From Oceanidesulfovibrio marinus (GTDB taxonomy: Bacteria; Desulfobacterota; Desulfovibrionia; Desulfovibrionales; Desulfovibrionaceae), in NCBI RefSeq assembly GCF_013085545.1, contig NZ_CP039543.1, positions 1,674,001 to 1,738,000 of the forward strand: 64,000 nt of DNA, in the 5' to 3' direction. A model generated the notes under the pieces. That model ran no database searches, was not told the origin of the DNA, and saw only the letters and a list, made by a program, of their open reading frames with translations. How positions within the stretch are numbered: the stretch's first letter is position 1; each line of letters begins with the position of its first letter. This document shows, piece after piece, positions 1-64,000 of this stretch. The position numbers and the translations under genes are program-made.

Positions 1-286
1 TCTGGGCATGCACGCGGCCGTGGCGCGGAATGTGCCGGGCTGCGAGGCCACGCCCTGGCACGGTCAGGAGTGCGTCAGCGCGGAGGACGCCCTGCGCGCC
101 TACACCGTGGGCCCTGCCGCGTCCTGCGGGCTGGAGAACGAGGCGGGCTCCATTGCGCCAGGCAAGCTGGCCGACTTCGCCGTGCTCTCGAAGAACCCGC
201 TGGAGATCCCCACGGCCGAGCTGACCGGCATCGATGTGCTGCAAACGGTCGTGGCCGGCGAGTTCGTGTTCTCAAAATCCAAGTAG
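1..286 (+). CDS. Amidohydrolase family protein, C-terminal end (cut by window edge)
   Basis: Only the last ~95 codons are present; the reading frame is open at the left edge. The visible part contains the typical end of a YtcJ-like (amidohydrolase 3) metal-dependent hydrolase: a segment ending ALRAYTVGPAASCGLE, then the GSIAPGKLADFAVL signature that closes the small beta-sandwich domain of this superfamily, and a last strand V-V-A-G-E-F-V-F. The substrate cannot be told from this piece. It lies outside the proposed island that starts about 100 bp downstream, so it marks the host side of the junction. Confidence 0.8.
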   Translation, partial: LGMHAAVARNVPGCEATPWHGQECVSAEDALRAYTVGPAASCGLENEAGSIAPGKLADFAVLSKNPLEIPTAELTGIDVLQTVVAGEFVFSKSK

Positions 287-355
287 CGTAGAGCGACGCC
301 GACAAAGGCGTTGTGTCCAACGTAGCACAGAGCCCGACAAGCGAGATAAGGAAAA

Positions 356-384
356 AGGGTGCTGTCCGATTGGGGCGGCACCCT
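356..384. terminator. Bidirectional hairpin, probably the displaced terminator of the tRNA-Thr gene
   Basis: A 7-bp stem (AGGGTGC paired with GCACCCT) has T-rich tracts on both sides: CTCTTTTTC on the plus strand and TTTTTC on the minus strand. It can end the amidohydrolase transcript. It also lies directly behind the tRNA 3' fragment at 394-438 when read on the minus strand, which is where the tRNA's own terminator would be before an insertion. Confidence 0.65.
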
Positions 385-393
385 CTCTTTTTC

Positions 394-438
394 TGAAGCC
401 GACGAAGAGACTTGAACTCCTGGCCTGCTTATTAGCAA
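394..438 (-). other. tRNA-Thr 3'-end fragment, candidate attachment-site remnant
   Basis: On the minus strand this reads as the 3' half of a tRNA, from the anticodon loop to the acceptor end. By hand alignment it matches 38 of 45 positions of the intact tRNA-Thr at 14238-14313. The 7-base acceptor strand CGTCGGC is intact, the T-arm can still pair, and the terminal CCA has become TCA. No anticodon-stem or D-arm partner follows, so it cannot be a working tRNA. It has the same orientation as the intact gene 13.8 kb away, the arrangement left when an element integrates at a tRNA 3' end. The differences suggest an old event or a related but different donor tRNA. Confidence 0.65.
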
Positions 439-487
439 TCTATTCTTTTCACGCTGTTATTTCAGACTATGTCGTATCTATCTTCTA

Positions 488-1402
488 TTACATTTTGGCC
501 GGTGTTGTTGCCGTTTGAGCTGTTGTTCTCAACAACTGCAGAAACATTCGAATAAGCTCGTTCTCATTTTCATTTTTCCGCTGTATCATAAAGTAATTCA
601 CATCATTTGGTTTTATATCCGTCTTAAGTTCTTTCATGAGACCTTGATCAAGGTATCGTCGGACGCAACAACGAGGAAGGATGGTTATCCCGGCATCTGC
701 AAGAACAAGATTCTTGATGGATTCCATATCCGGAAGGATGGTCGGTGTGCGCATACCAGAGTACCATGATTGTTTTTTGAGCCACCTCATGGCAACGTCA
801 TGCACTTTGGTTCCCTTTTCTCGGATAATAAAAGGCTGATTCGCACAATCCCCATGCTCTAACTCGTAGCTGTATGTTGCATAACGCGGTGAGCTGATGG
901 CAAGAACGCATGGCTCAACAAGAAGCGTTGTAAACTTGAGCCGGGAGAACCCTGGGGAACGTGGAGCAAAACCGAGATCTACAAAAGAATTCTGAACCCA
1001 TGTCGCTGTGGTATAGGCATTTCCAAAATGGAGCCGAATATCTACATGGGGGTATGTTTCTAAAAGCGTTTTAAATATGGGGGTCAAAAAATATGTACCC
1101 ATGACGGAAGATGCAGCAATATTCAACGTGCCGCACATTCCGCTTTCCTGGCTCATTGTCGTGCCTTTGATATCATCAATAATCCTAAATATTTCATGAG
1201 CCTTTTGGAGAAGCTGCTTCCCCTCCACTGTCAGGCGAATTTCCGAGCTGGAGCGGACAAACAACTGATACCCTAACTCCTGTTCGAGTGACTGGATATG
1301 GTGTGTCACGGTGGGCTGCGTTATAAAAAGATCCTGTGCAGCTCGCGTGAAGCTCCGTGTCGAAGCAACCTTGATATATGTTTGTAGGTGAGAAAGGTTC
1401 AT
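488..1402 (-). CDS. LysR-family transcriptional regulator
   Basis: A full-length LysR regulator of about 304 residues. The N-terminal winged helix-turn-helix has the family pattern (LQTYIKVASTRSFTRAAQDL, then QPTVTHHIQSLEQELG), and the rest is an effector-binding domain of periplasmic-binding-protein type. I chose the start at MNLSHLQ because LysR proteins normally begin a few residues before that helix; an ATG seven codons upstream is also in frame. The gene is divergent from the malic enzyme and LarA-type genes, so it is likely their regulator, as usual for LysR proteins. By eye the gene is AT-richer than the host genes around the island, which fits acquisition. The effector is unknown; malate or a related hydroxy acid is a guess from context. 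Confidence 0.85.
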   Translation of the reverse strand: MNLSHLQTYIKVASTRSFTRAAQDLFITQPTVTHHIQSLEQELGYQLFVRSSSEIRLTVEGKQLLQKAHEIFRIIDDIKGTTMSQESGMCGTLNIAASSVMGTYFLTPIFKTLLETYPHVDIRLHFGNAYTTATWVQNSFVDLGFAPRSPGFSRLKFTTLLVEPCVLAISSPRYATYSYELEHGDCANQPFIIREKGTKVHDVAMRWLKKQSWYSGMRTPTILPDMESIKNLVLADAGITILPRCCVRRYLDQGLMKELKTDIKPNDVNYFMIQRKNENENELIRMFLQLLRTTAQTATTPAKM

Positions 1403-2203
1403 GGCCAGCTCCATCACTATCAATTTATATATTCAGTAAAATTTGTGCGTCCGTTGCCGAAGTTTCAATGACTGACCAGTTCCACAAACCTCTGGACAGA
1501 AAACGCCACGAGAGCCAGCAGCTCGCATTTTCCCCTCTTATACTCTTGGCAAAACAATAGGTCTGTCGCTGCTGTCCCTACCTCAACACAATACACACGT
1601 GCCCCTGACGTGATGCGGCCTTCCGCGTCGACAATCACCATAGAAAGCATCCAATGCAGAAGCATGCTTGAAAGCTCCTGCAATATTTGGCGCTGATTTC
1701 TTCTGATCGGGCATCGACTCGCGCGCGTCGGCTCCCCGGATATCGGGCATTTTTCCAGCCAGTTAACTCCGCCTGTCCGTGATGCCCAACCTGCGGCAGG
1801 AGCCGGTACGGGCACTTCGTTCACGCAAGTTTCGCCTTTTGCAGCCCACGCCCTGCTGCCACGAGTATCTCTGCTGCGCTTAAAATTCCATACACCTGCC
1901 CTCAATAATTTTGGGTCAGAATCAATAGTCGGCATCTTGCTTATGGCTGTTTTCTGCTGGCGCCGGGGCAACCCCGGGGCGTGCCGCACACGGCATGCAT
2001 ATTTGGCCGGCACATGCAATATTTGAATATTATAGACAAAATATGAGGAAACGACATAGCCGCCTCGCATCATACGCCATGATCGACCATCCTCAGGCCC
2101 ATAGCAAAAATTTATTTGAGGAATGCAAATTTTAAATTTGCTCAAAAAAACATCCATACATTAGGTAATAGCAAACAAATCTTACATCACTGCGAGGAAA
2201 GAA
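1403..2203. other. 800-bp divergent intergenic region with no convincing gene
   Basis: The space between the LysR gene and the malic enzyme holds a 230-codon open frame on the minus strand (1465-2157). Its composition is unlike a real protein, it has no recognisable domain, and it would run into the LysR promoter, so I do not call it. The region is AT-rich towards 2000-2200 and contains the palindrome at 2125-2141. It probably carries both divergent promoters and may hold gene debris from assembly of the island. Confidence 0.5.
2125..2141. promoter_or_regulatory. Perfect 17-bp palindrome upstream of the malic enzyme gene, candidate operator
   Basis: GCAAATTT and AAATTTGC flank a single central base, and outside them TTGAG and CTCAA extend the symmetry imperfectly. 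It lies about 65 bp before the malic enzyme start, in the region shared with the divergent LysR gene. A LysR regulator binding here would fit, but no binding data can be inferred from the sequence. Confidence 0.4.
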
Positions 2204-3364
2204 ATGAACGAAGAAGAAATATATCGTAAAGCTGTTGATCTGGTAGCCAATGCACGTGGCAAACTGGAGGTCACAAACAAGGTCGGTGCAAATAATCTTG
2301 AAGAACTGAGCATCGCCTATACACCAGGCGTCGCCGAACCCACCCGTGCTGTACACGCAGATAAAAGCCTTCAATACCAATATACGGCAAAGGCCAGTAT
2401 GCTTGCCATTGTCACTGATGGAACTGCCGTTCTTGGTCTTGGTAATGTCGGACCCGAAGCAGCAATGGTTGTTATGGAAGGGAAAGGAGTTATGCTGAAG
2501 CATTTTGCTAATGCAGATCCTGTACCACTGTGCCTTTCAACTACTGATGTTGATGAAATAGTAAAAACTGTCAAGAATGTAGAGCCTTCTTTTGGATTCT
2601 TTTTCCTTGAGGACATTGCCGCTCCCCGTTGTTTTGAAATTGAGGAACGTTTGAATCGTGAGCTGAACGTTCCTGTATTCCATGACGACCAGCATGGGAC
2701 AGCCATGGCCATTTGTGCCGGTCTGAAGAATGTCGCGCGGTTGAGTGGGTGCGACCTGTCCAGCAAGCGGGTTGTCATAAGTGGTGCGGGCGCCTCGGCC
2801 ATTGCCACAGCCAACCTTCTGTTCGAGCTTGGAATCGACAAGATAACCATGTTCGACAGCAAGGGCGCGCTTTCCAAGAATAGAAATGACTTAAACAAGT
2901 ACAAGCAATCTGTTGTTGATCGAAGCAGCGTAGCTCTTGAAGGAAATCTGGCCGATGCATTTAAAGGTGCCGATATTTTTATCGGCCTTTCTCGCGCGGG
3001 CCTGGTCTCCAAGGAAATGGTGGCTTCAATGAATCCTGATGCCACAATATTTGCTCTCGCCAATCCTGATCCGGAAATCTTCCCCCCCGACGCCATAGAG
3101 GCAGGTGCCCGTTATATTGGTACCGGGCGATTCGATTTTCCGAACACCGTCAACAACTTGCTTGCATTTCCAGGAATAGTCAAAGGTGCAATGCGATCAA
3201 GAGCAGCACATATTACGCTCGCCATGAAGCTGGCTGCAATTGACGCAATTGCAAACTACGTCACCGATGATAAACTTTCGGAAACGTATCTCTTGCCTAA
3301 TCCATTGGACATGAACCTTTCCGACAGTGTCGCTACAGCCATCGCCGCAGTGGCTGATAGTTGA
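2204..3364 (+). CDS. Malic enzyme (oxaloacetate-decarboxylating malate dehydrogenase)
   Basis: A 386-residue short bacterial malic enzyme that converts L-malate to pyruvate and CO2 with reduction of NAD(P)+. Visible motifs are the catalytic tyrosine in AYTPGVAEP (Tyr39), the TDGTAVLGLGNVGP block, the catalytic lysine near 94 (EGKGV), the metal-binding LEDIAAPRCFEIE (Glu136, Asp137) and VFHDDQHGTA (Asp161, Asp162), and the GAGASA nucleotide-binding loop near 194. It has only the malic enzyme part, without the phosphotransacetylase-like tail of MaeB. GAGGAAAG stands just before the ATG. The LarA-type racemase follows after 107 bp, so the pair could turn either malate enantiomer into pyruvate. 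Cofactor preference cannot be settled by eye. Confidence 0.93.
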   Translation: MNEEEIYRKAVDLVANARGKLEVTNKVGANNLEELSIAYTPGVAEPTRAVHADKSLQYQYTAKASMLAIVTDGTAVLGLGNVGPEAAMVVMEGKGVMLKHFANADPVPLCLSTTDVDEIVKTVKNVEPSFGFFFLEDIAAPRCFEIEERLNRELNVPVFHDDQHGTAMAICAGLKNVARLSGCDLSSKRVVISGAGASAIATANLLFELGIDKITMFDSKGALSKNRNDLNKYKQSVVDRSSVALEGNLADAFKGADIFIGLSRAGLVSKEMVASMNPDATIFALANPDPEIFPPDAIEAGARYIGTGRFDFPNTVNNLLAFPGIVKGAMRSRAAHITLAMKLAAIDAIANYVTDDKLSETYLLPNPLDMNLSDSVATAIAAVADS

Positions 3365-3471
3365 GAGATGAAATAATCATCATTCTGTTTTGCTACGCAT
3401 TTTCTCACTGTCTCGGAGTCACGCTCCCCACTGGGAAAATATTCAGCATATAAAGGATAAGGAGAGGAAAA

Positions 3472-4740
3472 ATGGCCGCCATAGCGCTCCCTTACGGGAG
3501 CACAACCATTCCATTGCGCATCCGGGAAGGTTCCAACACCAAGGTATACAAGCCGAACAGGCCAAGCATCCTCCAGAATCCGCTAGAGAAGACCCGCGAG
3601 GTGTTGCGCCATCCCAATGGCACAAAGCCATTATCGATGCTGCTCAACGAGAAGAAGAAAGATAAGATCCTTGTGGTCGTCAATGACGAAACAAGGCCGA
3701 TGCCCTATGACATCTTCTTCCCGCCCTTGCTGGAAGTCTTTTCACAATGCGGCATACCTGACTCCAACATTACCTTCCTCATCGCTACGGGGCTGCACAA
3801 GCCCCACGATGAGGCCCTGAATATCAAAACATTCGGGGCGGAGATGGTGGAACGATTTCAATTTATCTCGCACGACGCCGATGACCGTGAGATGCTTGTC
3901 AATCTTGGGCCGCTTCCTGGTGGAATACCTCTTGAAATCAATCGACTGGCAGTGGAAGCAGATTTCGTGATCACTTTGGGAATCGTAGCGCCACACTACT
4001 TTGCCGGCTTCTCCGGCGGAAGAAAATCGATCCTCCCTGGTGTTGCAGGACATGAGACCATAGAAAGGAATCATGCAAAGTTGTTCGATGTCGTAGATGA
4101 CTTGCCAGAAATCCATCAAAATCCTATCAGCCAGGAGATGATTTGGGGCGCTCGGAAAGTTGGTGTTGATTTCATCCTCAATGCAGTGGTGACTGATGAC
4201 CAGGAAGTCGTCCACATTGTTGGAGGCGATATGGAATCGGCATGGTACGAGGCGACGGAAGTTTCAAAAAGTATGTATGAAGTTCCATTCAGTGAGTTTG
4301 CAGACTTGTGCATCATCTCAGCATCTGGATATCCACGCGATGTAAACATGTATCAGTCACAAAAGACTCTTGATCACGGAGATAGGGTGACGCGTAATGG
4401 CGGGGACATCATCATGCTCACCGAATCCCCGAAGGGGTTTGGGGAACCGGTTTTTGAAGAATGGCTGTCTAAAGGAATGTCCCCACAGGATATTGTGGAT
4501 GCGATTCGTAAGAATTTTGTAATGGGTGGACACAAGGCATATTGGTTTTCACGAGTTACGTTGCGTAAAAAGCTTACGATCATCTCTTCGCTGAGCGAAG
4601 AAGATACACACAAGCTCTTTGCCAGCAAAGCTGACAATGTCCAGGCGCTCTATGACGCCTTCCTGGATGAGAATCCTCAAGCAAATGTCGCCATACTGCC
4701 GCAAGGAAGCATTACCCTCCCAGTTTATTCTGAGTCTTAG
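3472..4740 (+). CDS. larA: LarA-family nickel-pincer racemase (lactate or malate racemase type)
   Basis: A 422-residue member of the LarA (DUF2088) family, which epimerises 2-hydroxy acids with a nickel-pincer nucleotide cofactor. The key residues of Lactiplantibacillus LarA are all present, offset by one: His109 (TGLHKPH), His175 (APHYFAGF), Lys185 (SGGRK, the cofactor attachment lysine) and His201. The start is set by a GGAGAGG box 6-10 bases before the ATG. It follows the malic enzyme gene and is probably co-transcribed. Some LarA homologues are known malate racemases, so the neighbour suggests malate rather than lactate; this is inference. The cofactor-making larB, larC and larE genes are not in this window. 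The next thing downstream is an IS481 copy, which may have cut off further operon members. Confidence 0.88.
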   Translation: MAAIALPYGSTTIPLRIREGSNTKVYKPNRPSILQNPLEKTREVLRHPNGTKPLSMLLNEKKKDKILVVVNDETRPMPYDIFFPPLLEVFSQCGIPDSNITFLIATGLHKPHDEALNIKTFGAEMVERFQFISHDADDREMLVNLGPLPGGIPLEINRLAVEADFVITLGIVAPHYFAGFSGGRKSILPGVAGHETIERNHAKLFDVVDDLPEIHQNPISQEMIWGARKVGVDFILNAVVTDDQEVVHIVGGDMESAWYEATEVSKSMYEVPFSEFADLCIISASGYPRDVNMYQSQKTLDHGDRVTRNGGDIIMLTESPKGFGEPVFEEWLSKGMSPQDIVDAIRKNFVMGGHKAYWFSRVTLRKKLTIISSLSEEDTHKLFASKADNVQALYDAFLDENPQANVAILPQGSITLPVYSES

Positions 4741-4833
4741 GCATCAGATTCAATGCTTGCGCATATGGTAAGCTGCCTTAGTGACGCCATGTCGCATGGA
4801 AAAGGTCTTTCTGAGTGAACTGAGATGGATATA

Positions 4834-6006
4834 ACCTGACACCTGGGCCACCAAAAGGTTGTGGTCATGCCGTCCCTGGCTGGGTATCGATGGAGTTGCG
4901 AAGCTTCACGAACCCTTTCGAGGAGAACGCCATGACCACGAAACGCAAAGTAGCACGAAGGAAGATGAGTCTGCTAGAGCTGGCCACTGAATTGGGCAAC
5001 GTCAGCAAAGCGTGCAAAATCATGGGCTATTCCAGGCAGCAGTTCTACGAGATCCGGCGCAACTACCAGACCTTCGGCGCCGAAGGTCTATTGGACCGCC
5101 TGCCCGGGCCGCGAGGCCCGCACCCCAACCGCGTCGACGAGGCTGTCGAGCAGGCCATCCTCGACTACTGCTTGGCTCACCCCACGCACGGGCCGCTCCG
5201 CGTCGCCCAACAGCTTGTCCTGCAAGGCGTCCAGGTCAGCTCCGGCGGTGTCCGCGGCGTCTGGAGCCGGCACGGCTTGCTCACACGCCACGAGCGGTTG
5301 CTGCGGCTGGAGAAGAGCGTGCGAGAGCAGCGTTTGGAGCTCTCGGACGAACAAATCCGCGTCCTGGAGCGCTTCAGTCCCGAGTTTCGCGACCGGCACA
5401 TCGAGACGCGTCACACCGGCGACCTCGTGGCCGTGGACACCTTCTTCGTGGGCACGCTCAAGGGCGTTGGACGCGTGTATTTGCAGTCGGTTATCGACTG
5501 CCACAGCCGCTATGCCTGGGGCCGACTCTACACCACCAAGTTGCCGGTTACCGCGGTTCACGTGCTCAATGAGGACGTGCTGCCGTTCTTCGAGGAGCAC
5601 ATCGCGCGCATTTCGACGATTCTCTCGGACAACGGTCGCGAGTTCTGCGGTCGCCCGGACAAGCATCCGTACGAATTGTTCTTGCAATTAGAAGGGATTG
5701 AGCACCGGACAACGCAGGTTCGCCGGCCGCAGAGCAACGGCTTTGTGGAGCGGTTGCATCGGACATTGCTCGACGAGCATTTCCGCATCAAGGGCCGCGA
5801 GAAGTGGTACGAATCGGTGGAGGAAATGCAAGAGGATCTGGACAGTTACCTGAACCACTACAACCGGGAACGCACCCATCAGGGCCGCGGCATGGACGGC
5901 CGAGTGCCCTACCAAGCGTTCCTGGACGGCATCGTAATCGACGAAGCAGAGGTAGAAAAAGAAGAAGCAGCGTAGCCATCACCCCGCCAGGGGCGGAGTG
6001 TCAGGT
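4834..6006 (+). mobile_element. IS481-family insertion sequence, apparently complete
   Basis: About 1.17 kb, one transposase gene, bounded by short terminal inverted repeats: ACCTGACAC at the left end and GTGTCAGGT at the right, with weaker matching inwards. I could not see a clear target-site duplication in the flanks (gatata on the left, gaatac on the right), so the ends may have rearranged or the limits may be off by a few bases. It sits between the larA-type gene and a region of remnants that ends in a strong plus-strand terminator. Confidence 0.8.
4932..5975 (+). CDS. IS481-family DDE transposase
   Basis: A 347-residue integrase-core transposase. The N-terminus has a helix-turn-helix (LGNVSKACKIMGYSRQQFYE) and the core carries the DDE triad: Asp in VAVDTFFVG, Asp in LSDNGREF and Glu in NGFVERLHR, followed by the end pattern LNHYNRERTHQG. 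I start at MTTKRKV because GAGGAGAACGCC directly precedes it; an in-frame ATG 42 bases upstream is less likely. The frame is intact, so the element could be active. Base composition is close to that of the host. Confidence 0.93.
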   Translation: MTTKRKVARRKMSLLELATELGNVSKACKIMGYSRQQFYEIRRNYQTFGAEGLLDRLPGPRGPHPNRVDEAVEQAILDYCLAHPTHGPLRVAQQLVLQGVQVSSGGVRGVWSRHGLLTRHERLLRLEKSVREQRLELSDEQIRVLERFSPEFRDRHIETRHTGDLVAVDTFFVGTLKGVGRVYLQSVIDCHSRYAWGRLYTTKLPVTAVHVLNEDVLPFFEEHIARISTILSDNGREFCGRPDKHPYELFLQLEGIEHRTTQVRRPQSNGFVERLHRTLLDEHFRIKGREKWYESVEEMQEDLDSYLNHYNRERTHQGRGMDGRVPYQAFLDGIVIDEAEVEKEEAA

Positions 6007-6083
6007 GAATACTATCTCTGTACATTCTGAGTCGTATCCTTTGTGCCTCAGTTGTCACGATTCTTAAGAACATAGCCATATAA

Positions 6084-6254
6084 ATGCATTACTGGTCTAC
6101 ATGCCTGCATTTTTCGAATCTGGTTGAAGCGAGGGAACTCAGCATCGCGACATATGGAAACGACGTTTTCTTCGTAGTGAAGACTTCTCTTGATGCAGCT
6201 TCATTATCCGCAGGAAAAGGACTGCCTCAATTTCGAGCTAGTTCCTTTATTTAA
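6084..6254 (+). pseudogene. Short open frame, possible remnant of a deleted gene
   Basis: Fifty-six codons from ATG to TAA. The central part (LVEARELSIATYGNDVFFV) is more protein-like than the surroundings, but there is no good ribosome binding site and I recognise no family. It could be the tail of a gene lost when the IS481 copy arrived, or chance. Confidence 0.2.
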
Positions 6255-6291
6255 GCCAGTATACTCAATTCCCGCGACTCCAGAAATGGGG

Positions 6292-6312
6292 CAAGGGAGC
6301 AATGCTCCCTTG
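6292..6312. repeat. GC-rich palindrome of the dispersed intergenic family
   Basis: CAAGGGAGC and GCTCCCTTG flank a short AAT centre; a second, smaller palindrome (GGGGCAGCACCCC) follows at 6324-6338. It closely matches the units at 31271-31291 and 58261-58280, which are in host DNA. Confidence 0.7.
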
Positions 6313-6357
6313 CGGTGAGTATCAGGGGCAGCACCCCCTCAGAACTCCGCTCATAGT

Positions 6358-6402
6358 AACCGCCGGCGCAGTGGTATCCTCCGCTGCGCCGGCGGTTTTT
6401 AT
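6358..6402 (+). terminator. Strong rho-independent terminator
   Basis: A perfect 13-bp stem (6359-6371 with 6384-6396), flanked by AA and TT, runs into TTTTTATT. It would end plus-strand transcription that reads through from the malic enzyme/larA unit, or transcription of a gene now lost. Confidence 0.85.
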
Positions 6403-6840
6403 TACAGCAATTTGTCACCAAAGGGACTGCGGAAGGCTGCGCATACAGGCGGGGCAACTTGCCGTCGCTTTGGTCATCATGTCCCAAAATCAGCGGCTCA
6501 TTCATGGGATTTGTTTAGAGAGTCCTGATAGCCTTCTTACAACACACGCTTCAGGCTTCTTCTTCATCCTCCTGGTCCATCCCTGCATCCTTCTCGTACG
6601 TCCTGACAAAGCCTGGCGTTCGTATTGGAAGCTGCCGGCAGGACTTCAGCAGCAACTCGTCCGTTGGTATCGTGACATCGCTCTACCCTTTTGGAGGTAG
6701 CAGTTCCTATCGCTGAGATTAAACGCTCCTCCTTCGTGCAGGAGTGCTGCGTGTAGAAAAAGATACGAAGTCATGGTCTGCTGACCATACCATGCACGTG
6801 TGCGCCGCTTGAACGAGGGCTCAATTTGTCGAGCCCAAAC

Positions 6841-7881
6841 TCAGGTCGATTCCCTCTCAATGATCTCATAACCCACATTATAGATTGGGGATTCAAGCGT
6901 CTCCCCGGAAAGGACCTCGACGAGCATGGATGCTGCCTTTGTTCCCATTTCGTAGCGGGGCACATGCACAGTGGTCAGTCTCGGATGTACGCTTTCCGCA
7001 ATGGACAAATCATTGAAACCGGCAATGGCCAGCTCCCCAGGGACAGCGATTCCACGGCGTTGGCATTCCATGAGCAGACCGACGGCGAGAACGTCGTTGG
7101 CGCAGAAGACCGCCCTGATTTTCGCCCTGTTTTCGAGATAGATGTCGGCGAATTGCGCGGCGAGTTGAAACGTTGATGGCTGGTCATAGAACTGGACAAA
7201 GCCGTCGCCCCGCAGCCCGTTGTCTCGGAGCGCTTTTTGGTATCCCTCCATGCGTTTGAGTGCACGGAGGTCCCTGTCGGGCATCGTTCCAAGAAAAGCA
7301 ATGTCTTCATATCCCCTCTCTATGAGGACAGACGTCATATCATAGCCGGCCCCGGCGTGGGAAAGACCGACGTTGATGCCCAGCGGCTTTTCCACAAGCT
7401 CCATCAGCTCGATAACTGGAATCTCGATGGAGGAGAGCAAATCACGCGTGGCCTGGGAATGCGTTCCGCCGGTTATCATGATGGCCGGGGGTGACCATCC
7501 CAGAAAGGTTCGGGTGAGATGCTCCTCTTTGGAGATCGAATAGAGCGTGTTGCCGATCAGCGTCTCCAGCCCGTGCTCGAAAAAATGCTCCTGCGCACCC
7601 ATGATAATGTCGGAGAAGACGGCGTTTCGCAAAGCCGGCACGAGTATGGGCACGACCGGAGCATGCACGGAGGCGAGGCCTCCCGCCATCCGGTTTGGCA
7701 CATAGCCCAACTCACGGACAGCAGCCATGACGGCGTCACGCGCTGCCGGTGATGCATAATCAGACCCTGAAAGAACTCGTGAAACCGTTATGGGGGCGAC
7801 GCCGGATAATTTGGCCACGTCCTTCATGGTAACGCGGCCACTACCTCGACGCTTCCTTTTCTTCTGGGGCGTTTCTGTCAT
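6841..7881 (-). CDS. LacI-family transcriptional repressor (GntR-like)
   Basis: A 346-residue LacI repressor. A basic N-terminal arm precedes the helix-turn-helix (VTMKDVAKLSGVAPITVSRVL) and the hinge YVPNRMAGGLAS; the rest is a sugar-binding periplasmic-type domain ending with the family pattern AIAGFNDLSIAESVHPRLTTV. It is divergent from the aldolase-dehydratase-TctCBA operon and is most likely its repressor; the perfect palindrome GGTAGCGCTACC in that promoter is a typical LacI/GntR-type operator. By overall look and context it resembles gluconate repressors, so the inducer is probably an aldonic acid or its dehydrated product. Confidence 0.92.
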   Translation of the reverse strand: MTETPQKKRKRRGSGRVTMKDVAKLSGVAPITVSRVLSGSDYASPAARDAVMAAVRELGYVPNRMAGGLASVHAPVVPILVPALRNAVFSDIIMGAQEHFFEHGLETLIGNTLYSISKEEHLTRTFLGWSPPAIMITGGTHSQATRDLLSSIEIPVIELMELVEKPLGINVGLSHAGAGYDMTSVLIERGYEDIAFLGTMPDRDLRALKRMEGYQKALRDNGLRGDGFVQFYDQPSTFQLAAQFADIYLENRAKIRAVFCANDVLAVGLLMECQRRGIAVPGELAIAGFNDLSIAESVHPRLTTVHVPRYEMGTKAASMLVEVLSGETLESPIYNVGYEIIEREST

Positions 7882-7952
7882 TTAACCTCCTGAAGTTTTT
7901 TTATGCCCGGCTCATCTGGATAAGGCAACTGTTAATAAAACCGGGATGTTTT

Positions 7953-7968
7953 GTGGCCAGCGCTACAT
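7953..7968. promoter_or_regulatory. Secondary LacI-type half operator near the repressor gene
   Basis: The sequence contains AGCGCTAC, one good half and centre of the operator at 8004-8019, about 50 bp away on the side of the lacI-type gene. It could serve autoregulation or looping between two dimers. Confidence 0.4.
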
Positions 7969-7978
7969 GTGAATTTGG

Positions 7979-8019
7979 TTGACAGTGTGTTTCATTTATG
8001 CAAATGGTAGCGCTACCAT
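7979..8019 (+). promoter_or_regulatory. Promoter and perfect LacI-family operator of the sugar-acid operon
   Basis: TTGACA at 7979-7984 is a consensus -35 box. The 16-bp perfect palindrome ATGGTAGCGCTACCAT at 8004-8019 covers the expected -10 and start region, so a bound LacI protein would block initiation. The centre G-C-G-C step is typical of LacI/GalR operators. An AGGAGAG ribosome binding site and the first gene of the operon follow within 25 bp. Confidence 0.8.
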
Positions 8020-8040
8020 AACCAATCAGGAGAGATTGAA

Positions 8041-8973
8041 ATGACTAAACAGCTTCTTCAGGGAACAGTTACGGCAGCTTTCAACCCGGTCGATCAGGAT
8101 GGCTCGGTCGACCAGAAGATGCTCCGCTCGTTCTGTGATTTTCAGATCGACAGTGGTGTGGACGCCCTTTTCGTCAACGGGTCCACGGGCGAATTCGCCG
8201 TTCTTTCAATCGAGATGCAGAAAACCGCCATCAAGGCGTATGTTGATGCTGCGGACGGCCGAATTCCAGTGGTCGCGCATGTCGGAAGCACCCGGCAGGA
8301 TGAAGCGTTTGATCTGGCCAACTATGCGGAAAGCCTTGGCGTTTTCGGAATAGCCGCGGTCCCGCCTTTTTACTACGGCTTTGATAAGGACGCGCTGACC
8401 ACGTACTTCGTGACTCTCGGCAAGTCCGCACCCAACACCCCGCTGTACCTTTACAACTTCCCCGCAGCAGCGCGGAACGACCTTACCCCTCAGTATCTGA
8501 TGGAGCTCCGCAAGGTCTGTCCGCAGCTGGCCGGCGTGAAGGACACCACTCAGGACTACTGCCGCTATGTAGACTACGTGGACCTTCTGGGCAGCGACTT
8601 CAGCTCCATGATGGGCAGCGACGCCATGTACCTGGCCTGCATGATTATCGGCGGCACAGGTGCAATCTCGGCCCTTGCCGCGAGCAACCCGGAGATCATG
8701 GTGGGCATCAAGCGAGAGTACGAGGCCGGCAACCTGGACGCCGCGCGCAATCTCCAAAAGCTCGCCTCCCGCCTGCGCCACGTCTTTAACCGTCCGGCAG
8801 GACAGACTCGCCGCAAGCAGGTCCTGGCTTTGCGCGGCATTGCCTTCCCCGATCCGCATGCTCCCATGCGCAGCCTGACCGAGGCTGAGAAAGCCGAGAT
8901 GAAGGAAGAGCTCCGCAGGCTGGAAGATGAGTTCTCCGTGCCTCTTCTCAAGCCGGTCGAGGCTTCCAACTGA
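8041..8973 (+). CDS. DHDPS/N-acetylneuraminate lyase-family aldolase, probably 2-keto-3-deoxy sugar acid aldolase
   Basis: A 310-residue class I aldolase of the dapA/nanA superfamily. The Schiff-base lysine is in AGVKDTT (Lys167), the proton-relay tyrosine in LYLYNFP (Tyr138), and the GSTGE loop near 48-51 binds the carboxylate. It is the first gene of an operon with an IlvD/Edd-type dehydratase and a TctCBA transporter and lies under a LacI operator. In that setting a catabolic cleavage of a 2-keto-3-deoxy acid to pyruvate plus an aldehyde is far more likely than lysine biosynthesis. The alternative is a 2-oxo-acid dehydratase of the same fold. The exact sugar is not visible in the sequence. 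Confidence 0.85.
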   Translation: MTKQLLQGTVTAAFNPVDQDGSVDQKMLRSFCDFQIDSGVDALFVNGSTGEFAVLSIEMQKTAIKAYVDAADGRIPVVAHVGSTRQDEAFDLANYAESLGVFGIAAVPPFYYGFDKDALTTYFVTLGKSAPNTPLYLYNFPAAARNDLTPQYLMELRKVCPQLAGVKDTTQDYCRYVDYVDLLGSDFSSMMGSDAMYLACMIIGGTGAISALAASNPEIMVGIKREYEAGNLDAARNLQKLASRLRHVFNRPAGQTRRKQVLALRGIAFPDPHAPMRSLTEAEKAEMKEELRRLEDEFSVPLLKPVEASN

Positions 8974-9042
8974 GAACAATCGTGAGCCCGGTGCAGTGCA
9001 CGTCCGGGCATGCAACACGCTGATATCGCATCCGGAGAGAAG

Positions 9043-10725
9043 ATGAGTTTCACGTTCAAAGACACGAAGTACAGAAGTGCCAAGGTGGTCAATGGAGTGA
9101 CCCGCGGAGGCCCGAGGGCGCATCTGAAAGGCCTAGGCCATACGGCTGAGGAGTTCGGCAAGCCGTTTATCGGCATTGTAAACTGTTTCAACGAGATGCA
9201 CCCCGGCCATATCCACTTCGACCGCATCGGAAAGGCCATTCGCGACGGTGTGCAGCAGGCTGGGGGCGTGCCTTTCGAGTTCCATACCATCAGCATTTGT
9301 GATGGCTTCCTTCAGGGCCACATAGGCATGTGCTACTCCCTGCCGTCCAGGGAGATTACGGCGGATTCCATCGAGATCATGGCCCAGGCCCAGCAGCTGG
9401 ATGGATTGGTGTTCATTTGTGGTTGCGACAAGACCGTTCCAGGCATGCTCATGGCGCTGCTGCGGTTGAACCTGCCCTCCATCGTGGTGACCGGCGGCCC
9501 CATGTTGCCTGGCCGGGTCAAAGGGCAGGAGTATGCAACGTATGAGCTCAAGGAAGCGGCGGGCCGCCTGAAAAGCGGGCAGATCACCGAAGGCGAATTC
9601 TTCGAGCTGGAAGACGCGCTTTCGCCCGGGCCCGGCTCCTGCGCAATGATGGGCACGGCCAACTCCATGTCCATTGCCTCGGAAGCGCTGGGGCTGACCT
9701 TGCCAGGATCGGCCACGACACACGCCGTAGAGGGCAAGAAGATACGCATGGCAAAGGAAAGCGGCAGGCGCATCGTGCAGCTCGTTGAGGAGAACCTCCT
9801 GCCTTTGTCCATTGTCACGCAAGAGGTGCTGGAAGGCGCCTTGCGCGTGGTCATGAGCGTGGGCGGATCCACGAATACGTCCATCCACTTCCCGGCGCTG
9901 GCTTACGAGGCGGGCCTCAACCTGACGCTCGAAGACATCGAGCGCATCAGTTCTTCCACGCCCTATATCTGCAAGATCAAACCGTCCGGCTCCCACACGC
10001 TGCTGGATCTCAACGATGCCGGCGGCATCCCGGTGGTCATGAAGGAGCTGTCTTCCATGTTGCCCCTGGACCGGATGACAGTCACCGGCAAGACCTTCCG
10101 GGAGAACATCGAGGCATTTGCGAACAGCAACAAAGAGGTGATCCGACCCATAGCAAACGCATACATGAAGCAATCCAGTCTGGCGGTTCTCAAGGGCAAT
10201 CTCGCGCCGGAAGGGTGCGTGATCAAGCAGACCGGCATTTCGGAAAAGATGCGCAGGCACACCGGCCCGGCTCGTTGCTTCTCATCCGAGGAAGAGGCCA
10301 CGGAAGCGATACTTGAAGGCAAGATCAATGCCGGCGAGGTGATCGTCATCCGGTATGAAGGTCCGTGCGGCGGCCCTGGCATGCGGGAAATGCTCACGGC
10401 GACATCAGCGCTCATGGGCGTGGGCCTCGGCGAATCTGTCGCGCTTGTCACAGATGGTCGCTTCTCCGGTTCAACGAGAGGACCGTGCATTGGACATGTC
10501 TCCCCCGAAGCCGCACTAGGGGGGCCGCTGTGCGCCGTTCAAGACGGCGACTCCATCACCATCGACGTGGACGGACGATCCATCGAGCTGCATGTCGACG
10601 ACGATGAGTTGCAGCGGCGAATCGAAGCAAACACTTTCACACCGAAACCGCAGGCCGGAAGTGGGTACCTGAAGCGGTATTCGGGCGCTGTGTCCACAGC
10701 AAAATATGGAGCAATTTTGAAGTAG
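9043..10725 (+). CDS. IlvD/Edd-family sugar-acid dehydratase
   Basis: A 560-residue iron-sulfur dehydratase. The three cysteines that hold the cluster in this family are present: Cys48 ([11 protein letters not shown]), Cys128 (CGCDKT) and Cys200 ([12 protein letters not shown]); the C-terminal active-site block [11 protein letters not shown] is also intact. I start at MSFTFKD because GGAGAGAAG lies directly before it; an ATG 33 bases upstream lacks such a site. Family members dehydrate dihydroxy acids: branched-chain intermediates (IlvD), 6-phosphogluconate (Edd) or free aldonic acids. Between a KDG-aldolase-like gene and a transporter, an aldonate dehydratase is the best reading, giving a non-phosphorylative Entner-Doudoroff-like route. 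Confidence 0.88.
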
Positions 10726-10801
10726 GCGTAGTTCTGGCGAAGAACATGCAGTCTCGAATGATGGCTGGCACCATGCCGGCCACAAGCAGAGGAGACGTTT
10801 C

Positions 10802-11746
10802 ATGAAAGCCTTGTTACGTGTGTTCCTGTTGGCGGCATCTGTGCTGATGCTTTGCTCACCGGCGATGGCCGACTATCCCGAACGGACCGTCACGCTCATA
10901 GTACCTTTCAGCGCCGGCGGAGGCACAGACTCCGTGGCGCGAGTGTTCGCTCCCCTGTTGGCCGACGCATTGGATGCCAACGTAATCGTAAAAAACGTGG
11001 ACGGCGCTTCCGGCACCCTGGGAACGGCAGAAGCAGCCAAGGCCAAGCCGGACGGCTACACCCTGGGCTTCATCCCGATTGGTCCCATGACCTGCCAGCC
11101 GAATCTGCGCAACCTGCCGTATAGCATCGACTCTTTCGATGCCATTGCCAACGTGACTTTGAGCCCGGTTCTGTTCTACACGGCCAAATCCGCCAAGTGG
11201 AACTCCATGCAAGAAGTCATTGCGGACCTGAAGGCCAACCCCGGCAAGTATCTCTATGGCTCCTCCGGCCCTGGCGGCATGCCGCACGTGGCCTTGGCCG
11301 CTACCATGGAGGCTCTGGGGGTGGATGTGAAACACATGCCTGACAAGGGCACCGGTCCTGCCATGAAATCCCTGGCCAGCGGCGTGATCCAGTTCTACGC
11401 CGATACGCCTCCCATCCTCCAGCAGTACGATGTAAAAGCCCTGGCCGCCTTCACCGAGGAACGAATCCCGTCCTTGCCGGATGTCCCCACCATGAAAGAG
11501 CTCGGCTACGACCTGCAGTTCTCAGTCTGGCGCGGCATCTTCGCACCCAAGGGAACCAGCCCCGAGATTATCGAAAAAGTAGCCGCAGCGAGCAAAAAGG
11601 CTGTGGAATCTCCCAAGTTCCAGGAAATGGCCAAGAAGTTGAAGACAGATCCGAAGTACATGGGCCCGCAGGAGTTCTCCAAGTTCGTCGCATCAGAGTT
11701 CACCAAGAACGGCAAGATCCTCGAATCCGCCGGGTTGAAGAAATAA
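10802..11746 (+). CDS. tctC: TctC-family periplasmic binding protein of a TTT transporter
   Basis: A 314-residue Bug/TctC solute receptor. A clear signal peptide (positively charged MKALLR, hydrophobic core, cut after SPAMA near residue 23) is followed by the family opening YPERTVTLIVPFSAGGGTDS and the KAKPDGYTLGF block. It captures a carboxylate in the periplasm and hands it to TctBA encoded just downstream. The operon suggests an aldonic acid as ligand; the family usually binds carboxylic acids such as citrate or other organic acids. GAGGAG lies 10 bases before the ATG. Confidence 0.93.
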   Translation: MKALLRVFLLAASVLMLCSPAMADYPERTVTLIVPFSAGGGTDSVARVFAPLLADALDANVIVKNVDGASGTLGTAEAAKAKPDGYTLGFIPIGPMTCQPNLRNLPYSIDSFDAIANVTLSPVLFYTAKSAKWNSMQEVIADLKANPGKYLYGSSGPGGMPHVALAATMEALGVDVKHMPDKGTGPAMKSLASGVIQFYADTPPILQQYDVKALAAFTEERIPSLPDVPTMKELGYDLQFSVWRGIFAPKGTSPEIIEKVAAASKKAVESPKFQEMAKKLKTDPKYMGPQEFSKFVASEFTKNGKILESAGLKK

Positions 11747-11801
11747 AAGCGATACGCGTTGCGGGGGCGTTATGGAACGCCCCCGCTTCCGAGGAGGAGC
11801 C

Positions 11802-12263
11802 ATGTCACGAAGGCTTATAGAATTCATGTTCGGGGGGGTCATGATGCTGCTCGGTGTCGCGTTCATGATCCACACGTTCGACTCTGCTTACAAGGTGATG
11901 GGGATAGGTGCGCAGGTCAGTCCCATTTTTTATCCTCGCATTCTTCTTACAGCATGGCTGCTGCTATCAGTCGGAATATTGATCGAAGCGGCCTTCAAGA
12001 AAGGGAAGTCCAGCAAGGACTACAGTTGGAAAAATGCCCTGCTGATGTTCCTGTTGATCGGCCTGTGCGTAGCTGCGATGGAGTATATCGGCTTTCTCTT
12101 GTCGACCGTCGCCTTCTTTTTCGCTTCGTGCCTCATCTTCGGTTACGGAAGGTACTCCGTCCTGCTCCCCGTGGGCATCATCTTCCCTGTTGCTCTCTGG
12201 CTCATCTTTGTGGAGGTGCTCAAGATTCCTCTGCCAACGTCGATGTGGTCTTACTGGATGTGA
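11802..12263 (+). CDS. tctB: TctB-family small membrane subunit of a TTT transporter
   Basis: A 153-residue protein with four predicted membrane helices, as usual for TctB. I start at MSRRLIEF because GAGGAGG precedes it with correct spacing; an upstream in-frame ATG ten codons earlier overlaps that site. It lies between tctC and tctA, and tctA starts three bases after its stop, so the two are translationally close. Sequence conservation in this family is low, so the call rests mostly on topology and position. Confidence 0.88.
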   Translation: MSRRLIEFMFGGVMMLLGVAFMIHTFDSAYKVMGIGAQVSPIFYPRILLTAWLLLSVGILIEAAFKKGKSSKDYSWKNALLMFLLIGLCVAAMEYIGFLLSTVAFFFASCLIFGYGRYSVLLPVGIIFPVALWLIFVEVLKIPLPTSMWSYWM

Positions 12264-12266
12264 TTC

Positions 12267-13808
12267 ATGGATAATGTCATTCACGCTTTCACGCTCGTAG
12301 CATCTTTCGAAACGGTTTTGGCCCTGGTCTTCGGCACGTTGTGGGGAATCGTCGTTGGCGCGCTGCCCGGATTGGGCTCGGTACTGGCCATTACCATCTG
12401 TCTCCCCTTCACCTATACAATGCATCAGGTCCCGGCCATCGCCATGTTGCTTGCGATTTATGGCGGCTCGGTCTACGGCGGCATGATTTCCGCTATCCTG
12501 ATCAACACGCCAGGGACACCGCAATCAGCCGCCACGTGCTTTGACGGTTATCCCATGAGCCAAAGGGGGGAGGCGGACAAGGCCTTGGGATGGTCTACCA
12601 TCGCCTCCATCATCGGTGGCCTGCTCTCGTGCATCGTCCTCATTTTCGCAGCGCCGCAACTTGCTGCGTTCGCGCTGCAGTTCGGTCCCATCGAGACCTT
12701 CGCGCTCATTTTGCTTGGGCTCACCTGCATCGCCAGCATCTCCCGAGGCAGTATGTTCAAGGGCTTGCTCGCCGGCGTACTGGGGCTGTTCATGGCCATG
12801 GTGGGCGCCGACCCGATCACAGGGGATTTACGCTTCACTTTCGGCAGCTTCGAGCTGTCCGGCGGTTTCAGCCTTATCCCTGTCGTTGTGGGAATCTTTG
12901 CGCTCTCCGAGGTCTTCGACCGAATTGCGCAGAAGAACGTAGACACCTTCAAGGCTATCGCCGTATCCGGCATCAAGCTGCCCACATGGACCGAGTATCG
13001 CCCTCGTATCTGGGTGACCATCAAATCGTTTCTCATTGGCACCGGCGTCGGCATTCTGCCAGGTACCGGCGCCGCCACAGCCGCGTTTCTGAGCTATGCT
13101 GAAGCGAAACGATCCTCGCCCAGGCGGGACAACATGGGGCACGGCGAGCCCGACGGCCTTGTCGCTTCAGAGGCCTCGAATAACGCGGTGACGGGCGGCG
13201 CTCTCATTCCCACACTGGCTCTGGGCATACCAGGCGACGCCGTGACGGCCGTCATGCTCGCCACCCTGACAATCCACGGCATCACCCCTGGCGTACGCCT
13301 CATGCATGACAACCCGGATGTGGTCTACGCCTCGTTCCTGACACTGATTCTAGCCAACCTGTGTTTGCTGCCCTTCGGATATATCGTATGCAAACTGTTC
13401 GCGCGGATACTTAAAGTGCCGGAGCAGCTCATGCTCGCGATGATCGTTATCTTCTGCCTGCTCGGAGCATACGGAGTTCGCAGCAGCTTCTTCGATTTGT
13501 GGGTGGCCTTGGCCATGGGCATGCTCGGCATGGCCCTGCGGTACATGAACGTCTCTCTGGCCGCCCTGGTCATTGGGCTGGTGCTCGGTCCCCAGTTCGA
13601 GATGAGCCTGAGGCAAGGCCTCGTGGTCACAGATGGACGTTTTTCCGGCTTTTTTACGGGACATCCCATCGCCATGGTTCTGTTCTGCGTGACCATTTTG
13701 ATGGTCTGCTGGCCGTTGATTCGACGCTTCATAGGCAAAGGAAAGCCAAAACCCGAAATGAAGAGCTGCGCGGAAGCACTCACAGTGGGTGCGGAGGAGC
13801 AGTCGTAA
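12267..13808 (+). CDS. tctA: TctA-family large membrane subunit of a TTT transporter
   Basis: A 513-residue polytopic permease with about 11-12 membrane helices. The duplicated glycine-proline motif of the family appears as GALPGLGSVLA near residue 35 and GILPGTGAATA near 275, the sign of the internal repeat. NTPGTPQSAATCFDGYP and EASNNAVTGGALIPTLALGIPG are further family blocks. It is the last gene of the operon; a terminator follows about 110 bp later. Confidence 0.95.
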   Translation: MDNVIHAFTLVASFETVLALVFGTLWGIVVGALPGLGSVLAITICLPFTYTMHQVPAIAMLLAIYGGSVYGGMISAILINTPGTPQSAATCFDGYPMSQRGEADKALGWSTIASIIGGLLSCIVLIFAAPQLAAFALQFGPIETFALILLGLTCIASISRGSMFKGLLAGVLGLFMAMVGADPITGDLRFTFGSFELSGGFSLIPVVVGIFALSEVFDRIAQKNVDTFKAIAVSGIKLPTWTEYRPRIWVTIKSFLIGTGVGILPGTGAATAAFLSYAEAKRSSPRRDNMGHGEPDGLVASEASNNAVTGGALIPTLALGIPGDAVTAVMLATLTIHGITPGVRLMHDNPDVVYASFLTLILANLCLLPFGYIVCKLFARILKVPEQLMLAMIVIFCLLGAYGVRSSFFDLWVALAMGMLGMALRYMNVSLAALVIGLVLGPQFEMSLRQGLVVTDGRFSGFFTGHPIAMVLFCVTILMVCWPLIRRFIGKGKPKPEMKSCAEALTVGAEEQS

Positions 13809-13918
13809 ACACTGTCGCGCACTCCCTGAGCTGGCCCCGAAAAGCAAAGCTCTCTGGCGGGGAGTGTTTGGGGAAAAGCCCCCTCATGCAGAAGTTGCCG
13901 GGAGCCTTATTATATATG

Positions 13919-13954
13919 AAGCCCCGTTCCGGTCGTCCGGAGCGGGGCTTTGTT
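13919..13954 (+). terminator. Rho-independent terminator of the sugar-acid/TctCBA operon
   Basis: AAGCCCCG pairs with CGGGGCTT and an inner TCCGG/CCGGA continues the stem; TTTGTTAT follows. The 429 bp between tctA and the tRNA contain otherwise only a small palindrome near 13870-13882 (GGGGAAAAGCCCC), an AT-rich inverted repeat at 14157-14172 and the tRNA terminator. I found no integrase gene or recognisable integrase fragment there. Confidence 0.85.
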
Positions 13955-14156
13955 ATGGGTCGGACGCGTACTCGAGGGGGGCAGACCGAAGCGCTTTTCT
14001 TGGCCTCATTCGCATGGCCTTGCCGTAACGCAAGACTGTATGGGCGCCATAGCAAACCGTGAAAAACGCAACGCGCGTCACACCCGGAGGCAGCGCTGCA
14101 AGCTGACATACTATGAAATTGATTGAAGTGAAGCTGTTAGAATTATTTAGCAAATG

Positions 14157-14172
14157 GTACCAAAAATGGTAC
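14157..14172. repeat. Inverted repeat near the island edge, possible recombinase binding site
   Basis: GTACCA and TGGTAC flank AAAA. On the minus strand the neighbourhood also reads as a tandem GTACCATTT pair. It lies 66 bp from the tRNA 3' end, inside the proposed island, where arm-type sites of a tyrosine recombinase would be expected. No protein evidence supports this. Confidence 0.3.
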
Positions 14173-14195
14173 TTCTGCCTGCCCAGCGAGAACAG

Positions 14196-14227
14196 AAAAA
14201 GGGGCTATGGCGATACACCATAACCCC
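14196..14227 (-). terminator. Terminator of the tRNA-Thr gene
   Basis: On the minus strand GGGG-TATGG pairs with CCATA-CCCC (one mismatch) around a 7-base loop and is followed by TTTTTCTGTT. It starts 11 bases behind the tRNA CCA end. If the island reading is right, this terminator came with the element and replaced the one now at 356-384. Confidence 0.8.
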
Positions 14228-14237
14228 TTAAATTTCC

Positions 14238-14313
14238 TGGAGCCGACGAGGAGACTCGAACTCCTGACCTGCTGATTACGAATCAGCTGCTCTACCAACT
14301 GAGCTACGTCGGC
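14238..14313 (-). tRNA. tRNA-Thr (anticodon CGT)
   Basis: A complete 76-nt cloverleaf on the minus strand: acceptor GCCGACG/CGTCGGC, D-arm with AGTTGGTAGA, anticodon stem GCTGA/TCAGC around the loop TTCGTAA (anticodon CGT, reading ACG), variable loop AGGTC, T-arm AGGAG-TTCGAGT-CTCCT, discriminator T and encoded CCA. A good promoter lies just upstream and a terminator just downstream. Its 3' end faces the metabolic island, and a diverged copy of that 3' half lies at 394-438. Confidence 0.96.
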
Positions 14314-14328
14314 GGATGGGAGAAGCCT

Positions 14329-14356
14329 TGTATAGCAACGTCCTGCATAGCGTCAA
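14329..14356 (-). promoter_or_regulatory. Promoter of tRNA-Thr
   Basis: TTGACG (-35, 14351-14356) and TATACA (-10, 14329-14334) are separated by 16 bp on the minus strand, and the tRNA 5' end is 15 bp further on. It lies on the host side of the island junction, so the tRNA stays expressed after integration. Confidence 0.75.
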
Positions 14357-14385
14357 GGGATTATCGCACTCTCGGCCATGATTCC

Positions 14386-15942
14386 TTACGCCGCCGGGTT
14401 CTCCAAGGCGGGCGGGGATGGGTGTCCTGCGCCGCCTACGTCCTCCAGGCAGACAATGACCGCGTCGGCCTGCTCGTGATTCAACACATGGCTCTTGCCG
14501 TCATTGGTGCGCAGATTCCAGCGCGTGCGTCCGTCCTCGGTCAGCAGACGGGCGCCCATGTGAACCTGCTCTCCGGGGCTGACGCCGGCCTCCATGGCCG
14601 GCATGCCCGTGCGCTCCACAGTGCCCCCCTGCCCTTCGCGCAGCAGCGACGCGGGTACGAGGGACCCGGCGACCACAAGCGGGCTCGGCGGTATGGGCTC
14701 GCCGTGCGGATCGATCTCGGGATGCTCCAGTAAATCGTCGAGGTCGGAAATGGTTGTGGGATCGTGCTTGTGCTCCAGCTCCTCCGCCCGTTCGTGCAGT
14801 TCCTCGGCCGGCGTGCCCACATGCTCCAGGTATGTTTCCCACAGCCGGTGCGCGCGCAACAGCTCGATGGCCTTGGCTTTGCCAGGGTCGGTCAGCACCA
14901 GTTTCCCGTCTTCGAGCTCGGCCATCTTCTGGCGCTGCATGGTCTTGATCGCGCGGGGCACCAGCCGCGGCCTGTCCACGCGCTCGCGTATCTCGGAAAG
15001 CTCCATGACCCCGTCCCGGCGTGCGGCCAGGGCCAGAATGTCCTCGATGAGCTGCGGCGGCACCCCGTGCTGACGCCGCCACCGCGCCATCAGTCCGTAC
15101 CGCGGCGCAACAAGCAAGACCACGAGGAACTGGAGCGTGCAGAACAGCATGATTGCGCCGCCGCCGGAGGCGTCGAGCAGGATGCAGAGGTAGAGGCCGC
15201 CGACCACGCTGGAGGTGCCAAACACGGCGGCGAGGACCATCATGCGCTCCAGCCTGTCCGAAAGCAGATAGGCCGTGGCGGCCGGCGTAATGAGCAGCCC
15301 GACCACCAGGATGACGCCCACCATGCTCACCGCGCTGACCACCACGAGGGAGACGCAAGTGGTGAGCACATAATCGAGCAGCACCACAGGCACGCCGATG
15401 GCCGCGGCCATGACCGGATCGAAGCTGAGAATCTGGAAGCTGCGGTAAAACAACAGGAGAATGGTGAGCACGAGCCCGCAGGTGAATGCGGCCACATAGA
15501 GGTCGGCATCGCCCACGGCCAGAACGTCGCCCATGATGAAGTGCATCAGGTCAATATGAATGTGCTGTCTAAAAACTGAGACAAGCACGACGCCCGCGGC
15601 AAAGACGCCCGTGTACATGATGCCGATGGAGGCGTCCTCTTTGACGCGGCTCACACGCGCCACGAAGCCGATGAGAAAGACGGTGATCACGGCGGCAATG
15701 AGCGAGCCGAGCAGCATGCCCGGGGCATACGCCTCCAGGCCGAAAAGGAGCTTCATGCCCAGGTAGCCGCCGGCCACGCCGGCGATCATGGCGTGGGACA
15801 GCGCGTCGCCCAGAAAGGCCATGCGCCGCAGCACCACCAGGGAGCCGACAACGCCCGAAACCACGGCCACCAGGATGCCGCCGAGCAATGCTTTCTGAAA
15901 GTACGTTTCCCCAAGGGGGCCCAGCACTGCATCCAGAATCAT
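14386..15942 (-). CDS. Metal ABC transporter permease fused to a DtxR/MntR-like regulator
   Basis: A 518-residue fusion. Residues 1-285 are an ABC-3 (ZnuB/TroC/MntB) permease with about eight membrane helices, including RRMAFLGDALSHAMIAG and the SMVGVILVVGLLITPAATAYLL block. Residues 296-360 form a winged-helix DNA-binding domain; 364-415 match the DtxR/MntR dimerisation and metal domain (AHRLWETYLEHVGTPAEELHERAEELEH, here split: AHRLWETYLEHVG, then HERAEELEH, ending HPEIDPHGEPIP); 425-500 look like the SH3/FeoA-like end. Free permeases are near 280 residues. The start overlaps the ATPase stop by ATGA. The fusion could sense cytoplasmic Mn/Fe/Zn and control the transporter allosterically or by binding DNA from the membrane; neither is shown. 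Confidence 0.88.
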   Translation of the reverse strand: MILDAVLGPLGETYFQKALLGGILVAVVSGVVGSLVVLRRMAFLGDALSHAMIAGVAGGYLGMKLLFGLEAYAPGMLLGSLIAAVITVFLIGFVARVSRVKEDASIGIMYTGVFAAGVVLVSVFRQHIHIDLMHFIMGDVLAVGDADLYVAAFTCGLVLTILLLFYRSFQILSFDPVMAAAIGVPVVLLDYVLTTCVSLVVVSAVSMVGVILVVGLLITPAATAYLLSDRLERMMVLAAVFGTSSVVGGLYLCILLDASGGGAIMLFCTLQFLVVLLVAPRYGLMARWRRQHGVPPQLIEDILALAARRDGVMELSEIRERVDRPRLVPRAIKTMQRQKMAELEDGKLVLTDPGKAKAIELLRAHRLWETYLEHVGTPAEELHERAEELEHKHDPTTISDLDDLLEHPEIDPHGEPIPPSPLVVAGSLVPASLLREGQGGTVERTGMPAMEAGVSPGEQVHMGARLLTEDGRTRWNLRTNDGKSHVLNHEQADAVIVCLEDVGGAGHPSPPALENPAA

Positions 15943-16739
15943 GCATGCCCGCCGCAGGCTTCTTTGTCTTCTTTCCTGGACTCGCCCATGCGTGTGAACA
16001 CCTGCAGCCGCCCTTCGTATACCTGAGCCATGAGATCTTCCTGGAGCACGGCCTCCGGCGGTCCGTACGCATAGAGTCGTTTCTTGATGAGCGCGAGACG
16101 GTCGAAGTACTCGGCCGCCGTGGCCAGATCGTGGTGCACGACCACCAGGGTCTTGCCCGCTTCCCTGGCCGTGTGCAGCACGTCCAGGATGGCGCGTTCC
16201 GTGGCTGCGTCCACGCCGGCAAAGGGCTCGTCGAGGAGCAGCACCTCCGCCCCCTGAGCCAGTGCGCGCGCCATGAACACGCGCTGCTGCTGCCCGCCGG
16301 AGAGCTGGCCGATCTGCCGGTCGCGGAAGTCGGACATCCGCACCATCTCCAGCGCCTCGTCCACGATGCGCTTGTCCACCGGCCCCGGGTCCCGCCACCA
16401 GGGGATTCTGCCGTAGCGGCCCATCATGGCCACCTGGCCCACAGTGATGGGGAAGTCCCAGTCCACGGCCCCGCGCTGGGGCACGTAGGCCACCAGGCCC
16501 TTGGCCTTTTCCGCCTGCCGGCCCAGAATAGACACGGCTCCCACGTCGCGTTTCACAAAGCCGAGAATAGACTTGATAAAGGTGGATTTGCCCCCGCCGT
16601 TGGGGCCTATTACACCGACGAGCAGGCCCCGTTCAATGGTCAGGGTGACGTCGAAAAGTACGGTCTGCGTGCCATAGCTCACCGTCAGGTGATCCACTTC
16701 GATGGCCGGTCCTTCGGCCGACATGGGTCTAACCGCCAT
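15939..16739 (-). CDS. Metal (Mn/Zn/Fe) ABC transporter ATP-binding protein
   Basis: A 266-residue ATPase. Walker A is GPNGGGKST, the signature is LSGGQQQR, Walker B is VLLLDEPFAGVD and the switch histidine is in VVVHHDLA. I start at MAVRPMSAEG because GGAGGAGG lies directly upstream; the gene then overlaps the end of the preceding unknown gene by 11 bases. It belongs to a four-gene minus-strand operon of binding protein, unknown membrane-anchored protein, ATPase and permease fusion, and energises uptake of a divalent metal across the inner membrane. Confidence 0.94.
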   Translation of the reverse strand: MAVRPMSAEGPAIEVDHLTVSYGTQTVLFDVTLTIERGLLVGVIGPNGGGKSTFIKSILGFVKRDVGAVSILGRQAEKAKGLVAYVPQRGAVDWDFPITVGQVAMMGRYGRIPWWRDPGPVDKRIVDEALEMVRMSDFRDRQIGQLSGGQQQRVFMARALAQGAEVLLLDEPFAGVDAATERAILDVLHTAREAGKTLVVVHHDLATAAEYFDRLALIKKRLYAYGPPEAVLQEDLMAQVYEGRLQVFTRMGESRKEDKEACGGHA

Positions 16740-17283
16740 GGGCGTCCTCCTCCGGCGTTGCCGGCTCCACCCGAAACGTTCCGCGAACGACACCGCCCGG
16801 TTCCGACCAGAGGGTTTGTTCCGCCACGGCTGTGCCGTGTCGCAGCAGCCGCATCCGCACGGCTTGCTGCTGCGGCATCCCCTCCTCTCCAAGCGGCGGC
16901 GCCGCCTCCACCAGGTACTCCGTAACGCCGGGGCCAAGTCCCGGCGCTGGTTGCAGCACGATGGAGCCAGGGAACGCCCCACCGCCGTCATATGTATAAA
17001 GGACATGGCCGTTCAGCGAAACGACCAGCCCGCTTCTCGATACAGGATCATCCGCCAGCGCATAGGGGTCCGGCGCGGGCGAAAATGTGGGTGTAATCTC
17101 CAGGGCGTAGCCTGCTGCATACCCCGTCGCGTAGCCTGTCGCGTTGGACTCCTGCTGCGGCGCAACGTGAACCGCCACCTCCTGCACGGTTGCCGGCTGA
17201 ACCGGCCGGTCACGCATGACCAGAAAAAGGCCAAGAGCCCCCGCAATAACGGCCCAGATCAGTGCGACGCCGAGGAGCCGCAT
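16729..17283 (-). CDS. Unknown membrane-anchored periplasmic protein in the metal transporter operon
   Basis: A 184-residue protein I do not recognise. Residues 4-23 form one membrane helix or uncleaved signal. A linker with a GYA repeat (TGYATGYAAGYALEI, residues 49-62) follows, then a beta-rich part (GLVVSLNGHVLYTYDGG) that may be a small sandwich domain, and a charged tail. There is no lipobox and no His- or Cys-rich metal site. It starts immediately after the binding-protein stop and overlaps the ATPase start, so it is a true member of the operon. A periplasmic accessory to the transporter is the natural guess; its function is unknown. Confidence 0.75.
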   Translation of the reverse strand: MRLLGVALIWAVIAGALGLFLVMRDRPVQPATVQEVAVHVAPQQESNATGYATGYAAGYALEITPTFSPAPDPYALADDPVSRSGLVVSLNGHVLYTYDGGGAFPGSIVLQPAPGLGPGVTEYLVEAAPPLGEEGMPQQQAVRMRLLRHGTAVAEQTLWSEPGGVVRGTFRVEPATPEEDAHGG

Positions 17284-18237
17284 CTACTGTCCGTCCTTTG
17301 CCGGGACCAACAGCGCGCGAACTATGGTCAGCGTGTTCTCGCGCATCATGCCCAGATATGTCTCGCCGGCCGAGTCCTCCTCGCCCATGGAGTCGGAGTA
17401 CAGCAAGCCGCCTATGGCCACCCCTGCCTCGGCGGCTATCTGCCGCAGCAGCTTGGGGTTCACGCTGGTCTCCACGAACACGGCGCGGGCTCCGCTCTCC
17501 TTCAGGGAGTTCACCACCCGCAGCCGCGAGGACGGCGTCATGCCGCCGCCCACCTCCGATCCTGTGGACCAGCCGACCGGGGCGAGGCTCAGGTAGTCGT
17601 TGCGAGGGTTGAAGCGGAAGGCGCGGCAGAAGTAGTTGAAGGCGTCGTGGCTGGTGACCAGCACACGCTCCTCCGGCGGAATCTGCGAGAACTGGGCGCG
17701 CATCCAGCCGTCCAGCACGCGCAGCTCGGAAAGATAGAGCCGGGCCCTGGCGCGGTAGTTGTCGGCGTGGGCCGGGTCGAGCTCGGAGAAGGCGCGCTCG
17801 ATGTTCTTGACGTAGACGGCCGCGTTGGCCGGGTCGAACCAGGCGTGCGGATCTTTTACGTTGCGGCCTTCGTACTCCATGCTGAGCGGGGTCATGCCCT
17901 CGGTGCAGACCACCAGGGGCTTGCCGGCGTCCTTGGCCAGCTTGGCCATCCAGTTGTTGCCTTCCAGATGCAGGCCGTTCTGCACGGTGATGTCGGCGCC
18001 GGTGACCAGGGCTACGTCGCCCGGCGTGGGCACGTAGGTGTGCGGGTCGGCCCCTGGCGCCAGGATGCAGTGGATCACCATGTCGTCGCCGGCCACCTGC
18101 CTGGCGAAGTCGGCGACCTGCGTGGTGGAGGCCACCGCCACATATGTTTTGGCCAAAGCGCGGCACGGCAACGCCGCAACAATGAGGGCTGCGATCCAGA
18201 GAAAACAGAGGAGCGAGAGTAGTCGGCGGGAGTTCAT
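17284..18237 (-). CDS. Metal-binding periplasmic protein of an ABC transporter (cluster A-I, TroA/ZnuA-like)
   Basis: About 317 residues with a signal peptide ending near ALA-KTYVAV. The four metal ligands of the family are visible: His in DPHTYVPTP, His in KDPHAWFD, His in TSHDAFNYF and Asp in LLYSDSMG. A third His rather than Glu is as in TroA and ZnuA, so zinc or manganese is possible. There is no His-rich loop as in many ZnuA proteins. The start at MNSRRLL has GAGG five bases upstream; an ATG five codons earlier does not. It is first in the operon and divergent from qmoC. Confidence 0.92.
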   Translation of the reverse strand: MNSRRLLSLLCFLWIAALIVAALPCRALAKTYVAVASTTQVADFARQVAGDDMVIHCILAPGADPHTYVPTPGDVALVTGADITVQNGLHLEGNNWMAKLAKDAGKPLVVCTEGMTPLSMEYEGRNVKDPHAWFDPANAAVYVKNIERAFSELDPAHADNYRARARLYLSELRVLDGWMRAQFSQIPPEERVLVTSHDAFNYFCRAFRFNPRNDYLSLAPVGWSTGSEVGGGMTPSSRLRVVNSLKESGARAVFVETSVNPKLLRQIAAEAGVAIGGLLYSDSMGEEDSAGETYLGMMRENTLTIVRALLVPAKDGQ

Positions 18238-18475
18238 GGCGCCTCGTACCATACGGCATTGATTTTTACCAGCGCGGGACGCGGCTTCGGGCTTTCCATG
18301 CGGTACTTTTCAGGACGATCGAGCCCGATGGGGTTGGTTTTTGTGCGAACTCCTGGTAAGCATCGCCTTGCTTATTACAAATTTCACAAGCACGGCACAC
18401 ATGATCGGACGCCCTTCCGGCGGACCCGCCAACGGGAAGGACGCTCCTTTGTCATCAACTGTCAAGGAGAAGCGC

Positions 18476-19681
18476 ATGCCTCAGCCGGTTCGCATCGAGC
18501 CAGACAGGGAGTTCATCAATGAACTCCGGGAAGCCGGAGGCGACACGCTCAAGCGGTGCTATCAGTGCGCCACCTGCAGTGTGGTCTGCCCCCTCGCTCC
18601 GGAGGACAATCCCTATCCTCGAAAGGAAATGATCTGGGCCCAATGGGGTCTCAAGGACAAGATTCTCGACGATATCGACATCTGGCTCTGCCACAACTGC
18701 GGCGCCTGCTCCGATTATTGTCCACGAGGCGCCAACCCCGCGGAGCTCCTGGCCGCGGCGCGGAACATCACCTACAAAAAGCTCACCAAGCCCGCCATTC
18801 TGGGCACCTGGATGAGCTCGCCGAAGCACCTGCCCAAGCTCATCGCTATCCCGGCGCTGCTGTTCCTCATCATCTGGGCGATCTCCACCGGGCTCTCCAT
18901 TCCGGAAGGCGAGATCGTCTTCGGCAAGGTCTTCCCCGGCGACTACACCATCGACCCCGTGTTCAGCCTCGCGTTCTTCTTCGTGTTGTTCACGTTCTAC
19001 CGCGGCGTCACCAAAATGTGGAAAGGGTTCAAGGAAAAGACGCCCACCACGTTCTTTGTCGGCCCCTATAAGAAGCCCAACTTCTTCGAGGCAGCCAGAG
19101 ACGTGGCCCTCGACGAGATCGTCACCCACCGCAAATGGAAAGAGTGCGGCGACGTGACCCAGGCCGATGAGCAGAAGTTCAAAGGCCACTTCCTCGTGTT
19201 CTGGGCCTTCATTGCCCTGTTCGCGGTCACCACGATCGTTTTCCTGGGCCACTGGGGCGGCAAGGTCATGCATTTCATCGCGCCCATGGGTCACACGCCG
19301 ATGCACCTGCTCAACCCGGTCAAGCTCCTGGCCAACGCCGGCGCCATCGCCCTTGTCGTGGGCCTGTGGTTCCTCACCAAGCGGCGGCTGGACAAGGATC
19401 GTGAGAAGGACTCCTCGTCCTACTACGACTGGTATCTCCTGGGCGTGATCTGGGCCGTCGCCATCACCGGCATCCTGAGCGAGCTTCTGCGCCTTGCCGA
19501 TGCGGCGTCCCTGGCCTACCCCATCTACTATGTGCACCTCGTGGCGGTCTTCATGCTCATCGCCTACCTGCCATGGTCCAAGCTGGGCCACCTGGTCTAC
19601 CGCACGACGGCGCTCATCTTCACCCGCATGACCGGACGCGTCCCGGCGCCTCCGGTGCAGAAGAAGACCTTCGAGATATAA
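18476..19681 (+). CDS. qmoC: QmoC, membrane subunit of the quinone-interacting oxidoreductase complex
   Basis: A 401-residue protein with an N-terminal HdrC-like ferredoxin part holding two [4Fe-4S] motifs (Cys28-31-34-38 in CYQCATCSVVCP; Cys72-75-78-82 in CHNCGACSDYCP) and a C-terminal cytochrome b-like membrane part with about six helices. In sulfate reducers QmoABC passes electrons between the menaquinone pool and APS reductase. AAGGAG lies eight bases before the ATG; an upstream in-frame ATG at 18341 has no such support. Normally qmoA and qmoB lie directly upstream; here the metal transporter operon runs the other way, so qmoC has its own promoter region. It may be a relocated gene or a second copy. 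Confidence 0.9.
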   Translation: MPQPVRIEPDREFINELREAGGDTLKRCYQCATCSVVCPLAPEDNPYPRKEMIWAQWGLKDKILDDIDIWLCHNCGACSDYCPRGANPAELLAAARNITYKKLTKPAILGTWMSSPKHLPKLIAIPALLFLIIWAISTGLSIPEGEIVFGKVFPGDYTIDPVFSLAFFFVLFTFYRGVTKMWKGFKEKTPTTFFVGPYKKPNFFEAARDVALDEIVTHRKWKECGDVTQADEQKFKGHFLVFWAFIALFAVTTIVFLGHWGGKVMHFIAPMGHTPMHLLNPVKLLANAGAIALVVGLWFLTKRRLDKDREKDSSSYYDWYLLGVIWAVAITGILSELLRLADAASLAYPIYYVHLVAVFMLIAYLPWSKLGHLVYRTTALIFTRMTGRVPAPPVQKKTFEI

Positions 19682-19733
19682 GGACAACCCTTTTCCATTG
19701 TTTCAAGCATATCCTTAAGGAGGACCAGCAGCC

Positions 19734-20417
19734 ATGGCCGACGCCAGAAAGATTTTCTCCATGAGCACTTTCGCCGCTTACATCAAGGGCGTGAATAAAG
19801 AGGCCCAGTCCGCGAACATCAAAGAGATGCTGGAGCATCTCACCGGCCGCGAGATTGACGCCGACATGCAGCCCTTTGCCGAGGCCCTCGGCAAGGCTTA
19901 CGTGTACGAGCAGCATCCCGAGCTGGCCAAGATGAAGGGCAAGGAAGTCCTGAACATGGGCGACAACGTCTCCGTGACGCCCATGCCCGCCGAGGCCAAG
20001 GCCGAGGCCGACGCCGTGTTCGCGCGCATCGAGGGCTACAAGAAGACCCTGGACGAGCAGGCCGCCAAGATCAAGGAGCTCGAGGTCGCCAAGGCCGAGT
20101 TCGAGACCAAGGCCACCGCGCTCGAAAAGGACGTGGCCGAGTACAAGGGCAAGGTCGAGGCTTTCGAGGCCAGCGCCAAGGGCGAAGGCGACAAAGTCAT
20201 CGTCACCTCCCAGCAGACCGTCGAAGAGTACATCGGCAAGGTCAACGAGCTGCTGGAACAGATTGAGAACGTCAAGAAGCACGGCGTGGTCACCGTGGCC
20301 GCCGGCGACGGCGGCGCTGCTGCCGCTCCTGCCGAGGCTGCTGAAGAAACCGGCGGCGTGCCGGACGACTTCGGCTTCGGCGCCTCCGGTTCCGACGGCG
20401 ACGGCTTCGGCTTCTAA
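19734..20417 (+). CDS. qmoD: QmoD-type protein, promoter-distal gene of the qmo operon
   Basis: A 227-residue soluble protein. It has a conserved N-terminal part (ARKIFSMSTFAAYIKGVN), a long predicted coiled coil (about residues 85-150, rich in K, E, A), and a Gly-rich acidic tail (GFGASGSDGDGFGF). Proteins of this kind follow qmoC in Desulfovibrio, where the gene has been studied as part of the qmo operon and affects sulfate respiration. Here it starts 52 bases after qmoC behind an AAGGAGGA site, so the qmoC-qmoD link is kept although qmoAB are absent. Molecular role unknown. Confidence 0.82.
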   Translation: MADARKIFSMSTFAAYIKGVNKEAQSANIKEMLEHLTGREIDADMQPFAEALGKAYVYEQHPELAKMKGKEVLNMGDNVSVTPMPAEAKAEADAVFARIEGYKKTLDEQAAKIKELEVAKAEFETKATALEKDVAEYKGKVEAFEASAKGEGDKVIVTSQQTVEEYIGKVNELLEQIENVKKHGVVTVAAGDGGAAAAPAEAAEETGGVPDDFGFGASGSDGDGFGF

Positions 20418-20468
20418 AGTAGCATCCTATCAGCCGCGCCGCGCGCAGGCGCACCGATCATACTGCCA

Positions 20469-20500
20469 GGCCCCTGGACCTTCCCGGTTCGGGGGCTTTT
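20469..20500 (+). terminator. Probable terminator after qmoD
   Basis: GCCCC and GGGGC enclose a 21-base loop that can pair further, followed by TTTTCTATT. It is the only termination-like structure behind the qmoCD unit. Confidence 0.5.
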
Positions 20501-20662
20501 CTATTGCGCGATTTCTAAGCCCCCTGCCTTCCCCGCCGCAATCGCCCGTTCCGCCCTGGCCTTCAACTTTTGGCGAACCTTGGGCGCGCAGATCGCGGCT
20601 CACCGCCCCTACTCCTGGCAGACTGCATGCAAAGCGGCAGCGCCTTTTTCTGCTCCTATCTG

Positions 20663-20789
20663 GTGTTCAACAACCAATCAGCCTGTTCAAACATGACCAA
20701 CAACTACCTGCCCAGTTTTATCATAATTATCTTGCCATGTAATATAATTTCACATATTGTTCAACAAACAATCCACAGGGTTGATCAAC
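20663..20789. promoter_or_regulatory. Repeated GTTCAAC-type palindromes upstream of the MerR-like gene
   Basis: Three near-palindromes of one type lie in the 130 bp before the gene: GTGTTCAACAAC (20663-20674), TTGTTCAACAAA (20757-20768) and GTTGATCAAC (20780-20789), and a half-like GTTCAAAC lies near 20684. Repeated symmetrical sites in front of a DNA-binding protein gene suggest autoregulation. The rest of the 375 bp between qmoD and this gene shows nothing else beyond the qmoD terminator. Confidence 0.45.
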
Positions 20790-20792
20790 AAC

Positions 20793-21710
20793 ATGGCCAG
20801 CAGCAGCGAATATCTTAGTCTCCGGGAGATTGGACGTCGGTTGAACATTCCGCCGTCGTCCGTTGCCTACTATAAGGACCGCTTCTCCCAGTTCATACCG
20901 CAACAGGGCGGTTCCGGCCGCCGAATCCGGTATCCAGCCGACGCGATACCCGTATTCAAGGAGATACGGCATATGTTCAACAACAACTATTCTGCGGAAC
21001 AAGTGGAGCGTGACCTTGCACGTAAGTTCTCCCCCGTGTGCGACCTCCCCCACGGCCAGGCCGAGCCGCAGAGTGTTGCCGAGCTCGCCGGCGTGGTGGA
21101 GAAGCTCTCCGGACTCCTCGACACGCAGGCGCTTTTCCGCGCCGAGATAGACTCCCTGCGCGGCGAGCTATCCACTCTGAAGGAGGAGAAGGAGCGCATC
21201 GAGGCGCGCTACCGGGACGAGATTGCCCGGCTCGAGTCCGAGGTGGAGGCCCTGCGCGCGGAACGCGCCGCCATGTTCGAGGAGATCTGGGAGCGCATCG
21301 ACCGCAGCGCCGATGCTGGCGCGAAACGTAGCGCCCGGCCCGGCGCCGGCTTCATGCAACGCCCCCTGGTGGTGACCAACGACAAGGGCGAGTACCTGGG
21401 CGTGGCCGGCAAGCACGGCCATTTCTCGCTGCAGGAGTTCGTCCGCATCGTGCGCGGCAACGCCGGCGACTCCCAACGGCAGGTGGCCATGCGCTGGACC
21501 GCCGCCGGGAAGGACGGCTACGTGCTCACGCTGACGACCAAGGACCCGGCAGGCCAAGGGCACGAGCACGCCATCGAGCTGCAGGAGACCGTTACGCCGA
21601 GTGGAAACCGGGTGGTGCGCATCGCCAAGCTGACTATCGACGGCAATCCTGTGCCCGACCCCTTCCTGATGGTGCTCTTCCGTAAAATTCGCGACGGCTT
21701 CGATGTGTAG
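20793..21710 (+). CDS. MerR-like helix-turn-helix protein with coiled coil, unknown role
   Basis: About 305 residues. The N-terminus is a MerR-type winged helix (SLREIGRRLNIPPSSVAYYKDRF), followed near residues 85-160 by a long coiled coil (SLRGELSTLKEEKERIEARY and onward) and a C-terminal domain I do not recognise (residues about 190-305, with LVVTNDKGEYLGVAGKHGHFS). The start is uncertain: the ATG used lies within a GTTGATCAACAAC stretch without a clear ribosome site, and an in-frame TTG 36 bases upstream is possible. Palindromes upstream suggest autoregulation. It is not a metal-type MerR by its length; a chromosome-organisation or regulatory role is open. Confidence 0.75.
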   Translation: MASSSEYLSLREIGRRLNIPPSSVAYYKDRFSQFIPQQGGSGRRIRYPADAIPVFKEIRHMFNNNYSAEQVERDLARKFSPVCDLPHGQAEPQSVAELAGVVEKLSGLLDTQALFRAEIDSLRGELSTLKEEKERIEARYRDEIARLESEVEALRAERAAMFEEIWERIDRSADAGAKRSARPGAGFMQRPLVVTNDKGEYLGVAGKHGHFSLQEFVRIVRGNAGDSQRQVAMRWTAAGKDGYVLTLTTKDPAGQGHEHAIELQETVTPSGNRVVRIAKLTIDGNPVPDPFLMVLFRKIRDGFDV

Positions 21711-21740
21711 CAGAAATCATGCATCCCAGAGGCTTATAGA

Positions 21741-21766
21741 TTGTCGTGAGCCCAACCATACGACAA
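21741..21766. other. Inverted repeat after the MerR-like gene
   Basis: TTGTCGT and ACGACAA enclose a 12-base loop, 30 bp behind the stop codon. No T-run follows, so it is a weak terminator candidate or a protein-binding site. Confidence 0.3.
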
Positions 21767-21911
21767 CATGCCGGAAACATTGGGCTATGCCGTTTAACGC
21801 CCCGGAATCGCTCCACCTTTCTTCCCTGAACAATATTTAGAAAAAATCTTGATCTCAGGCACTTATTACGGTAGTTAAGAGAACCAATTAGCATCGGAAA
21901 GGAGTCTGGTC

Positions 21912-22037
21912 TTGTTGGCCGGTTGGAATCCGCACGATCTCGCCGCCGCCCGGCTGGTCCTCGACAAGGGCAGCGCCGATGGAATTGTCCGCGGGCGTGA
22001 GACTCTCAGGTCCATTTTGGCAAGGCGCAGGGGGTAA
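21912..22037 (+). CDS. Possible 41-residue protein with TTG start, coupled to the next gene
   Basis: A short frame from TTG to TAA with AAAGGAG seven bases before the start and its stop two bases before the ATG of the following 140-residue gene. The peptide (start LAGWNPHDLAAARLVLDKG, end RSILARRRG) is protein-like, basic at the end and in the usual GC-rich codon style. The spacing suggests a real small gene or leader peptide translationally coupled to its neighbour. I recognise no family. Alternatively the AAGGAG serves a longer untranslated leader. Confidence 0.5.
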   Translation: MLAGWNPHDLAAARLVLDKGSADGIVRGRETLRSILARRRG

Positions 22038-22039
22038 CA

Positions 22040-22462
22040 ATGCCGCAGGTAGCAGCACGGATCACGACGAACCATGAGCAATGGCTCAAAGAGTTCTTCA
22101 AGACCAAGTCCGCCGGTGCGGAGTTCATCCTGCCGTGGGCCGTCGATACGTTCTTCCGCGCCATCAACAACCTGAAGAGCATGTTCTCCACTGCCGAGCT
22201 CAAGACGATCATCGAGGCGCACCGGGACATCCGACTGCTGCCCGATCAGTCGCGCGTCGCCTACCTCCAGCTCCGGCTGCAGGACGCCTGCGAGCTCGAC
22301 CTGGTCCACACCAAGCACGGCTCCTCCTACTCCACTCTCGAAGCCAAGATCAAAAAGCTGGACGACACCCAGGCCACCGCTTTGATGATCTGGGCCACAG
22401 CTTACTGGGTTTCCAAAGAGTACGAAGACGTGTCTATCGATGATTATTTGAAGATTCACTAA
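22040..22462 (+). CDS. Conserved-looking hypothetical protein, 140 residues
   Basis: A soluble, mostly helical protein without signal or membrane segment (opening MPQVAARITTNHEQWLKEFF, central FRAINNLKSMFSTAELKTII). I recognise no domain. It follows the 41-codon frame by two bases and ends before a strong terminator, so the two form a short transcription unit. The GGGGG stretch before the ATG lies within the upstream frame. Function unknown. Confidence 0.7.
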   Translation: MPQVAARITTNHEQWLKEFFKTKSAGAEFILPWAVDTFFRAINNLKSMFSTAELKTIIEAHRDIRLLPDQSRVAYLQLRLQDACELDLVHTKHGSSYSTLEAKIKKLDDTQATALMIWATAYWVSKEYEDVSIDDYLKIH

Positions 22463-22491
22463 TCATACGATCCGGCATTCCCGACGAATCC

Positions 22492-22519
22492 GATCCCGCC
22501 CCTGGCGGGATTTTTTTTG
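22492..22519 (+). terminator. Rho-independent terminator
   Basis: ATCCCGCC and GGCGGGAT flank a 3-base loop, followed by a run of eight T. It closes the small two-gene unit and lies before the convergent copA gene. Confidence 0.9.
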
Positions 22520-22625
22520 CCTGATTCCCGGCAGGACCGCACCGCGCACGGCTACTGAATGGAGAGCTGAAGCCGGTAGTGCCGAGGGCCGCCACACTCA
22601 GAGACGACCCACGGCTTACGTTCTA

Positions 22626-25259
22626 TTACCGGTTGCGGCCCGAGCGGAACCACTTGAGACGCAAGGCGTTGGACACCACGCTCACGGAGCTGAGGGCCAT
22701 GGCCCCACCCGCAATCATTGGCGAGAGCGTGGGCCCGCCAAAGAGGAACAGCACACCGGCGGCCACGGGTATGCCCAGGGTGTTGTAGCCAAAGGCCCAG
22801 CCGAGATTCTCCTTGATGTTGCGGACAGTTGCGCGAGACAGCGCGATGGCGTCCACCACGGACCACAAGGAATCGCCCATCAGCACCACGTCCCCGGCCT
22901 CCATGGCCACATCCATGCCGCTGCCCATGGCCACGCCCACATCCGCCGTGGCAAGGGCCGGCGCATCGTTCACGCCGTCTCCGGCCATACCGACCACCCT
23001 GCCCTGGGCCATCAGCCGGCGCACGCGCTCGGCCTTGTCCTCGGGCAGCACCTCGGCCCAGTAGCCGCCCAGCTCGCCGCCGGATCCGGCCGCCTCGTCC
23101 GGCGCATGGTCCGGGATGCCCAGCTTTCTGGCCATGGCTGCGGCTGTGCGCTGGGTATCGCCAGTCAGCATAACCACAGAGACACCCATCTCACGCAGCC
23201 GGGCAAGCACATCCCGCGTCTCTTCACGCGGCGGATCGGCCACGCCCAGCACGGCCTCGGGCTTTCCGTCCACCATCAGGGCCAGTGGTGTGGCGCCGGT
23301 GTCGGCCAGGGTGCTCATCTGCTGCCGCAGGCTCTCTTGCTGCGACTCGTCCAGAGGAGCGCCGGCCTCGTTCGCAACGGCCTCGGCCAGGGCAATGGTG
23401 CCCACGGCCACCTGGCGCGTGCCGCCATCTATGGAAACATCGCCCACCACGCCAGCGCCGGGCCGGTACTCGAAGGTCTTGGCCTCCGGCGCCTGGATGG
23501 AGCGGTCCTCGGCAGCGCGGCGCACCGCGGCGGCCAGGGGGTGCTCGGACCCGGCCTCCACGCCGGCGGCCAGGGCCACGACCTCGTCATCCTGCATGTT
23601 GCCCAGGAGCGCAACCTCGGTCACCACGGGCTCGCCGCGCGTCAGCGTGCCGGTCTTGTCCATTACCAGCACGTCCAGTCGGCCGGCCTGCTCCAGTGCC
23701 GGACCGCTCTTGAACAGCACGCCGAGCTGCGCCCCGCGGCCAGTGGCCACCATGATGGAGGTAGGCGTGGCCAGCCCCATGGCGCACGGGCAGGCAATGA
23801 CCAGCACGGAGATAAAGATACGCAGGGCAAAGGTGAAGTCCGCGCCGGAGATGAGCCACGCCGCGCCGGCAATGAGCGCGATGGTCATGACCGCGGGAAC
23901 GAAGTAGTAGCTGACGCGGTCCGCCAGGTTGGCGATGGGCGCCTTGGTGCCCTGCGCCTCCTGCACGAGCTGGACAATGCGGGAAAGTGTGGTGTCCTCG
24001 CCCACGCGGTCGGCACGCATGCGGAAGGCGCCATGGCCGTTCACCGTGCCGCCGGTGACGCGGTCGCCCTCCTCCTTAGCCACGGGCATGGACTCGCCCG
24101 TGAGCATGGACTCGTCCAGGCTGGAGCGTCCCCAGACCACCACGCCGTCCACGGGCACGCGCTCTCCGGGCCGGACCAGCAGTACATTGCCGGGCCGGAC
24201 CTGGTCGGCGGGTATGCGCTTGGTGGCTGCGCCGCCTGCCTCCGCATCATCGGTTCCGGGCTGGTTCTCCAGCACCAGAGTCGCCTCGTCCGGGGAGAGC
24301 TCCATGAGCGCGCGCACGGCGTCCGAGGTTCTGGCGCGGGAACGTGTCTCGAAGTACTTACCCAGCGATACCAGGGCGATAAGCACGGCCGCGGACTCGA
24401 AGTAGAGATCCTTGGCGTGCATCACCGGGTTGATGTTCAGGGCGATGAGCGCCACGTTCCACACCGAGTAGACCACGGCTGCGCCGGTGCCCACGGCGAT
24501 GAGCGAGTCCATGTTCGGCCCGCCGCGTAGCAGGCTGGGAATGCCGTGGGTGTAAAACTCCCGGCCGGACCAGACCACGGGCAGCACCAGAGCGAGCTGC
24601 ACCAGGGCAAAGGTGAGCGGCGCCTCCTGCGGATGCAGGAACGACGGCAGCGGCAGGCCCAGCATCTCGCCCATGGAGATGAGCAGCAGCGGCAGCGCAA
24701 AGGCGAAGGCCGGATAGAGCCGGCGGCGCCAGGTGTCCAGCCGTTCAGCCATCTCCTGGCGCTGACGATCCCACAGCTCTTCGGAGCTCGAACCGGCGGT
24801 CTCACGTTTGGTGGCTGAAAATCCGGCGCGCTGCACCGCTTCCATAATATTTGGCAACAGGTTGTCGATATTTGCGCCCTGCTCCGGAGTAACGGTGGCC
24901 GTTTCCGTGGCCAGGTTCACCTGTGCCTCGGCCACGCCGTCCATTTTGCCGAGCACGCGTTCCAGCCGGCTGGAGCACGCCGCACAGGTCATGCCGCCGA
25001 TATCCAACACAATCTGCCGTCCTCCGCCCTCCTGTATAAGGCCCGCACCAAACCCCAGCTTCTCTACAGCATTGGTGATTGAATTATCGCTTTGCTGCTT
25101 TGGATCGTACTGGATCTGCATGGTCTCGGCCGCGAGGTTCACCGAGACATCATCGACCCCTTCCAACCTCCCGAGAACACGCTCGATTCTGCTGGAGCAT
25201 GCCGCGCAGGTCATGCCACTCACCGTAAAACGACGTTGTGTATGCTCACTATTCGACAT
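22626..25259 (-). CDS. copA: Copper-transporting P1B-type ATPase
   Basis: An 877-residue Cu+-exporting ATPase. Two N-terminal heavy-metal domains each carry GMTCAAC (near residues 15-20 and 88-94). The membrane part has the CPC metal site ([13 protein letters not shown]); [11 protein letters not shown] holds the phosphorylated aspartate; TGES belongs to the actuator domain; SEHPLA is the HP nucleotide-site motif; and [10 protein letters not shown] closes the P-domain. It pumps Cu+ from cytoplasm to periplasm. It stands alone on the minus strand, convergent with the unit before it and divergent from cheX. No CueR- or CsoR-type regulator or copper chaperone is next to it. Confidence 0.96.
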
Positions 25260-25380
25260 AATACCCTACTTGTGATCCGGACCCGGAAACGCTGGATTTC
25301 GGAAACGTTGTTTGGTAATTCTATTCATTACAGCGGGTCCGCGTTTTATTTTCCAATACCATTTCCTAACATACAATACG

Positions 25381-25890
25381 ATGCCCAGCCTCGACGCCAA
25401 GCCACAACAAAGACGCCATACTCTCGACGTCTCATTCATCAACCCATTTCTCAATGCGGTTATCGAGGTGTTGCGGACAATGGCCATGACCGAGACCGAG
25501 CCGGGAAAACCGTATATCAAACAAGGCGACAAGGCGCACGGCGACGTCACTGGTCTCATCGCCGTCACCGGCCATTCCAAAGGCAGCTTCGCACTGACCT
25601 TTCCCGAGCCCTGCGCCCGGGCCATTATCTCGGCCATGCTCAGCGGCGAAGAGCTGGCTCCCTACGGCCATGACGTGCGCGACGGCGTGGGCGAGCTGAC
25701 CAACATGATCGCCGGTCTGGCCCGGCGCGATCTTGCGCACATCGGCATGAAGTTCCACGCCTCGGTGCCGGAGGTGCTCATGGGGCCTGATCATGTGGTT
25801 GAGCACCTGGTCAAAGCGCCCGTGCTCTGTATTCCGTTCACCTGTCCGCATGGCGAGTTCGTGGTCGAGGTCTGTCTGGATATCTCGTAA
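25381..25890 (+). CDS. cheX: CheX-family chemotaxis phosphatase
   Basis: A 169-residue CheX/CheC-type protein. The start at MPSLDAK matches the family, whose first helix (SFINPFLNAVIEVLRTM) follows; an in-frame ATG 69 bases upstream gives an unlikely extension. The catalytic E-x2-N of these CheY-P phosphatases is present once in DGVGELTNMIAG, as expected for CheX rather than CheC. No chemotaxis genes surround it, so it may act on an orphan response regulator. Confidence 0.85.
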   Translation: MPSLDAKPQQRRHTLDVSFINPFLNAVIEVLRTMAMTETEPGKPYIKQGDKAHGDVTGLIAVTGHSKGSFALTFPEPCARAIISAMLSGEELAPYGHDVRDGVGELTNMIAGLARRDLAHIGMKFHASVPEVLMGPDHVVEHLVKAPVLCIPFTCPHGEFVVEVCLDIS

Positions 25891-25920
25891 TATTGTCCGC
25901 TTATCTTTTCGGGTATTATT

Positions 25921-25939
25921 GATAACAATTTTCATTGTA
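25921..25939. promoter_or_regulatory. Weak Fur-box-like site
   Basis: The 19 bases starting GATAACAATTTTCATTG match 13 of 19 positions of the classic Fur box, in an AT-rich gap 33 bp before the 84-residue gene. This level of match is only suggestive. Confidence 0.25.
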
Positions 25940-25971
25940 AAAATCATCCGAAAATCCAAGCAAGGCGCGGA

Positions 25972-26226
25972 ATGAATCTCAAAGGCCAACCAGCCGTCAT
26001 CACCGGCTACACTAAAGAGCAGATGTGGTCCGCCATTCTGGAGTGGACCCGATTTTCCGACTCCCTTGCGAGCCAGGAGATGCATACCCTCGCGACAATC
26101 GCGCTGGAACGCATCCGGTCCGGACTGCCGGAGATGCCACCCAGCGTGATGAGCGGCCTCGAAGCCTTCAAGCAGACTTATCTTCTGGAGACGGACATCG
26201 GAAGGATTGTCCAGGAGCAGGCGTAG
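25972..26226 (+). CDS. Small hypothetical protein, 84 residues
   Basis: A soluble, probably helical protein (MNLKGQPAVITGYTKEQMWS at the start, TDIGRIVQEQA at the end) without recognisable domain. It follows cheX by 81 bp with an AT-rich gap carrying a Fur-box-like sequence. Codon use fits a real gene. It ends 15 bp before the convergent cbiB stop. Function unknown. Confidence 0.6.
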   Translation: MNLKGQPAVITGYTKEQMWSAILEWTRFSDSLASQEMHTLATIALERIRSGLPEMPPSVMSGLEAFKQTYLLETDIGRIVQEQA

Positions 26227-26240
26227 ACCGCATCGTCTGC

Positions 26241-27260
26241 CTAGATTTCGCCGCGGATCAGCATCCCGGCCAGATACATCGCCAGACACGTTCCCACCCC
26301 GGCCATAAAGCAGAGCCGCAGGAGACCGACGAACCGTTCGCGCGTCCATTCCTTGCCCGGCCCTTCTGCGGATAGTTCCACATGCCCTTCGGCCGGACCC
26401 AGCACCGGCTTCGGCACCCACGCCCCGAAGTAGATCGCGTCGCCGCCCATGGTCGCGCCGAAAATCCACGCCGCGGCGGCCATGGGCCAGCCGGCATTGG
26501 GGCTGGAGGTTTTCCGGGCATCGCGCCGCACACCGCGCACTATCCTGGCAATGCGCCCAAAGCTCGGCCCGACAGGCCCTGCCAACGCGGCGGCCAGCAC
26601 CATGCCCAGCGCCGTGAGCCGCGCCGGGATGAACGCCAGTACGTCGTCCATGCGCGCCGCCGCCTTGCCGAACCACGCGTACTCCGGCGTGCGGTAACCC
26701 CACATGGAGTCCAGTGTGGAAACGGCCTTGTACGCCCACAGCCCGCCCGGCCCCAGCAGCACGAGATAGAAGAACGGCGCCACGAGCCCGTCGTTGAGGT
26801 TCTCGGCCAGGGTCTCGGCCAGGGCCTTGCGCAGCGACGGGGCGTCCAAGGCCGTGGTGTCCCGGCTGACCAGCATGGCCACGGCGGCGCGGCCTTCGCC
26901 GATGGAGCCGGTCTCCACCGCGCGGAAGGCGGCGTGGGCCTCCCGCAGCAGGCCGCCCAGGGCCAGGCCGGACCACGACAGGTAGAGGGCGAGGAGCGGC
27001 CCGGCGTAGCCCAGGCCGGAGAGCCGCCACGCAGCCCATCCGGCGCCGCCGGCCAGCAGAACCATGCCCAGCGCTCCGGCCAGGAAAGCGCCAGCGTTGG
27101 TACCCGATGCGGGCATGCGCCGCGCAAGGCGCTCCCACCACGCGGCAAGACGGCCCAGTCCGACCACCGGATGCGGCAGCCAGCGCGGATCACCAATCAG
27201 AATGTCCAGCACCAGAGCCAGAACCGGGACGAAGTGGATGAAGGTGTGGTTGAGGTCCAT
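26241..27260 (-). CDS. cbiB: Adenosylcobinamide-phosphate synthase (CbiB/CobD)
   Basis: A 339-residue inner-membrane protein that attaches aminopropanol (phosphate) to adenosylcobyric acid in cobalamin biosynthesis. The family opening is clear: LDILIGDPRWLPHPVVGLGRL. Also present are LAETLAENLNDGLVAPFFY and DSMWGYRTPEYAWFGKAAARMDDVLAFIPARLTAL, here split as DSMWGYR and DDVLAFIPARLTAL. About five membrane helices. It stands apart from the cbiK-btu-cbiL operon and has no riboswitch in front of it that I could see. Confidence 0.95.
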   Translation of the reverse strand: MDLNHTFIHFVPVLALVLDILIGDPRWLPHPVVGLGRLAAWWERLARRMPASGTNAGAFLAGALGMVLLAGGAGWAAWRLSGLGYAGPLLALYLSWSGLALGGLLREAHAAFRAVETGSIGEGRAAVAMLVSRDTTALDAPSLRKALAETLAENLNDGLVAPFFYLVLLGPGGLWAYKAVSTLDSMWGYRTPEYAWFGKAAARMDDVLAFIPARLTALGMVLAAALAGPVGPSFGRIARIVRGVRRDARKTSSPNAGWPMAAAAWIFGATMGGDAIYFGAWVPKPVLGPAEGHVELSAEGPGKEWTRERFVGLLRLCFMAGVGTCLAMYLAGMLIRGEI

Positions 27261-27488
27261 GGAAGATAGGCGGTATGTGGTTGCGGCCCTTCGTACGGCG
27301 GCCGTGTCGCGTCGTTCAGCAAGTCCTATGCGCCGTGGCCCGCAGAGGCAAGCCCGGAGAGCGGCCGCACGGGTGCGCGACCAAACTCATGCCTCAGCGC
27401 CGCCTGCCCTGCTTCGGCATTCGGTTTCCGGCGCTGGCGCATCCATGTTTGCGCTTGACCTGTTGCGACTGGCGGGTAGTTTATCCCC

Positions 27489-28013
27489 ATGGATCGCCCC
27501 GAGCCGCCAGAAACACCCCATGTGTGCGCGCGTTGCGCCCGCTGCTGCGTTATCACGCCAGAGGAAAAGCCCCTGGTCTTTCCTCTGTTTCCTCTGGAGA
27601 TCGAACGCCTGAACCGCTGCGCCGAAGAGCTCGGGATCGGTCCGTCCTGGCTGGAGCACGAGCCCAACACGCCGGAGTTTCTGAGCGCCATGCTCACATT
27701 ATTTCCGGACAACCAGGATGCGGTGCGGACATACTTTCCTATAAGTGAAACCCATCCCCGCCTGGGGGTTTTGGATGACGGCCGCTGCGTTTTCCTTGGC
27801 GACGCAGGTTGCATGCTATCCCAGGACGATCGGCCCGCCCACTGCCTGCTCTTCCCGCTGTGGGTGGCGCGGGGCCGCATCCGCCCTCTGGACGCGCAGT
27901 GCCTGGCCATCCAGGGCGCGCGTCGCCTCTCCGATATCCTTGAAGTTCTGAATCTTACGGAAGAATCCCTGTATGCGGCGCATGCGAACCTGTGCCGCGC
28001 ATGGGGTCTTTAA
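27489..28013 (+). CDS. YkgJ-family cysteine-cluster protein
   Basis: A 174-residue protein with the N-terminal CxxCxxCC cluster of the YkgJ/UPF0153 family (Cys13, 16, 19, 20 in CARCARCC) and further cysteines (GRCVFL, AGCML, AHCLLFP) near residues 97-120. Such proteins are thought to bind Zn or an Fe-S centre; the role is not established. It is divergent from cbiB with a 228-bp gap in which I see nothing else. Confidence 0.8.
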   Translation: MDRPEPPETPHVCARCARCCVITPEEKPLVFPLFPLEIERLNRCAEELGIGPSWLEHEPNTPEFLSAMLTLFPDNQDAVRTYFPISETHPRLGVLDDGRCVFLGDAGCMLSQDDRPAHCLLFPLWVARGRIRPLDAQCLAIQGARRLSDILEVLNLTEESLYAAHANLCRAWGL

Positions 28014-28119
28014 TCCCCCCACTTCACTCTGATTCAAGTTTTTCCGGTGCGGCGTTACCGTTCACCGGGTTCATACATCCTTTCACAGATTGTTTCCTAC
28101 CGTTATGGGGGTTCACTGG

Positions 28120-28148
28120 TTGTTCTTCTGCGGTTTTTTCTGTAAATA
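28120..28148 (+). promoter_or_regulatory. Probable sigma-70 promoter of the TRAP operon
   Basis: TTGTTC (28120-28125) and TAAATA (28143-28148) are 17 bp apart in an AT-rich stretch, 45 bp before dctP. Confidence 0.5.
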
Positions 28149-28193
28149 TTTTTTAAGAATTTTTCCAACCTACTACCCAAGGGGAAGCGCAGT

Positions 28194-29186
28194 ATGCAGA
28201 AGAAATCGTGTGTCGCGGTCATTCTGGCCCTCGTCTTTAGCCTTGGCCTGGCGCTCAGCGCCCACGCAGAACCAATTGTCGTCAAGTTTTCCCATGTTGT
28301 GGCGGAGAACACCCCCAAGGGTAAAATGGCCAACAAATTCCGCGACCTTGTAGCCGAGCAAATGGGCGACAAGGTTGTGGTCGAGGTCTACCCCAACTCC
28401 CAGCTTTTCAATGACAACGCCGTTCTCGAGGCCCTGCTGCTGGGCGATGTGCAGCTCGCAGCCCCCGCGCTTTCCAAGTTCCAGAAGTACACCGATGTTC
28501 TTCAGCTTTACGACCTCCCCTTCCTGTTCAAAGACATGGAAGCCGTTGAGTGCTTCCAGCAAGGCCCCTTTGGCAAGAAGATGCTCAAGTCTATGATGGA
28601 CAAGGGCGTCCTCGGCCTGGGCTATCTGCACAACGGTCTCAAGCAGCTTTCGGCCAACTCTCCCCTGCGCGTGCCTGCCGACGCCGCGGGCAAGAAGTTC
28701 CGCATCATGACCTCCGATGTGCTCGCCGCACAGTTCGAGGCCGTGGACGCCATTCCGCTGAAGAAGCCCTTTTCCGAGGTCTTCACCCTGCTGCAGACCA
28801 AGGCCATCGACGGCCAGGAGAACACCTGGTCCAACATCTACTCCAAGAAGTTCTACGAAGTTCAGCCCTACATCACCGAGTCCAACCACGGCCTGCTCGA
28901 CTACCTGGTCGTGACCAGCGCGGAGTTCTGGAACGGCCTGCCCGAAGACGTGGCCGCCGGCCTGGAATCCGCCCTGGCCGAGGCCCTGGAGTACGGAAAC
29001 GCCGAGTCCTTCGCGCTTTCCGAAGAGCAGAAGCAGATGATCATCGACTCCGGCCGCACCGAGATCATCGAGCTGACGCCTGAAGAGCGCGCCCTGTGGG
29101 TCGAGGCCATGAAGCCGGTGTGGGACGAGTTCGCCCCTGCCATCGGCCAGGACAACATCGACGCCGCCGTGGCCTGCAACAAATAA
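28194..29186 (+). CDS. dctP: TRAP transporter solute-binding protein (DctP family)
   Basis: A 330-residue periplasmic receptor with a signal peptide cut near SAHAEP (residue 25). KFSHVVAENTPKGKMANKFRDL is the family opening (here the parts KFSHVVAENTPKG and FRDLVAEQ), and KKFRIMTSDV holds the conserved arginine that binds the carboxylate of the ligand. Resemblance to C4-dicarboxylate receptors is good (malate, fumarate, succinate), but sub-family assignment needs a tree. The first gene of dctPQM; AAGGGGAAG precedes the ATG. Confidence 0.93.
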   Translation: MQKKSCVAVILALVFSLGLALSAHAEPIVVKFSHVVAENTPKGKMANKFRDLVAEQMGDKVVVEVYPNSQLFNDNAVLEALLLGDVQLAAPALSKFQKYTDVLQLYDLPFLFKDMEAVECFQQGPFGKKMLKSMMDKGVLGLGYLHNGLKQLSANSPLRVPADAAGKKFRIMTSDVLAAQFEAVDAIPLKKPFSEVFTLLQTKAIDGQENTWSNIYSKKFYEVQPYITESNHGLLDYLVVTSAEFWNGLPEDVAAGLESALAEALEYGNAESFALSEEQKQMIIDSGRTEIIELTPEERALWVEAMKPVWDEFAPAIGQDNIDAAVACNK

Positions 29187-29203
29187 GCGCTTCGTAACTC
29201 CAT

Positions 29204-29770
29204 ATGTTCCGGCGCTTCATGAACGAGCTGGAGGAGGGGATCATTTCCCTCCTCCTTGCTTCCATGACCCTGCTCGTCTTCGTGGAGGTTGTCCTGCGGT
29301 TCGGCTTCAACACGGGCCTGCTCTGGGCCCAGGAGCTCACACTGCTGCTCTCTGCGTGGATGGTCTTGTTCGGCGTCTCCTACGGCGTCAAGGTCGGCTC
29401 CCACATCGGGGTGGACGCGGTCGTACGCCTGCTGCCGCCAAAGACGAAACGCATCGTCAGCGCGATAGCATGCGTCCTCGCCCTGATTTACTGCGGTCTG
29501 TTTCTTAAAGGCTCCTATGTTTACTTAGCGAAGATGCACTTGATCGGCATCGAGCTGGAGGACATTCCCATTCCCAAATGGGTTGGCCACTCGATTCTGA
29601 TCTTCGGATTCCTGCTGCTTGCGTTCCGCATCCTGGAGCTCTTGTGGCGCATCATCCAGGGCAAGGCCGAAGGCTTCTCGCTGCATGACGAAGCCCGTGA
29701 CGCCCGCGGCATGTACGAAGGCAAGCGCATGGAGGATGATGCAGAGAACGGGGAGGCGGCAAACCCATGA
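29204..29770 (+). CDS. dctQ: TRAP transporter small membrane subunit (DctQ family)
   Basis: A 188-residue protein with four membrane helices and the family motif FVEVVLRFGFNTGLLWAQEL (near 27-46), then GVSYGVKVGSHIGVDAVV. It starts 17 bases after dctP and overlaps dctM by four bases (ATGA), so all three are co-translated. The cytoplasmic tail is long and charged. Confidence 0.92.
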   Translation: MFRRFMNELEEGIISLLLASMTLLVFVEVVLRFGFNTGLLWAQELTLLLSAWMVLFGVSYGVKVGSHIGVDAVVRLLPPKTKRIVSAIACVLALIYCGLFLKGSYVYLAKMHLIGIELEDIPIPKWVGHSILIFGFLLLAFRILELLWRIIQGKAEGFSLHDEARDARGMYEGKRMEDDAENGEAANP

Positions 29771-31164
29771 CAACCGCCGTGCTGTTCTCCCTTCTCTTTC
29801 TGTTGTTGGCCACGGGCATGCCCATCGCCATCGGCCTGGGCCTGGCGAGCATCAGCACCATCCTGCTGTTCTCGCCGGATTCGCTCGCATCCATCGCCCT
29901 GAAGCTGTTCGAGTCGCTCTCCGAGCACTACACCCTTCTGGCGATTCCGTTCTTCATCCTCTCATCGCAGTTCCTCTCCACCGGCGGCGTGGCGAACCGG
30001 CTCATCAAGTTCGCCATCGATTGCGTCGGCTACATCCGCGGCGGCCTGGCCATGGCCTCGGTCCTGGCCTGCATGCTCTTTGCCGCGGTTTCCGGATCAT
30101 CACCGGCCACGGTGGCGGCCATCGGCTCCATCGTCATCGCCGGCATGGTCCGGGCGGGATACCCCGAGAAAATGGCCGCCGGCGTTATTGCCAACGCGGG
30201 CACCCTCGGCATCCTCATCCCGCCGTCCATCGTCATGCTCGTGTACGCGGCCGCTACCGAAGAATCGGCCGCCCGGCTCTTCATGGCCGGCTTCATCCCC
30301 GGTCTGCTCATGGGCACCATGCTCATGGTCGCCATCTACATCATGGCGCGGATCAAAAAACTGCCGGCGCAGCCCTTCCCCGGTTTCCTGGCGCTGCTGC
30401 AATCCGGCTTCTCGGCGCTGGGCGGCCTGCTGCTCATCGTCATCGTCCTTGGCTCCATCTATGGCGGCATTGCCAGCCCCACGGAAGCGGCAGCCGTTTC
30501 CGCCGTCTACGCCTTCATCATCGCCGTGTTCGGCTACCGCGACATGGGCCCGATGAAGAACATTCCGTGGCGCAAAAAAGGTGAGAACTTTGTCGCCATG
30601 GTAGTCCGGAACATCTACGAGATAGTCCTGGCGCTGCCCAAGTCCATCAACCATCCCGAGGTCCGCAAAACCGTGCTGGACGCCTCGCGCGTGTCCATCA
30701 TGCTGCTGTTCATCATCGCCAACGCCATGCTTTTCGCCCACGTGCTCACCACCGAGCGCATTCCGCACCACATCGCGGAGATGATTACGGGATGGGGCCT
30801 GCCCGCCTGGGGCTTCCTCGTCGTGGTCAACATCGTGCTGCTCATCGCGGGCAACTTCATGGAACCCTCGGCGATCCTGCTCATCATGGCGCCCATCCTC
30901 TTCCCCATCGCCGTCAAGCTGGGGATCGATCCCATCCACCTGGGCGTCATCATGGTCGTGAACATGGAAATCGGCATGATCACACCGCCCGTGGGCCTCA
31001 ACCTCTTCGTCACCGCAGGCATCACAGGACGCGACATCGGATGGGTCGTGCGCGCAGCCCTGCCATGGCTGTGCATCCTGCTCCTGTTCCTCATCATGAT
31101 CACCTACATCCCGAAGATATCCCTCTTCCTGCCCGAGTACATCGACCACCTGAAAGGCTACTGA
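29767..31164 (+). CDS. dctM: TRAP transporter large membrane subunit (DctM family)
   Basis: A 465-residue permease with about 12-13 helices; it uses a sodium gradient to import the acid handed over by DctP. Family blocks visible are TGMPIAIGLGLAS, SGSSPATVAAIGSI, GTLGILIPPSIVMLVY and NMEIGMITPPVGLNLFV. The middle part (about residues 200-310) is longer than in the shortest DctM proteins. A terminator follows at once. Confidence 0.95.
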   Translation: MTTAVLFSLLFLLLATGMPIAIGLGLASISTILLFSPDSLASIALKLFESLSEHYTLLAIPFFILSSQFLSTGGVANRLIKFAIDCVGYIRGGLAMASVLACMLFAAVSGSSPATVAAIGSIVIAGMVRAGYPEKMAAGVIANAGTLGILIPPSIVMLVYAAATEESAARLFMAGFIPGLLMGTMLMVAIYIMARIKKLPAQPFPGFLALLQSGFSALGGLLLIVIVLGSIYGGIASPTEAAAVSAVYAFIIAVFGYRDMGPMKNIPWRKKGENFVAMVVRNIYEIVLALPKSINHPEVRKTVLDASRVSIMLLFIIANAMLFAHVLTTERIPHHIAEMITGWGLPAWGFLVVVNIVLLIAGNFMEPSAILLIMAPILFPIAVKLGIDPIHLGVIMVVNMEIGMITPPVGLNLFVTAGITGRDIGWVVRAALPWLCILLLFLIMITYIPKISLFLPEYIDHLKGY

Positions 31165-31190
31165 CGAGGGAACACATGCACCATCAACAA

Positions 31191-31227
31191 CGGCCGGTCC
31201 GCATCGCGCGGACCGGCCGTTTCATTT
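31191..31227 (+). terminator. Terminator of the TRAP operon
   Basis: CGGCCGGTCCGC and GCGGACCGGCCG form a perfect 12-bp stem followed by TTTCATTT. Confidence 0.88.
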
Positions 31228-31247
31228 GACAATCATGAACGTGTGAT

Positions 31248-31291
31248 GCGGGGCGCTGCCCCGCACCCCGCCAGGGAGCAGTGCTCCCTGG
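31248..31291. repeat. Two GC-rich palindromes of the dispersed family
   Basis: GCGGGGCGCTGCCCCGC (31248-31264) and a unit with CCAGGGAGC/GCTCCCTGG arms (31271-31291). The second is nearly the same as the units at 6292-6312 and 58261-58280. They lie between the convergent TRAP operon and mnmE. Confidence 0.75.
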
Positions 31292-31312
31292 CTGCCAAAA
31301 GCGTAAAGCAGT

Positions 31313-32803
31313 TTACTTGCCGATGCAGAAGGAGTCGAAGATGGCGTTGAGCACGTCGTGGCTGGCGATGGCCCCGGTGATCTCGGCCAGGGCGTGGCTG
31401 GCGGTTTCGAGCCGCACGCCGAGAACGTCGTAGGGGATGCCGGCGTCGAGGTCCTGGAGCAGCCCGTCGAGCTCCTCGGCGGCGCGGTGCATGGCGCGAG
31501 CTTGGCGCAGGTTGGGGGCCAGCTCGCCGGGTCGCGGCGGGGTGTCGCCACCGGCAAGACGGCGGCGGATGGCGCGGGTGAGGTCATCCACGCCAACGCC
31601 CTGTGCGGCGGAAAGGGGAATGATCTCCAGGGAGCCCAGCCCGAGCGATTGGAGCGTGTCGGCGAGGCGGGAGAGAGGGCTTCGGGGGGTGGTCGATTCA
31701 TACCGCGCCCAGGTGTCGACCTTGTTCAGGGCGATGAGCACGCCCGAGGCGTCGAGGTGGGCAAGGAGCTCGCGCTCCGGCTCGGCAAGGGGCTCCTGGC
31801 GGGCGCCGTCGAGCACGAGCACGAGGAGGTCGGCGCGGGCGGCCAGGCTCCGGCTGCGGCACACGCCTTCCGCCTCGATCGGGTCGAGCTCGCCGGTAAG
31901 CAGCTCGCCGTCGGCGCGCAGACCGGCCGTGTCCACCAGAGTGACGGGCAGGCCGTCCAGCAGCAGGCGCTCTTCCAGATAGTCGCGGGTGGTGCCTGCG
32001 CGGTCAGTGACGATGGCGCGGTTCGAGCCGGCTATGGTGTTGAGCAGGCTGGACTTGCCGGCATTGACCCGGCCGGCGAGCACCACGAGGCCCCCTTCCT
32101 CCCAGACGCGACGGCGCGAGGCCGCACCGGCCAGGGCCTGAAGCGAGTCGATGAGCTCACACACGTCCCGGGTCAGGGCGTCCGGCGGCAGGCATTCCAC
32201 GTCTTCGTCCGGAAAGTCCACGGCAATACAGAGCTGAATGCGCAGCGCTTCGAGTTTGTCGCGCAGGTCAGCCACGCGGTGGCCCAGACCGCCGGCAAGA
32301 CGCGTCTGCGCCAGGGCCAGACCAGCCGGAGAGTCGGCGGCCACGGCTTCAGCCACGGCCTCAGCCTGCACAAGATCCATCTTGCCGTTGAGAAAGGCGC
32401 GCTTGGAGAACTCGCCGGGCCGCGCCTCGCGCACGTCCAAGTCGTTCCCGGCAGACAGCACGGACCGCAGCACCTCGGCAACCACGAGGGGACCGCCGTG
32501 GCCGTGGATCTCCACGACATCCTCGCCGGTAAAGGAGTTGGGCGCGGGGAAATGGACGGCGAGCACCTCGTCCACGATCCGCGCGTCCGGCGCATCAACC
32601 GAAGGCGCAAGGATGCGGCCATGGTGCATGTATCGGGGGGAAAAGCCGAAAAAGCCGGCGGCGGACGGCTGGAAGACGCGCAACGCGCACGCCGCAGCCG
32701 ATGGCCCGGAAAGCCGCACGACACCGACGCCGCCCACGCCCGGCGGCGTGGCCACGGCGGCTATGGTATCGCGGCTGAGGTCATGACCATGTGTCCGGCT
32801 CAT
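31313..32803 (-). CDS. mnmE: tRNA modification GTPase MnmE
   Basis: A 496-residue GTPase that, with MnmG, modifies the wobble uridine of certain tRNAs. The N-terminal formyl-folate-binding domain opens with DTIAAVATPPGVGGVGVVRLSG; the G domain has GRVNAGKSSLLN (G1), DTAGLR (G3) and NKVD (G4); the C-terminus is the invariant CIGK, whose cysteine is essential. It is the last gene of the rpmH operon, 26 bp after jag. Confidence 0.96.
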   Translation of the reverse strand: MSRTHGHDLSRDTIAAVATPPGVGGVGVVRLSGPSAAACALRVFQPSAAGFFGFSPRYMHHGRILAPSVDAPDARIVDEVLAVHFPAPNSFTGEDVVEIHGHGGPLVVAEVLRSVLSAGNDLDVREARPGEFSKRAFLNGKMDLVQAEAVAEAVAADSPAGLALAQTRLAGGLGHRVADLRDKLEALRIQLCIAVDFPDEDVECLPPDALTRDVCELIDSLQALAGAASRRRVWEEGGLVVLAGRVNAGKSSLLNTIAGSNRAIVTDRAGTTRDYLEERLLLDGLPVTLVDTAGLRADGELLTGELDPIEAEGVCRSRSLAARADLLVLVLDGARQEPLAEPERELLAHLDASGVLIALNKVDTWARYESTTPRSPLSRLADTLQSLGLGSLEIIPLSAAQGVGVDDLTRAIRRRLAGGDTPPRPGELAPNLRQARAMHRAAEELDGLLQDLDAGIPYDVLGVRLETASHALAEITGAIASHDVLNAIFDSFCIGK

Positions 32804-32829
32804 GAAACCCGCCTTCCCGACTGCTGAGG

Positions 32830-34074
32830 CTACTCGGCGTCCGACTGCCCGTTGGACGGCGCGGGCGCCTCAGGCTGTTTCGGCGCTTTCGGCTCGACAG
32901 GCGGCTCGGGCGCAACAGACTGCTTCGGCGCTTCGGGCTCGACAGGCGGTTCAGGTGCCTCAGGTTGTTTGGGCGCTACGAACTCGGCTGACAGCTCGGG
33001 AGCGGTTGCCGTCGGCGATGGCGCAGAAGGAGCTTCCATCGGTGCGGGCTCGGCAGGAGCGTCAGCCGCCATGGGCTGCTCGGGAGCGTTCTCCGTCGGG
33101 GACTGCTCCGTCGACTCCGTTGCCGCTGGCTTTCTGGAGCGGCCACGTCCACGGCCGGAGCGGGAACGCCCGCCGCGAGAGCCACGGGAACGCGACCGGC
33201 CGTTCTTGCCGGAGCCTTCCTTGGCAGGTGCGTCGTTGGCAGCATCGGCTGCGACGGCATCATCCGTTTCCAGAGCGGCTTCAGCGACATTGCCGTTCTT
33301 CGGGGGCTTTGCAGCCTTGCCGGGCTTGGAGGACTTGCCGGGTTTGGAACCGTTGCCCGACTTGGCCGCCTTTTCGGACTGGGCTGTCTTCTCAGGCTTG
33401 GAGCCGTTGCCGTTGCCGGCGTCTGTGCCGTTGCTCTTGGCAGGCTGGATGATGACGCGCTTCATGGGGCCGTCGCCTTTGGAGCGCGTCTGCACCGCGG
33501 CATCGTCCTGCAACGCCATGTGCACTACGCGGCGGTGGTACGAAGCGAGCGGCCGCGTGGACTGCGAGCGGTTCTGGGCAATGGCCTTCTCGGCCAGGCC
33601 CAGGGCCATCTCGCGCAGGCTTTCGTTCTGGCGCTCACGGTAGTCGCCGGCGTCCAGCCGCAGGCGAACCTGCTCCGGCCATTGCTTGGCCAGGATGCGG
33701 TTGGCGATGTACTGCAGCGCCTGGAGGGTCACGCCCTCCTTGCCGATGAGCAGTCCGGCCTGCTCCTCGTCGTCGATGACGGCGAGCACCTTGCCCGGGC
33801 CTTCCATGCTGACCTCGAGGCTGGGGTGCCCGGCAATGGGTTCGATGAGCTTGATCAGCACATCGCGGACATAGAGCTTCAGCTCCACGCTCTGGTCGCG
33901 GAGCATGGCCCGTACGGTGGCCTTGCGGCCGCCTACCAGGCCAAATATGCCGCCGGAGGCGTCGTTGAGTATCTCGACCTCGAGCGCTTCACGGTCGACG
34001 TCGAAATGTTTGCATGCTTGGTCTATGGCTTCGTCTATTGATCTTCCTTCAAAATGCTTCGCATCGCTTGCCAT
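32830..34074 (-). CDS. jag: Jag/KhpB RNA-binding protein with a long low-complexity tail
   Basis: A 414-residue protein. Residues 1-50 are the Jag-N domain (FEGRSIDEAIDQACKHF), about 65-145 a KH domain (LLIGKEGVTLQALQYI) and 146-205 an R3H domain (RPLASYHRRVVHMAL). The next ~200 residues are low complexity: a Lys/Gly/Ser part, an Arg/Ser/Gly part, and a Pro/Glu/Ala tail in which PEAPEPPVEPEAPKQ-like units repeat. Typical Jag proteins end after R3H (near 210 residues). It lies between yidC and mnmE as usual; the family acts in RNA binding linked to envelope growth. Confidence 0.9.
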   Translation of the reverse strand: MASDAKHFEGRSIDEAIDQACKHFDVDREALEVEILNDASGGIFGLVGGRKATVRAMLRDQSVELKLYVRDVLIKLIEPIAGHPSLEVSMEGPGKVLAVIDDEEQAGLLIGKEGVTLQALQYIANRILAKQWPEQVRLRLDAGDYRERQNESLREMALGLAEKAIAQNRSQSTRPLASYHRRVVHMALQDDAAVQTRSKGDGPMKRVIIQPAKSNGTDAGNGNGSKPEKTAQSEKAAKSGNGSKPGKSSKPGKAAKPPKNGNVAEAALETDDAVAADAANDAPAKEGSGKNGRSRSRGSRGGRSRSGRGRGRSRKPAATESTEQSPTENAPEQPMAADAPAEPAPMEAPSAPSPTATAPELSAEFVAPKQPEAPEPPVEPEAPKQSVAPEPPVEPKAPKQPEAPAPSNGQSDAE

Positions 34075-34108
34075 GGGCGATTCCTCTAAGAGCCATGCGC
34101 GCGCCGCC

Positions 34109-35758
34109 TTACGCTTTTTTGAGCATCCAGCGCTGCTGAATAATGGAGATAACGTTGTTCGTCAGCCAGTATGCCACGAGACCCGCAGGGAAGTTGAGGA
34201 AGATGAAGGTGAAGATCAAGGGCATGAACATCATGACCTTGGCCTGGGTCGGGTCTCCTGGCTGAGGCGTCATCTTTTGTTGCAAGAACATGGTGAGACC
34301 CATGATGATGGGCGTCACATAGAAGGGGTCCTTGGCGGAAAGGTCGGCGAGCCAGATGATGTTCGTGAACGGCACGTGGGTGATGAACGGAGCGTGCCTG
34401 AGTTGAATGGAGTTGAGCAAGGCCTCGTACAGCCCGATGAACACCGGGATCTGCAGAACCATGGGCAGACAACCGCCGGCGGGGTTGACCTTGTACGTTT
34501 TGTACAGGCCCATCATCTCCTGCTGCATCTTCTGCTTGTCGTCTTTGTACTTCTCGCGAATCTTGGCCATCATCGGCTGGAGCTTCTTCATCTGGTTCAT
34601 GGACTTGTAGCTCTTGTGCGAGAGCGGCCAGAAGAGAATCTTGATGACGATGGTGAGGAGGATGATGGCCACGCCGTAGTTGCCCACGAACTTGTAGAAG
34701 AGGTTCAGGGCGACAAGCAGCGGCTTGGCGATGATGTCGAACCAGCCGAAGGTGATGGCCTTGGCCATCTGGTTCGGCGTGCCCTTCATGACCTGCTCGT
34801 CCTTGGGACCAAAATAGTAGTTGGCGTCCACCAGGGTTTCGCTGCCCGGCTCGAGATTGCCGAGACGCCGCTCCAGCGCCACGCGGTAGACCGAGTCATC
34901 GACCTTGGCGACATACCCGACGTCCTGGCCCGGGTTGTCGGACTCCTTGGGAGTCACTGCCAGCAGGAAGTAGTTGGACTCGATGCCGGCCCAGATCACG
35001 TTGTTGTCGATGATGACGCCTTCGGTCTCCAGGTCGTCCACGTCGTGCTCCTGCTCCAGGCCGGAAGGAGTGAGCGCGGCGACTCGGGTTCTGTTGTAGC
35101 GGTCTTCCGCCTTGGTCAGGCTGGAAGAGGCCAGGGTGAAACGCAGGTTGCCGCCCACGGGCTGGTCGCCGGTGTTGACCAGGTGGACCTGTTCGCGCAC
35201 CAGGTAGGTAGCCGCATCAAAGGTGAACACACGCTTGATTCGAATCCCGTCCACCTCGCCGGTGAAGACGATCTGCGTGGTGTTCTCTCCGGAAACATCC
35301 AGAGACTTCACAGGTTTTCCGTTGATATCGGTGGCCGAGCCCCAGGAACCGATGGCCCAGGTGGACTTACGGTTCAGCAACAGGCCCATGGGGCCCTTCA
35401 CAACGGCGGAACCGATAAGGTCCACGTCCGGCGAATCGGGCTCGATGGTTTCCTTGTACTTGTGCAGCGTGAACTGCTCGAGAATGCCGCCGGCCGAGTT
35501 GAACACAGCCGTGTAGAGGGGCGTCTTGACAGTGACTTCCTCGCCCTTCACGACGGTGATCGGTTGGGCTTCGATATCCGCGGATGCGGCAGCCGTCTGC
35601 CGTGCAGTTTCCGTGGTATTGGCAGGAGCCGCCTGCTGGGAGGCGTTGCCCTGCGTGGACACCACTTGTTGTGTGGGCTGCGGCGGGAAGATGAAGTTCC
35701 AGCCGATAAGCACCAGCATGGAGAGGACCACGGCGACGATGACGCGTTTATTATCCAT
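34109..35758 (-). CDS. yidC: Membrane protein insertase YidC
   Basis: A 549-residue Gram-negative-type insertase. An N-terminal anchor (VIVAVVLSMLVLIGWNFIF) is followed by a large periplasmic beta domain and the conserved C-terminal five-helix core (YGVAIILLTIVIKILFWPLS, here seen as LLTIVIKILFWPLS, then GGCLPMVLQIPVFIGLY and AGLVAYWLTNN). It inserts inner-membrane proteins alone or with SecYEG. Four bases separate it from yidD upstream. Confidence 0.97.
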   Translation of the reverse strand: MDNKRVIVAVVLSMLVLIGWNFIFPPQPTQQVVSTQGNASQQAAPANTTETARQTAAASADIEAQPITVVKGEEVTVKTPLYTAVFNSAGGILEQFTLHKYKETIEPDSPDVDLIGSAVVKGPMGLLLNRKSTWAIGSWGSATDINGKPVKSLDVSGENTTQIVFTGEVDGIRIKRVFTFDAATYLVREQVHLVNTGDQPVGGNLRFTLASSSLTKAEDRYNRTRVAALTPSGLEQEHDVDDLETEGVIIDNNVIWAGIESNYFLLAVTPKESDNPGQDVGYVAKVDDSVYRVALERRLGNLEPGSETLVDANYYFGPKDEQVMKGTPNQMAKAITFGWFDIIAKPLLVALNLFYKFVGNYGVAIILLTIVIKILFWPLSHKSYKSMNQMKKLQPMMAKIREKYKDDKQKMQQEMMGLYKTYKVNPAGGCLPMVLQIPVFIGLYEALLNSIQLRHAPFITHVPFTNIIWLADLSAKDPFYVTPIIMGLTMFLQQKMTPQPGDPTQAKVMMFMPLIFTFIFLNFPAGLVAYWLTNNVISIIQQRWMLKKA

Positions 35759-35762
35759 GATA

Positions 35763-36023
35763 TCAACGTGGGGGTCCGCCCTCGGCCGGATGTGGGGCCG
35801 GGGAGACTTTTTTTGGAGGCACGGGGTCGTAGCCTCCTTTGCAGAACGGATTGCAGCGCAGAATGCGCCAGAGGGAAAGCAACGTCCCCTTGCATGCGCC
35901 GTGTACGCTCATGGCTTCGCAGGCGTACTCCGAGCACGTGGGCACGAACCGGCACGTCGGCGGCTTGAGCGGGGAGATGCCCAGCTGATAGCCGCGCACG
36001 AGGAGCAGGAGGAGGCGTCGCAT
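35763..36023 (-). CDS. yidD: YidD membrane protein insertion efficiency factor
   Basis: An 86-residue protein with the family pattern: an amphipathic N-terminus ([19 protein letters not shown]), [10 protein letters not shown] with conserved cysteine, and [17 protein letters not shown]. It lies in its usual place between rnpA and yidC, six bases behind rnpA. The proline-rich tail is somewhat longer than average. Confidence 0.93.
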
Positions 36024-36029
36024 GATGGT

Positions 36030-36497
36030 TCAGTTGCCGGAGGGCTGATTCCGGCGTGCGCCTTGAACGTCCCGATGCGCCGGGTCGCCGCCAAGGCGCT
36101 TGCCCATTGTCTTGACCACTTTGTTCACCACAGGCCACAACTCTTCATCCACAACCGCCAGATCCATATGCGCCGGCCTGGCGTTGCGCTTGACCACGCA
36201 GACGAACTCCAGACAGACGGGTGCTCCGGCAACTGCAGACAACTTCGCGACCCCCTCGCGGATACCAACTTGCCGCAACCGGAAGAACTCCCGGATCAAC
36301 CGCTTGACCCGGTTGCGGCGCACCGCCGAGCCCACTTTCTTGCTCACGGCCATGCCGAACCGGAATCCCGGCTCATCGCATGGGCAGACGCGGGCAAAGA
36401 CCATGAAGCTCCGTGATGCGAAGCGGCGGCCCTCCTCGTAACAGACAAGGTACTCGGGCCGCTTACGGATGCGCAGGCCTTGGGAAAGATTTAGCAG
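36030..36497 (-). CDS. rnpA: Ribonuclease P protein component RnpA; start codon unusual
   Basis: The protein subunit of RNase P, recognised by [15 protein letters not shown] (the RNR motif) and [13 protein letters not shown]. The first in-frame ATG is at 36404, but that start would remove the conserved N-terminal strand and helix ([22 protein letters not shown]), which are coded just upstream in the same frame. Between that segment and an in-frame stop there is no ATG, GTG or TTG. A CTG at 36497 has AGAGG five bases upstream and overlaps the rpmH stop (CTGCTAA); another CTG is at 36474-36476. I take the first CTG, giving 155 residues, by inference. The family is normally 110-130 residues and the tail is long here. 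Confidence 0.8.
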
Positions 36498-36628
36498 GCC
36501 AGCCTCTTACGCCCCTTGGCACGGCGGCGGCGCAGAACGGCCCTGCCGGACTTGGTGCGGGAACGGACGAGAAAGCCGTGGGTACGCTTTCTTCTGATCT
36601 TGCTCGGCTGATAAGGACGCTTCGACAT
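36491..36628 (-). CDS. rpmH: Ribosomal protein L34
   Basis: Forty-five residues, [20 protein letters not shown] at the start and ending [13 protein letters not shown], an almost textbook bL34. AAAGGAG precedes the ATG. It opens the rpmH-rnpA-yidD-yidC-jag-mnmE operon. dnaA, often divergent from rpmH, is not next to it here. Confidence 0.97.
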
Positions 36629-36661
36629 GATATATTTCTCCTTTGCAAAAACGAACAGATA

Positions 36662-36690
36662 GATTTACAGTGATTTTTTGGCGCAGTCAA
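36662..36690 (-). promoter_or_regulatory. Promoter of the rpmH operon
   Basis: On the minus strand TTGACT (36685-36690) and TAAATC (36662-36667) are 17 bp apart, 34 bp before rpmH. The 357-bp gap between rpmH and the divergent small gene shows no cluster of DnaA boxes, so I see no origin here. Confidence 0.6.
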
Positions 36691-36921
36691 CACATCGCGC
36701 GTCGCAAACTTTTTCGAGCAGCGCGCTGTTTCTGTCACTTCAGTCCCGCCGTTACGGCGGCGTATGCCGAATACGGTGACTGCGGCCTGTTGTCCACTAG
36801 AATTTCCCTCCGGGCCGGAACTGGCGGGAGAGCTGGCGGAAAACACCCGGGGGCGAACCATCCCCCCTTGCCCGGCAGGCGTCGCTGCATGCAGCCCTGG
36901 CAGCGGCATGAGCGCCTCGCC

Positions 36922-36950
36922 TTGACAGCCACCCCGGCAATACATACCTA
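36922..36950 (+). promoter_or_regulatory. Promoter of the 118-residue gene
   Basis: Consensus TTGACA (36922-36927) and TACCTA (36945-36950), 17 bp apart, 35 bp before the ATG; AAAGGAG lies between. Confidence 0.65.
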
Positions 36951-36985
36951 GCTGCGAAACGTGAATAAAAAAAGGAGTCCTTTCC

Positions 36986-37342
36986 ATGGCCTATGATGTC
37001 CGTCTGGTCAAGCTCATCAATGGCGAGCTGGTGCTCGGCAAGTTCGACGCCGAGAACGACAAGCTCACCGATCTCGCTCTTATCCAAACCGTGCCCACCG
37101 AGCAGGGCGTGCAGATGATGCTCCTGCCCTTCGGGTACCCCTTCGATCAGGAGATCGGCGGCGAGGTATCCATGAAGCACGTGCTCTACCAGTATAAGAA
37201 CGTGCCCGAGGAGCTGACCAACAAGTACTTCGAAGCCTCCTCCAACCTGACCATGGCCTCGGCCAACACCCTGCGCAATCTGAACAACATGCAGGGCAAG
37301 GGCGGCGGAGTTTCGGATATCTCCGACCTTCTGAAGAAATAG
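36986..37342 (+). CDS. Small Sm-like hypothetical protein, 118 residues
   Basis: A soluble protein whose first 40 residues (VRLVKLINGELVLGKFD) resemble the bent beta-sheet start of Sm/LSm-like folds, which carry a similar hydrophobic-NG-x-hydrophobic-G pattern. The later part is polar and ends with a Gly-rich linker and SDISDLLKK. The resemblance is by eye and weak. The gene has a good promoter and ribosome site of its own, and is followed by hairpins. RNA binding would fit an Sm fold but is not shown. Confidence 0.65.
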   Translation: MAYDVRLVKLINGELVLGKFDAENDKLTDLALIQTVPTEQGVQMMLLPFGYPFDQEIGGEVSMKHVLYQYKNVPEELTNKYFEASSNLTMASANTLRNLNNMQGKGGGVSDISDLLKK

Positions 37343-37433
37343 CATCTTGCTGCGTACAGCTTGATGACTGAATGCAATCCGGCAGGTTGCTGAGAAAGGT
37401 TTGAGAGCATATCCCAAGAAAAATTCACGGACG

Positions 37434-37469
37434 GTGCGTACTCTTTCATACGCACGGATCTGATTTTTT
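37434..37469 (+). terminator. Possible terminator of the Sm-like gene
   Basis: GTGCGTA and TACGCAC flank an 8-base loop; eight bases later comes TTTTTT. The gap between stem and T-run is longer than ideal. Confidence 0.4.
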
Positions 37470-37608
37470 CGAGGGAACGCGGCTCTCGGCTTTTGTCGGC
37501 AACCTGAGCGCCTTTTGGCGCCGTCGCTTTCCCCGGTGGTCCCTCGTTCGGGCGGGCCTTCGGGACAATTCTCCAGCCCTCCCCGCGACCTGGTCGCGGG
37601 TTTTTTTT
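37470..37608 (+). ncRNA. Candidate structured RNA ending in a terminator directly before the radical SAM gene
   Basis: A closing stem CGAGGGA/TCCCTCG (37470-37476 with 37540-37546) encloses a GCGCC-TTTT-GGCGC hairpin (37508-37521). Then follow a GC-rich linker and a strong terminator hairpin CCCGCGA/TCGCGGG (37582-37600) with eight T. The next gene's ATG is at 37611, with no room for a ribosome binding site. Either a small RNA ends here and the next mRNA is leaderless, or this is a leader that controls the gene by attenuation. It matches no riboswitch class I know. Confidence 0.4.
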
Positions 37609-37610
37609 CT

Positions 37611-40208
37611 ATGCGCGAACTGCTGCCGCTGCTACCCAAGCCCAGCCGCTACCTCGGTGTCGAGGAAGGCGCCGTCGTCAAGAACCCGGACGCCGTGCGC
37701 GGCCGTCTGGCCCTGGCCTTTCCGGATCTCTACGAGGTGGGCATGTCCTACACGGGCATGACCATGCTCTACGACGCCATCAACCGCCTCGACCACCTCT
37801 GGGCCGAGCGCGTGTTCGCCCCATGCCGCGAGACTGGCGCCATACTCACAGAGCGCGGCGCGGCCCTGACCACCCTGGAGAGCGACACCCCCCTGCGCGA
37901 GCTGGATTGCATCGGCTTCCACATCACCCACGAGCTCTGCTACTCCAACGTCCTCTTCATGCTCGACCTTGCCGGCATTCCCCGCCGGACAAAGGACAGG
38001 ACCGACGAGCCGGTGATCATTGCCGGCGGCGGCTGCACGCTCAACGCCGAGCCCCTGGCCGAGTTTGTGGACTGCATGGTACTGGGCGACGGCGAGGTCA
38101 TCCTGCCGCCCCTGGTGGAAGCCATCGCCGACATGCGGCGCGAGGGCCTGGAGCGCGGCGAGCTGCTCGCACAATTGGCGCGGATAGACGGCGTCTATGT
38201 TCCATCCATACATTTGCCCAGGACGGAGGCGGACGAGATTGCCGAGCCTCCGGCCGCCCGCCGCACCCTGGTGCGCAATCTGGACGACACCGTGTACCCG
38301 CTGGCCCCGGTGCAACCCTTCGGCGCCGTGCACGACCGCTTCACCATCGAGATTGCCCGCGGCTGCACGCGCGGATGCCGCTTCTGCCACGCAGGCATGA
38401 CCTACCGGCCGGTGCGGGAGCGCAGCCTGGACGCCCTGGGCAGCATCGTGGAAAACGGACTGGCCGCCTCCGGTTACGAGGAGCTCTCCCTGCTCTCCCT
38501 CTCTACCGGCGATTTCTCCGCCCTCGGCGCTCTCTTCCACCAGACTCTGCCCCACTGCGCCGCCGAGCAGGTGGCCATCTCCCTGCCGTCGCTGCGCGTG
38601 GGATCGGTAACGCCGGAGATCATGGCCGCCATCGCCGGCATCCGCCGCACCGGCGCGACCCTGGCCCCGGAGGCCGGCAGCCAGCGCCTGCGCGACGTCA
38701 TCAACAAGGGCGTTACCGAAGAGCAGCTGCTGGAGCACGTGAAGCACCTCTTTCTCAACGGCTGGAACGGCGTGAAGCTCTACTTCATGATCGGCCTGCC
38801 CACGGAGACCGAGGAAGATCTCGAAGCCATCGTCCGGCTGTGCCGCCTGGTGCGCGAGACAGCCTTCCGCACCACGCCGCACAAGAAGGGCCGCATCACC
38901 GTGACCGGCGCCGTCTCGCCCTTTGTGCCCAAGCCGCACACCCCGTTCCAGTGGGAGCGCCAGATCAGCCTGGACGAGATCAAGGAGCGCATCGCCTTCC
39001 TCAAGGAGCGTTTCCGTCAGGCCAAGGTCAACTTCCGCTACCACCTGCCGCAGATGAGCTGGCTGGAGGGCGTGTTCTCCCGCGGGGACCGCGCGCTCTC
39101 CCGCGTGGTGGAGCTGGCCTACGAGAAGGGCGCGCTCTTCGACAGCTGGAACGACTCGCTGAACCTCGCCCCCTGGCGTGAGGCCATGGCCGAGCTGGGC
39201 GTCATTCCCGAGAGCTATCTTGCGGCGCGGGACCTGGACGCCCCCCTGCCCTGGGACCACCTGGGCTGCGGCGTCACCCGCGAGTTCCTGCTGCGGGAGC
39301 GTAAACGGGCGCTGGACGCCAAGGTCACGCCGGACTGCCGCTACGGGGCATGTGTCTCCTGCGGCGTATGCGACTGCTCGGCCAAGGGCTCCGAGTTCAG
39401 CGACCACGGCGAGCCGGCCGGCATCGCCCATATCCTGAACCAGGCCACGCGCGACCAGGAGACCCAGGAGACTGAAGACGTTACACCCGCTTCCGCTGAA
39501 GCCGCTGTTGCAGCAGAACCCACCGCCGCAGAAGACGTTGCGGAAGAGGACGCCTGCGACGTGCTGGGCGTGAAGGCCTCCCATGTGCGTATCTGGTACG
39601 CCACGCGCGGCGAAGCCGCCTTCCTCAGCCAGCTGGAGCTGCAGCCGACCTTTGAGCGCGCCTTCCGCCGGGCCGGGCTGCCCCTGTCCTTTTCCCGCGG
39701 GTTCCATCCCCTGCCGCTCATCTCCTTCGGCCGGGCCTTGCCCGTGGGCGTGGCCAGCGAGTGCGAGTACATAAACTGCTTTTTGCGCGAGCCCCTGGAC
39801 GCCGCCGCAGTGCGCCGCGCCCTGGTTCCGGCCATGCCTGCATTCCTGCCCGTCACCTATGTGGAGGATCTCTCCATGGGCAAGAAGCAGCCCCAGCCCG
39901 TGGCCGAGCGCTTCCGTCTTGAGATGCAAGGCGACGCCGACCGCGGCGTGGTACGCGAAACCTGGGAAGCCTTCCGCGACGCGGAGGAGTTCCCGGTACA
40001 GATCGAGACCAAAAAAGGCGTGAAGACCAAGGATCTGCGGCCCTACGTTACGGAGATCGAGACCGACGGCTTTGAGGACGACGCGGCCGTGCGCTTCACC
40101 CTGGACTGGTCCGGCGGGTACATGAGCCCGCTGAAGATCGCCATGGGGGTCTGCCCGGACCTCACGCTGGAGCGTTTTCTGCTGACCAAGGAGTCGGCCC
40201 GGTTCTGA
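37611..40208 (+). CDS. Radical SAM protein fused to a DUF2344 domain
   Basis: About 865 residues. An N-terminal domain opens with ELLPLLPKPSRYLGVEEGAV; then comes a radical SAM core with CTRGCRFC (Cys-x3-Cys-x2-Cys) binding a [4Fe-4S] cluster, a Cys-rich linker (CRYGACVSCGVCDCS) that may hold another cluster, and an Ala/Glu-rich spacer. The C-terminal DUF2344 domain starts VRIWYATRGEAAFLSQLEL. In many bacteria these two parts occur together, fused or adjacent. The reaction is not established. The ATG fits the family's usual start, yet it stands two bases behind the terminator T-run without a ribosome site. Confidence 0.87.
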   Translation: MRELLPLLPKPSRYLGVEEGAVVKNPDAVRGRLALAFPDLYEVGMSYTGMTMLYDAINRLDHLWAERVFAPCRETGAILTERGAALTTLESDTPLRELDCIGFHITHELCYSNVLFMLDLAGIPRRTKDRTDEPVIIAGGGCTLNAEPLAEFVDCMVLGDGEVILPPLVEAIADMRREGLERGELLAQLARIDGVYVPSIHLPRTEADEIAEPPAARRTLVRNLDDTVYPLAPVQPFGAVHDRFTIEIARGCTRGCRFCHAGMTYRPVRERSLDALGSIVENGLAASGYEELSLLSLSTGDFSALGALFHQTLPHCAAEQVAISLPSLRVGSVTPEIMAAIAGIRRTGATLAPEAGSQRLRDVINKGVTEEQLLEHVKHLFLNGWNGVKLYFMIGLPTETEEDLEAIVRLCRLVRETAFRTTPHKKGRITVTGAVSPFVPKPHTPFQWERQISLDEIKERIAFLKERFRQAKVNFRYHLPQMSWLEGVFSRGDRALSRVVELAYEKGALFDSWNDSLNLAPWREAMAELGVIPESYLAARDLDAPLPWDHLGCGVTREFLLRERKRALDAKVTPDCRYGACVSCGVCDCSAKGSEFSDHGEPAGIAHILNQATRDQETQETEDVTPASAEAAVAAEPTAAEDVAEEDACDVLGVKASHVRIWYATRGEAAFLSQLELQPTFERAFRRAGLPLSFSRGFHPLPLISFGRALPVGVASECEYINCFLREPLDAAAVRRALVPAMPAFLPVTYVEDLSMGKKQPQPVAERFRLEMQGDADRGVVRETWEAFRDAEEFPVQIETKKGVKTKDLRPYVTEIETDGFEDDAAVRFTLDWSGGYMSPLKIAMGVCPDLTLERFLLTKESARF

Positions 40209-40280
40209 TGCGGCTTGCCACTCTCCCCCTGGCGAGTTAGGAAGGAGTATCAATCATTCCTGGAGCCTGGGAGAAAGGCA

Positions 40281-41678
40281 ATGCCAGAGAATCCCGCCAC
40301 TACGGAGTTCTTCAGCCACTCTTCGCCGGATGTAGCGTTCCGCCGCATCGAGAACCTGCTCAAGGCGAGCCAGTCCCTGGTGCGCATCGAGTCCATCGAG
40401 CTGTTGCTGCCCAGCCTGTTGGAGATGGCCAAGGACGTGACCAATGCCGAGGCCGCATCCATCCTGCTGTTCAATCCCGAGAGCGAAGAGCTCTGCTTCT
40501 ACCACGCCATCGATCCGGACCCGGACGCCGCTCCCATTCCATCCGACGTCTGCCACGAGTACCCCGACGCCGTGACCCTGTGCGGGGCCGGCTGCTTTGC
40601 CCGGCTCTTTCAGCATGCATCCGTGTCCAGCGCCCTGAGCTCTATCCGCCTGCGCCTGGGCGAGGGCATTGCCGGCTCCGTGGCCCGGGAACGCCGCGCC
40701 GTGCTGGTGCGCGACGCCCGCTCCGACCCGCGCTTCTCCCCCCGCGCAGACGCCGTCACCGGCTTTACTACGCGCAACCTCATCTGCGCGCCGCTCCTCT
40801 ATCAGGACGAGCTGCTCGGAGTGATCGAGGTGCTCAACGCCCTGGACCGGGAGAGCTTTGTGGAGGAGGACGTCAAAGTTCTCGAATGCTTTGCCTGCCT
40901 TGCGGCGGAGTCCTTGCAGCGGGCCGCGCTGCTCAACGCGCGTGTGGCGCAGAAGGCGCTGGAGGCCCAGCTTGAGGCCGCGGCAACGATACAGGCGTCC
41001 TTCCTGCCCAGCCTGGACGGTAGGCATGGCGGGGTCCGCGCCTGGGGCGTGACTCGGCCGGCCCGGTTCGTGGGCGGCGATCTGTATGACGTGATGCCCC
41101 TGCCGGACGGCACAGGCCTCGCTTACGTGGCGGATGTATCGGGCAAGGGGCTGCCGGCCTCGCTGATCATGGCCGCCGCCTGGGCCCAGGTTCGCGCCGA
41201 GGCCAACCGCACCCCGGAGCCCGGCCCGCTGCTGGAGCGCGTGAACAATGCTCTGGTACGAACCCTGGAGCGGCAGGCCCACTTCGTGACCATTGTTATC
41301 TGCCGTTACGGCCTGCCCGGCGGCCTGGTGCAGCTCGCCTCGGGCGGGCATCCGGCTCCGCTCCTTGCCGGACCGGACGGTGTTGCCGAGCTGGAGCGCA
41401 CAAACTCGCTGCCCCTGGGCATCGAGGAGGACACGCCCTACCCCATGACCGAGTTCGTCATCGAGCCGGGCGGCTCCCTGCTGCTCTTTTCGGATGGATT
41501 GTTCGAGGCCGAAGATACGGACGGCGCCATGCTCGGCATGCAGCGGGTTCTCAACGCGCTGGCCGGAGCAACGCCGCCGCTGGGGGAGCCGGTTCTGGAA
41601 ATATTCGAGACCTTCACCCGCGGGGCCGAAGCCGCGGACGATCTGACCATTCTGGAGCTTTCACGCGTCTCGGCCTGA
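40281..41678 (+). CDS. GAF-domain PP2C/SpoIIE-type serine phosphatase (RsbU-like)
   Basis: A 465-residue protein. Residues about 30-225 form a GAF sensor domain (GEGIAGSVARERRAVLV, LICAPLLYQDELLGVIEVLN). A short helical linker (AQLEAAATIQASFLP) leads to the phosphatase domain from about 245, with the metal-binding aspartates in FVGGDLYDVM and DVSGKGLPASL and a final DLTILEL. It should remove phosphate from an STAS-domain antagonist. Two neighbouring genes on the opposite strand encode STAS fusions, so a partner-switching pathway is likely. I start at MPENPAT behind GAGAAAGG. Confidence 0.9.
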   Translation: MPENPATTEFFSHSSPDVAFRRIENLLKASQSLVRIESIELLLPSLLEMAKDVTNAEAASILLFNPESEELCFYHAIDPDPDAAPIPSDVCHEYPDAVTLCGAGCFARLFQHASVSSALSSIRLRLGEGIAGSVARERRAVLVRDARSDPRFSPRADAVTGFTTRNLICAPLLYQDELLGVIEVLNALDRESFVEEDVKVLECFACLAAESLQRAALLNARVAQKALEAQLEAAATIQASFLPSLDGRHGGVRAWGVTRPARFVGGDLYDVMPLPDGTGLAYVADVSGKGLPASLIMAAAWAQVRAEANRTPEPGPLLERVNNALVRTLERQAHFVTIVICRYGLPGGLVQLASGGHPAPLLAGPDGVAELERTNSLPLGIEEDTPYPMTEFVIEPGGSLLLFSDGLFEAEDTDGAMLGMQRVLNALAGATPPLGEPVLEIFETFTRGAEAADDLTILELSRVSA

Positions 41679-41833
41679 TCCACACGGCGCGGCCGGTTGT
41701 GCATTGCGGAAACTCCGCCGTATGCGGAAGGCTCGCCCGAACGAAAAAGTCCAGGGTCTGCCTACTGCGAAAAAACGTCTGAAGCGAGGCGTTCCCTCTC
41801 GACGATCTCGGCGTCGTGACGCCGCAGCTTCGT

Positions 41834-43099
41834 CTACTCCCCCTTGATTCTCTCGCCCAGAAGCGGGAATCCGACCGGACACTGCGTCTCTCCGCTCAGG
41901 TCGGCGAACCCGGCCAGTGCGGCCGTCTCCTTGAGCTCATCCGGAATCGACCCGGCCACCGAGATGCACAGCCCGCGTTTCTCAGCGCTTTTGTAGGCAG
42001 CCCAGAGCACTTGCAGGAAGGTCACGTCCACGCTTTCCACCGCCGTCATGTCCACGTCGAAGTCCACGCCGGCATCCAGGGCCTTGAGAAAAAGGTCCTT
42101 GAACTCCGGAGCGCGCTCGATGGTCAGCCGACCGGAGAGCGTGATGCAGTTGAAGTTTTCCGCCTCATCAGGCTCTGTGTCCAGCGCCTCTTCGGCCGCG
42201 GCGTGGGCCAGCTCTTCTGCCTGGGCCAATGACTTGTCGAAAGCCGCTTCCATGTCGTCCAGCTCCCCCTCGTCGATGGTTACTCCGAGGCTTGTCATGG
42301 ATGCCTCGTGCTGCGCCAACGGCACCGTCAGGGCGATGCCCGGCTCCTCCAGCCTCACGGTGTGGATGTATCTGGAATCCACCTGAAACACCGCACGCAC
42401 GAGATCTTCCTCCAAGATGGTCGCGTAGAGGATGTACAAAGGTACGCGCCTGGAAATGTCTTGGTCCAGGTCGCCCACACCGGACGGGTCGGTCCGGCAG
42501 TCCAGCAACATCCCGCTCTTCTCCAGGAAACGCAGCAGATCGAGCGGGGTCTTGCCCTTCTGCATCACGTCGTGGATCAGGTCGTACTCCACCACGTACA
42601 GGAAATTCCCGGCCCGGCGCGCCTGGATCAGGTCGTGCTCGCACACCCGGAATATGGGCCGTCCATCCGGCAGCAGCACCTCCCGCGTCTCCACCAGCGC
42701 AGGCAGACGCTCGCCAGGCAGGCAGGCGCTTATCAGCCCCAGCAGCGCCTCAATCAGGGGTTCGATATCGGCGGCGTCGCTCGCCTCCACGTCGTCCAGC
42801 ATCTCGTCCAGCACGCCAAAAGCGATCAGAACCGTGTTGATGACGGTTGTGGAGGGCTCCATGTCTCGGCTGCGCAACAGGCCCAGCACGTTTTCTACTC
42901 TGTGGGCCAGGGTGCGGATGGCCCTCAACCCCAGAAAGCATGCGCCGCTCTTAATGAAGTGCGCGGTGCGGAAAATAGTGTTCAGGAGCTCCGGGTCCTG
43001 GATGCCGCTTCCATTTGCGATCTCCGGCAGCTCGGCTTCGATGTTCGCCAGCCGTTCTCTGGCCTCATCCACGAACATCTGAATCACGCCTTCTTCCAT
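41834..43099 (-). CDS. Hpt-domain protein with C-terminal STAS domain
   Basis: A 421-residue fusion. The N-terminus is a histidine phosphotransfer domain with the phospho-accepting His47 in TAHFIKSGACFLGL. The middle (about 140-310) is unassigned, mixed alpha/beta. The C-terminus (about 325-410) is a STAS domain (LSGRLTIERAPEFKDLFLKAL, here from SGRLTIERAPEF; site region VESVDVTFLQVL). It would link two-component phosphotransfer to an anti-sigma-antagonist type switch. Twelve bases separate it from the upstream HATPase-STAS gene, so the two are an operon. Confidence 0.82.
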   Translation of the reverse strand: MEEGVIQMFVDEARERLANIEAELPEIANGSGIQDPELLNTIFRTAHFIKSGACFLGLRAIRTLAHRVENVLGLLRSRDMEPSTTVINTVLIAFGVLDEMLDDVEASDAADIEPLIEALLGLISACLPGERLPALVETREVLLPDGRPIFRVCEHDLIQARRAGNFLYVVEYDLIHDVMQKGKTPLDLLRFLEKSGMLLDCRTDPSGVGDLDQDISRRVPLYILYATILEEDLVRAVFQVDSRYIHTVRLEEPGIALTVPLAQHEASMTSLGVTIDEGELDDMEAAFDKSLAQAEELAHAAAEEALDTEPDEAENFNCITLSGRLTIERAPEFKDLFLKALDAGVDFDVDMTAVESVDVTFLQVLWAAYKSAEKRGLCISVAGSIPDELKETAALAGFADLSGETQCPVGFPLLGERIKGE

Positions 43100-43111
43100 A
43101 TCATCCTCCAG

Positions 43112-43843
43112 TTACTCAGGATCCACCCGGAAATGCGTATCAAGGCGCATTGCGCCGAAGAGTGCTGTCATGTCCTGGCTGACGCGTCGAAGCCGCAATC
43201 CGCCGCCGGCCGCGGCAAGGGCGTTGTGCGCTGCAATGAAGAGACGAATGCCTGTGGAGTCCACGACGCTGACGCCAGACATGTCGATGGTGATATCGGT
43301 CACGCCCGCATGGAGAAGGTCTTGCAACTCCTGGCGCAGAACTCCCGCGCCGGACGACTCCACCCCCCTGCATGGCATGACGATGGCGGCCGCGCCGCCA
43401 GCCCAGTCGGGGCTTTGCGAGACCACGTTGGAGCCGCCGTTTGTGGCAAACCAGATGCAGTTGCCCCTTGCGTTGAAGCTGACAGCGTCGAAGTAGCCGT
43501 AAAGAATGGGCAGGCCCCGTCCGCCCATGCTCAGGGGATGGGGCACAGCTCTGCCCGCGTTGGCCCAGTCGAAGCCGGGCCCCTCGTCGGACACGGTCAC
43601 GGAGACGCCGTCCCGGCCGTACTCCAGCTCGGCGCGGATGATCTGGCCGGCGTCGAACCTCGCGCCGTGGACTACGGCGTTGGCAAGCGCCTCCCGCAGG
43701 CCCAGCACGACCACGAACCGGCAGTGCTCCAGGCCGAGGCGGTCAAGAAATCCGCACGCCTCGTTACAGGCCGCGTCGATGTTGCCGAGCTCTGCGGACA
43801 TGGCTACCCGCAGCACCGTCTGTGTAGACTCCATGGTGAACAT
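43112..43843 (-). CDS. RsbW-like HATPase fused to a STAS domain
   Basis: About 243 residues. The N-terminal half is an anti-sigma-type GHKL kinase: N box LREALANAVVHGARF, G1 SDEGPGFDW and G2 GGRGLPIL. The C-terminal half is a STAS domain with the phosphorylatable serine in VVDSTGIRLF. Kinase and its usual antagonist substrate in one chain are unusual, as they normally bind as separate partners. I start at MFTMEST (GGAG about 11 bases upstream); the frame is open 39 codons further but that part looks non-coding. Confidence 0.82.
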   Translation of the reverse strand: MFTMESTQTVLRVAMSAELGNIDAACNEACGFLDRLGLEHCRFVVVLGLREALANAVVHGARFDAGQIIRAELEYGRDGVSVTVSDEGPGFDWANAGRAVPHPLSMGGRGLPILYGYFDAVSFNARGNCIWFATNGGSNVVSQSPDWAGGAAAIVMPCRGVESSGAGVLRQELQDLLHAGVTDITIDMSGVSVVDSTGIRLFIAAHNALAAAGGGLRLRRVSQDMTALFGAMRLDTHFRVDPE

Positions 43844-44276
43844 TATTATGCTGCTCCGATTGCGGCTATGCCGCTCCGGCGGATGTCTTCGGGATATCTT
43901 GTCGGACAAGGTCGGAATCGCACACATTGAAGAGCGTAGCGGCCACGGTACAGCCGGCATCGCTTGTGCCGGGTAGCTCGCTCCCGGTACATGATGCAGC
44001 CGTACCCATGATTGCCAAACCTATACTGTGCGATATCGCCATACATTCCACGATGATGCCTGCAAACTCCGGAACATGCTCCTAAGATAGTGTAAGATAA
44101 GGAGGCCGTTCGATCAATTGGTTTTCGCATTTTCAGCAAAAATCGGGAGTTCCCATATTTTCGTGAAAAAAATGACAGCGTTCCAGCTTGCGCTGTTCAA
44201 TTCCACACAATTGCGTATACTGCCTAATGGGCTATCGCCGAATAAGCCCCAGATTAATGGCAAGGAGACTGTCGCA
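43844..44276. other. 433-bp divergent intergenic region
   Basis: It separates the STAS operon (minus) from the M16 protease gene (plus). There is a small hairpin (CCGGG/CCCGG near 43968-43985) and a good -10 box TATACT at 44216-44221 for the protease gene, without a clear -35. The frame open from 44118 is a 5' extension of the protease frame and is not protein-like. Confidence 0.45.
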
Positions 44277-46982
44277 ATGAATGTACGGCGTATATTACTC
44301 GTATTTGGAGCCCTCTCCATGATTTTACTGACGACCCCGACCCCCAAGGCGCAGGCCATTCAGGAAAGCGACGTGGAACATACCGTGGTTCGTCTCGAGA
44401 ACGGCATGAGCGTTCTCGTTCAACCGGACGACCGCTTCCCGCTCGCTTCCGTGCGCCTGTATGTGCATACCGGCTCAGCGTACGAAACCCCGAACCAGGC
44501 AGGCATCAGCCACCTGCTGGAACACATGGTCTTCAAGGGGACAGAAAAACGCGCCCCCGGTGAGGTGGCGCGGGATATCGAGGCCGTGGGCGGATACGTC
44601 AACGCGGCCACGAGCTTCGATTATACGGTCTTTCTGTCCGAGCTTCCGGCCGATCACTGGGAGCTCGCCCTGGACGTGTTCAAGGACATGATCTTCGGCG
44701 CCAAGCTGGACCCGGAGGAGGTGAACCGCGAGAAGCAGGTAGTCCTTTCGGAGCTGGAGCGCGGCGAGGACAACCCCTCCACCCTGATCTTCAAGGATAT
44801 CCAGAAAAAAGTCTGGCCGGGCACTACCTATGCCTGGCCTGTCATCGGCTACCGCGACACCGTGTCCAAGCTCCAGGCCCAGGACATCCGGGAGTACGTG
44901 AACCGCCAGTACCAGCCGCAGTCCATGCTGCTGGTGGTGGTGGGCAAAGTCTCCAGGGACGAGGCCGTGGCCGCTGCCGAGCGCGTGTTCGGCGGGCTCA
45001 AGAACACCCGCTCCCTCACCCCGCCCAATCCCCTGCCCCTGGAGGAGCTTGGCGGCGCCGCCCCGCAGGTCACCGTGCGCAAAGGACCATACAACAAGAC
45101 GTACCTCTCGGCCGCGTTCCCCGCACCCGGGTTCCGGGCAACGGACGCCACGGGGCTGGAGGTGCTGGCCCATCTGCTGGGCGGCGACTACACGTCCAAG
45201 CTCTACAGGAAGTACAAGTACGAAGAGCAGCTGGTGGATACGATCTCCGTATCCTACCTCTCGCTGGAGCGCGTGGGCTTGCTCTACTTCAACGCCGTGC
45301 TCGACTCCCAGAACCTGGACGCCTTCTGGAAGGAGTTCATCACCGATCTCTCCACGCTGAAGGCCTCGGACTTCTCCCAGGATATTCTGGACCGCGCCAA
45401 GCTCAACCTGGAGGACTCCCTGTACCAGACCAAGGAGACCCTGGGCGGCCTGGCCAGCAAGCTCGGCTTTTTCCAGTTCTTCGAAGGCAACCCCCTGGCC
45501 GAGGAGAACTACCTGACCGAGCTGAATCTGGTGGACGATCTGGAGCTGGACCGCATCATTGCGGCGTACCTGAACCCATCGCGGCTGTCCGTCTCCGCCT
45601 TGATCCCGGAGGAGACCGCCAAGGATGACGCATCCAACAAGCCGTCCGGCGACGGCGTCGCCGCCGCGTTGCAGAAAGACATGCTCCAGGTCGTACAAAA
45701 GGATTGGCCCGTGCAGAAGGCCCCTGCCAAGGATACCTCGCTGCCGGCCAAGGAGGCCGCGCTGAAAGCCGAGTACGTGGACCTGGGCCACGGCCGCACC
45801 CTGGTGCTGCTGCCTGATCCCACCCTGCCGTACACCGCCGTGTCCATGCACTTCCGCGGGGGCGACCTGCTGCTTCCTCCGGACAAGCAGGGCCTTTCGG
45901 AGCTCATGGGCCGGGTGCTGCCGCGCGGCATCGACGGCATGTCCGCCACCGAGATCCAGGACTACCTGGCGGCCCACGCTGCGGACCTGAACACCAGCGC
46001 CGGCCGCGACATGCTCGGCGTGTCGGCCAAGTTCCCCACCCGCTTCTCCGCGGACATCTTCGATCTCTTCACGCGCATCCTCACCGGGCCGACCTTCCCG
46101 GAAGATGAAGTTGCGCGGGAGAAGAAGAACCAGCTCGCCACCATCATGAAGCGCGAGGATCAGCCCATGGGACGCATGTTCCGCGAGCTTTTCCCGCAGC
46201 TCTTCCACGACCATCCCTACAGCTACTACCACATGGGTCAGCCCAAGGAGCTGGGGGCGCTGACCCGCGACGACGTGGTCGACCTGTGGCAGAAGCAACG
46301 CAGCGAGCCGTGGGTCATGGCCGTGTGCGGCGACTACGACCGCGACGTCGTGGTCAACGCGGCGCAGCGTCTGGCCGACGCCCTGCCTCCCGGCGAGCAC
46401 CCGGTGGCGTTCACCCCGCCGAACTGGAGCAAGGACCACGAGTTCACCATGCACATGGAGGACCGCAACCAGGCCCACCTGCTGCTGGTCTTCCCGGTGC
46501 CGGGCCAGGCCCAGCAGGACGGCCCCGGCCTGCGCCTTCTGCGCAACACCCTGGGCGGCATGAGCGGCCCGCTGTTCCGCACCCTGCGCGACGAACAGGG
46601 CCTGGGCTACTCCGTGTCCACCTTCCTCTGGCAGAGCCCGGAGTCCGGCTTCCTGGCCTTCTACATCGGCACCTCGCCGGACAAGCTGGACAAGGCGCGG
46701 AAAGGCTTCCGTGACCTTATCGCCAAGCTGCACACCACGCCCATGGACGAGGAAAGCGTGGAGCGCGGCAAGAACCAGCTCTCCGGCGACTACTACCGCG
46801 ACCACCAGAGCTTGCTCAGCCGTTCGTCCGAAGCCTCGGGCCTGATGGCACAGGGCCTGCCGCACGACCTGAACCGCGAGTCCATCGAGGCGGCCAAATC
46901 CCTGACCGCCCAGGACCTCATGACCCTGACCAAGAAGTACCTGGAATGGGACAAGGCCTACGAGGTGACGCTGCAGCCGTAG
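44277..46982 (+). CDS. M16-family zinc protease, exported, two-domain form
   Basis: A 901-residue protein with a signal peptide (MNVRRILLVF start, cut near TPKAQA, residue 27). The first M16 domain has the inverted zinc motif HLLEH (His79, Glu82, His83) and the third ligand Glu159 in VVLSELERGE. The second M16 domain (from about residue 495) lacks the motif, as usual, and ends with the substrate-grip region (RTLRDEQGLGYSV). It probably degrades peptides or misfolded pieces in the periplasm. AAGGAG nine bases before the ATG decides the start. Confidence 0.92.
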   Translation: MNVRRILLVFGALSMILLTTPTPKAQAIQESDVEHTVVRLENGMSVLVQPDDRFPLASVRLYVHTGSAYETPNQAGISHLLEHMVFKGTEKRAPGEVARDIEAVGGYVNAATSFDYTVFLSELPADHWELALDVFKDMIFGAKLDPEEVNREKQVVLSELERGEDNPSTLIFKDIQKKVWPGTTYAWPVIGYRDTVSKLQAQDIREYVNRQYQPQSMLLVVVGKVSRDEAVAAAERVFGGLKNTRSLTPPNPLPLEELGGAAPQVTVRKGPYNKTYLSAAFPAPGFRATDATGLEVLAHLLGGDYTSKLYRKYKYEEQLVDTISVSYLSLERVGLLYFNAVLDSQNLDAFWKEFITDLSTLKASDFSQDILDRAKLNLEDSLYQTKETLGGLASKLGFFQFFEGNPLAEENYLTELNLVDDLELDRIIAAYLNPSRLSVSALIPEETAKDDASNKPSGDGVAAALQKDMLQVVQKDWPVQKAPAKDTSLPAKEAALKAEYVDLGHGRTLVLLPDPTLPYTAVSMHFRGGDLLLPPDKQGLSELMGRVLPRGIDGMSATEIQDYLAAHAADLNTSAGRDMLGVSAKFPTRFSADIFDLFTRILTGPTFPEDEVAREKKNQLATIMKREDQPMGRMFRELFPQLFHDHPYSYYHMGQPKELGALTRDDVVDLWQKQRSEPWVMAVCGDYDRDVVVNAAQRLADALPPGEHPVAFTPPNWSKDHEFTMHMEDRNQAHLLLVFPVPGQAQQDGPGLRLLRNTLGGMSGPLFRTLRDEQGLGYSVSTFLWQSPESGFLAFYIGTSPDKLDKARKGFRDLIAKLHTTPMDEESVERGKNQLSGDYYRDHQSLLSRSSEASGLMAQGLPHDLNRESIEAAKSLTAQDLMTLTKKYLEWDKAYEVTLQP

Positions 46983-47010
46983 GATGCACCGTTATAAAAA
47001 ACGAAAGAAG

Positions 47011-47042
47011 AAAGCCCCGGCCTGGATGCGGTCGGGGCTTTT
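47011..47042. terminator. Terminator between convergent genes
   Basis: AAAGCCCCG and CGGGGCTTTT enclose a 13-base loop; a T-run follows on the plus strand and an A/T-rich run (TTTCTTTCG) on the minus strand, so it may serve both genes. Confidence 0.85.
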
Positions 47043-47108
47043 GTCATTGCTGGAAATAACGATGGTTGGCTGGGAGTCTTGCTGTCCTGGGGGCTCCCGG
47101 CAACGACA

Positions 47109-48779
47109 TCACTCCGTGGCGTTCGATGTCTTGCCGCGCAGGAGTATGCCGATGTTCTTGGCCACATCCTTGTCGTCCGGATCGACCTCCCTCGCCTTCA
47201 GAAATGCTTGCAAGGCCTCGTCCTTCTTGCCAGTGGCGTACAGCGAGATGCCCAGCAGCTTGTAGAGCCGTACGCTGTCCGGGAAACGCTGCAGCGAGTC
47301 CTGGGCCAGACGTATCGCTTCTGAATATCGCTGTGCGCCGACAAGCATCTCTGCAAAAATGACGTGGCTGTCGACGGAATCGGACACGCGGTCGTAGTAC
47401 ACCTGCATGTTGGCGAACGCCTTTTTGCGTTCCCCGATGCTCCAGTAATACTGGCCAAGCGCCTTATTGGCGTACGGATTTGGCCCCGTAATGCTCAGGG
47501 TGTGCCCGAAAAGGGTTCCCGAGTTCTTCCATAGTGCAGCCTGCGCATGCGCTGTCACACCGAAGTAGGCGATGACCACCGCCATGACGGCGTACCCGAC
47601 CGCGCGGTTCCTGAAGAACCGGAACCTGCCGGCCAGGGCGCATACCCCCCAGACAATGGCGATGTAGAGCCCGATGAATGGAATGTACGCGTATCTGTCG
47701 GCCATGGACTGCCTGCCGATCTGCACGATGCCGATGACCGGGAGCATGGCGATGAGATACCAGAACCAGCCCATGGCCAGGAACCGGTTTCGCGCGGCCA
47801 GCTTGACTACGCCGGCCGTGATTGCCAGCAGCAACAGGCCGGCCAGGAGCACATGCCATTTGGGAATGACCGGCCGCAGCGGGTACAGCACGCCCAGGTC
47901 GAATGGCGCGACAAGCTTATACAGATACGCCACGTACGACACGAGCACGTTGGCCATTCGATAGCCGGCCCCGACCCTCTCCAGGGACGAGACCGAATCG
48001 GAATGCGCCTGCGCAAAGTAGGCGACGCCGCAAAACACGCCTGACGCGGCAAAGAACAGGCACTTTTCCTTGACCAGGGTCCATACCGCAGCCCACCTGC
48101 CAGACGTGCCGCTCCCGAACCGCCGGAGCGGCCAGTAGTCCAGCAGCAGAAGCAGCAACGGCAGCGAGACGAGCATCGCCTTGGACATCAATCCCAGCAC
48201 GAAGAACAGCAGAGACGCGAGCAGCCATCGCCGTCGATCCCTGTCCGCTGCCTGCGCATACAACGCATACGCATACACGGACAGGAGCGCGAACAGCATG
48301 CTCAGCACATCCTTGCGCTCCGATATCCAGGCCACGGACTCTACGTGCAGCGGATGGACAGCGAGAAGCGCAGCGACAACAAAGCTGCGGAATGCGGCGC
48401 TGGTGAGCCTGTACAGAATCGCAAAGAGCAAGACACAGCTGGCCGCATGGAGAACGATGTTCGCAGTATGTTGCCAGAAGGGGTTGAGCCCGAGCAGCTC
48501 CACAATGGCCATGTGCGAAAGCCATACGAGCGGGTGCCAGTTGCCGGTCTCTAGTGTAGAGAAGGCCCAGAGCAGCCCGTCCCCCGTCAGGCCCTGCCGC
48601 ACTATGTCATTGTCGTAGATATATATCGTATCGTCAAAAGTGATGAACGACGCGCCAAACACGCTCTCGTAGACGACGAAGACCAGCAAGACCAGGCCGC
48701 ACGCCAAGTAGAACGGGAGATTGCCTCCGCCTCCATTCCCGGACGAACAGTCGCGGCATTCCTGGCTGCTGGTTCCCAT
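47109..48779 (-). CDS. TMTC-like membrane glycosyltransferase with TPR repeats
   Basis: About 556 residues: a GT-C-type membrane part with about ten helices (loop SFITFDDTIYIYDNDIV after the first helix, then NWHPLVWLSHM and HPLHVESVAWISERKDVLS), and a C-terminal TPR part (from about 430; ALGQYYWSIGERKKAFANM, SEAIRLAQDSL, GKKDEALQAFLKA). This layout is that of TMTC/PMT-related O-glycosyltransferases common in deltaproteobacteria. The acidic DD in the first loop fits the catalytic loop of GT-C enzymes. Substrate unknown. The start at MGTSSQE is favoured over one 19 codons upstream. Confidence 0.82.
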   Translation of the reverse strand: MGTSSQECRDCSSGNGGGGNLPFYLACGLVLLVFVVYESVFGASFITFDDTIYIYDNDIVRQGLTGDGLLWAFSTLETGNWHPLVWLSHMAIVELLGLNPFWQHTANIVLHAASCVLLFAILYRLTSAAFRSFVVAALLAVHPLHVESVAWISERKDVLSMLFALLSVYAYALYAQAADRDRRRWLLASLLFFVLGLMSKAMLVSLPLLLLLLDYWPLRRFGSGTSGRWAAVWTLVKEKCLFFAASGVFCGVAYFAQAHSDSVSSLERVGAGYRMANVLVSYVAYLYKLVAPFDLGVLYPLRPVIPKWHVLLAGLLLLAITAGVVKLAARNRFLAMGWFWYLIAMLPVIGIVQIGRQSMADRYAYIPFIGLYIAIVWGVCALAGRFRFFRNRAVGYAVMAVVIAYFGVTAHAQAALWKNSGTLFGHTLSITGPNPYANKALGQYYWSIGERKKAFANMQVYYDRVSDSVDSHVIFAEMLVGAQRYSEAIRLAQDSLQRFPDSVRLYKLLGISLYATGKKDEALQAFLKAREVDPDDKDVAKNIGILLRGKTSNATE

Positions 48780-48842
48780 CACGCCCTCGCGCTCGTATTG
48801 TGCAATGCCGCCGCAGGAAACAGCGTCACGCCGCATTGACTG

Positions 48843-49775
48843 CTACTCACCTTTCTTGTGCTTCACCGTCTCCAGCACCGTGGTCAGCGAGGCCACCATG
48901 CCCGAGACGTCGGAGAGGTCGGAGGGGATGACCAGGGTGTTGCCTTCCTTGGCGATATGGCCGAACTCCTGGATGTAGCGCTCGGCAATGCGCAGGTTGG
49001 CGGCGGCCAGACCACCACGTTCGGCCAGGGCTTCGGCCACGGTGCGCACGCCCTGGGCCGTGGCTTCGGCAAAGAGCTCGATCTCCTTGGCTTGGCCTTC
49101 GGCCTCGTTGATGCGCTTCATCTTCTCGCCTTCGGACAGGGCTATGGCCTCCTGCCGAGCGCCTTCGGCGCGGTTGATGCGCGACTGGCGGTCACCCTCG
49201 GAAATGGAGATGGCGGCGCGCTTCTCGCGCTCGGCCTTCATCTGCCCTTCCATGGCGGCCATCACCGAGTTGGGCGGGGTGATATCCTTGATCTCGTAGC
49301 GCAGCACCTTCACACCCCAGTTCTGGGCCGCCTCATCCACGGCCTCCACCACCTGCTGATTGATGGAATCGCGCTCCTCAAAGGTCTTGTCCAGATCGAT
49401 CTTGCCGATGGCAGAGCGCAGTGAGGTCTGTGCAAGCTGGGTCGCGCCTATTTTGTAGTTCTCGATGCCGTAGCTGGAGAGCTTGGAATCGATGACCATG
49501 AGGTAGATCACGCCGTCCACCTCCACGGAGACGTTGTCCCGCGTGATGCAGATCTGCGAGGGGATGTCCATGACCTCTTCCTTCAGGCTGCGGCGGTAAG
49601 ACACGCGGTCCAGGAAGGGAATGAGGATGTGGAAGCCCGCGCCCAAGGTGCTGTGGTACTTGCCCAGACGCTCCACCACGAACTCGGACTTCTGCGGTAC
49701 CACCCGCGCCGTCTTGAGGAACAGGATAATGACGACGGCGGCTATTATCGCAACCATCACCAGGGATTCATTCAT
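48843..49775 (-). CDS. SPFH/band 7 protein (QmcA/stomatin-like)
   Basis: A 310-residue membrane-anchored protein. One N-terminal helix is followed by the SPFH domain (RVVPQKSEFVVERLGKYHSTL as its opening, e.g. SEFVVERLGKYH; RDNVSVEVDGVIYLMV) and a coiled-coil part (EKRAAISISEGDRQSRINRA). It should form oligomeric microdomain scaffolds in the inner membrane, often with NfeD, encoded just upstream and overlapping by four bases. Confidence 0.93.
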   Translation of the reverse strand: MNESLVMVAIIAAVVIILFLKTARVVPQKSEFVVERLGKYHSTLGAGFHILIPFLDRVSYRRSLKEEVMDIPSQICITRDNVSVEVDGVIYLMVIDSKLSSYGIENYKIGATQLAQTSLRSAIGKIDLDKTFEERDSINQQVVEAVDEAAQNWGVKVLRYEIKDITPPNSVMAAMEGQMKAEREKRAAISISEGDRQSRINRAEGARQEAIALSEGEKMKRINEAEGQAKEIELFAEATAQGVRTVAEALAERGGLAAANLRIAERYIQEFGHIAKEGNTLVIPSDLSDVSGMVASLTTVLETVKHKKGE

Positions 49776-50236
49776 GGCTTGTTCGCCTCCGAAGTAAGGG
49801 GATGTACTTCCAGGGTCAGGCCGTCGGCGGACGCCTTGCCCGCCACGCGCACGGTCGCACCCTCTTCAATTGCCACGCCGGACTCGGCGCGCCAGAAACT
49901 GCCCATGCACTTCACCTCGCCCGGATGCCCCGGCTGGATGGGCTTGGTCACCACGGCGTTGCGGCCGGCCATGGGATCAGCATCCTCTCCGGCTTGCGAG
50001 CTCTGATTGCCGGAAAAGGTGCGCAGCGCCACACGCCGCAGGCTGAAGAGAAACGCCAGCGAGGCCGCCAGGAACCCGGCAATCTGCCATTGCAAGGTCA
50101 ACGACGGGAAGAAGAGCATGGCCGCCGCCGTGAGCCAGCTGCCCAGGGCGAAAAAAAGCAGGATGAAGCCCGGCATGAGCAGCTCCGCCACCACAAAGGC
50201 GACGCCGACGAGGAACCAGATGAGGGTTGCGGACAT
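49772..50236 (-). CDS. NfeD-like protein
   Basis: A 154-residue short-form NfeD with two or three N-terminal membrane helices (IWFLVGVAFVVAELLMPGF) and a C-terminal OB-fold domain (ATVRVAGKASADGLTLEV). Its stop overlaps the ATG of the SPFH gene (ATGA). The two proteins form a widespread pair. Confidence 0.92.
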   Translation of the reverse strand: MSATLIWFLVGVAFVVAELLMPGFILLFFALGSWLTAAAMLFFPSLTLQWQIAGFLAASLAFLFSLRRVALRTFSGNQSSQAGEDADPMAGRNAVVTKPIQPGHPGEVKCMGSFWRAESGVAIEEGATVRVAGKASADGLTLEVHPLTSEANKP

Positions 50237-50336
50237 GTATGGGCCTCCGGAAATAAAAACCGGGATGAGGATGCAGGAGAAAAACCTAATTATCCGTCCC
50301 GCTTCCCTATTCCATACCCGAGGCGCCTTGGCAAGC

Positions 50337-51230
50337 TTATGACGCTTTCATGTCCGTCCACTGCGAGATAAGCATACCCGCGAACATCAGCCCGCAGCCC
50401 AGAAGCCCGCGCGAGCCGAGCATCTCGCCCAGGAGAATCCAGCCGCCAAGCGCCGCGAACACCGTCTCCATGGACAGGAGTACCGCGGCGTGGGCCGGGT
50501 TGGCCCTGCGCTGCGCCACCACCTGTATGGTGAATGCCACGCCCACGGAGATGACGCCGCCGTAAAGGATGGGCCACATGCCACCGTACAGGCCGGATAA
50601 GGTGAGTGTTTCCGTAAAAAAGGCGATGACCAGATGGAGGATTGCGCAAACAGTGAACTGGCCGCACGCAAGACGCACTGCGTCGTACCGCGGAGCCAGC
50701 CAGGAGAGCAGCACCACGTGGATCGCCCAGAAGACTGCGCCGATCAGCACCATGCCATCGCCGGGCGCCAGGGAAAAGGAGCTGGTGACGGAAAGAAAGT
50801 ACAGGCCCAGCACGGCGCACGTCGCGCCGATCCAGTGGCCCTTGTCCGCACGCTGGCCCAGGAACAGGCCGATGATGGGCACGATGACCACGTACAGCCC
50901 GGTGATGAATCCGGCCTTGCCGGCCGTGGTGTACACCAGCGCCACCTGCTGCAGGCTTGCGCCGCAGAAGAGAACGAACCCGGCCAGAAGTGACGCCCCC
51001 CAGAAGGGAAGGGGCACGTCCAGCGTCTTTTCCACGGGCTTGCCGATCTTGCGCTTGTCCAACCAGCGGATGACCGGCACCAATGACGCCGCGCCCAGGG
51101 CGAAGCGAATGCCGTTGTAGGTGAACGGTCCCACAAACTCGTTGCCCACCCGCTGGACCGCAAAGGCAAAGCCCCAGAGCAGCGCGGTGAGTAGTAATAG
51201 AAGATCGGCAGTCAGCGTGTCACGTTGCAT
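50337..51230 (-). CDS. EamA/DMT-family permease
   Basis: A 297-residue membrane protein with ten helices in two EamA repeats (LLLLLTALLWGFAFAVQRVG opening, e.g. LLWGFAFAVQRVG; second repeat near residue 150). Members export or import small metabolites; the substrate here cannot be told. It is divergent from the cobalamin riboswitch operon and starts about 75 bp from it. Confidence 0.9.
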   Translation of the reverse strand: MQRDTLTADLLLLLTALLWGFAFAVQRVGNEFVGPFTYNGIRFALGAASLVPVIRWLDKRKIGKPVEKTLDVPLPFWGASLLAGFVLFCGASLQQVALVYTTAGKAGFITGLYVVIVPIIGLFLGQRADKGHWIGATCAVLGLYFLSVTSSFSLAPGDGMVLIGAVFWAIHVVLLSWLAPRYDAVRLACGQFTVCAILHLVIAFFTETLTLSGLYGGMWPILYGGVISVGVAFTIQVVAQRRANPAHAAVLLSMETVFAALGGWILLGEMLGSRGLLGCGLMFAGMLISQWTDMKAS

Positions 51231-51303
51231 GATATATTTCTCCCCGGAAGTTCACGGGGTTTGACAGCCGCACCCGGTTCTGTCAACCGCTTGCCGCCTG
51301 TTG

Positions 51304-51515
51304 ACCGAGGTGCCCCCCGAGGGTAGTGGTTTCCTGTCCGGGTGGCCCCGAGCCGTTTGCAAGGGGCAGAATAGGGAATCCCGTTAAAGTCGGGAGCGGA
51401 CCCGCCGCCGTAAGCTGCAGCATTGCGCCGTCCCAGCACGCGCCACTGGGGAGTTTCTCCGGGAAGGCCGGGCCGGTGCGCAGCGAGCCGGAAGACCTGC
51501 CTGGACATGGAAGAC
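51304..51515 (+). promoter_or_regulatory. Cobalamin (B12) riboswitch
   Basis: Core elements in order: GGGAATCCCG, then GGAGCGGACCCGCCGCCGTAA (51393-51414, seen as GAGCGGACCCGCCGC), GCCACTGG (51442-51449) and the B12 box AGCCGGAAGACCTGCC (51486-51501). These are the conserved blocks of the AdoCbl riboswitch in their normal spacing. The ends of the element are approximate. It precedes cbiK and the ABC genes, with a terminator between. Confidence 0.93.
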
Positions 51516-51576
51516 TTCGCAACGGCAACGGGACTCTTGCCGGCCGCGATCTCCCCGGGCACGAAAAACGGATCGG

Positions 51577-51609
51577 CCCTCTCCCGTGTATTCGGGGAGA
51601 GGGTTTTTT
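51577..51609 (+). terminator. Expression-platform terminator of the cobalamin riboswitch
   Basis: CCCTCTCCC and GGGGAGAGGG form a strong stem followed by TTTTTT, about 75 bp after the B12 box and 47 bp before cbiK. With ligand bound, transcription should stop here. Confidence 0.85.
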
Positions 51610-51655
51610 CGTTTGCAGCCCCAACGAGTCCCGGATTCCCATCCGGAGGAACCCT

Positions 51656-52573
51656 ATGTCGTCCGTATCTGCCGTCCCTCGTCGGCGCCCCCGACCTGTC
51701 TGGCTTGTGTTGGCCTGTGCTCTGTGCCTTATGCTTATGGCGGTTTCGCCCGCCATGGCCGGCCATGGCAAATCAAAGCCCGAGAAGAAAGGCATCCTGC
51801 TGGTGGCCTTCGGCACCTCCGTGCCCGAGGCGCGCCCAGCCTTCGACAACATCGACGCCAAGGTCAAAGCCGCCTTCCCGGACGTGGAGGTCCGCTGGGC
51901 CTACACCTCGCACATCATCCGCACCAAGGTGGCCAAGGAAACCGGCGAGGAGCTGCCCTCCCCGGCCGAGGCCCTGGCCAAGATGATGGCCGACGGCTTC
52001 ACCCACGTGGCCGTGCAGTCCCTGCACACCATCCCCGGCCAGGAGTACCACGGCCTGGTGGAGACTGCCCACGCGTTCGCAACCATGCCCAAGGGTATGA
52101 AACGGATTCTGGTCGGATATCCGCTCCTTTCGACGTCGGCAGACATGGCCGAGGTTGCGGACGCGATTATCGCCACCCTGCCCAAGGAGCGCAAGGCGGA
52201 CGAGGCCGTGGTCCTCATGGGCCACGGCACCCACCATCCGGCGGACGTGTACTACGCTGCCCTGCAGTACTACCTGAGCAAGCGCGACCCCAACGTCTTC
52301 GTGGGCACGGTGGAAGGCCACCCCACCCTGGATGACGTGATCGCCGGGTTGAAAGCCAAAGACCTGAAAACCGCGTACCTCGTACCCTTCATGTCCGTGG
52401 CCGGCGACCACGCCCGCAACGACATGGCCGGGGACGAGCCCGACTCCTGGAAGTCCGTGCTCACCGAGCAGGGCTTCAAGCCCATTCCCGTACTGCGCGG
52501 CACGGCCGAGGTGGACCCCATCGTGGATATCTGGATAGAGCACCTCAAGGGTGCGTTCAGCCACTTCGAGTAA
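51656..52573 (+). CDS. cbiK: Periplasmic-type cobaltochelatase CbiK
   Basis: A 305-residue class II chelatase of the anaerobic B12 pathway that inserts Co2+ into sirohydrochlorin. A signal peptide (VWLVLACALCLMLMAV core, cut near SPAMA, residue 35) marks it as the exported CbiK-P form known from Desulfovibrio vulgaris. Catalytic and metal-binding histidines are in VQSLHTIPGQEYHG and MGHGTHHPADVYY. AGGAACC lies before the ATG. It is under the cobalamin riboswitch and first in an operon with an ABC uptake system and cbiL. Why a chelatase should be exported is unsettled; a part in haem or metal transport has been considered. Confidence 0.93.
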   Translation: MSSVSAVPRRRPRPVWLVLACALCLMLMAVSPAMAGHGKSKPEKKGILLVAFGTSVPEARPAFDNIDAKVKAAFPDVEVRWAYTSHIIRTKVAKETGEELPSPAEALAKMMADGFTHVAVQSLHTIPGQEYHGLVETAHAFATMPKGMKRILVGYPLLSTSADMAEVADAIIATLPKERKADEAVVLMGHGTHHPADVYYAALQYYLSKRDPNVFVGTVEGHPTLDDVIAGLKAKDLKTAYLVPFMSVAGDHARNDMAGDEPDSWKSVLTEQGFKPIPVLRGTAEVDPIVDIWIEHLKGAFSHFE

Positions 52574-52603
52574 TACGCCAGGCGCTCGCACGCTGGAATC
52601 AAC

Positions 52604-53680
52604 ATGAGTAATCCCGGAACACATAGCTCGCGCGACAGGAGCTCGCCCATCCGTGGCGCTTCCTCGCGCGGGCTCGTTCTGGGCGTCGCCGCTCTTCTGC
52701 TCAGCGTATTGTCCTTCCTGGCCGCCTGCACCATGGGGCCGTTCCACGTGCCGCTGTCCACGGTCTGGGACGTGCTGACCGGCGCCCACGGCGTCGATGA
52801 CACGGCGCGTGTGGTCGTGTTGGACATCCGCCTTTCCCGCGCGGTGCTTGCCTGGCTTGCCGGCGCTGTGCTCGCCGTAGCCGGCGCTGCGTACCAGGGC
52901 GTGCTGCGCAACCCGCTGGCCGACCCCTTCACCCTGGGCGTATCCAGTGGCGGCGCCTTCGGCGCAGCCATCGCCATCCACATCGGCCTTACCGGCTCGC
53001 TGCTGGCCGGCTCCGGCCTCACGGCCTTGCCTCTGGCCGCCCTTGCCGGCAGCCTTTGCGCGCTGCTCGTTGTGCTCATGCTGGGCCGCCTGGCCGGCCC
53101 GTTCCGCCGCGAGACCCTGGTCCTGGCCGGCATCGTGGTCACCACATTTCTCTCGGCGTGCATCGCATTCGTGAAATCTTTGGACGAGGAGGCGGTCAGC
53201 GCCATCGTCTTCTGGATCATGGGCAGCTTTCAGGGACGGGGTTGGGCGCACGTACTGCTCTTCGCGCCGTACGCTGCCATCGGCACGGCCGTGGTCTTCC
53301 TGCTGTCCAAGGAATTGGACATCCTGGCATTGGGCGACACCCAGGCCAGTCAGCTCGGCGTCAACGTGGACCGCTCGCGCATGCTGCTGCTGTTCGGGGC
53401 CAGCTTCGCCGCCGCGGCGGCCGTGGCGGTCTCGGGTATCATCGGCTTTGTGGGCCTGGTAGTGCCGCATCTGGTGCGCCTGGCCATCGGCGGTGCGCAC
53501 CGGCCTTTGCTCGCGGTCTCCGCACTTGTAGGCGGTCTGCTGCTCCTCTGGTCGGACGTGCTCGCGCGCATCGTGCTGCCCGGCGGCGCGGAGTTGCCCG
53601 TAGGCGTTGTCACTGCGCTGTTCGGCGGCCCCTTTTTCTGCGTACTCCTGGCCCGCCGCGCCAGAAGGGAGAACGCATGA
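52604..53680 (+). CDS. btuC: FecCD/BtuC-family ABC permease
   Basis: A 358-residue permease with about ten helices. Family motifs are RLSRAVLAWLAGAVLAVAGAAYQGVLRNPLADP (seen in RLSRAVLAWLAGA and RNPLADPFTLGVSSG) and GFVGLVVPHLVRLAIG, which contacts the ATPase. Under the B12 riboswitch, its cargo is a corrinoid, cobalt-porphyrinoid or haem-like compound rather than an ordinary siderophore. The stop overlaps the next gene by ATGA. Confidence 0.92.
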   Translation: MSNPGTHSSRDRSSPIRGASSRGLVLGVAALLLSVLSFLAACTMGPFHVPLSTVWDVLTGAHGVDDTARVVVLDIRLSRAVLAWLAGAVLAVAGAAYQGVLRNPLADPFTLGVSSGGAFGAAIAIHIGLTGSLLAGSGLTALPLAALAGSLCALLVVLMLGRLAGPFRRETLVLAGIVVTTFLSACIAFVKSLDEEAVSAIVFWIMGSFQGRGWAHVLLFAPYAAIGTAVVFLLSKELDILALGDTQASQLGVNVDRSRMLLLFGASFAAAAAVAVSGIIGFVGLVVPHLVRLAIGGAHRPLLAVSALVGGLLLLWSDVLARIVLPGGAELPVGVVTALFGGPFFCVLLARRARRENA

Positions 53681-54531
53681 GCCGCCCGTCTAATATCCTG
53701 GACAACTCCACGAACCGTCATGTGGATACTTCGATGCCCGACCCGATGATCCGGGTGGAAAAGCTGCATTGCGGCTACGGCCGTCGCGCCGTGCTCTCCG
53801 ATATCGACCTCGAGGTTGGCCGCGGCGAGATGGTCGGCCTGCTGGGCCCCAACGGCTCCGGCAAGACCACCCTGCTCCTGGCCCTCTCCGGCGTGCTCGC
53901 CCCGGAGTCCGGCCGCGTGCTTCTGGACGGGGACGACGTGCACGCCATGCCGGCCAAGGAGCGCGCCCGGCGCATCGCGGCCGTGCCCCAGCACATCGAG
54001 CCGAGCCACGACCTCACCGTACGCGAGTTCGTGCTCATGGGCCGCTACCCGCACCTCTCGTTCCTGGCGCGATACGGCGAAAACGATCACGCCGCGGCCG
54101 AGACGGCCATGCGCGAGACCGGGACCATGCACCTGGCGGAGCGCTCTGCCGGCGGCCTTTCCGGGGGCGAGCTGCAACGCACGGCCATTGCCCGCGCCTT
54201 TGCCCAGTGCCCGCAGGAAGACGCCGTGCTCCTGCTGGACGAGGCAGCCTCCGGCCTGGACGTAGCGCACAAGCTGCACATCCACGATCTGCTCCGCGCC
54301 CGGCACCGCGCCGGCGCCACCGTGGTCTCCGCCATCCATGACCTCAACCTCGCCGCGCTCTACTGCTCCCGCCTCGTCTTCCTCAAGGAAGGCCACATTG
54401 TGCTGGACGGCCCCACGGCTGAGGTCTTTACCGAGACCCATCTGACCGAAATCTACGGCGCAAAGCTCACCGTGTTCCCGCACCCGGTAACCGGCGCGCC
54501 CCAATGCTGTCTGGTACCAAATAATGACTAG
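53677..54531 (+). CDS. btuD: BtuD-type ABC transporter ATP-binding protein
   Basis: A 284-residue ATPase with Walker A GPNGSGKTT, Q-loop AAVPQHIE, signature LSGGELQR, Walker B VLLLDEAASGLD and switch SAIHDLNLA. About 25 residues precede the ABC domain, slightly more than usual, so an internal start at MPDPMIR is possible. It overlaps btuC by four bases and the next gene by eight. Confidence 0.92.
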   Translation: MSRPSNILDNSTNRHVDTSMPDPMIRVEKLHCGYGRRAVLSDIDLEVGRGEMVGLLGPNGSGKTTLLLALSGVLAPESGRVLLDGDDVHAMPAKERARRIAAVPQHIEPSHDLTVREFVLMGRYPHLSFLARYGENDHAAAETAMRETGTMHLAERSAGGLSGGELQRTAIARAFAQCPQEDAVLLLDEAASGLDVAHKLHIHDLLRARHRAGATVVSAIHDLNLAALYCSRLVFLKEGHIVLDGPTAEVFTETHLTEIYGAKLTVFPHPVTGAPQCCLVPNND

Positions 54532-55432
54532 ATATTTCTGCGTGTTCGCGGCGCTGCTCTGCCTGCTTCTGCCGCTTTCCGCCTCTGCCCAGGTCTCCAT
54601 TACGGATGACGCCGGCGACGCGGTCACCCTGGATGCGCCGGCCGCGCGGGTCATCTCCCTGTACGGCGCGTTCAACGAGATCATCGCGGCCATGGATCTA
54701 ACGGACCGTCTAGTGGCGCGCACCCGCGCCGACGAACTGCCGCCGGAGATCACCGCGTTGCCGTCCATCGGCACCCACATGCGGCCCAACGTGGAGCTCA
54801 TCCTGGGCCTGCGGCCCGACCTGGTGTTTCAGATGGCCGGACGTCGCGCCGCGGCCGGAGAGGCCGTGGCCGCCCTGCGCGCCAAGGGCATCACCGTGAC
54901 GGTTTTCGACATCCATACTTTTAATGGATTGTTCTCTGCGATTACGCGCATGGGCGTGCTGCTGGGCGCGGAGGGCAAGGCCGGGGAGCTCATATCCTCT
55001 ATGCAGAGCCGGCTGGACGCCGTGACCCAGGCCATCGGCACCGTGCCGCACCGGCCCAGCGTGTTTTTCGAGGTCCGCTACCCCAATCTGCTGGCCGTCG
55101 GGCGCGGCTCCATGGTCAACGACGTAATCCGCGCCGCCGCCGGCGCAAACTGCGTGGACTCCCCGCGCAAGCTCGTTCGCCTCAACGAGGAAGAGCTGCT
55201 GCGGCTCGACCCGGACGTCTACGTGGTGCAGCAGGGCCCCATGAACCCGGACCCGCTGCCCCCCTCGGAGCGGCCGCACTTCCGCACCCTGGCCGCCGTG
55301 CAGAGCGGCCATATCTACACCGTGGATGAGCAGCTTTTCTCCCGGCCCGGCCCGCGCAGCGTGGACGCCGTGGAGGAGCTGGCCGCCGCCTTGTATCCGC
55401 ATTTATTTGACAACACAGGAGAAAAGCCATGA
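54524..55432 (+). CDS. btuF: BtuF-type periplasmic binding protein
   Basis: A 302-residue class III binding protein with a signal peptide cut near SASAQV (residue 23), the opening VSITDDAGDAVTLDAPAARVISL (here seen as ITDDAGDAV and RVISLYGAFNEI) and the two-lobe pattern of the family (RPDLVFQ; PRPSVFFEV-like PHRPSVFFEV). It hands its ligand to BtuCD. It overlaps btuD by eight bases and cbiL by four. Confidence 0.9.
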   Translation: MTRYFCVFAALLCLLLPLSASAQVSITDDAGDAVTLDAPAARVISLYGAFNEIIAAMDLTDRLVARTRADELPPEITALPSIGTHMRPNVELILGLRPDLVFQMAGRRAAAGEAVAALRAKGITVTVFDIHTFNGLFSAITRMGVLLGAEGKAGELISSMQSRLDAVTQAIGTVPHRPSVFFEVRYPNLLAVGRGSMVNDVIRAAAGANCVDSPRKLVRLNEEELLRLDPDVYVVQQGPMNPDPLPPSERPHFRTLAAVQSGHIYTVDEQLFSRPGPRSVDAVEELAAALYPHLFDNTGEKP

Positions 55433-56139
55433 GCTATGGCACATTATATGGTGTGGGCGTCGGTCCCGGCGACCCCAAGCTGCTGACCCTGCGCGCCGTG
55501 GAGGTGCTGGGCCTGGCGGACAGGATCTACGCGGCCTCGTCCACCAAGAACGACCACTCCTTTGCCCTGGACATTGCCGAGCCGCACCTCAAGGACGGAG
55601 CCGACATCGTGCGCCTCGGCTTCCCCATGACCAAAGACACGAACATTCTGCACACCTCGTGGCGGGAGAACGCCGCCGTGGTGGCCGAGTTCCTGCGCAC
55701 CGGCAAAAGCGCGGCGTTTCTCACCCTGGGCGACCCCATGCTCTACTCCACCTTTGCCTACGTGGCGCGGGAGCTGGAGCGCGACTTCCCGGAGATTCCC
55801 GTGGAGGTTGTGCCCGGCATCACCGCCATGCAGGCCGCGGCGGCGCGGACGCGGACCATGCTCGCCGCCGGCAGCGAAAGCCTGGCCGTGCTCTCGGGCG
55901 TGGCGGACGAGGAGCAGCTGCGCTCCACCCTGCACGTGGCGGAGAACTTGGTGATCCTCAAGGCATACAAGGGGTTCAGGATGATTCGACGGGTTCTGGA
56001 GGAGGAAGGCATGGCCGGCCGTGCGCGGTTCGCCTCTCAGGTGGGCCAGGACGGCGAGACCGTGCACACGCGGCTGGAGGAAGTACCGGACAAGCCGCAC
56101 TACCTCAGCCTGGTCATGGTGCCGGCGCAGGAAAAATAA
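55429..56139 (+). CDS. cbiL: Precorrin-2/cobalt-factor-2 C20-methyltransferase
   Basis: A 236-residue SAM-dependent methyltransferase of the corrin pathway. The family signatures are GVGVGPGDPKLLTLRAV near the start, LTLGDPMLYSTFAYV near residue 96 and VVPGITAMQAAAA near 125. The substrate is the product of CbiK, so the first and last genes of this operon encode consecutive steps of anaerobic B12 synthesis. The TGA of btuF overlaps its ATG. A long imperfect hairpin follows the stop (about 56145-56190). Confidence 0.93.
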   Translation: MSYGTLYGVGVGPGDPKLLTLRAVEVLGLADRIYAASSTKNDHSFALDIAEPHLKDGADIVRLGFPMTKDTNILHTSWRENAAVVAEFLRTGKSAAFLTLGDPMLYSTFAYVARELERDFPEIPVEVVPGITAMQAAAARTRTMLAAGSESLAVLSGVADEEQLRSTLHVAENLVILKAYKGFRMIRRVLEEEGMAGRARFASQVGQDGETVHTRLEEVPDKPHYLSLVMVPAQEK

Positions 56140-56210
56140 ATCGGCGGACGAAGCGCGATACGACCATTGCTGCGCCCGGTCCGCCGTCTATAAATTTAGA
56201 CAGATCAGTC

Positions 56211-56693
56211 TTACGCGCTTTGCCGCAGCTGGGCGGCGTGCTCGCGGAACAGCATGGTGTAGACGCAGGCGTTGACCAGGGCCTCGGCGGCCGGGTCGTC
56301 CTTGCGCACGCAGCATCCAATTCGCGGGCCCTCGGTGCGCACCACCTCGACCTCGATGTCTCCGGCCAGACTCATGCCGCGGTGGACGATCTCCATGCGC
56401 AACATATCGCCGGGCTTGAACTGGAAGCCGCTGGCGCTGGCGTCGAAGGACATGCCGCCTGCGCCGATGTCGATGAGCGGGAGCTCGCCCAGGAACGGGC
56501 CCAGCCGGACGCTGGAGCCTCCCACCTCGTGGCGGTCGCAGCCGCGGCGCTCGTGGGGTTCGCCCACCAGCACCTTGGCGGTGTGGCCGCAGTGCGGGCA
56601 CCGCGCGTCCAGTCCGTGCATCGCCGCCGGGACCTTGCGTTCGTGACCGCAGGCCTGACAATACCCCTTGGAGAACGACAAGACCGTAGCCAT
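56211..56693 (-). CDS. PilZ-domain protein with N-terminal zinc-ribbon-like cysteines
   Basis: A 160-residue protein. The first 40 residues hold two Cys-x2-Cys pairs (CQACGHE and CPHCGHT) that look like a zinc ribbon. Next is a PilZ-like domain with RRGCDRHEVGG and DIGAGGMSF, which correspond to the RxxxR and D/NxSxxG c-di-GMP-binding motifs; the first is weaker (RRGCDR). It probably links c-di-GMP to an unknown target. Confidence 0.75.
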   Translation of the reverse strand: MATVLSFSKGYCQACGHERKVPAAMHGLDARCPHCGHTAKVLVGEPHERRGCDRHEVGGSSVRLGPFLGELPLIDIGAGGMSFDASASGFQFKPGDMLRMEIVHRGMSLAGDIEVEVVRTEGPRIGCCVRKDDPAAEALVNACVYTMLFREHAAQLRQSA

Positions 56694-57135
56694 GAGACCG
56701 CTCCTTGTTTTGCAAACGTGGGGCTGCTCCCCCCGGACCCCAACACGAGTGGGCGCAGGAGAGAGATTTTTTCCGGCCCGGGGGGGCGCAGCCTGTCACG
56801 AAGGGGACGGCGGCAGCGGCTGGAGGTACACCGTGGCCACCGTCCCGTAGCCCGATAGAAATCCTCTAGACTTTGTTTTGAATTTATCTCAAATTTCAGA
56901 GCATGTCTATATTTCTTCAAATATTTCTTGATGTTATGTGAATTTACATCGCCTTAGAGCGGGTATTGTTGATTAACGTCGGTTTTTGTTGATGCATTTT
57001 TTTAAGATTTTCTTCTGGGCCCACGCCGTCTTGCGGTGGGCTTGACGCCACCCGCGGCATCGCTGTACGAACCGTGCACGCGCCACGCGACCGGTTTTCA
57101 TCGTTTCACCCACCCATATCGCCAAGGGAAGCACC
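56694..57135. other. 442-bp intergenic region before ychF
   Basis: The left half is GC-rich with palindrome-like stretches (for example CCGGCCCGGG near 56774). The part from about 56870 to 57010 is strongly AT-rich and probably holds the divergent promoters of the PilZ gene and ychF. No gene was found. Confidence 0.4.
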
Positions 57136-58230
57136 ATGGCTCTCGATATCGGCATCGTCGGACTGCCCAACGTGGGCAAATCCACCCTGTTCAACGCGCT
57201 GACCAAGGCCCAGAACGCCGAGGCCGCCAACTACCCCTTCTGCACCATCGAGCCCAACAAGGCCGTGGTCCCCGTGCCAGACGCGCGGGTGGACGCCCTG
57301 GTTACGCTCGTCAAGCCGGCCAAGGTCATCTACGCCACGGTGAACTTCGTGGACATCGCCGGCCTGGTGCGCGGCGCCTCCAAGGGCGAGGGCCTGGGCA
57401 ACAAGTTCCTGGCCAACATCCGGGAATCCCACGCCATCCTCCACGTGGTGCGCTGCTTCGAGGACGGCGACGTGGCCCACGTGGACGGCTCCGTGGACCC
57501 CATCCGCGACATCGAGACCATTGAGACCGAGCTGCTGCTGGCCGACCTCCAGGCCGTGGAGAACCGCCTGGAGCGCACCCGCAAGCAGCGCGGCGACAAG
57601 AAGGCCGCGGCCATTGCCGACCAGCTTGAAAAGCTGCGCGACCACATTGCCGGCGGCGACCCCGCCGCCACCTACGAGCCGCCCAACGACGACATGGTCA
57701 GGCAGCTCAAGGAGCTCTCCCTGCTCTCGGCCAAACCCATGATCTACTGCGCCAACGTGGACGAGGCCGGCCTGACCGAAGAGCCGGAGCTGGTCACCCG
57801 CGTGCGCGAGTACGCCGAGGCGCGCGGCGCCGAGGTCGTGCGCATCTGCGCGCGCATGGAAGAAGAGCTGCTGGGCCTCTCCGAAGAAGAGCAGGCCGAG
57901 TACCTGACCGAGTACGGCGTCACTGCCGGCGGTCTGGAGCAGGTCATCCGCACCGGCTACAAGACCCTCGGTCTCATCAGCTTCCTCACCGCCGGCCCCA
58001 AAGAGGTGCGCGCCTGGACCGTGACCCGCGGCGCCAAAGCGCCCCAGGCCGCCGGCGTCATCCACACCGACTTCGAACGCGGCTTTATCCGCGCCGAGGT
58101 CATCTCCTTTGACGACTACGTCCAGTACGGCTCTGAGGCCGCCTGCCGCTCGGCCGGCGTGCTGCGCGTGGAAGGCAAGGAGTACGTGGTCCAGGACGGC
58201 GACGTGGTCCACTTCCTGTTCAACGTGTAG
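57136..58230 (+). CDS. ychF: Ribosome-binding ATPase YchF
   Basis: A 364-residue Obg-family protein. The P-loop is [15 protein letters not shown]3 is [18 protein letters not shown], and the usual NKxD is changed to NVDE (CANVDEAG), the mark of ATP rather than GTP use. The C-terminal TGS domain ([15 protein letters not shown]) is intact. It acts in translation and stress responses. A cluster of palindromes and a strong terminator follow. Confidence 0.97.
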
Positions 58231-58236
58231 GGCTCC

Positions 58237-58343
58237 GAGGGCTTTGCCCTCAGGCTCCACCAGGGAGCAATGCTCCCTGGACCCTAATCTGGGGTCCGGG
58301 GACCAGCGGTCCCCGGCAGGGGCTGGGGGACAGTGTCCCCCAG
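58237..58343. repeat. Cluster of four GC-rich palindromes after ychF
   Basis: Units: GAGGGC/GCCCTC (58237-58251), CAGGGAGC/GCTCCCTG (58261-58280), CCGGGGACC/GGTCCCCGG (58295-58317, short spacer) and CTGGGGGACA/TGTCCCCCAG (58324-58343). Each has 6-9 bp arms and a 2-4-base centre, and all keep a similar purine-rich to pyrimidine-rich layout. Confidence 0.8.
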
Positions 58344-58393
58344 GCAACCATGATCATTTATTCCAAATAGTTAGGTTGTTACATAGACACCAT

Positions 58394-58436
58394 AATCCGG
58401 GCTGCGGCTTTTTTTGCTGCAGCCCGGATTTTTTTT
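58394..58436 (+). terminator. Terminator of ychF
   Basis: A perfect 12-bp stem (AATCCGGGCTGC with GCAGCCCGGATT) and a run of eight T. Confidence 0.93.
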
Positions 58437-58833
58437 GAACAATCAACGCCCCATACGGCGCTCGTGCAAGCAATAACGTTGCTTCCCGCATCTTGTTAGA
58501 CAAATTTGACAAACCCAATGTTCCGTGTATGGTACGAGACTCCAGATGCGGGTCCCGCGTTCCGGTTCATGACGCGACGTGTCCGCATCGACCGACGTAG
58601 CAATCAAACTCATACGTGTGCGTATTGCATCCATGGATTGCGTTTTGCTCTGCGTTTTGGGTGTAATTTGTACATCATCGATGCACAATTTTCACAGAAC
58701 TGAAACACTGCATCGGTAATCTATTGGTACGTCATGCACAATTGCCGTATTGCTTCTGTCTTGCTTCCCCGGGTCACGCCTACTCATGGGGATGGGCGGC
58801 GACCCCTTCGCTAAGGAAAACCCAGGAGATCAC
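58437..58833. other. 397-bp intergenic region, nothing clear
   Basis: Between the ychF terminator and the methyltransferase gene. An imperfect inverted repeat with GATGCGG and CCGCATC arms lies near 58545-58590. Short frames on both strands do not look like protein. The promoter of the methyltransferase gene should be here but I could not fix it. Confidence 0.35.
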
Positions 58834-59469
58834 ATGAGCGGTTCCAACCTCGAACTCTGGAAAGCGACGTACGATGCCGAAACCCAGGATCAGCTGAACG
58901 ACGCCTACAAGCTCTGGTGCACGGACTATGACCGCGACTGCGTGCAGGGCATGGGCTACGTGGGCCCGATGACGGCCTGCAGGATGCTCGACACCTACCT
59001 CGAATCGCCCGAGAGCCGCGTGCTCGACGCCGGCTGCGGTACCGGCCTCGTGGGCCAGGTCCTCTCCAAACACGGCTACGGCCGGGTGGACGCCATGGAC
59101 ATTTCCAAGGACATGCTCCAGGTGGCCAAGGAGAAAGACGTTTACAACAAGTTTTTCCAGGCCGACATGAGCGAGCCCTTGGAGGTTCTGAACGATGACA
59201 CATACGACGCCAGCATCTGCGTGGGCACGTTCACCTACAAGCACGTGGGGCCCGAGGCGTTCAACGAGCTCATCCGCGTGACCAAGCCCGGCGGCTACGT
59301 CTGCTTCACCATCCGCGACGGCGCCTACCAGGAGTACGGCTACCGCAAGCGCATGCACGAGCTGGAAGCCGACAACCAGTGGGAGCTGCTGGAGATGGCC
59401 AAGCAGGACTATCTGATCAAGGAAGGCGTCACGGCCAAGTTCTGCGTCTATCGCGTGGGCAACTGCTAG
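58834..59469 (+). CDS. Class I SAM-dependent methyltransferase
   Basis: A 211-residue Rossmann methyltransferase with the SAM loop VLDAGCGTGLVGQVL (near residue 67), DAMDISKDMLQVAKEK and TKPGGYVCFTIRDG. The substrate is unknown. The start is set by AGGAGATCAC before ATG; in-frame ATGs upstream lack a site. It stands alone with a terminator behind it. Confidence 0.88.
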   Translation: MSGSNLELWKATYDAETQDQLNDAYKLWCTDYDRDCVQGMGYVGPMTACRMLDTYLESPESRVLDAGCGTGLVGQVLSKHGYGRVDAMDISKDMLQVAKEKDVYNKFFQADMSEPLEVLNDDTYDASICVGTFTYKHVGPEAFNELIRVTKPGGYVCFTIRDGAYQEYGYRKRMHELEADNQWELLEMAKQDYLIKEGVTAKFCVYRVGNC

Positions 59470-59495
59470 CTCTGCCTATTCCACAAGTGGAATAC

Positions 59496-59529
59496 AAAGG
59501 CCGGTCGCGTCATTGCGGCCGGCCTTTTT
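59496..59529 (+). terminator. Terminator of the methyltransferase gene
   Basis: AAAGGCCGG and CCGGCCTTT flank a 14-base loop, followed by T5. A small ATTCCA/TGGAAT hairpin lies just before it. Confidence 0.88.
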
Positions 59530-59628
59530 GATGGTATCGCTGCTTATTTTCACAGCTTCCCGCTTCCATCCATCGCTCCGGTGGGGTACAACTGTCCGAG
59601 AACACAACACAGCCCACGGAGGAACCAT

Positions 59629-61278
59629 ATGGCCGTCCATCCCTTGGCCGGGAAGCAGGCGCCGGAATCCGTCCTGCCCAACATCCCGCGTCTCATGACC
59701 TGTTTTTACGAGCTCACGCCCGACCCGGCGAACCCCGACCAGCGCGTTGCTTTCGGAACCTCGGGCCATCGCGGCGTGTCCTCCAACGGCTCGTTCAACG
59801 AGAACCACATCGCGGCCGTGACACAGGCCGTGTGCGAGCACCGCGCGGCCAAGGGCATCAACGGTCCGCTCTTTCTGGGCATGGACACCCACGCCCTGTC
59901 CGAGGCGGCCATGGCCACGGCCCTGGAAGTCCTGGCGGCCAACGGCGTCACGGTCATGTACCAGAAGGATTTCGGCTACACGCCAACGCCCGTCATATCC
60001 CACGCCATCCTTACCTGGAACCGCGACCACAAAGACGCCACGGCCGACGGCATCGTGATCACGCCGTCCCACAACCCGCCGGACAACGGCGGCTTCAAGT
60101 ACAATCCACCGAACGGCGGCCCGGCCGACACGGACGTGACCAAGGCCGTGGAGGAGCGCGCCAACGAGCTCCTGGAGAAGGACCTCGCCGGCGTAAAGCG
60201 TATCCCTTATGCCCGCGCCCTGAAGGCCGAGACCACCCGCGAGTACGACTATGTGCAGCCGTACGTGGCCGATCTGGCGGACATCGTGGACATGGAGGCC
60301 ATTGCCCGCGCCGGGCTAAAACTGGGAGCCGACCCCCTGGGCGGATCGGGCATCGGCTTCTGGGAGCCCATTGCCGAGCACTACGGCCTGGACATCACCG
60401 TGGTGAACAAACACGTGGACCCGCGCTTCGCCTTCATGCCGCTGGACAAGGACGGCGCCATCCGCATGGACTGTTCGTCGCGCTTTGCCATGGCCGGTCT
60501 GCTGGCGCTCAAGGACCAGTTCGATCTCGCCTTTGGCAACGACCCGGACTTCGACCGCCACGGCATCGTGACCCGCACCGGACTGATGAACCCGAACCAT
60601 TTTCTGGCCGTGGCCGTGGATTATCTCTTCGACCACCGGCCTGGCTGGAGCTCGGACCTCAAGGCCGGCAAGACCGTGGTCACGTCCATGATGCTGGACA
60701 AGGTGGCCGCGGCCAAGGGCCGCGCCGTGTACGAAACGCCCGTGGGCTTCAAGTACTTTGTGGAAGGGCTCGGCACCGGTTTCCTTGGCATCGGCTGCGA
60801 GGAGTCGGCCGGCGCGTCATATCTGCGCAAGAACGGCGCTGTGTGGACCACGGACAAGGACGGCATCATCATGGACCTGCTCGCCGCCGAGATCATGGCC
60901 GTGCGCGGCAAGTCGCCCGACATCATCTACAACGAGCTGGCCGAGAAGTTCGGCGCGCCGCTCTACGAGCGTTACGAGGCTCCGGCCAATCGCGAGCAGA
61001 AAGCCGCCTTCAAGAAGCTCTCGCCGGAGATGATCACGGCCGACTCCCTGGCCGGCGACCCCATCGAACAAATCCTGACCAACGCGCCCGGCAACAACGA
61101 GCCCATCGGCGGCCTCAAGGTGGCGACGCAGAGCGGCTGGTTCGCGGCCCGGCCCTCCGGCACCGAAGACGTCTACAAGATCTACGTGGAAAGCTTCAAC
61201 GGCGAGCGCCATATGAAACAGCTGCACGAGGAAGCCCAGGCCATCGTGGACGCCGCGTTCAAGGCGGCCGGAGTGTAA
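59629..61278 (+). CDS. pgm: Phosphoglucomutase (alpha-D-glucose phosphate-specific)
   Basis: A 549-residue enzyme that interconverts glucose-1-phosphate and glucose-6-phosphate. All four active-site loops are visible: FGTSGHRG near the start, the phosphoserine in [11 protein letters not shown], the metal loop in NDPDFDRHG, the sugar loop [11 protein letters not shown] and the phosphate loop [12 protein letters not shown]. Length and motifs match the E. coli Pgm type. GGAGGAACC precedes the ATG. Confidence 0.96.
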
Positions 61279-61307
61279 CACTCAGTTATTAAGAGAGCCT
61301 CCGGCGG

Positions 61308-61441
61308 CCGGGGAACACTGTTCCCCGGACCCCAGTTCTGGGTCCAGGGAGCTGTGCTCCCTGGTGGGAGCCCGAGGGCTAAGCCCCTCGGAGTCTTAAC
61401 CGGAGCCCAGAGACGGGGCGAGGCAGGGGGCCGTTGGCCCC
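61308..61441. repeat. Dense cluster of GC-rich palindromes after pgm
   Basis: At least five units follow each other: CCGGGGAAC/GTTCCCCGG (61308-61328), GGACCCAG-like arms (61327-61345), CCAGGGAGC/GCTCCCTGG (61344-61364), CGAGGGGCT-like arms (61373-61390) and GGGGGCC/GGCCCC (61426-61441). Neighbouring units share bases, so they look like one composite block. It fills most of the 219-bp gap to the next gene. Confidence 0.8.
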
Positions 61442-61497
61442 GTGTGGGGTGTTCGATGGGCAGAGCCCCTCGAAGCATACAAGCATAGGATATAATA

Positions 61498-62001
61498 ATG
61501 CATCTTCAGCAACCCGAGACCGACGCCATTCTCCGCGGCCTCCAGGACAGTTGCACCATTCTCTCTGGGTTTGTAGCCGCCATTCCGGAAGAGGCGCTCC
61601 ACCGCGTGCGCGGCGAGGGATTCTGGACCATTGCCCAGCACGTTGCCCACTTGGCGGACGTCCAACCTATGGGGCTCGGGCGGCTCACCCGGATGCTCCA
61701 GGAGGACACCCCGGAGTTCATCCCCTTCTTTCCCGATGAGGAAACGAACAGCAAACCGGCGCCGCCCCCGCCTGTCCAGCAATCTCTGGCCGACTTCCAG
61801 AAAGGCAGGCAGGCCATTGTCGACCTGCTCACCGGCATAGCCCCCGCCGATTGGGCGCGCACAGCCATCCACCCGGAGTATCAGCAGTACGGCGTGCAGA
61901 TCTTCGCCCGCCATATCCTGATGCACGACCATTGGCATATGTATCGAATAGAAGAACTCTGGCTCACGCGGGATGCCTATCTGACCAGCATGGGAGGCTG
62001 A
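61498..62001 (+). CDS. DinB-like four-helix-bundle protein
   Basis: A 167-residue protein with the DinB/YfiT layout: a first helix (ETDAILRGLQDSCTILSGFV), WTIAQHVAHLADVQ with the first metal-binding histidine, and FARHILMHDHWHMYRI carrying the others near residue 138-142. Family members are metal-binding and some transfer low-molecular-weight thiols; the role here is unknown. Palindrome clusters lie on both sides. No strong ribosome site is seen (ATAGGATATAATA before ATG). Confidence 0.82.
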   Translation: MHLQQPETDAILRGLQDSCTILSGFVAAIPEEALHRVRGEGFWTIAQHVAHLADVQPMGLGRLTRMLQEDTPEFIPFFPDEETNSKPAPPPPVQQSLADFQKGRQAIVDLLTGIAPADWARTAIHPEYQQYGVQIFARHILMHDHWHMYRIEELWLTRDAYLTSMGG

Positions 62002-62065
62002 TCCCAATTTGGGGTCAAGGGGCCAATGGTCCCTTGCGGGGTGTCCGAGGGGCAGAGCCCCTCGG
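62001..62065. repeat. Cluster of palindromes between the DinB-like gene and dnaE
   Basis: Units: ATCCCAATTTGGGGT (62001-62015, imperfect), CAAGGG-GACC-type arms (62016-62036) and CCGAGGGGC/GCCCCTCGG (62045-62065). Confidence 0.75.
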
Positions 62066-62172
62066 AGTCTCGAGCGTCCTCTGATAGACGCCTCCTTCTG
62101 CGCATTGCCCCTGCGCACGCCTTCTGGTACCCTTTCCCGATCAATCCGTAACCTCCACAACACGCTGATATC

Positions 62173-64000
62173 ATGCCTGATTTCGTACACCTGCATTGTC
62201 ATACAGAGTACTCGCTCCTGGACGGGGCGATCCGCCTCAAGGACCTCATTTCCCGCGCCAAGGAGTTCGGCTGCCCGGCCGCGGCCATCACCGACCACGG
62301 CAACCTCTACGGCGCCTTGTCCTTCTACATGAAGGCCAAAGCCGAGGGCATCAAACCCATCCTGGGCAGCGAGCTTTACGTAGCCCATCACAACCACCAG
62401 GACAGGGAAAGCACCGAGGCCAAGCGCCGCTACCACCTCGTACTTCTGGCCCAGAACGAGGTCGGCTGGCGCAACCTGGTCAAGCTGGTCAGCACCGGCT
62501 ACCTTAAGGGCTTTTACCACAAGCCGCGCGTGGACAAGGAGCTCTTGCGCCAGCACAGCGAAGGCATCATCGCCCTGTCTGCCTGCCTGGCCGGCGAGAT
62601 CCCGCGCAAGCTCATGAATGACGGCGTGGAAGCGGCCATCCCCCTGGCCCAGGAGTATGCCGACATTTTCCCCGGCCGGTTCTACCTGGAGCTGCAGGCC
62701 AACAACCTGCCGGAGCAGGCCGAGCTCAACGAGAAGGTCATCGCCCTGTCCAGGCAAACCAACCTGCCTCTGGTGGCCACCAACGACTGCCACTACCTGG
62801 CCGCGTCGGACTATGAAGCGCACGACGTGCTGCTCTGCATCCAGACCGCGGCCTGCGTGAACGACGAGAAGCGCATGCGCTTCACCACCAGCGATCTCTA
62901 CTACAAGTCGCCGGAGGAGATGGCCGCGCACTTCCCGGAGCTGCCCGAGGCTATCGCGAACACGGCGCTCATCGCCGAGCAGTGCGATGTGGAGCTGGAC
63001 CTCAAGTCGCACCACTTCCCGGTCTACTCCCTGCCGGAGGGCAAGTCCCTGCACGAGGAGTTCGTGGACCTGTGCCGCCGGGGTCTGGAGGAGCGCATCG
63101 CCAAGGCGCCGTACGAGGTGGACCGCCAAGTCTACGACGAGCGGCTAGAAAAAGAGATCGGCGTTATCGCGGAGATGGGCTTCGAGGGCTACTTCCTCAT
63201 CGTGCAGGACTTCATCAACTGGGCCAAGGGGCAGAACATTCCGGTGGGTCCGGGCCGCGGATCGGCGGCCGGCTCCCTGGTGGCGTGGGCGCTCAGGATC
63301 ACCAACCTCGACCCTATCCCGTACAATCTGCTGTTCGAGCGCTTCCTGAACATCGAGCGCGTCTCCATGCCGGATATCGACGTGGACTTCTGCGAGCGTC
63401 GTCGCGGCGAGGTAATCAAATACGTGACCGAGAAGTACGGTGACGACAGCGTGGCGCAGATCACCACCTTCGGCACCATGAAGGCCAAGGCCGTGGTGCG
63501 CGACGTGGGCCGCGCCCTGGGCATGAGCTTCGGCGAGACCGACCGCATCGCCAAGCTCATTCCGGAAGATCTCAAGATGACCATCGACAAGGCTCTGGAG
63601 CAGGAGCCGGAGCTCAAGATCCTGGCCGAGGAAGATCCCACCATCGGCCAGCTCATCGACGTCTCCCGCCGGCTGGAAGGCCTCTCGCGCCACGCCTCCA
63701 CCCATGCGGCCGGCGTGGTTATCGGCGACAAGCAGCTGGACCACTACCTGCCTCTGTACCGCGGGAAAAAGGACGAGGTCGTCACCCAGTTCGACATGAA
63801 GATGGTGGAGAAGGTCGGCCTGATCAAGTTCGACTTCCTGGGCCTGCGCACCATGACCGTGGTCCAGGACGCTCTGGAGCTCATCGGTCGCCAGGGCAAA
63901 GAAGTGCCGGACCTGGACACCATGATCCTGGACGACGAGGAGACCTACCAGCTTTACTCCCGCGGTGACACGGACGGCGTGTTCCAGGTGGAAAGCTCGG
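62173..64000 (+). CDS. dnaE: DNA polymerase III alpha subunit, N-terminal part (cut by window edge)
   Basis: The first ~609 codons of the replicative polymerase; the frame is open at the right edge. The PHP domain opens with FVHLHCHTEYSLLDGAI, and AAITDHGNLYG follows. The polymerase core has GPGRGSAAGSLVAW and the catalytic PDIDVDFCERRRGEV, then STHAAGVVIGD. The start ATG has no strong ribosome site but fits the family's usual opening. The missing part would carry the rest of the core, the beta-binding site and the OB fold. Confidence 0.95.
   Translation, partial: MPDFVHLHCHTEYSLLDGAIRLKDLISRAKEFGCPAAAITDHGNLYGALSFYMKAKAEGIKPILGSELYVAHHNHQDRESTEAKRRYHLVLLAQNEVGWRNLVKLVSTGYLKGFYHKPRVDKELLRQHSEGIIALSACLAGEIPRKLMNDGVEAAIPLAQEYADIFPGRFYLELQANNLPEQAELNEKVIALSRQTNLPLVATNDCHYLAASDYEAHDVLLCIQTAACVNDEKRMRFTTSDLYYKSPEEMAAHFPELPEAIANTALIAEQCDVELDLKSHHFPVYSLPEGKSLHEEFVDLCRRGLEERIAKAPYEVDRQVYDERLEKEIGVIAEMGFEGYFLIVQDFINWAKGQNIPVGPGRGSAAGSLVAWALRITNLDPIPYNLLFERFLNIERVSMPDIDVDFCERRRGEVIKYVTEKYGDDSVAQITTFGTMKAKAVVRDVGRALGMSFGETDRIAKLIPEDLKMTIDKALEQEPELKILAEEDPTIGQLIDVSRRLEGLSRHASTHAAGVVIGDKQLDHYLPLYRGKKDEVVTQFDMKMVEKVGLIKFDFLGLRTMTVVQDALELIGRQGKEVPDLDTMILDDEETYQLYSRGDTDGVFQVESS

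Follow-up and report, generated by a model that had tools for sequence, protein, structure and literature searches.

Does a protein that joins a histidine phosphotransfer (Hpt) domain to a STAS domain carry phosphoryl groups from a two-component relay into a serine-based partner switch, and does it do so where the genes around it are few? The window, the whole 64,000-nucleotide stretch analysed here (Oceanidesulfovibrio marinus, contig NZ_CP039543.1, positions 1,674,001 to 1,738,000), raises this question with three neighbouring genes. A preliminary description had named them from the letters alone; its gene and domain calls were confirmed, all three open reading frames being intact and matching Pfam families (coordinates are those of the window):

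40281-41678, plus strand: P0003, GAF-SpoIIE (PP2C-type) candidate phosphatase gene, running towards the two switch genes; GAF domain at residues 39-210 (Pfam), SpoIIE domain at residues 276-461 (PF07228, E 5e-43)
41834-43099, minus strand: P0001, Hpt-Mid-STAS gene, 421 aa, with His47
41906-42145, minus strand: STAS_2 domain of P0001, residues 319-398 (E 1e-16), without a phosphorylatable Ser (DVTFLQ)
42344-42703, minus strand: Mid domain of P0001, residues 133-252, common to CheA hybrids
42782-43087, minus strand: Hpt domain of P0001, residues 5-106 (E 2e-17)
43112-43843, minus strand: P0002, HATPase-STAS gene, a GHKL-type Ser kinase with a fused STAS antagonist (DSTG present); HATPase_c_2 (E 1e-17) and STAS_2 (E 9e-14)

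The P0002 kinase starts at an ATG at 43843, in an open frame that extends to 43960, and retains E..NA..HG, DxGxG and GRG, residues conserved across 46 sequences (window included). P0003 carries GAF without REC (Pfam scan) and retains, by alignment, GGDLYD, DVSGKG, GHPAP, DGL and DDLT, which we take to be the catalytic PP2C motifs. The Hpt domain has His47, read from the sequence, and also Lys50. The key residues are present in all three proteins (His47, GHKL and PP2C), though the HxxKG box of P0001 has drifted to HFIKS; the box is HSIKG in 42 of 44 operonic copies, and HAIKG and HCIAE in the other two. A gap of 12 bp separates P0001 and P0002 on the minus strand, and a Shine-Dalgarno-like stretch precedes each start, so the two likely form one operon. 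P0003 is convergent to this pair and lies 72 bp downstream of a radical-SAM-like gene, so its membership in the switch is only that of a candidate. The genes bordering the three-gene locus are presumably a radical-SAM-like and an M16-peptidase-like gene, named from motifs.

The middle part of P0001, about 170 residues previously left unassigned, resolves into a domain of about 120 residues (Mid) and a linker of about 60. A Mid profile built from 19 relatives matched 63 of 199 family genomes (17 of 44 genera) and, across the phylum, 42 of 395 genomes; 28 of 39 phylum matches outside the family lay in open frames of 1053-1171 aa. Three of these long proteins (L044, L045, and L240) were scanned with Pfam and proved to be CheA hybrids, made up of Hpt, dimerisation, HATPase, CheW, and REC domains, with Mid in the gap behind Hpt; on this ground the first ~260 residues of P0001 match the N-terminal part of a CheA, joined to STAS. 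Hpt then Mid is the order in both; the hybrids have dimerisation, ATPase, and CheW domains where P0001 has STAS, and P0001 itself gave none of these three at E 1. The closest PDB matches of its Hpt domain were CheA P1 and a designed bundle. Mid gave no convincing Pfam match (best E 0.02) and no PDB match by sequence (two rows, at E 0.13 and 0.19, were taken as chance), and we regard it as an unnamed CheA-associated domain absent from Pfam. Its conserved pattern, judged by eye, suggests a ferredoxin-like strand-helix order; an AlphaFold run on P0001 as a single sequence (mean pLDDT 41) was set aside. The known P2 domain was rejected as an identity for Mid on the Pfam and PDB results and on the absence of PF07194 from the order (0 of 61 genomes; control found in 4 of 14). 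In a tree, a branch (97/89) separates the CheA hybrids from the split forms, as expected if the split Hpt-Mid-STAS form had a single origin.

In relatives, the operon reads REC-SpoIIE / HATPase / STAS / Hpt-Mid-STAS / CheA. The first 60 loci surveyed, the window's own included, came from 56 of 63 family genomes and four genomes of family f5; the 7 remaining family genomes and three second copies were added later, and the survey profiles came from a subset of the same loci. REC-SpoIIE, HATPase, and STAS adjoin Hpt-Mid-STAS in 44 of the 60 split loci (within about 4 kb, some loci being cut by contig ends), and the His is kept in all 44. CheA is also present in 26 of them, a second Hpt gene being counted as CheA in three loci ending at a contig end, and is not adjacent in 18, several of which have a contig end near. 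CheA is thus missing beside many working-looking switches, and its absence alone says little. Hpt-Mid-STAS stands alone in 13 of the 60, and single loci have STAS only (L051), CheA only (L279), or kinase and STAS without REC-SpoIIE (the window).

The kinase-STAS fusion, first described as unusual, proved common: of the 46 HATPase proteins that these loci encode, counting the one in the window, 35 carry STAS in frame. One locus (L274) encodes REC-SpoIIE-HATPase-STAS as one chain, and four (L301-L304; Pfam check of L301 and L302 only) encode Hpt-Mid-Hpt-CheA as one chain with a HATPase-STAS gene adjoining. A STAS gene is adjacent to 13 of 16 CheA hybrids outside the order, accompanied by SpoIIE and HATPase in 7 of the 16, and CheW and CheB genes adjoin 11; inside the order, STAS adjoins 4 of 4 and REC-SpoIIE with HATPase 1 of 4. 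The fusions suggest that the operon parts work together, and a CheA-to-partner-switch relay is therefore the best reading of the intact operon.

We infer the transfer steps, the docking role, and the output from the parts, synteny, losses, motifs, and constraint pattern observed in the sequences. In the intact operon, CheA would be the source of phosphoryl groups, and REC-SpoIIE would take them up on its receiver Asp by way of the Hpt-Mid(-STAS) His. REC-SpoIIE would then free the antagonist's Ser, whether the STAS is a protein of its own or HATPase-fused, and the HATPase would either phosphorylate the antagonist or, bound by it, release a putative target (none was found). Kinase action on both STAS domains, as proposed in the preliminary description, is unlikely, because the Hpt-fused STAS lacks Ser at its phosphosite (Ser in 1 of 58 scored, 2 of 60 being without a hit; 50 of 50 in kinase-side STAS). 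The STAS of P0001 is probably a docking or decoy domain rather than a kinase substrate. A Thr two residues past the Asp of this STAS (DVT) leaves some doubt on the substrate question.

Comparable systems are known in other bacteria. The Shewanella oneidensis Che1 locus also encodes a partner switch, CrsR/CrsA, through which Che1 could be involved in RpoS regulation (PMC9855816); the likeness is che genes and a partner switch in one locus, and the locus as described there has no Hpt-Mid-STAS protein. The phosphatase, kinase, and antagonist of the operon described here, in contrast, are mostly separate genes or kinase-STAS fusions. Che1-CrsR/CrsA is a precedent for a CheA-to-partner-switch relay. 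Pseudomonas aeruginosa HptB-HsbR-HsbA shares an Hpt donor, a REC-PP2C phosphatase, a kinase/anti-sigma domain, and a STAS antagonist, HptB being phosphorylated from hybrid kinases and not CheA (PMC6482189, PMC8256260); here, the Hpt bears Mid and STAS, and the window is without the REC-PP2C part. The GHKL Ser kinase and the STAS with DS[ST]G that mark HptB-HsbR-HsbA and CrsR-CrsA are present in the window, whereas their REC-PP2C is missing there and present in 44 of 60 relatives' loci. Since the receiver-phosphatase feature is missing, the window is not placed in this class; the relatives' intact operon probably works like a member of it. A likeness to Bacillus RsbU/RsbV/RsbW lies in a receiver-less PP2C phosphatase, a GHKL Ser kinase, and a STAS antagonist (PMC8256260), but in the window, kinase and antagonist are fused, no sigma gene was found among the ORFs near the switch genes, and NCBIfam scores were far under the cut-offs (21.7 of 135 bits for spIIAB, 15.4 of 145 for RsbW). 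No description of an Hpt-STAS protein or its operon was found in the mostly non-subscription literature covered. HptB-HsbR-HsbA and CrsR-CrsA are known models, while Hpt-Mid-STAS and its lone form appear to be new within that literature. Bouillet (2018) reportedly deals with partner switches that divergent signalling systems control, and related loci may be covered there. With the relay, the chemosensory control proposed for a Ser partner switch in Shewanella would also apply to an operon that occurs in several families of another phylum.

At the chromosomal site of the window, the operon is lost in grades. The tree that separates CheA hybrids from split forms places the window, G001, G015, G014, and the lone forms together on one side of a branch (100/99), and a second pairs G078 with G015. 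Both are read with long-branch warnings; they group the window with G001 at a support of 89/76 (first tree) and 96/97 (second tree). Every locus of the site has at least one of the two border genes. The operon is whole in G015, G078, and G014 (CheA cut by the contig end in G014), CheA is missing in G001, and CheA and REC-SpoIIE are both missing in the window; in 18 genomes of genera g21 and g50, Hpt-Mid-STAS is alone within the stretch fetched. The site is thereby a natural experiment, in which successive loss stages of one locus would show which domains depend on the relay.

Neither lost gene was found elsewhere in the window genome. For REC-SpoIIE, the best hit there that spans both domains is a paralogue at 28% identity, which in turn pairs with a different G001 protein (79%); the locus REC-SpoIIE proteins of G001 and G015 share 55% identity. 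Five CheA-like proteins are encoded (six matches, one protein twice); the three nearest to the G015 locus CheA are 34-37% identical to it over its length, and each is closer to another G015 CheA. Because the searches gave no orthologue of either locus gene (CheA, REC-SpoIIE) and the neighbouring SpoIIE has no receiver, a CheA-to-switch relay is not supported in the window genome as it stands. The proposed link of a phosphorelay to a Ser switch is well supported for the intact operon of the relatives.

We consider it fairly probable, on these comparisons, that the window locus is a partly dismantled operon in which a chemotaxis-type kinase once signalled to a partner switch. Left over would be HATPase-STAS, the kinase with its antagonist, and Hpt-Mid-STAS; HATPase-STAS could still switch via its own Ser, and Hpt-Mid-STAS would be more likely to bind than to transfer. 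Some other SpoIIE would have to remove the phosphate, either the GAF-SpoIIE next door or one encoded elsewhere in the genome. His47 and Lys50 do remain, so transfer from another CheA of the genome may occur, which speaks against the dismantled reading.

An extension of the dismantled-operon reading is that GAF-SpoIIE replaced REC-SpoIIE, so that the switch would answer a GAF-sensed input; we regard this as plausible but rather unlikely. GAF-SpoIIE is adjacent and keeps its PP2C motifs, and the window is the sole locus of 60 with kinase and STAS but no REC-SpoIIE. The gene also adjoins the locus in G015 and G078, but there it stands beside an intact REC-SpoIIE; it is absent at E 1e-30 from G001 and G014, occurs as a 43% homologue away from the locus in four g21 genomes, and is convergent behind the radical-SAM-like gene in a genome with 15 SpoIIE matches. 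The survey does not support GAF-SpoIIE as an integral operon member, since it adjoins the locus in no genome but those of the window, G015, and G078; the switch genes themselves stay together in relatives, so the co-conservation expected of the module holds for them and not for this phosphatase.

Closer to the preliminary description is an intact relay in trans, from a distant CheA through Hpt-Mid-STAS to the REC-SpoIIE at G000:C1:1742749, about 4.7 kb past the window end, where a REC-SpoIIE/HATPase pair and a STAS match are found. This pair could cross-talk with the window switch, and its closeness, the retained His47 and Lys50, and the five CheA-like proteins favour the idea. That REC-SpoIIE, however, is part of a different module, which brings a HATPase and a STAS of its own, the Hpt box has drifted, and Hpt is less conserved than Mid and STAS between the window and G001 (49, 70, and 60% identity for Hpt, Mid, and STAS); we judge the relay in trans improbable. 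That the remaining genes are remnants being lost is very unlikely: two genes are gone, the Hpt box is drifting, and the G001 copy is frameshifted at a stretch of eight G (genuine or a sequencing artefact), but frames and residues in the window are intact, window-G001 dN/dS is low (Hpt 0.36, Mid 0.23, STAS 0.31; dS about 1), and purifying selection acts on the lone forms in other genera.

Within the dismantled-operon reading, a tentative suggestion, to which we give somewhat less than even weight, is that Hpt-Mid-STAS does something that needs no phosphorylation, as a scaffold, decoy antagonist, or adaptor, and that this function outlasts the phosphorelay; the window would then be a transitional state, its Hpt having begun to drift faster than Mid and STAS. 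The Hpt box changes with the losses. With REC-SpoIIE adjacent, His is kept in 44 of 44 and Lys in 43 of 44; without it, His is kept in 14 of 22 and Lys in 4 of 22 (last six motif rows aligned by eye, gap-free). The coupling between box and operon completeness is imperfect: L051, L279, and L289 keep HxxK without REC-SpoIIE, and L280 has REC-SpoIIE and has lost Lys. The Lys is missing from all 18 lone forms at the site, and their His is replaced by Thr in 2 and by Pro in 6; the six Pro forms have also lost the Asp of the STAS motif, and the two of them scanned matched no Pfam family at E 0.01.

In the pairs tested, the low dN/dS shows that the lone proteins are kept by selection, though some cannot carry phosphate on that His. 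Values were 0.11-0.17 (Hpt), 0.09-0.13 (Mid), and 0.13-0.18 (STAS) in four g50 pairs; 0.15, 0.09, and 0.20 in the Thr pair L248-L282; and 0.08-0.19 for Hpt over the 15 pairs of the six Pro forms. Nine hand-chosen operonic pairs gave 0.05-0.20 for Hpt and, in the seven defined, 0.19-0.53 for STAS; the pair L281-L057 gave 0.38, 0.29, and 0.29 for Hpt, Mid, and STAS. The lone, catalytically dead descendants are the surprising part, and no lone Hpt-Mid-STAS without the phospho-His was found described in the literature searched (mostly non-subscription papers). The end point of the losses, a protein conserved without phospho-His or phospho-Ser, would test whether a signalling protein can go on in a purely binding role once its chemistry has gone. 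Where the switch is gone, Hpt also loses its lead in identity over STAS: Hpt minus STAS averaged 23.7 points where CheA is present (322 pairs; STAS equal to or higher than Hpt in 7), 29.2 with the switch and no CheA (101 pairs; 0), and 2.4 at loci without the switch (57 pairs; 28), in non-independent pairs of 35-95% Mid identity, including genomes that share a genus (of the 60 rows, 3 were left out because they were cut, the window and L279 were assigned to none of the groups, and the lone forms included L051 and L289).

The genome that holds the window (G000) contains numerous parallel signalling parts, with 15 SpoIIE, 15 STAS_2, 21 HATPase_c_2 and 19 Hpt matches genome-wide (E ≤0.001). Another partner-switch module, separate from the window locus, lies about 4.7 kb past the window end:

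G000:C1:1742749-1744635 (L162), REC-SpoIIE / HATPase / STAS module

The REC-SpoIIE protein of this module has a counterpart in the sister species G001 (79% identity). At the Hpt-Mid-STAS gene of G001 (L040:7316-8566), an eight-G run near the start carries a frameshift, which may be real or a sequencing error.

In six genomes of genus g21 (L295-L300), where the operon is reduced to Hpt-Mid-STAS at the same chromosomal site, the phosphorylatable histidine is replaced by proline and the STAS motif lacks its Asp; these lone proteins are under purifying selection. No Pfam family was matched in the two of the six that were scanned (E cut-off, 0.01).

A CheA with two Hpt domains, ordered Hpt-Mid-Hpt-kinase core-CheW (Pfam run on L301 and L302), was found at four loci (L301-L304), adjoined in each by a HATPase-STAS gene. 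Three members of genus g13 carry such a system as a second copy in their genomes.
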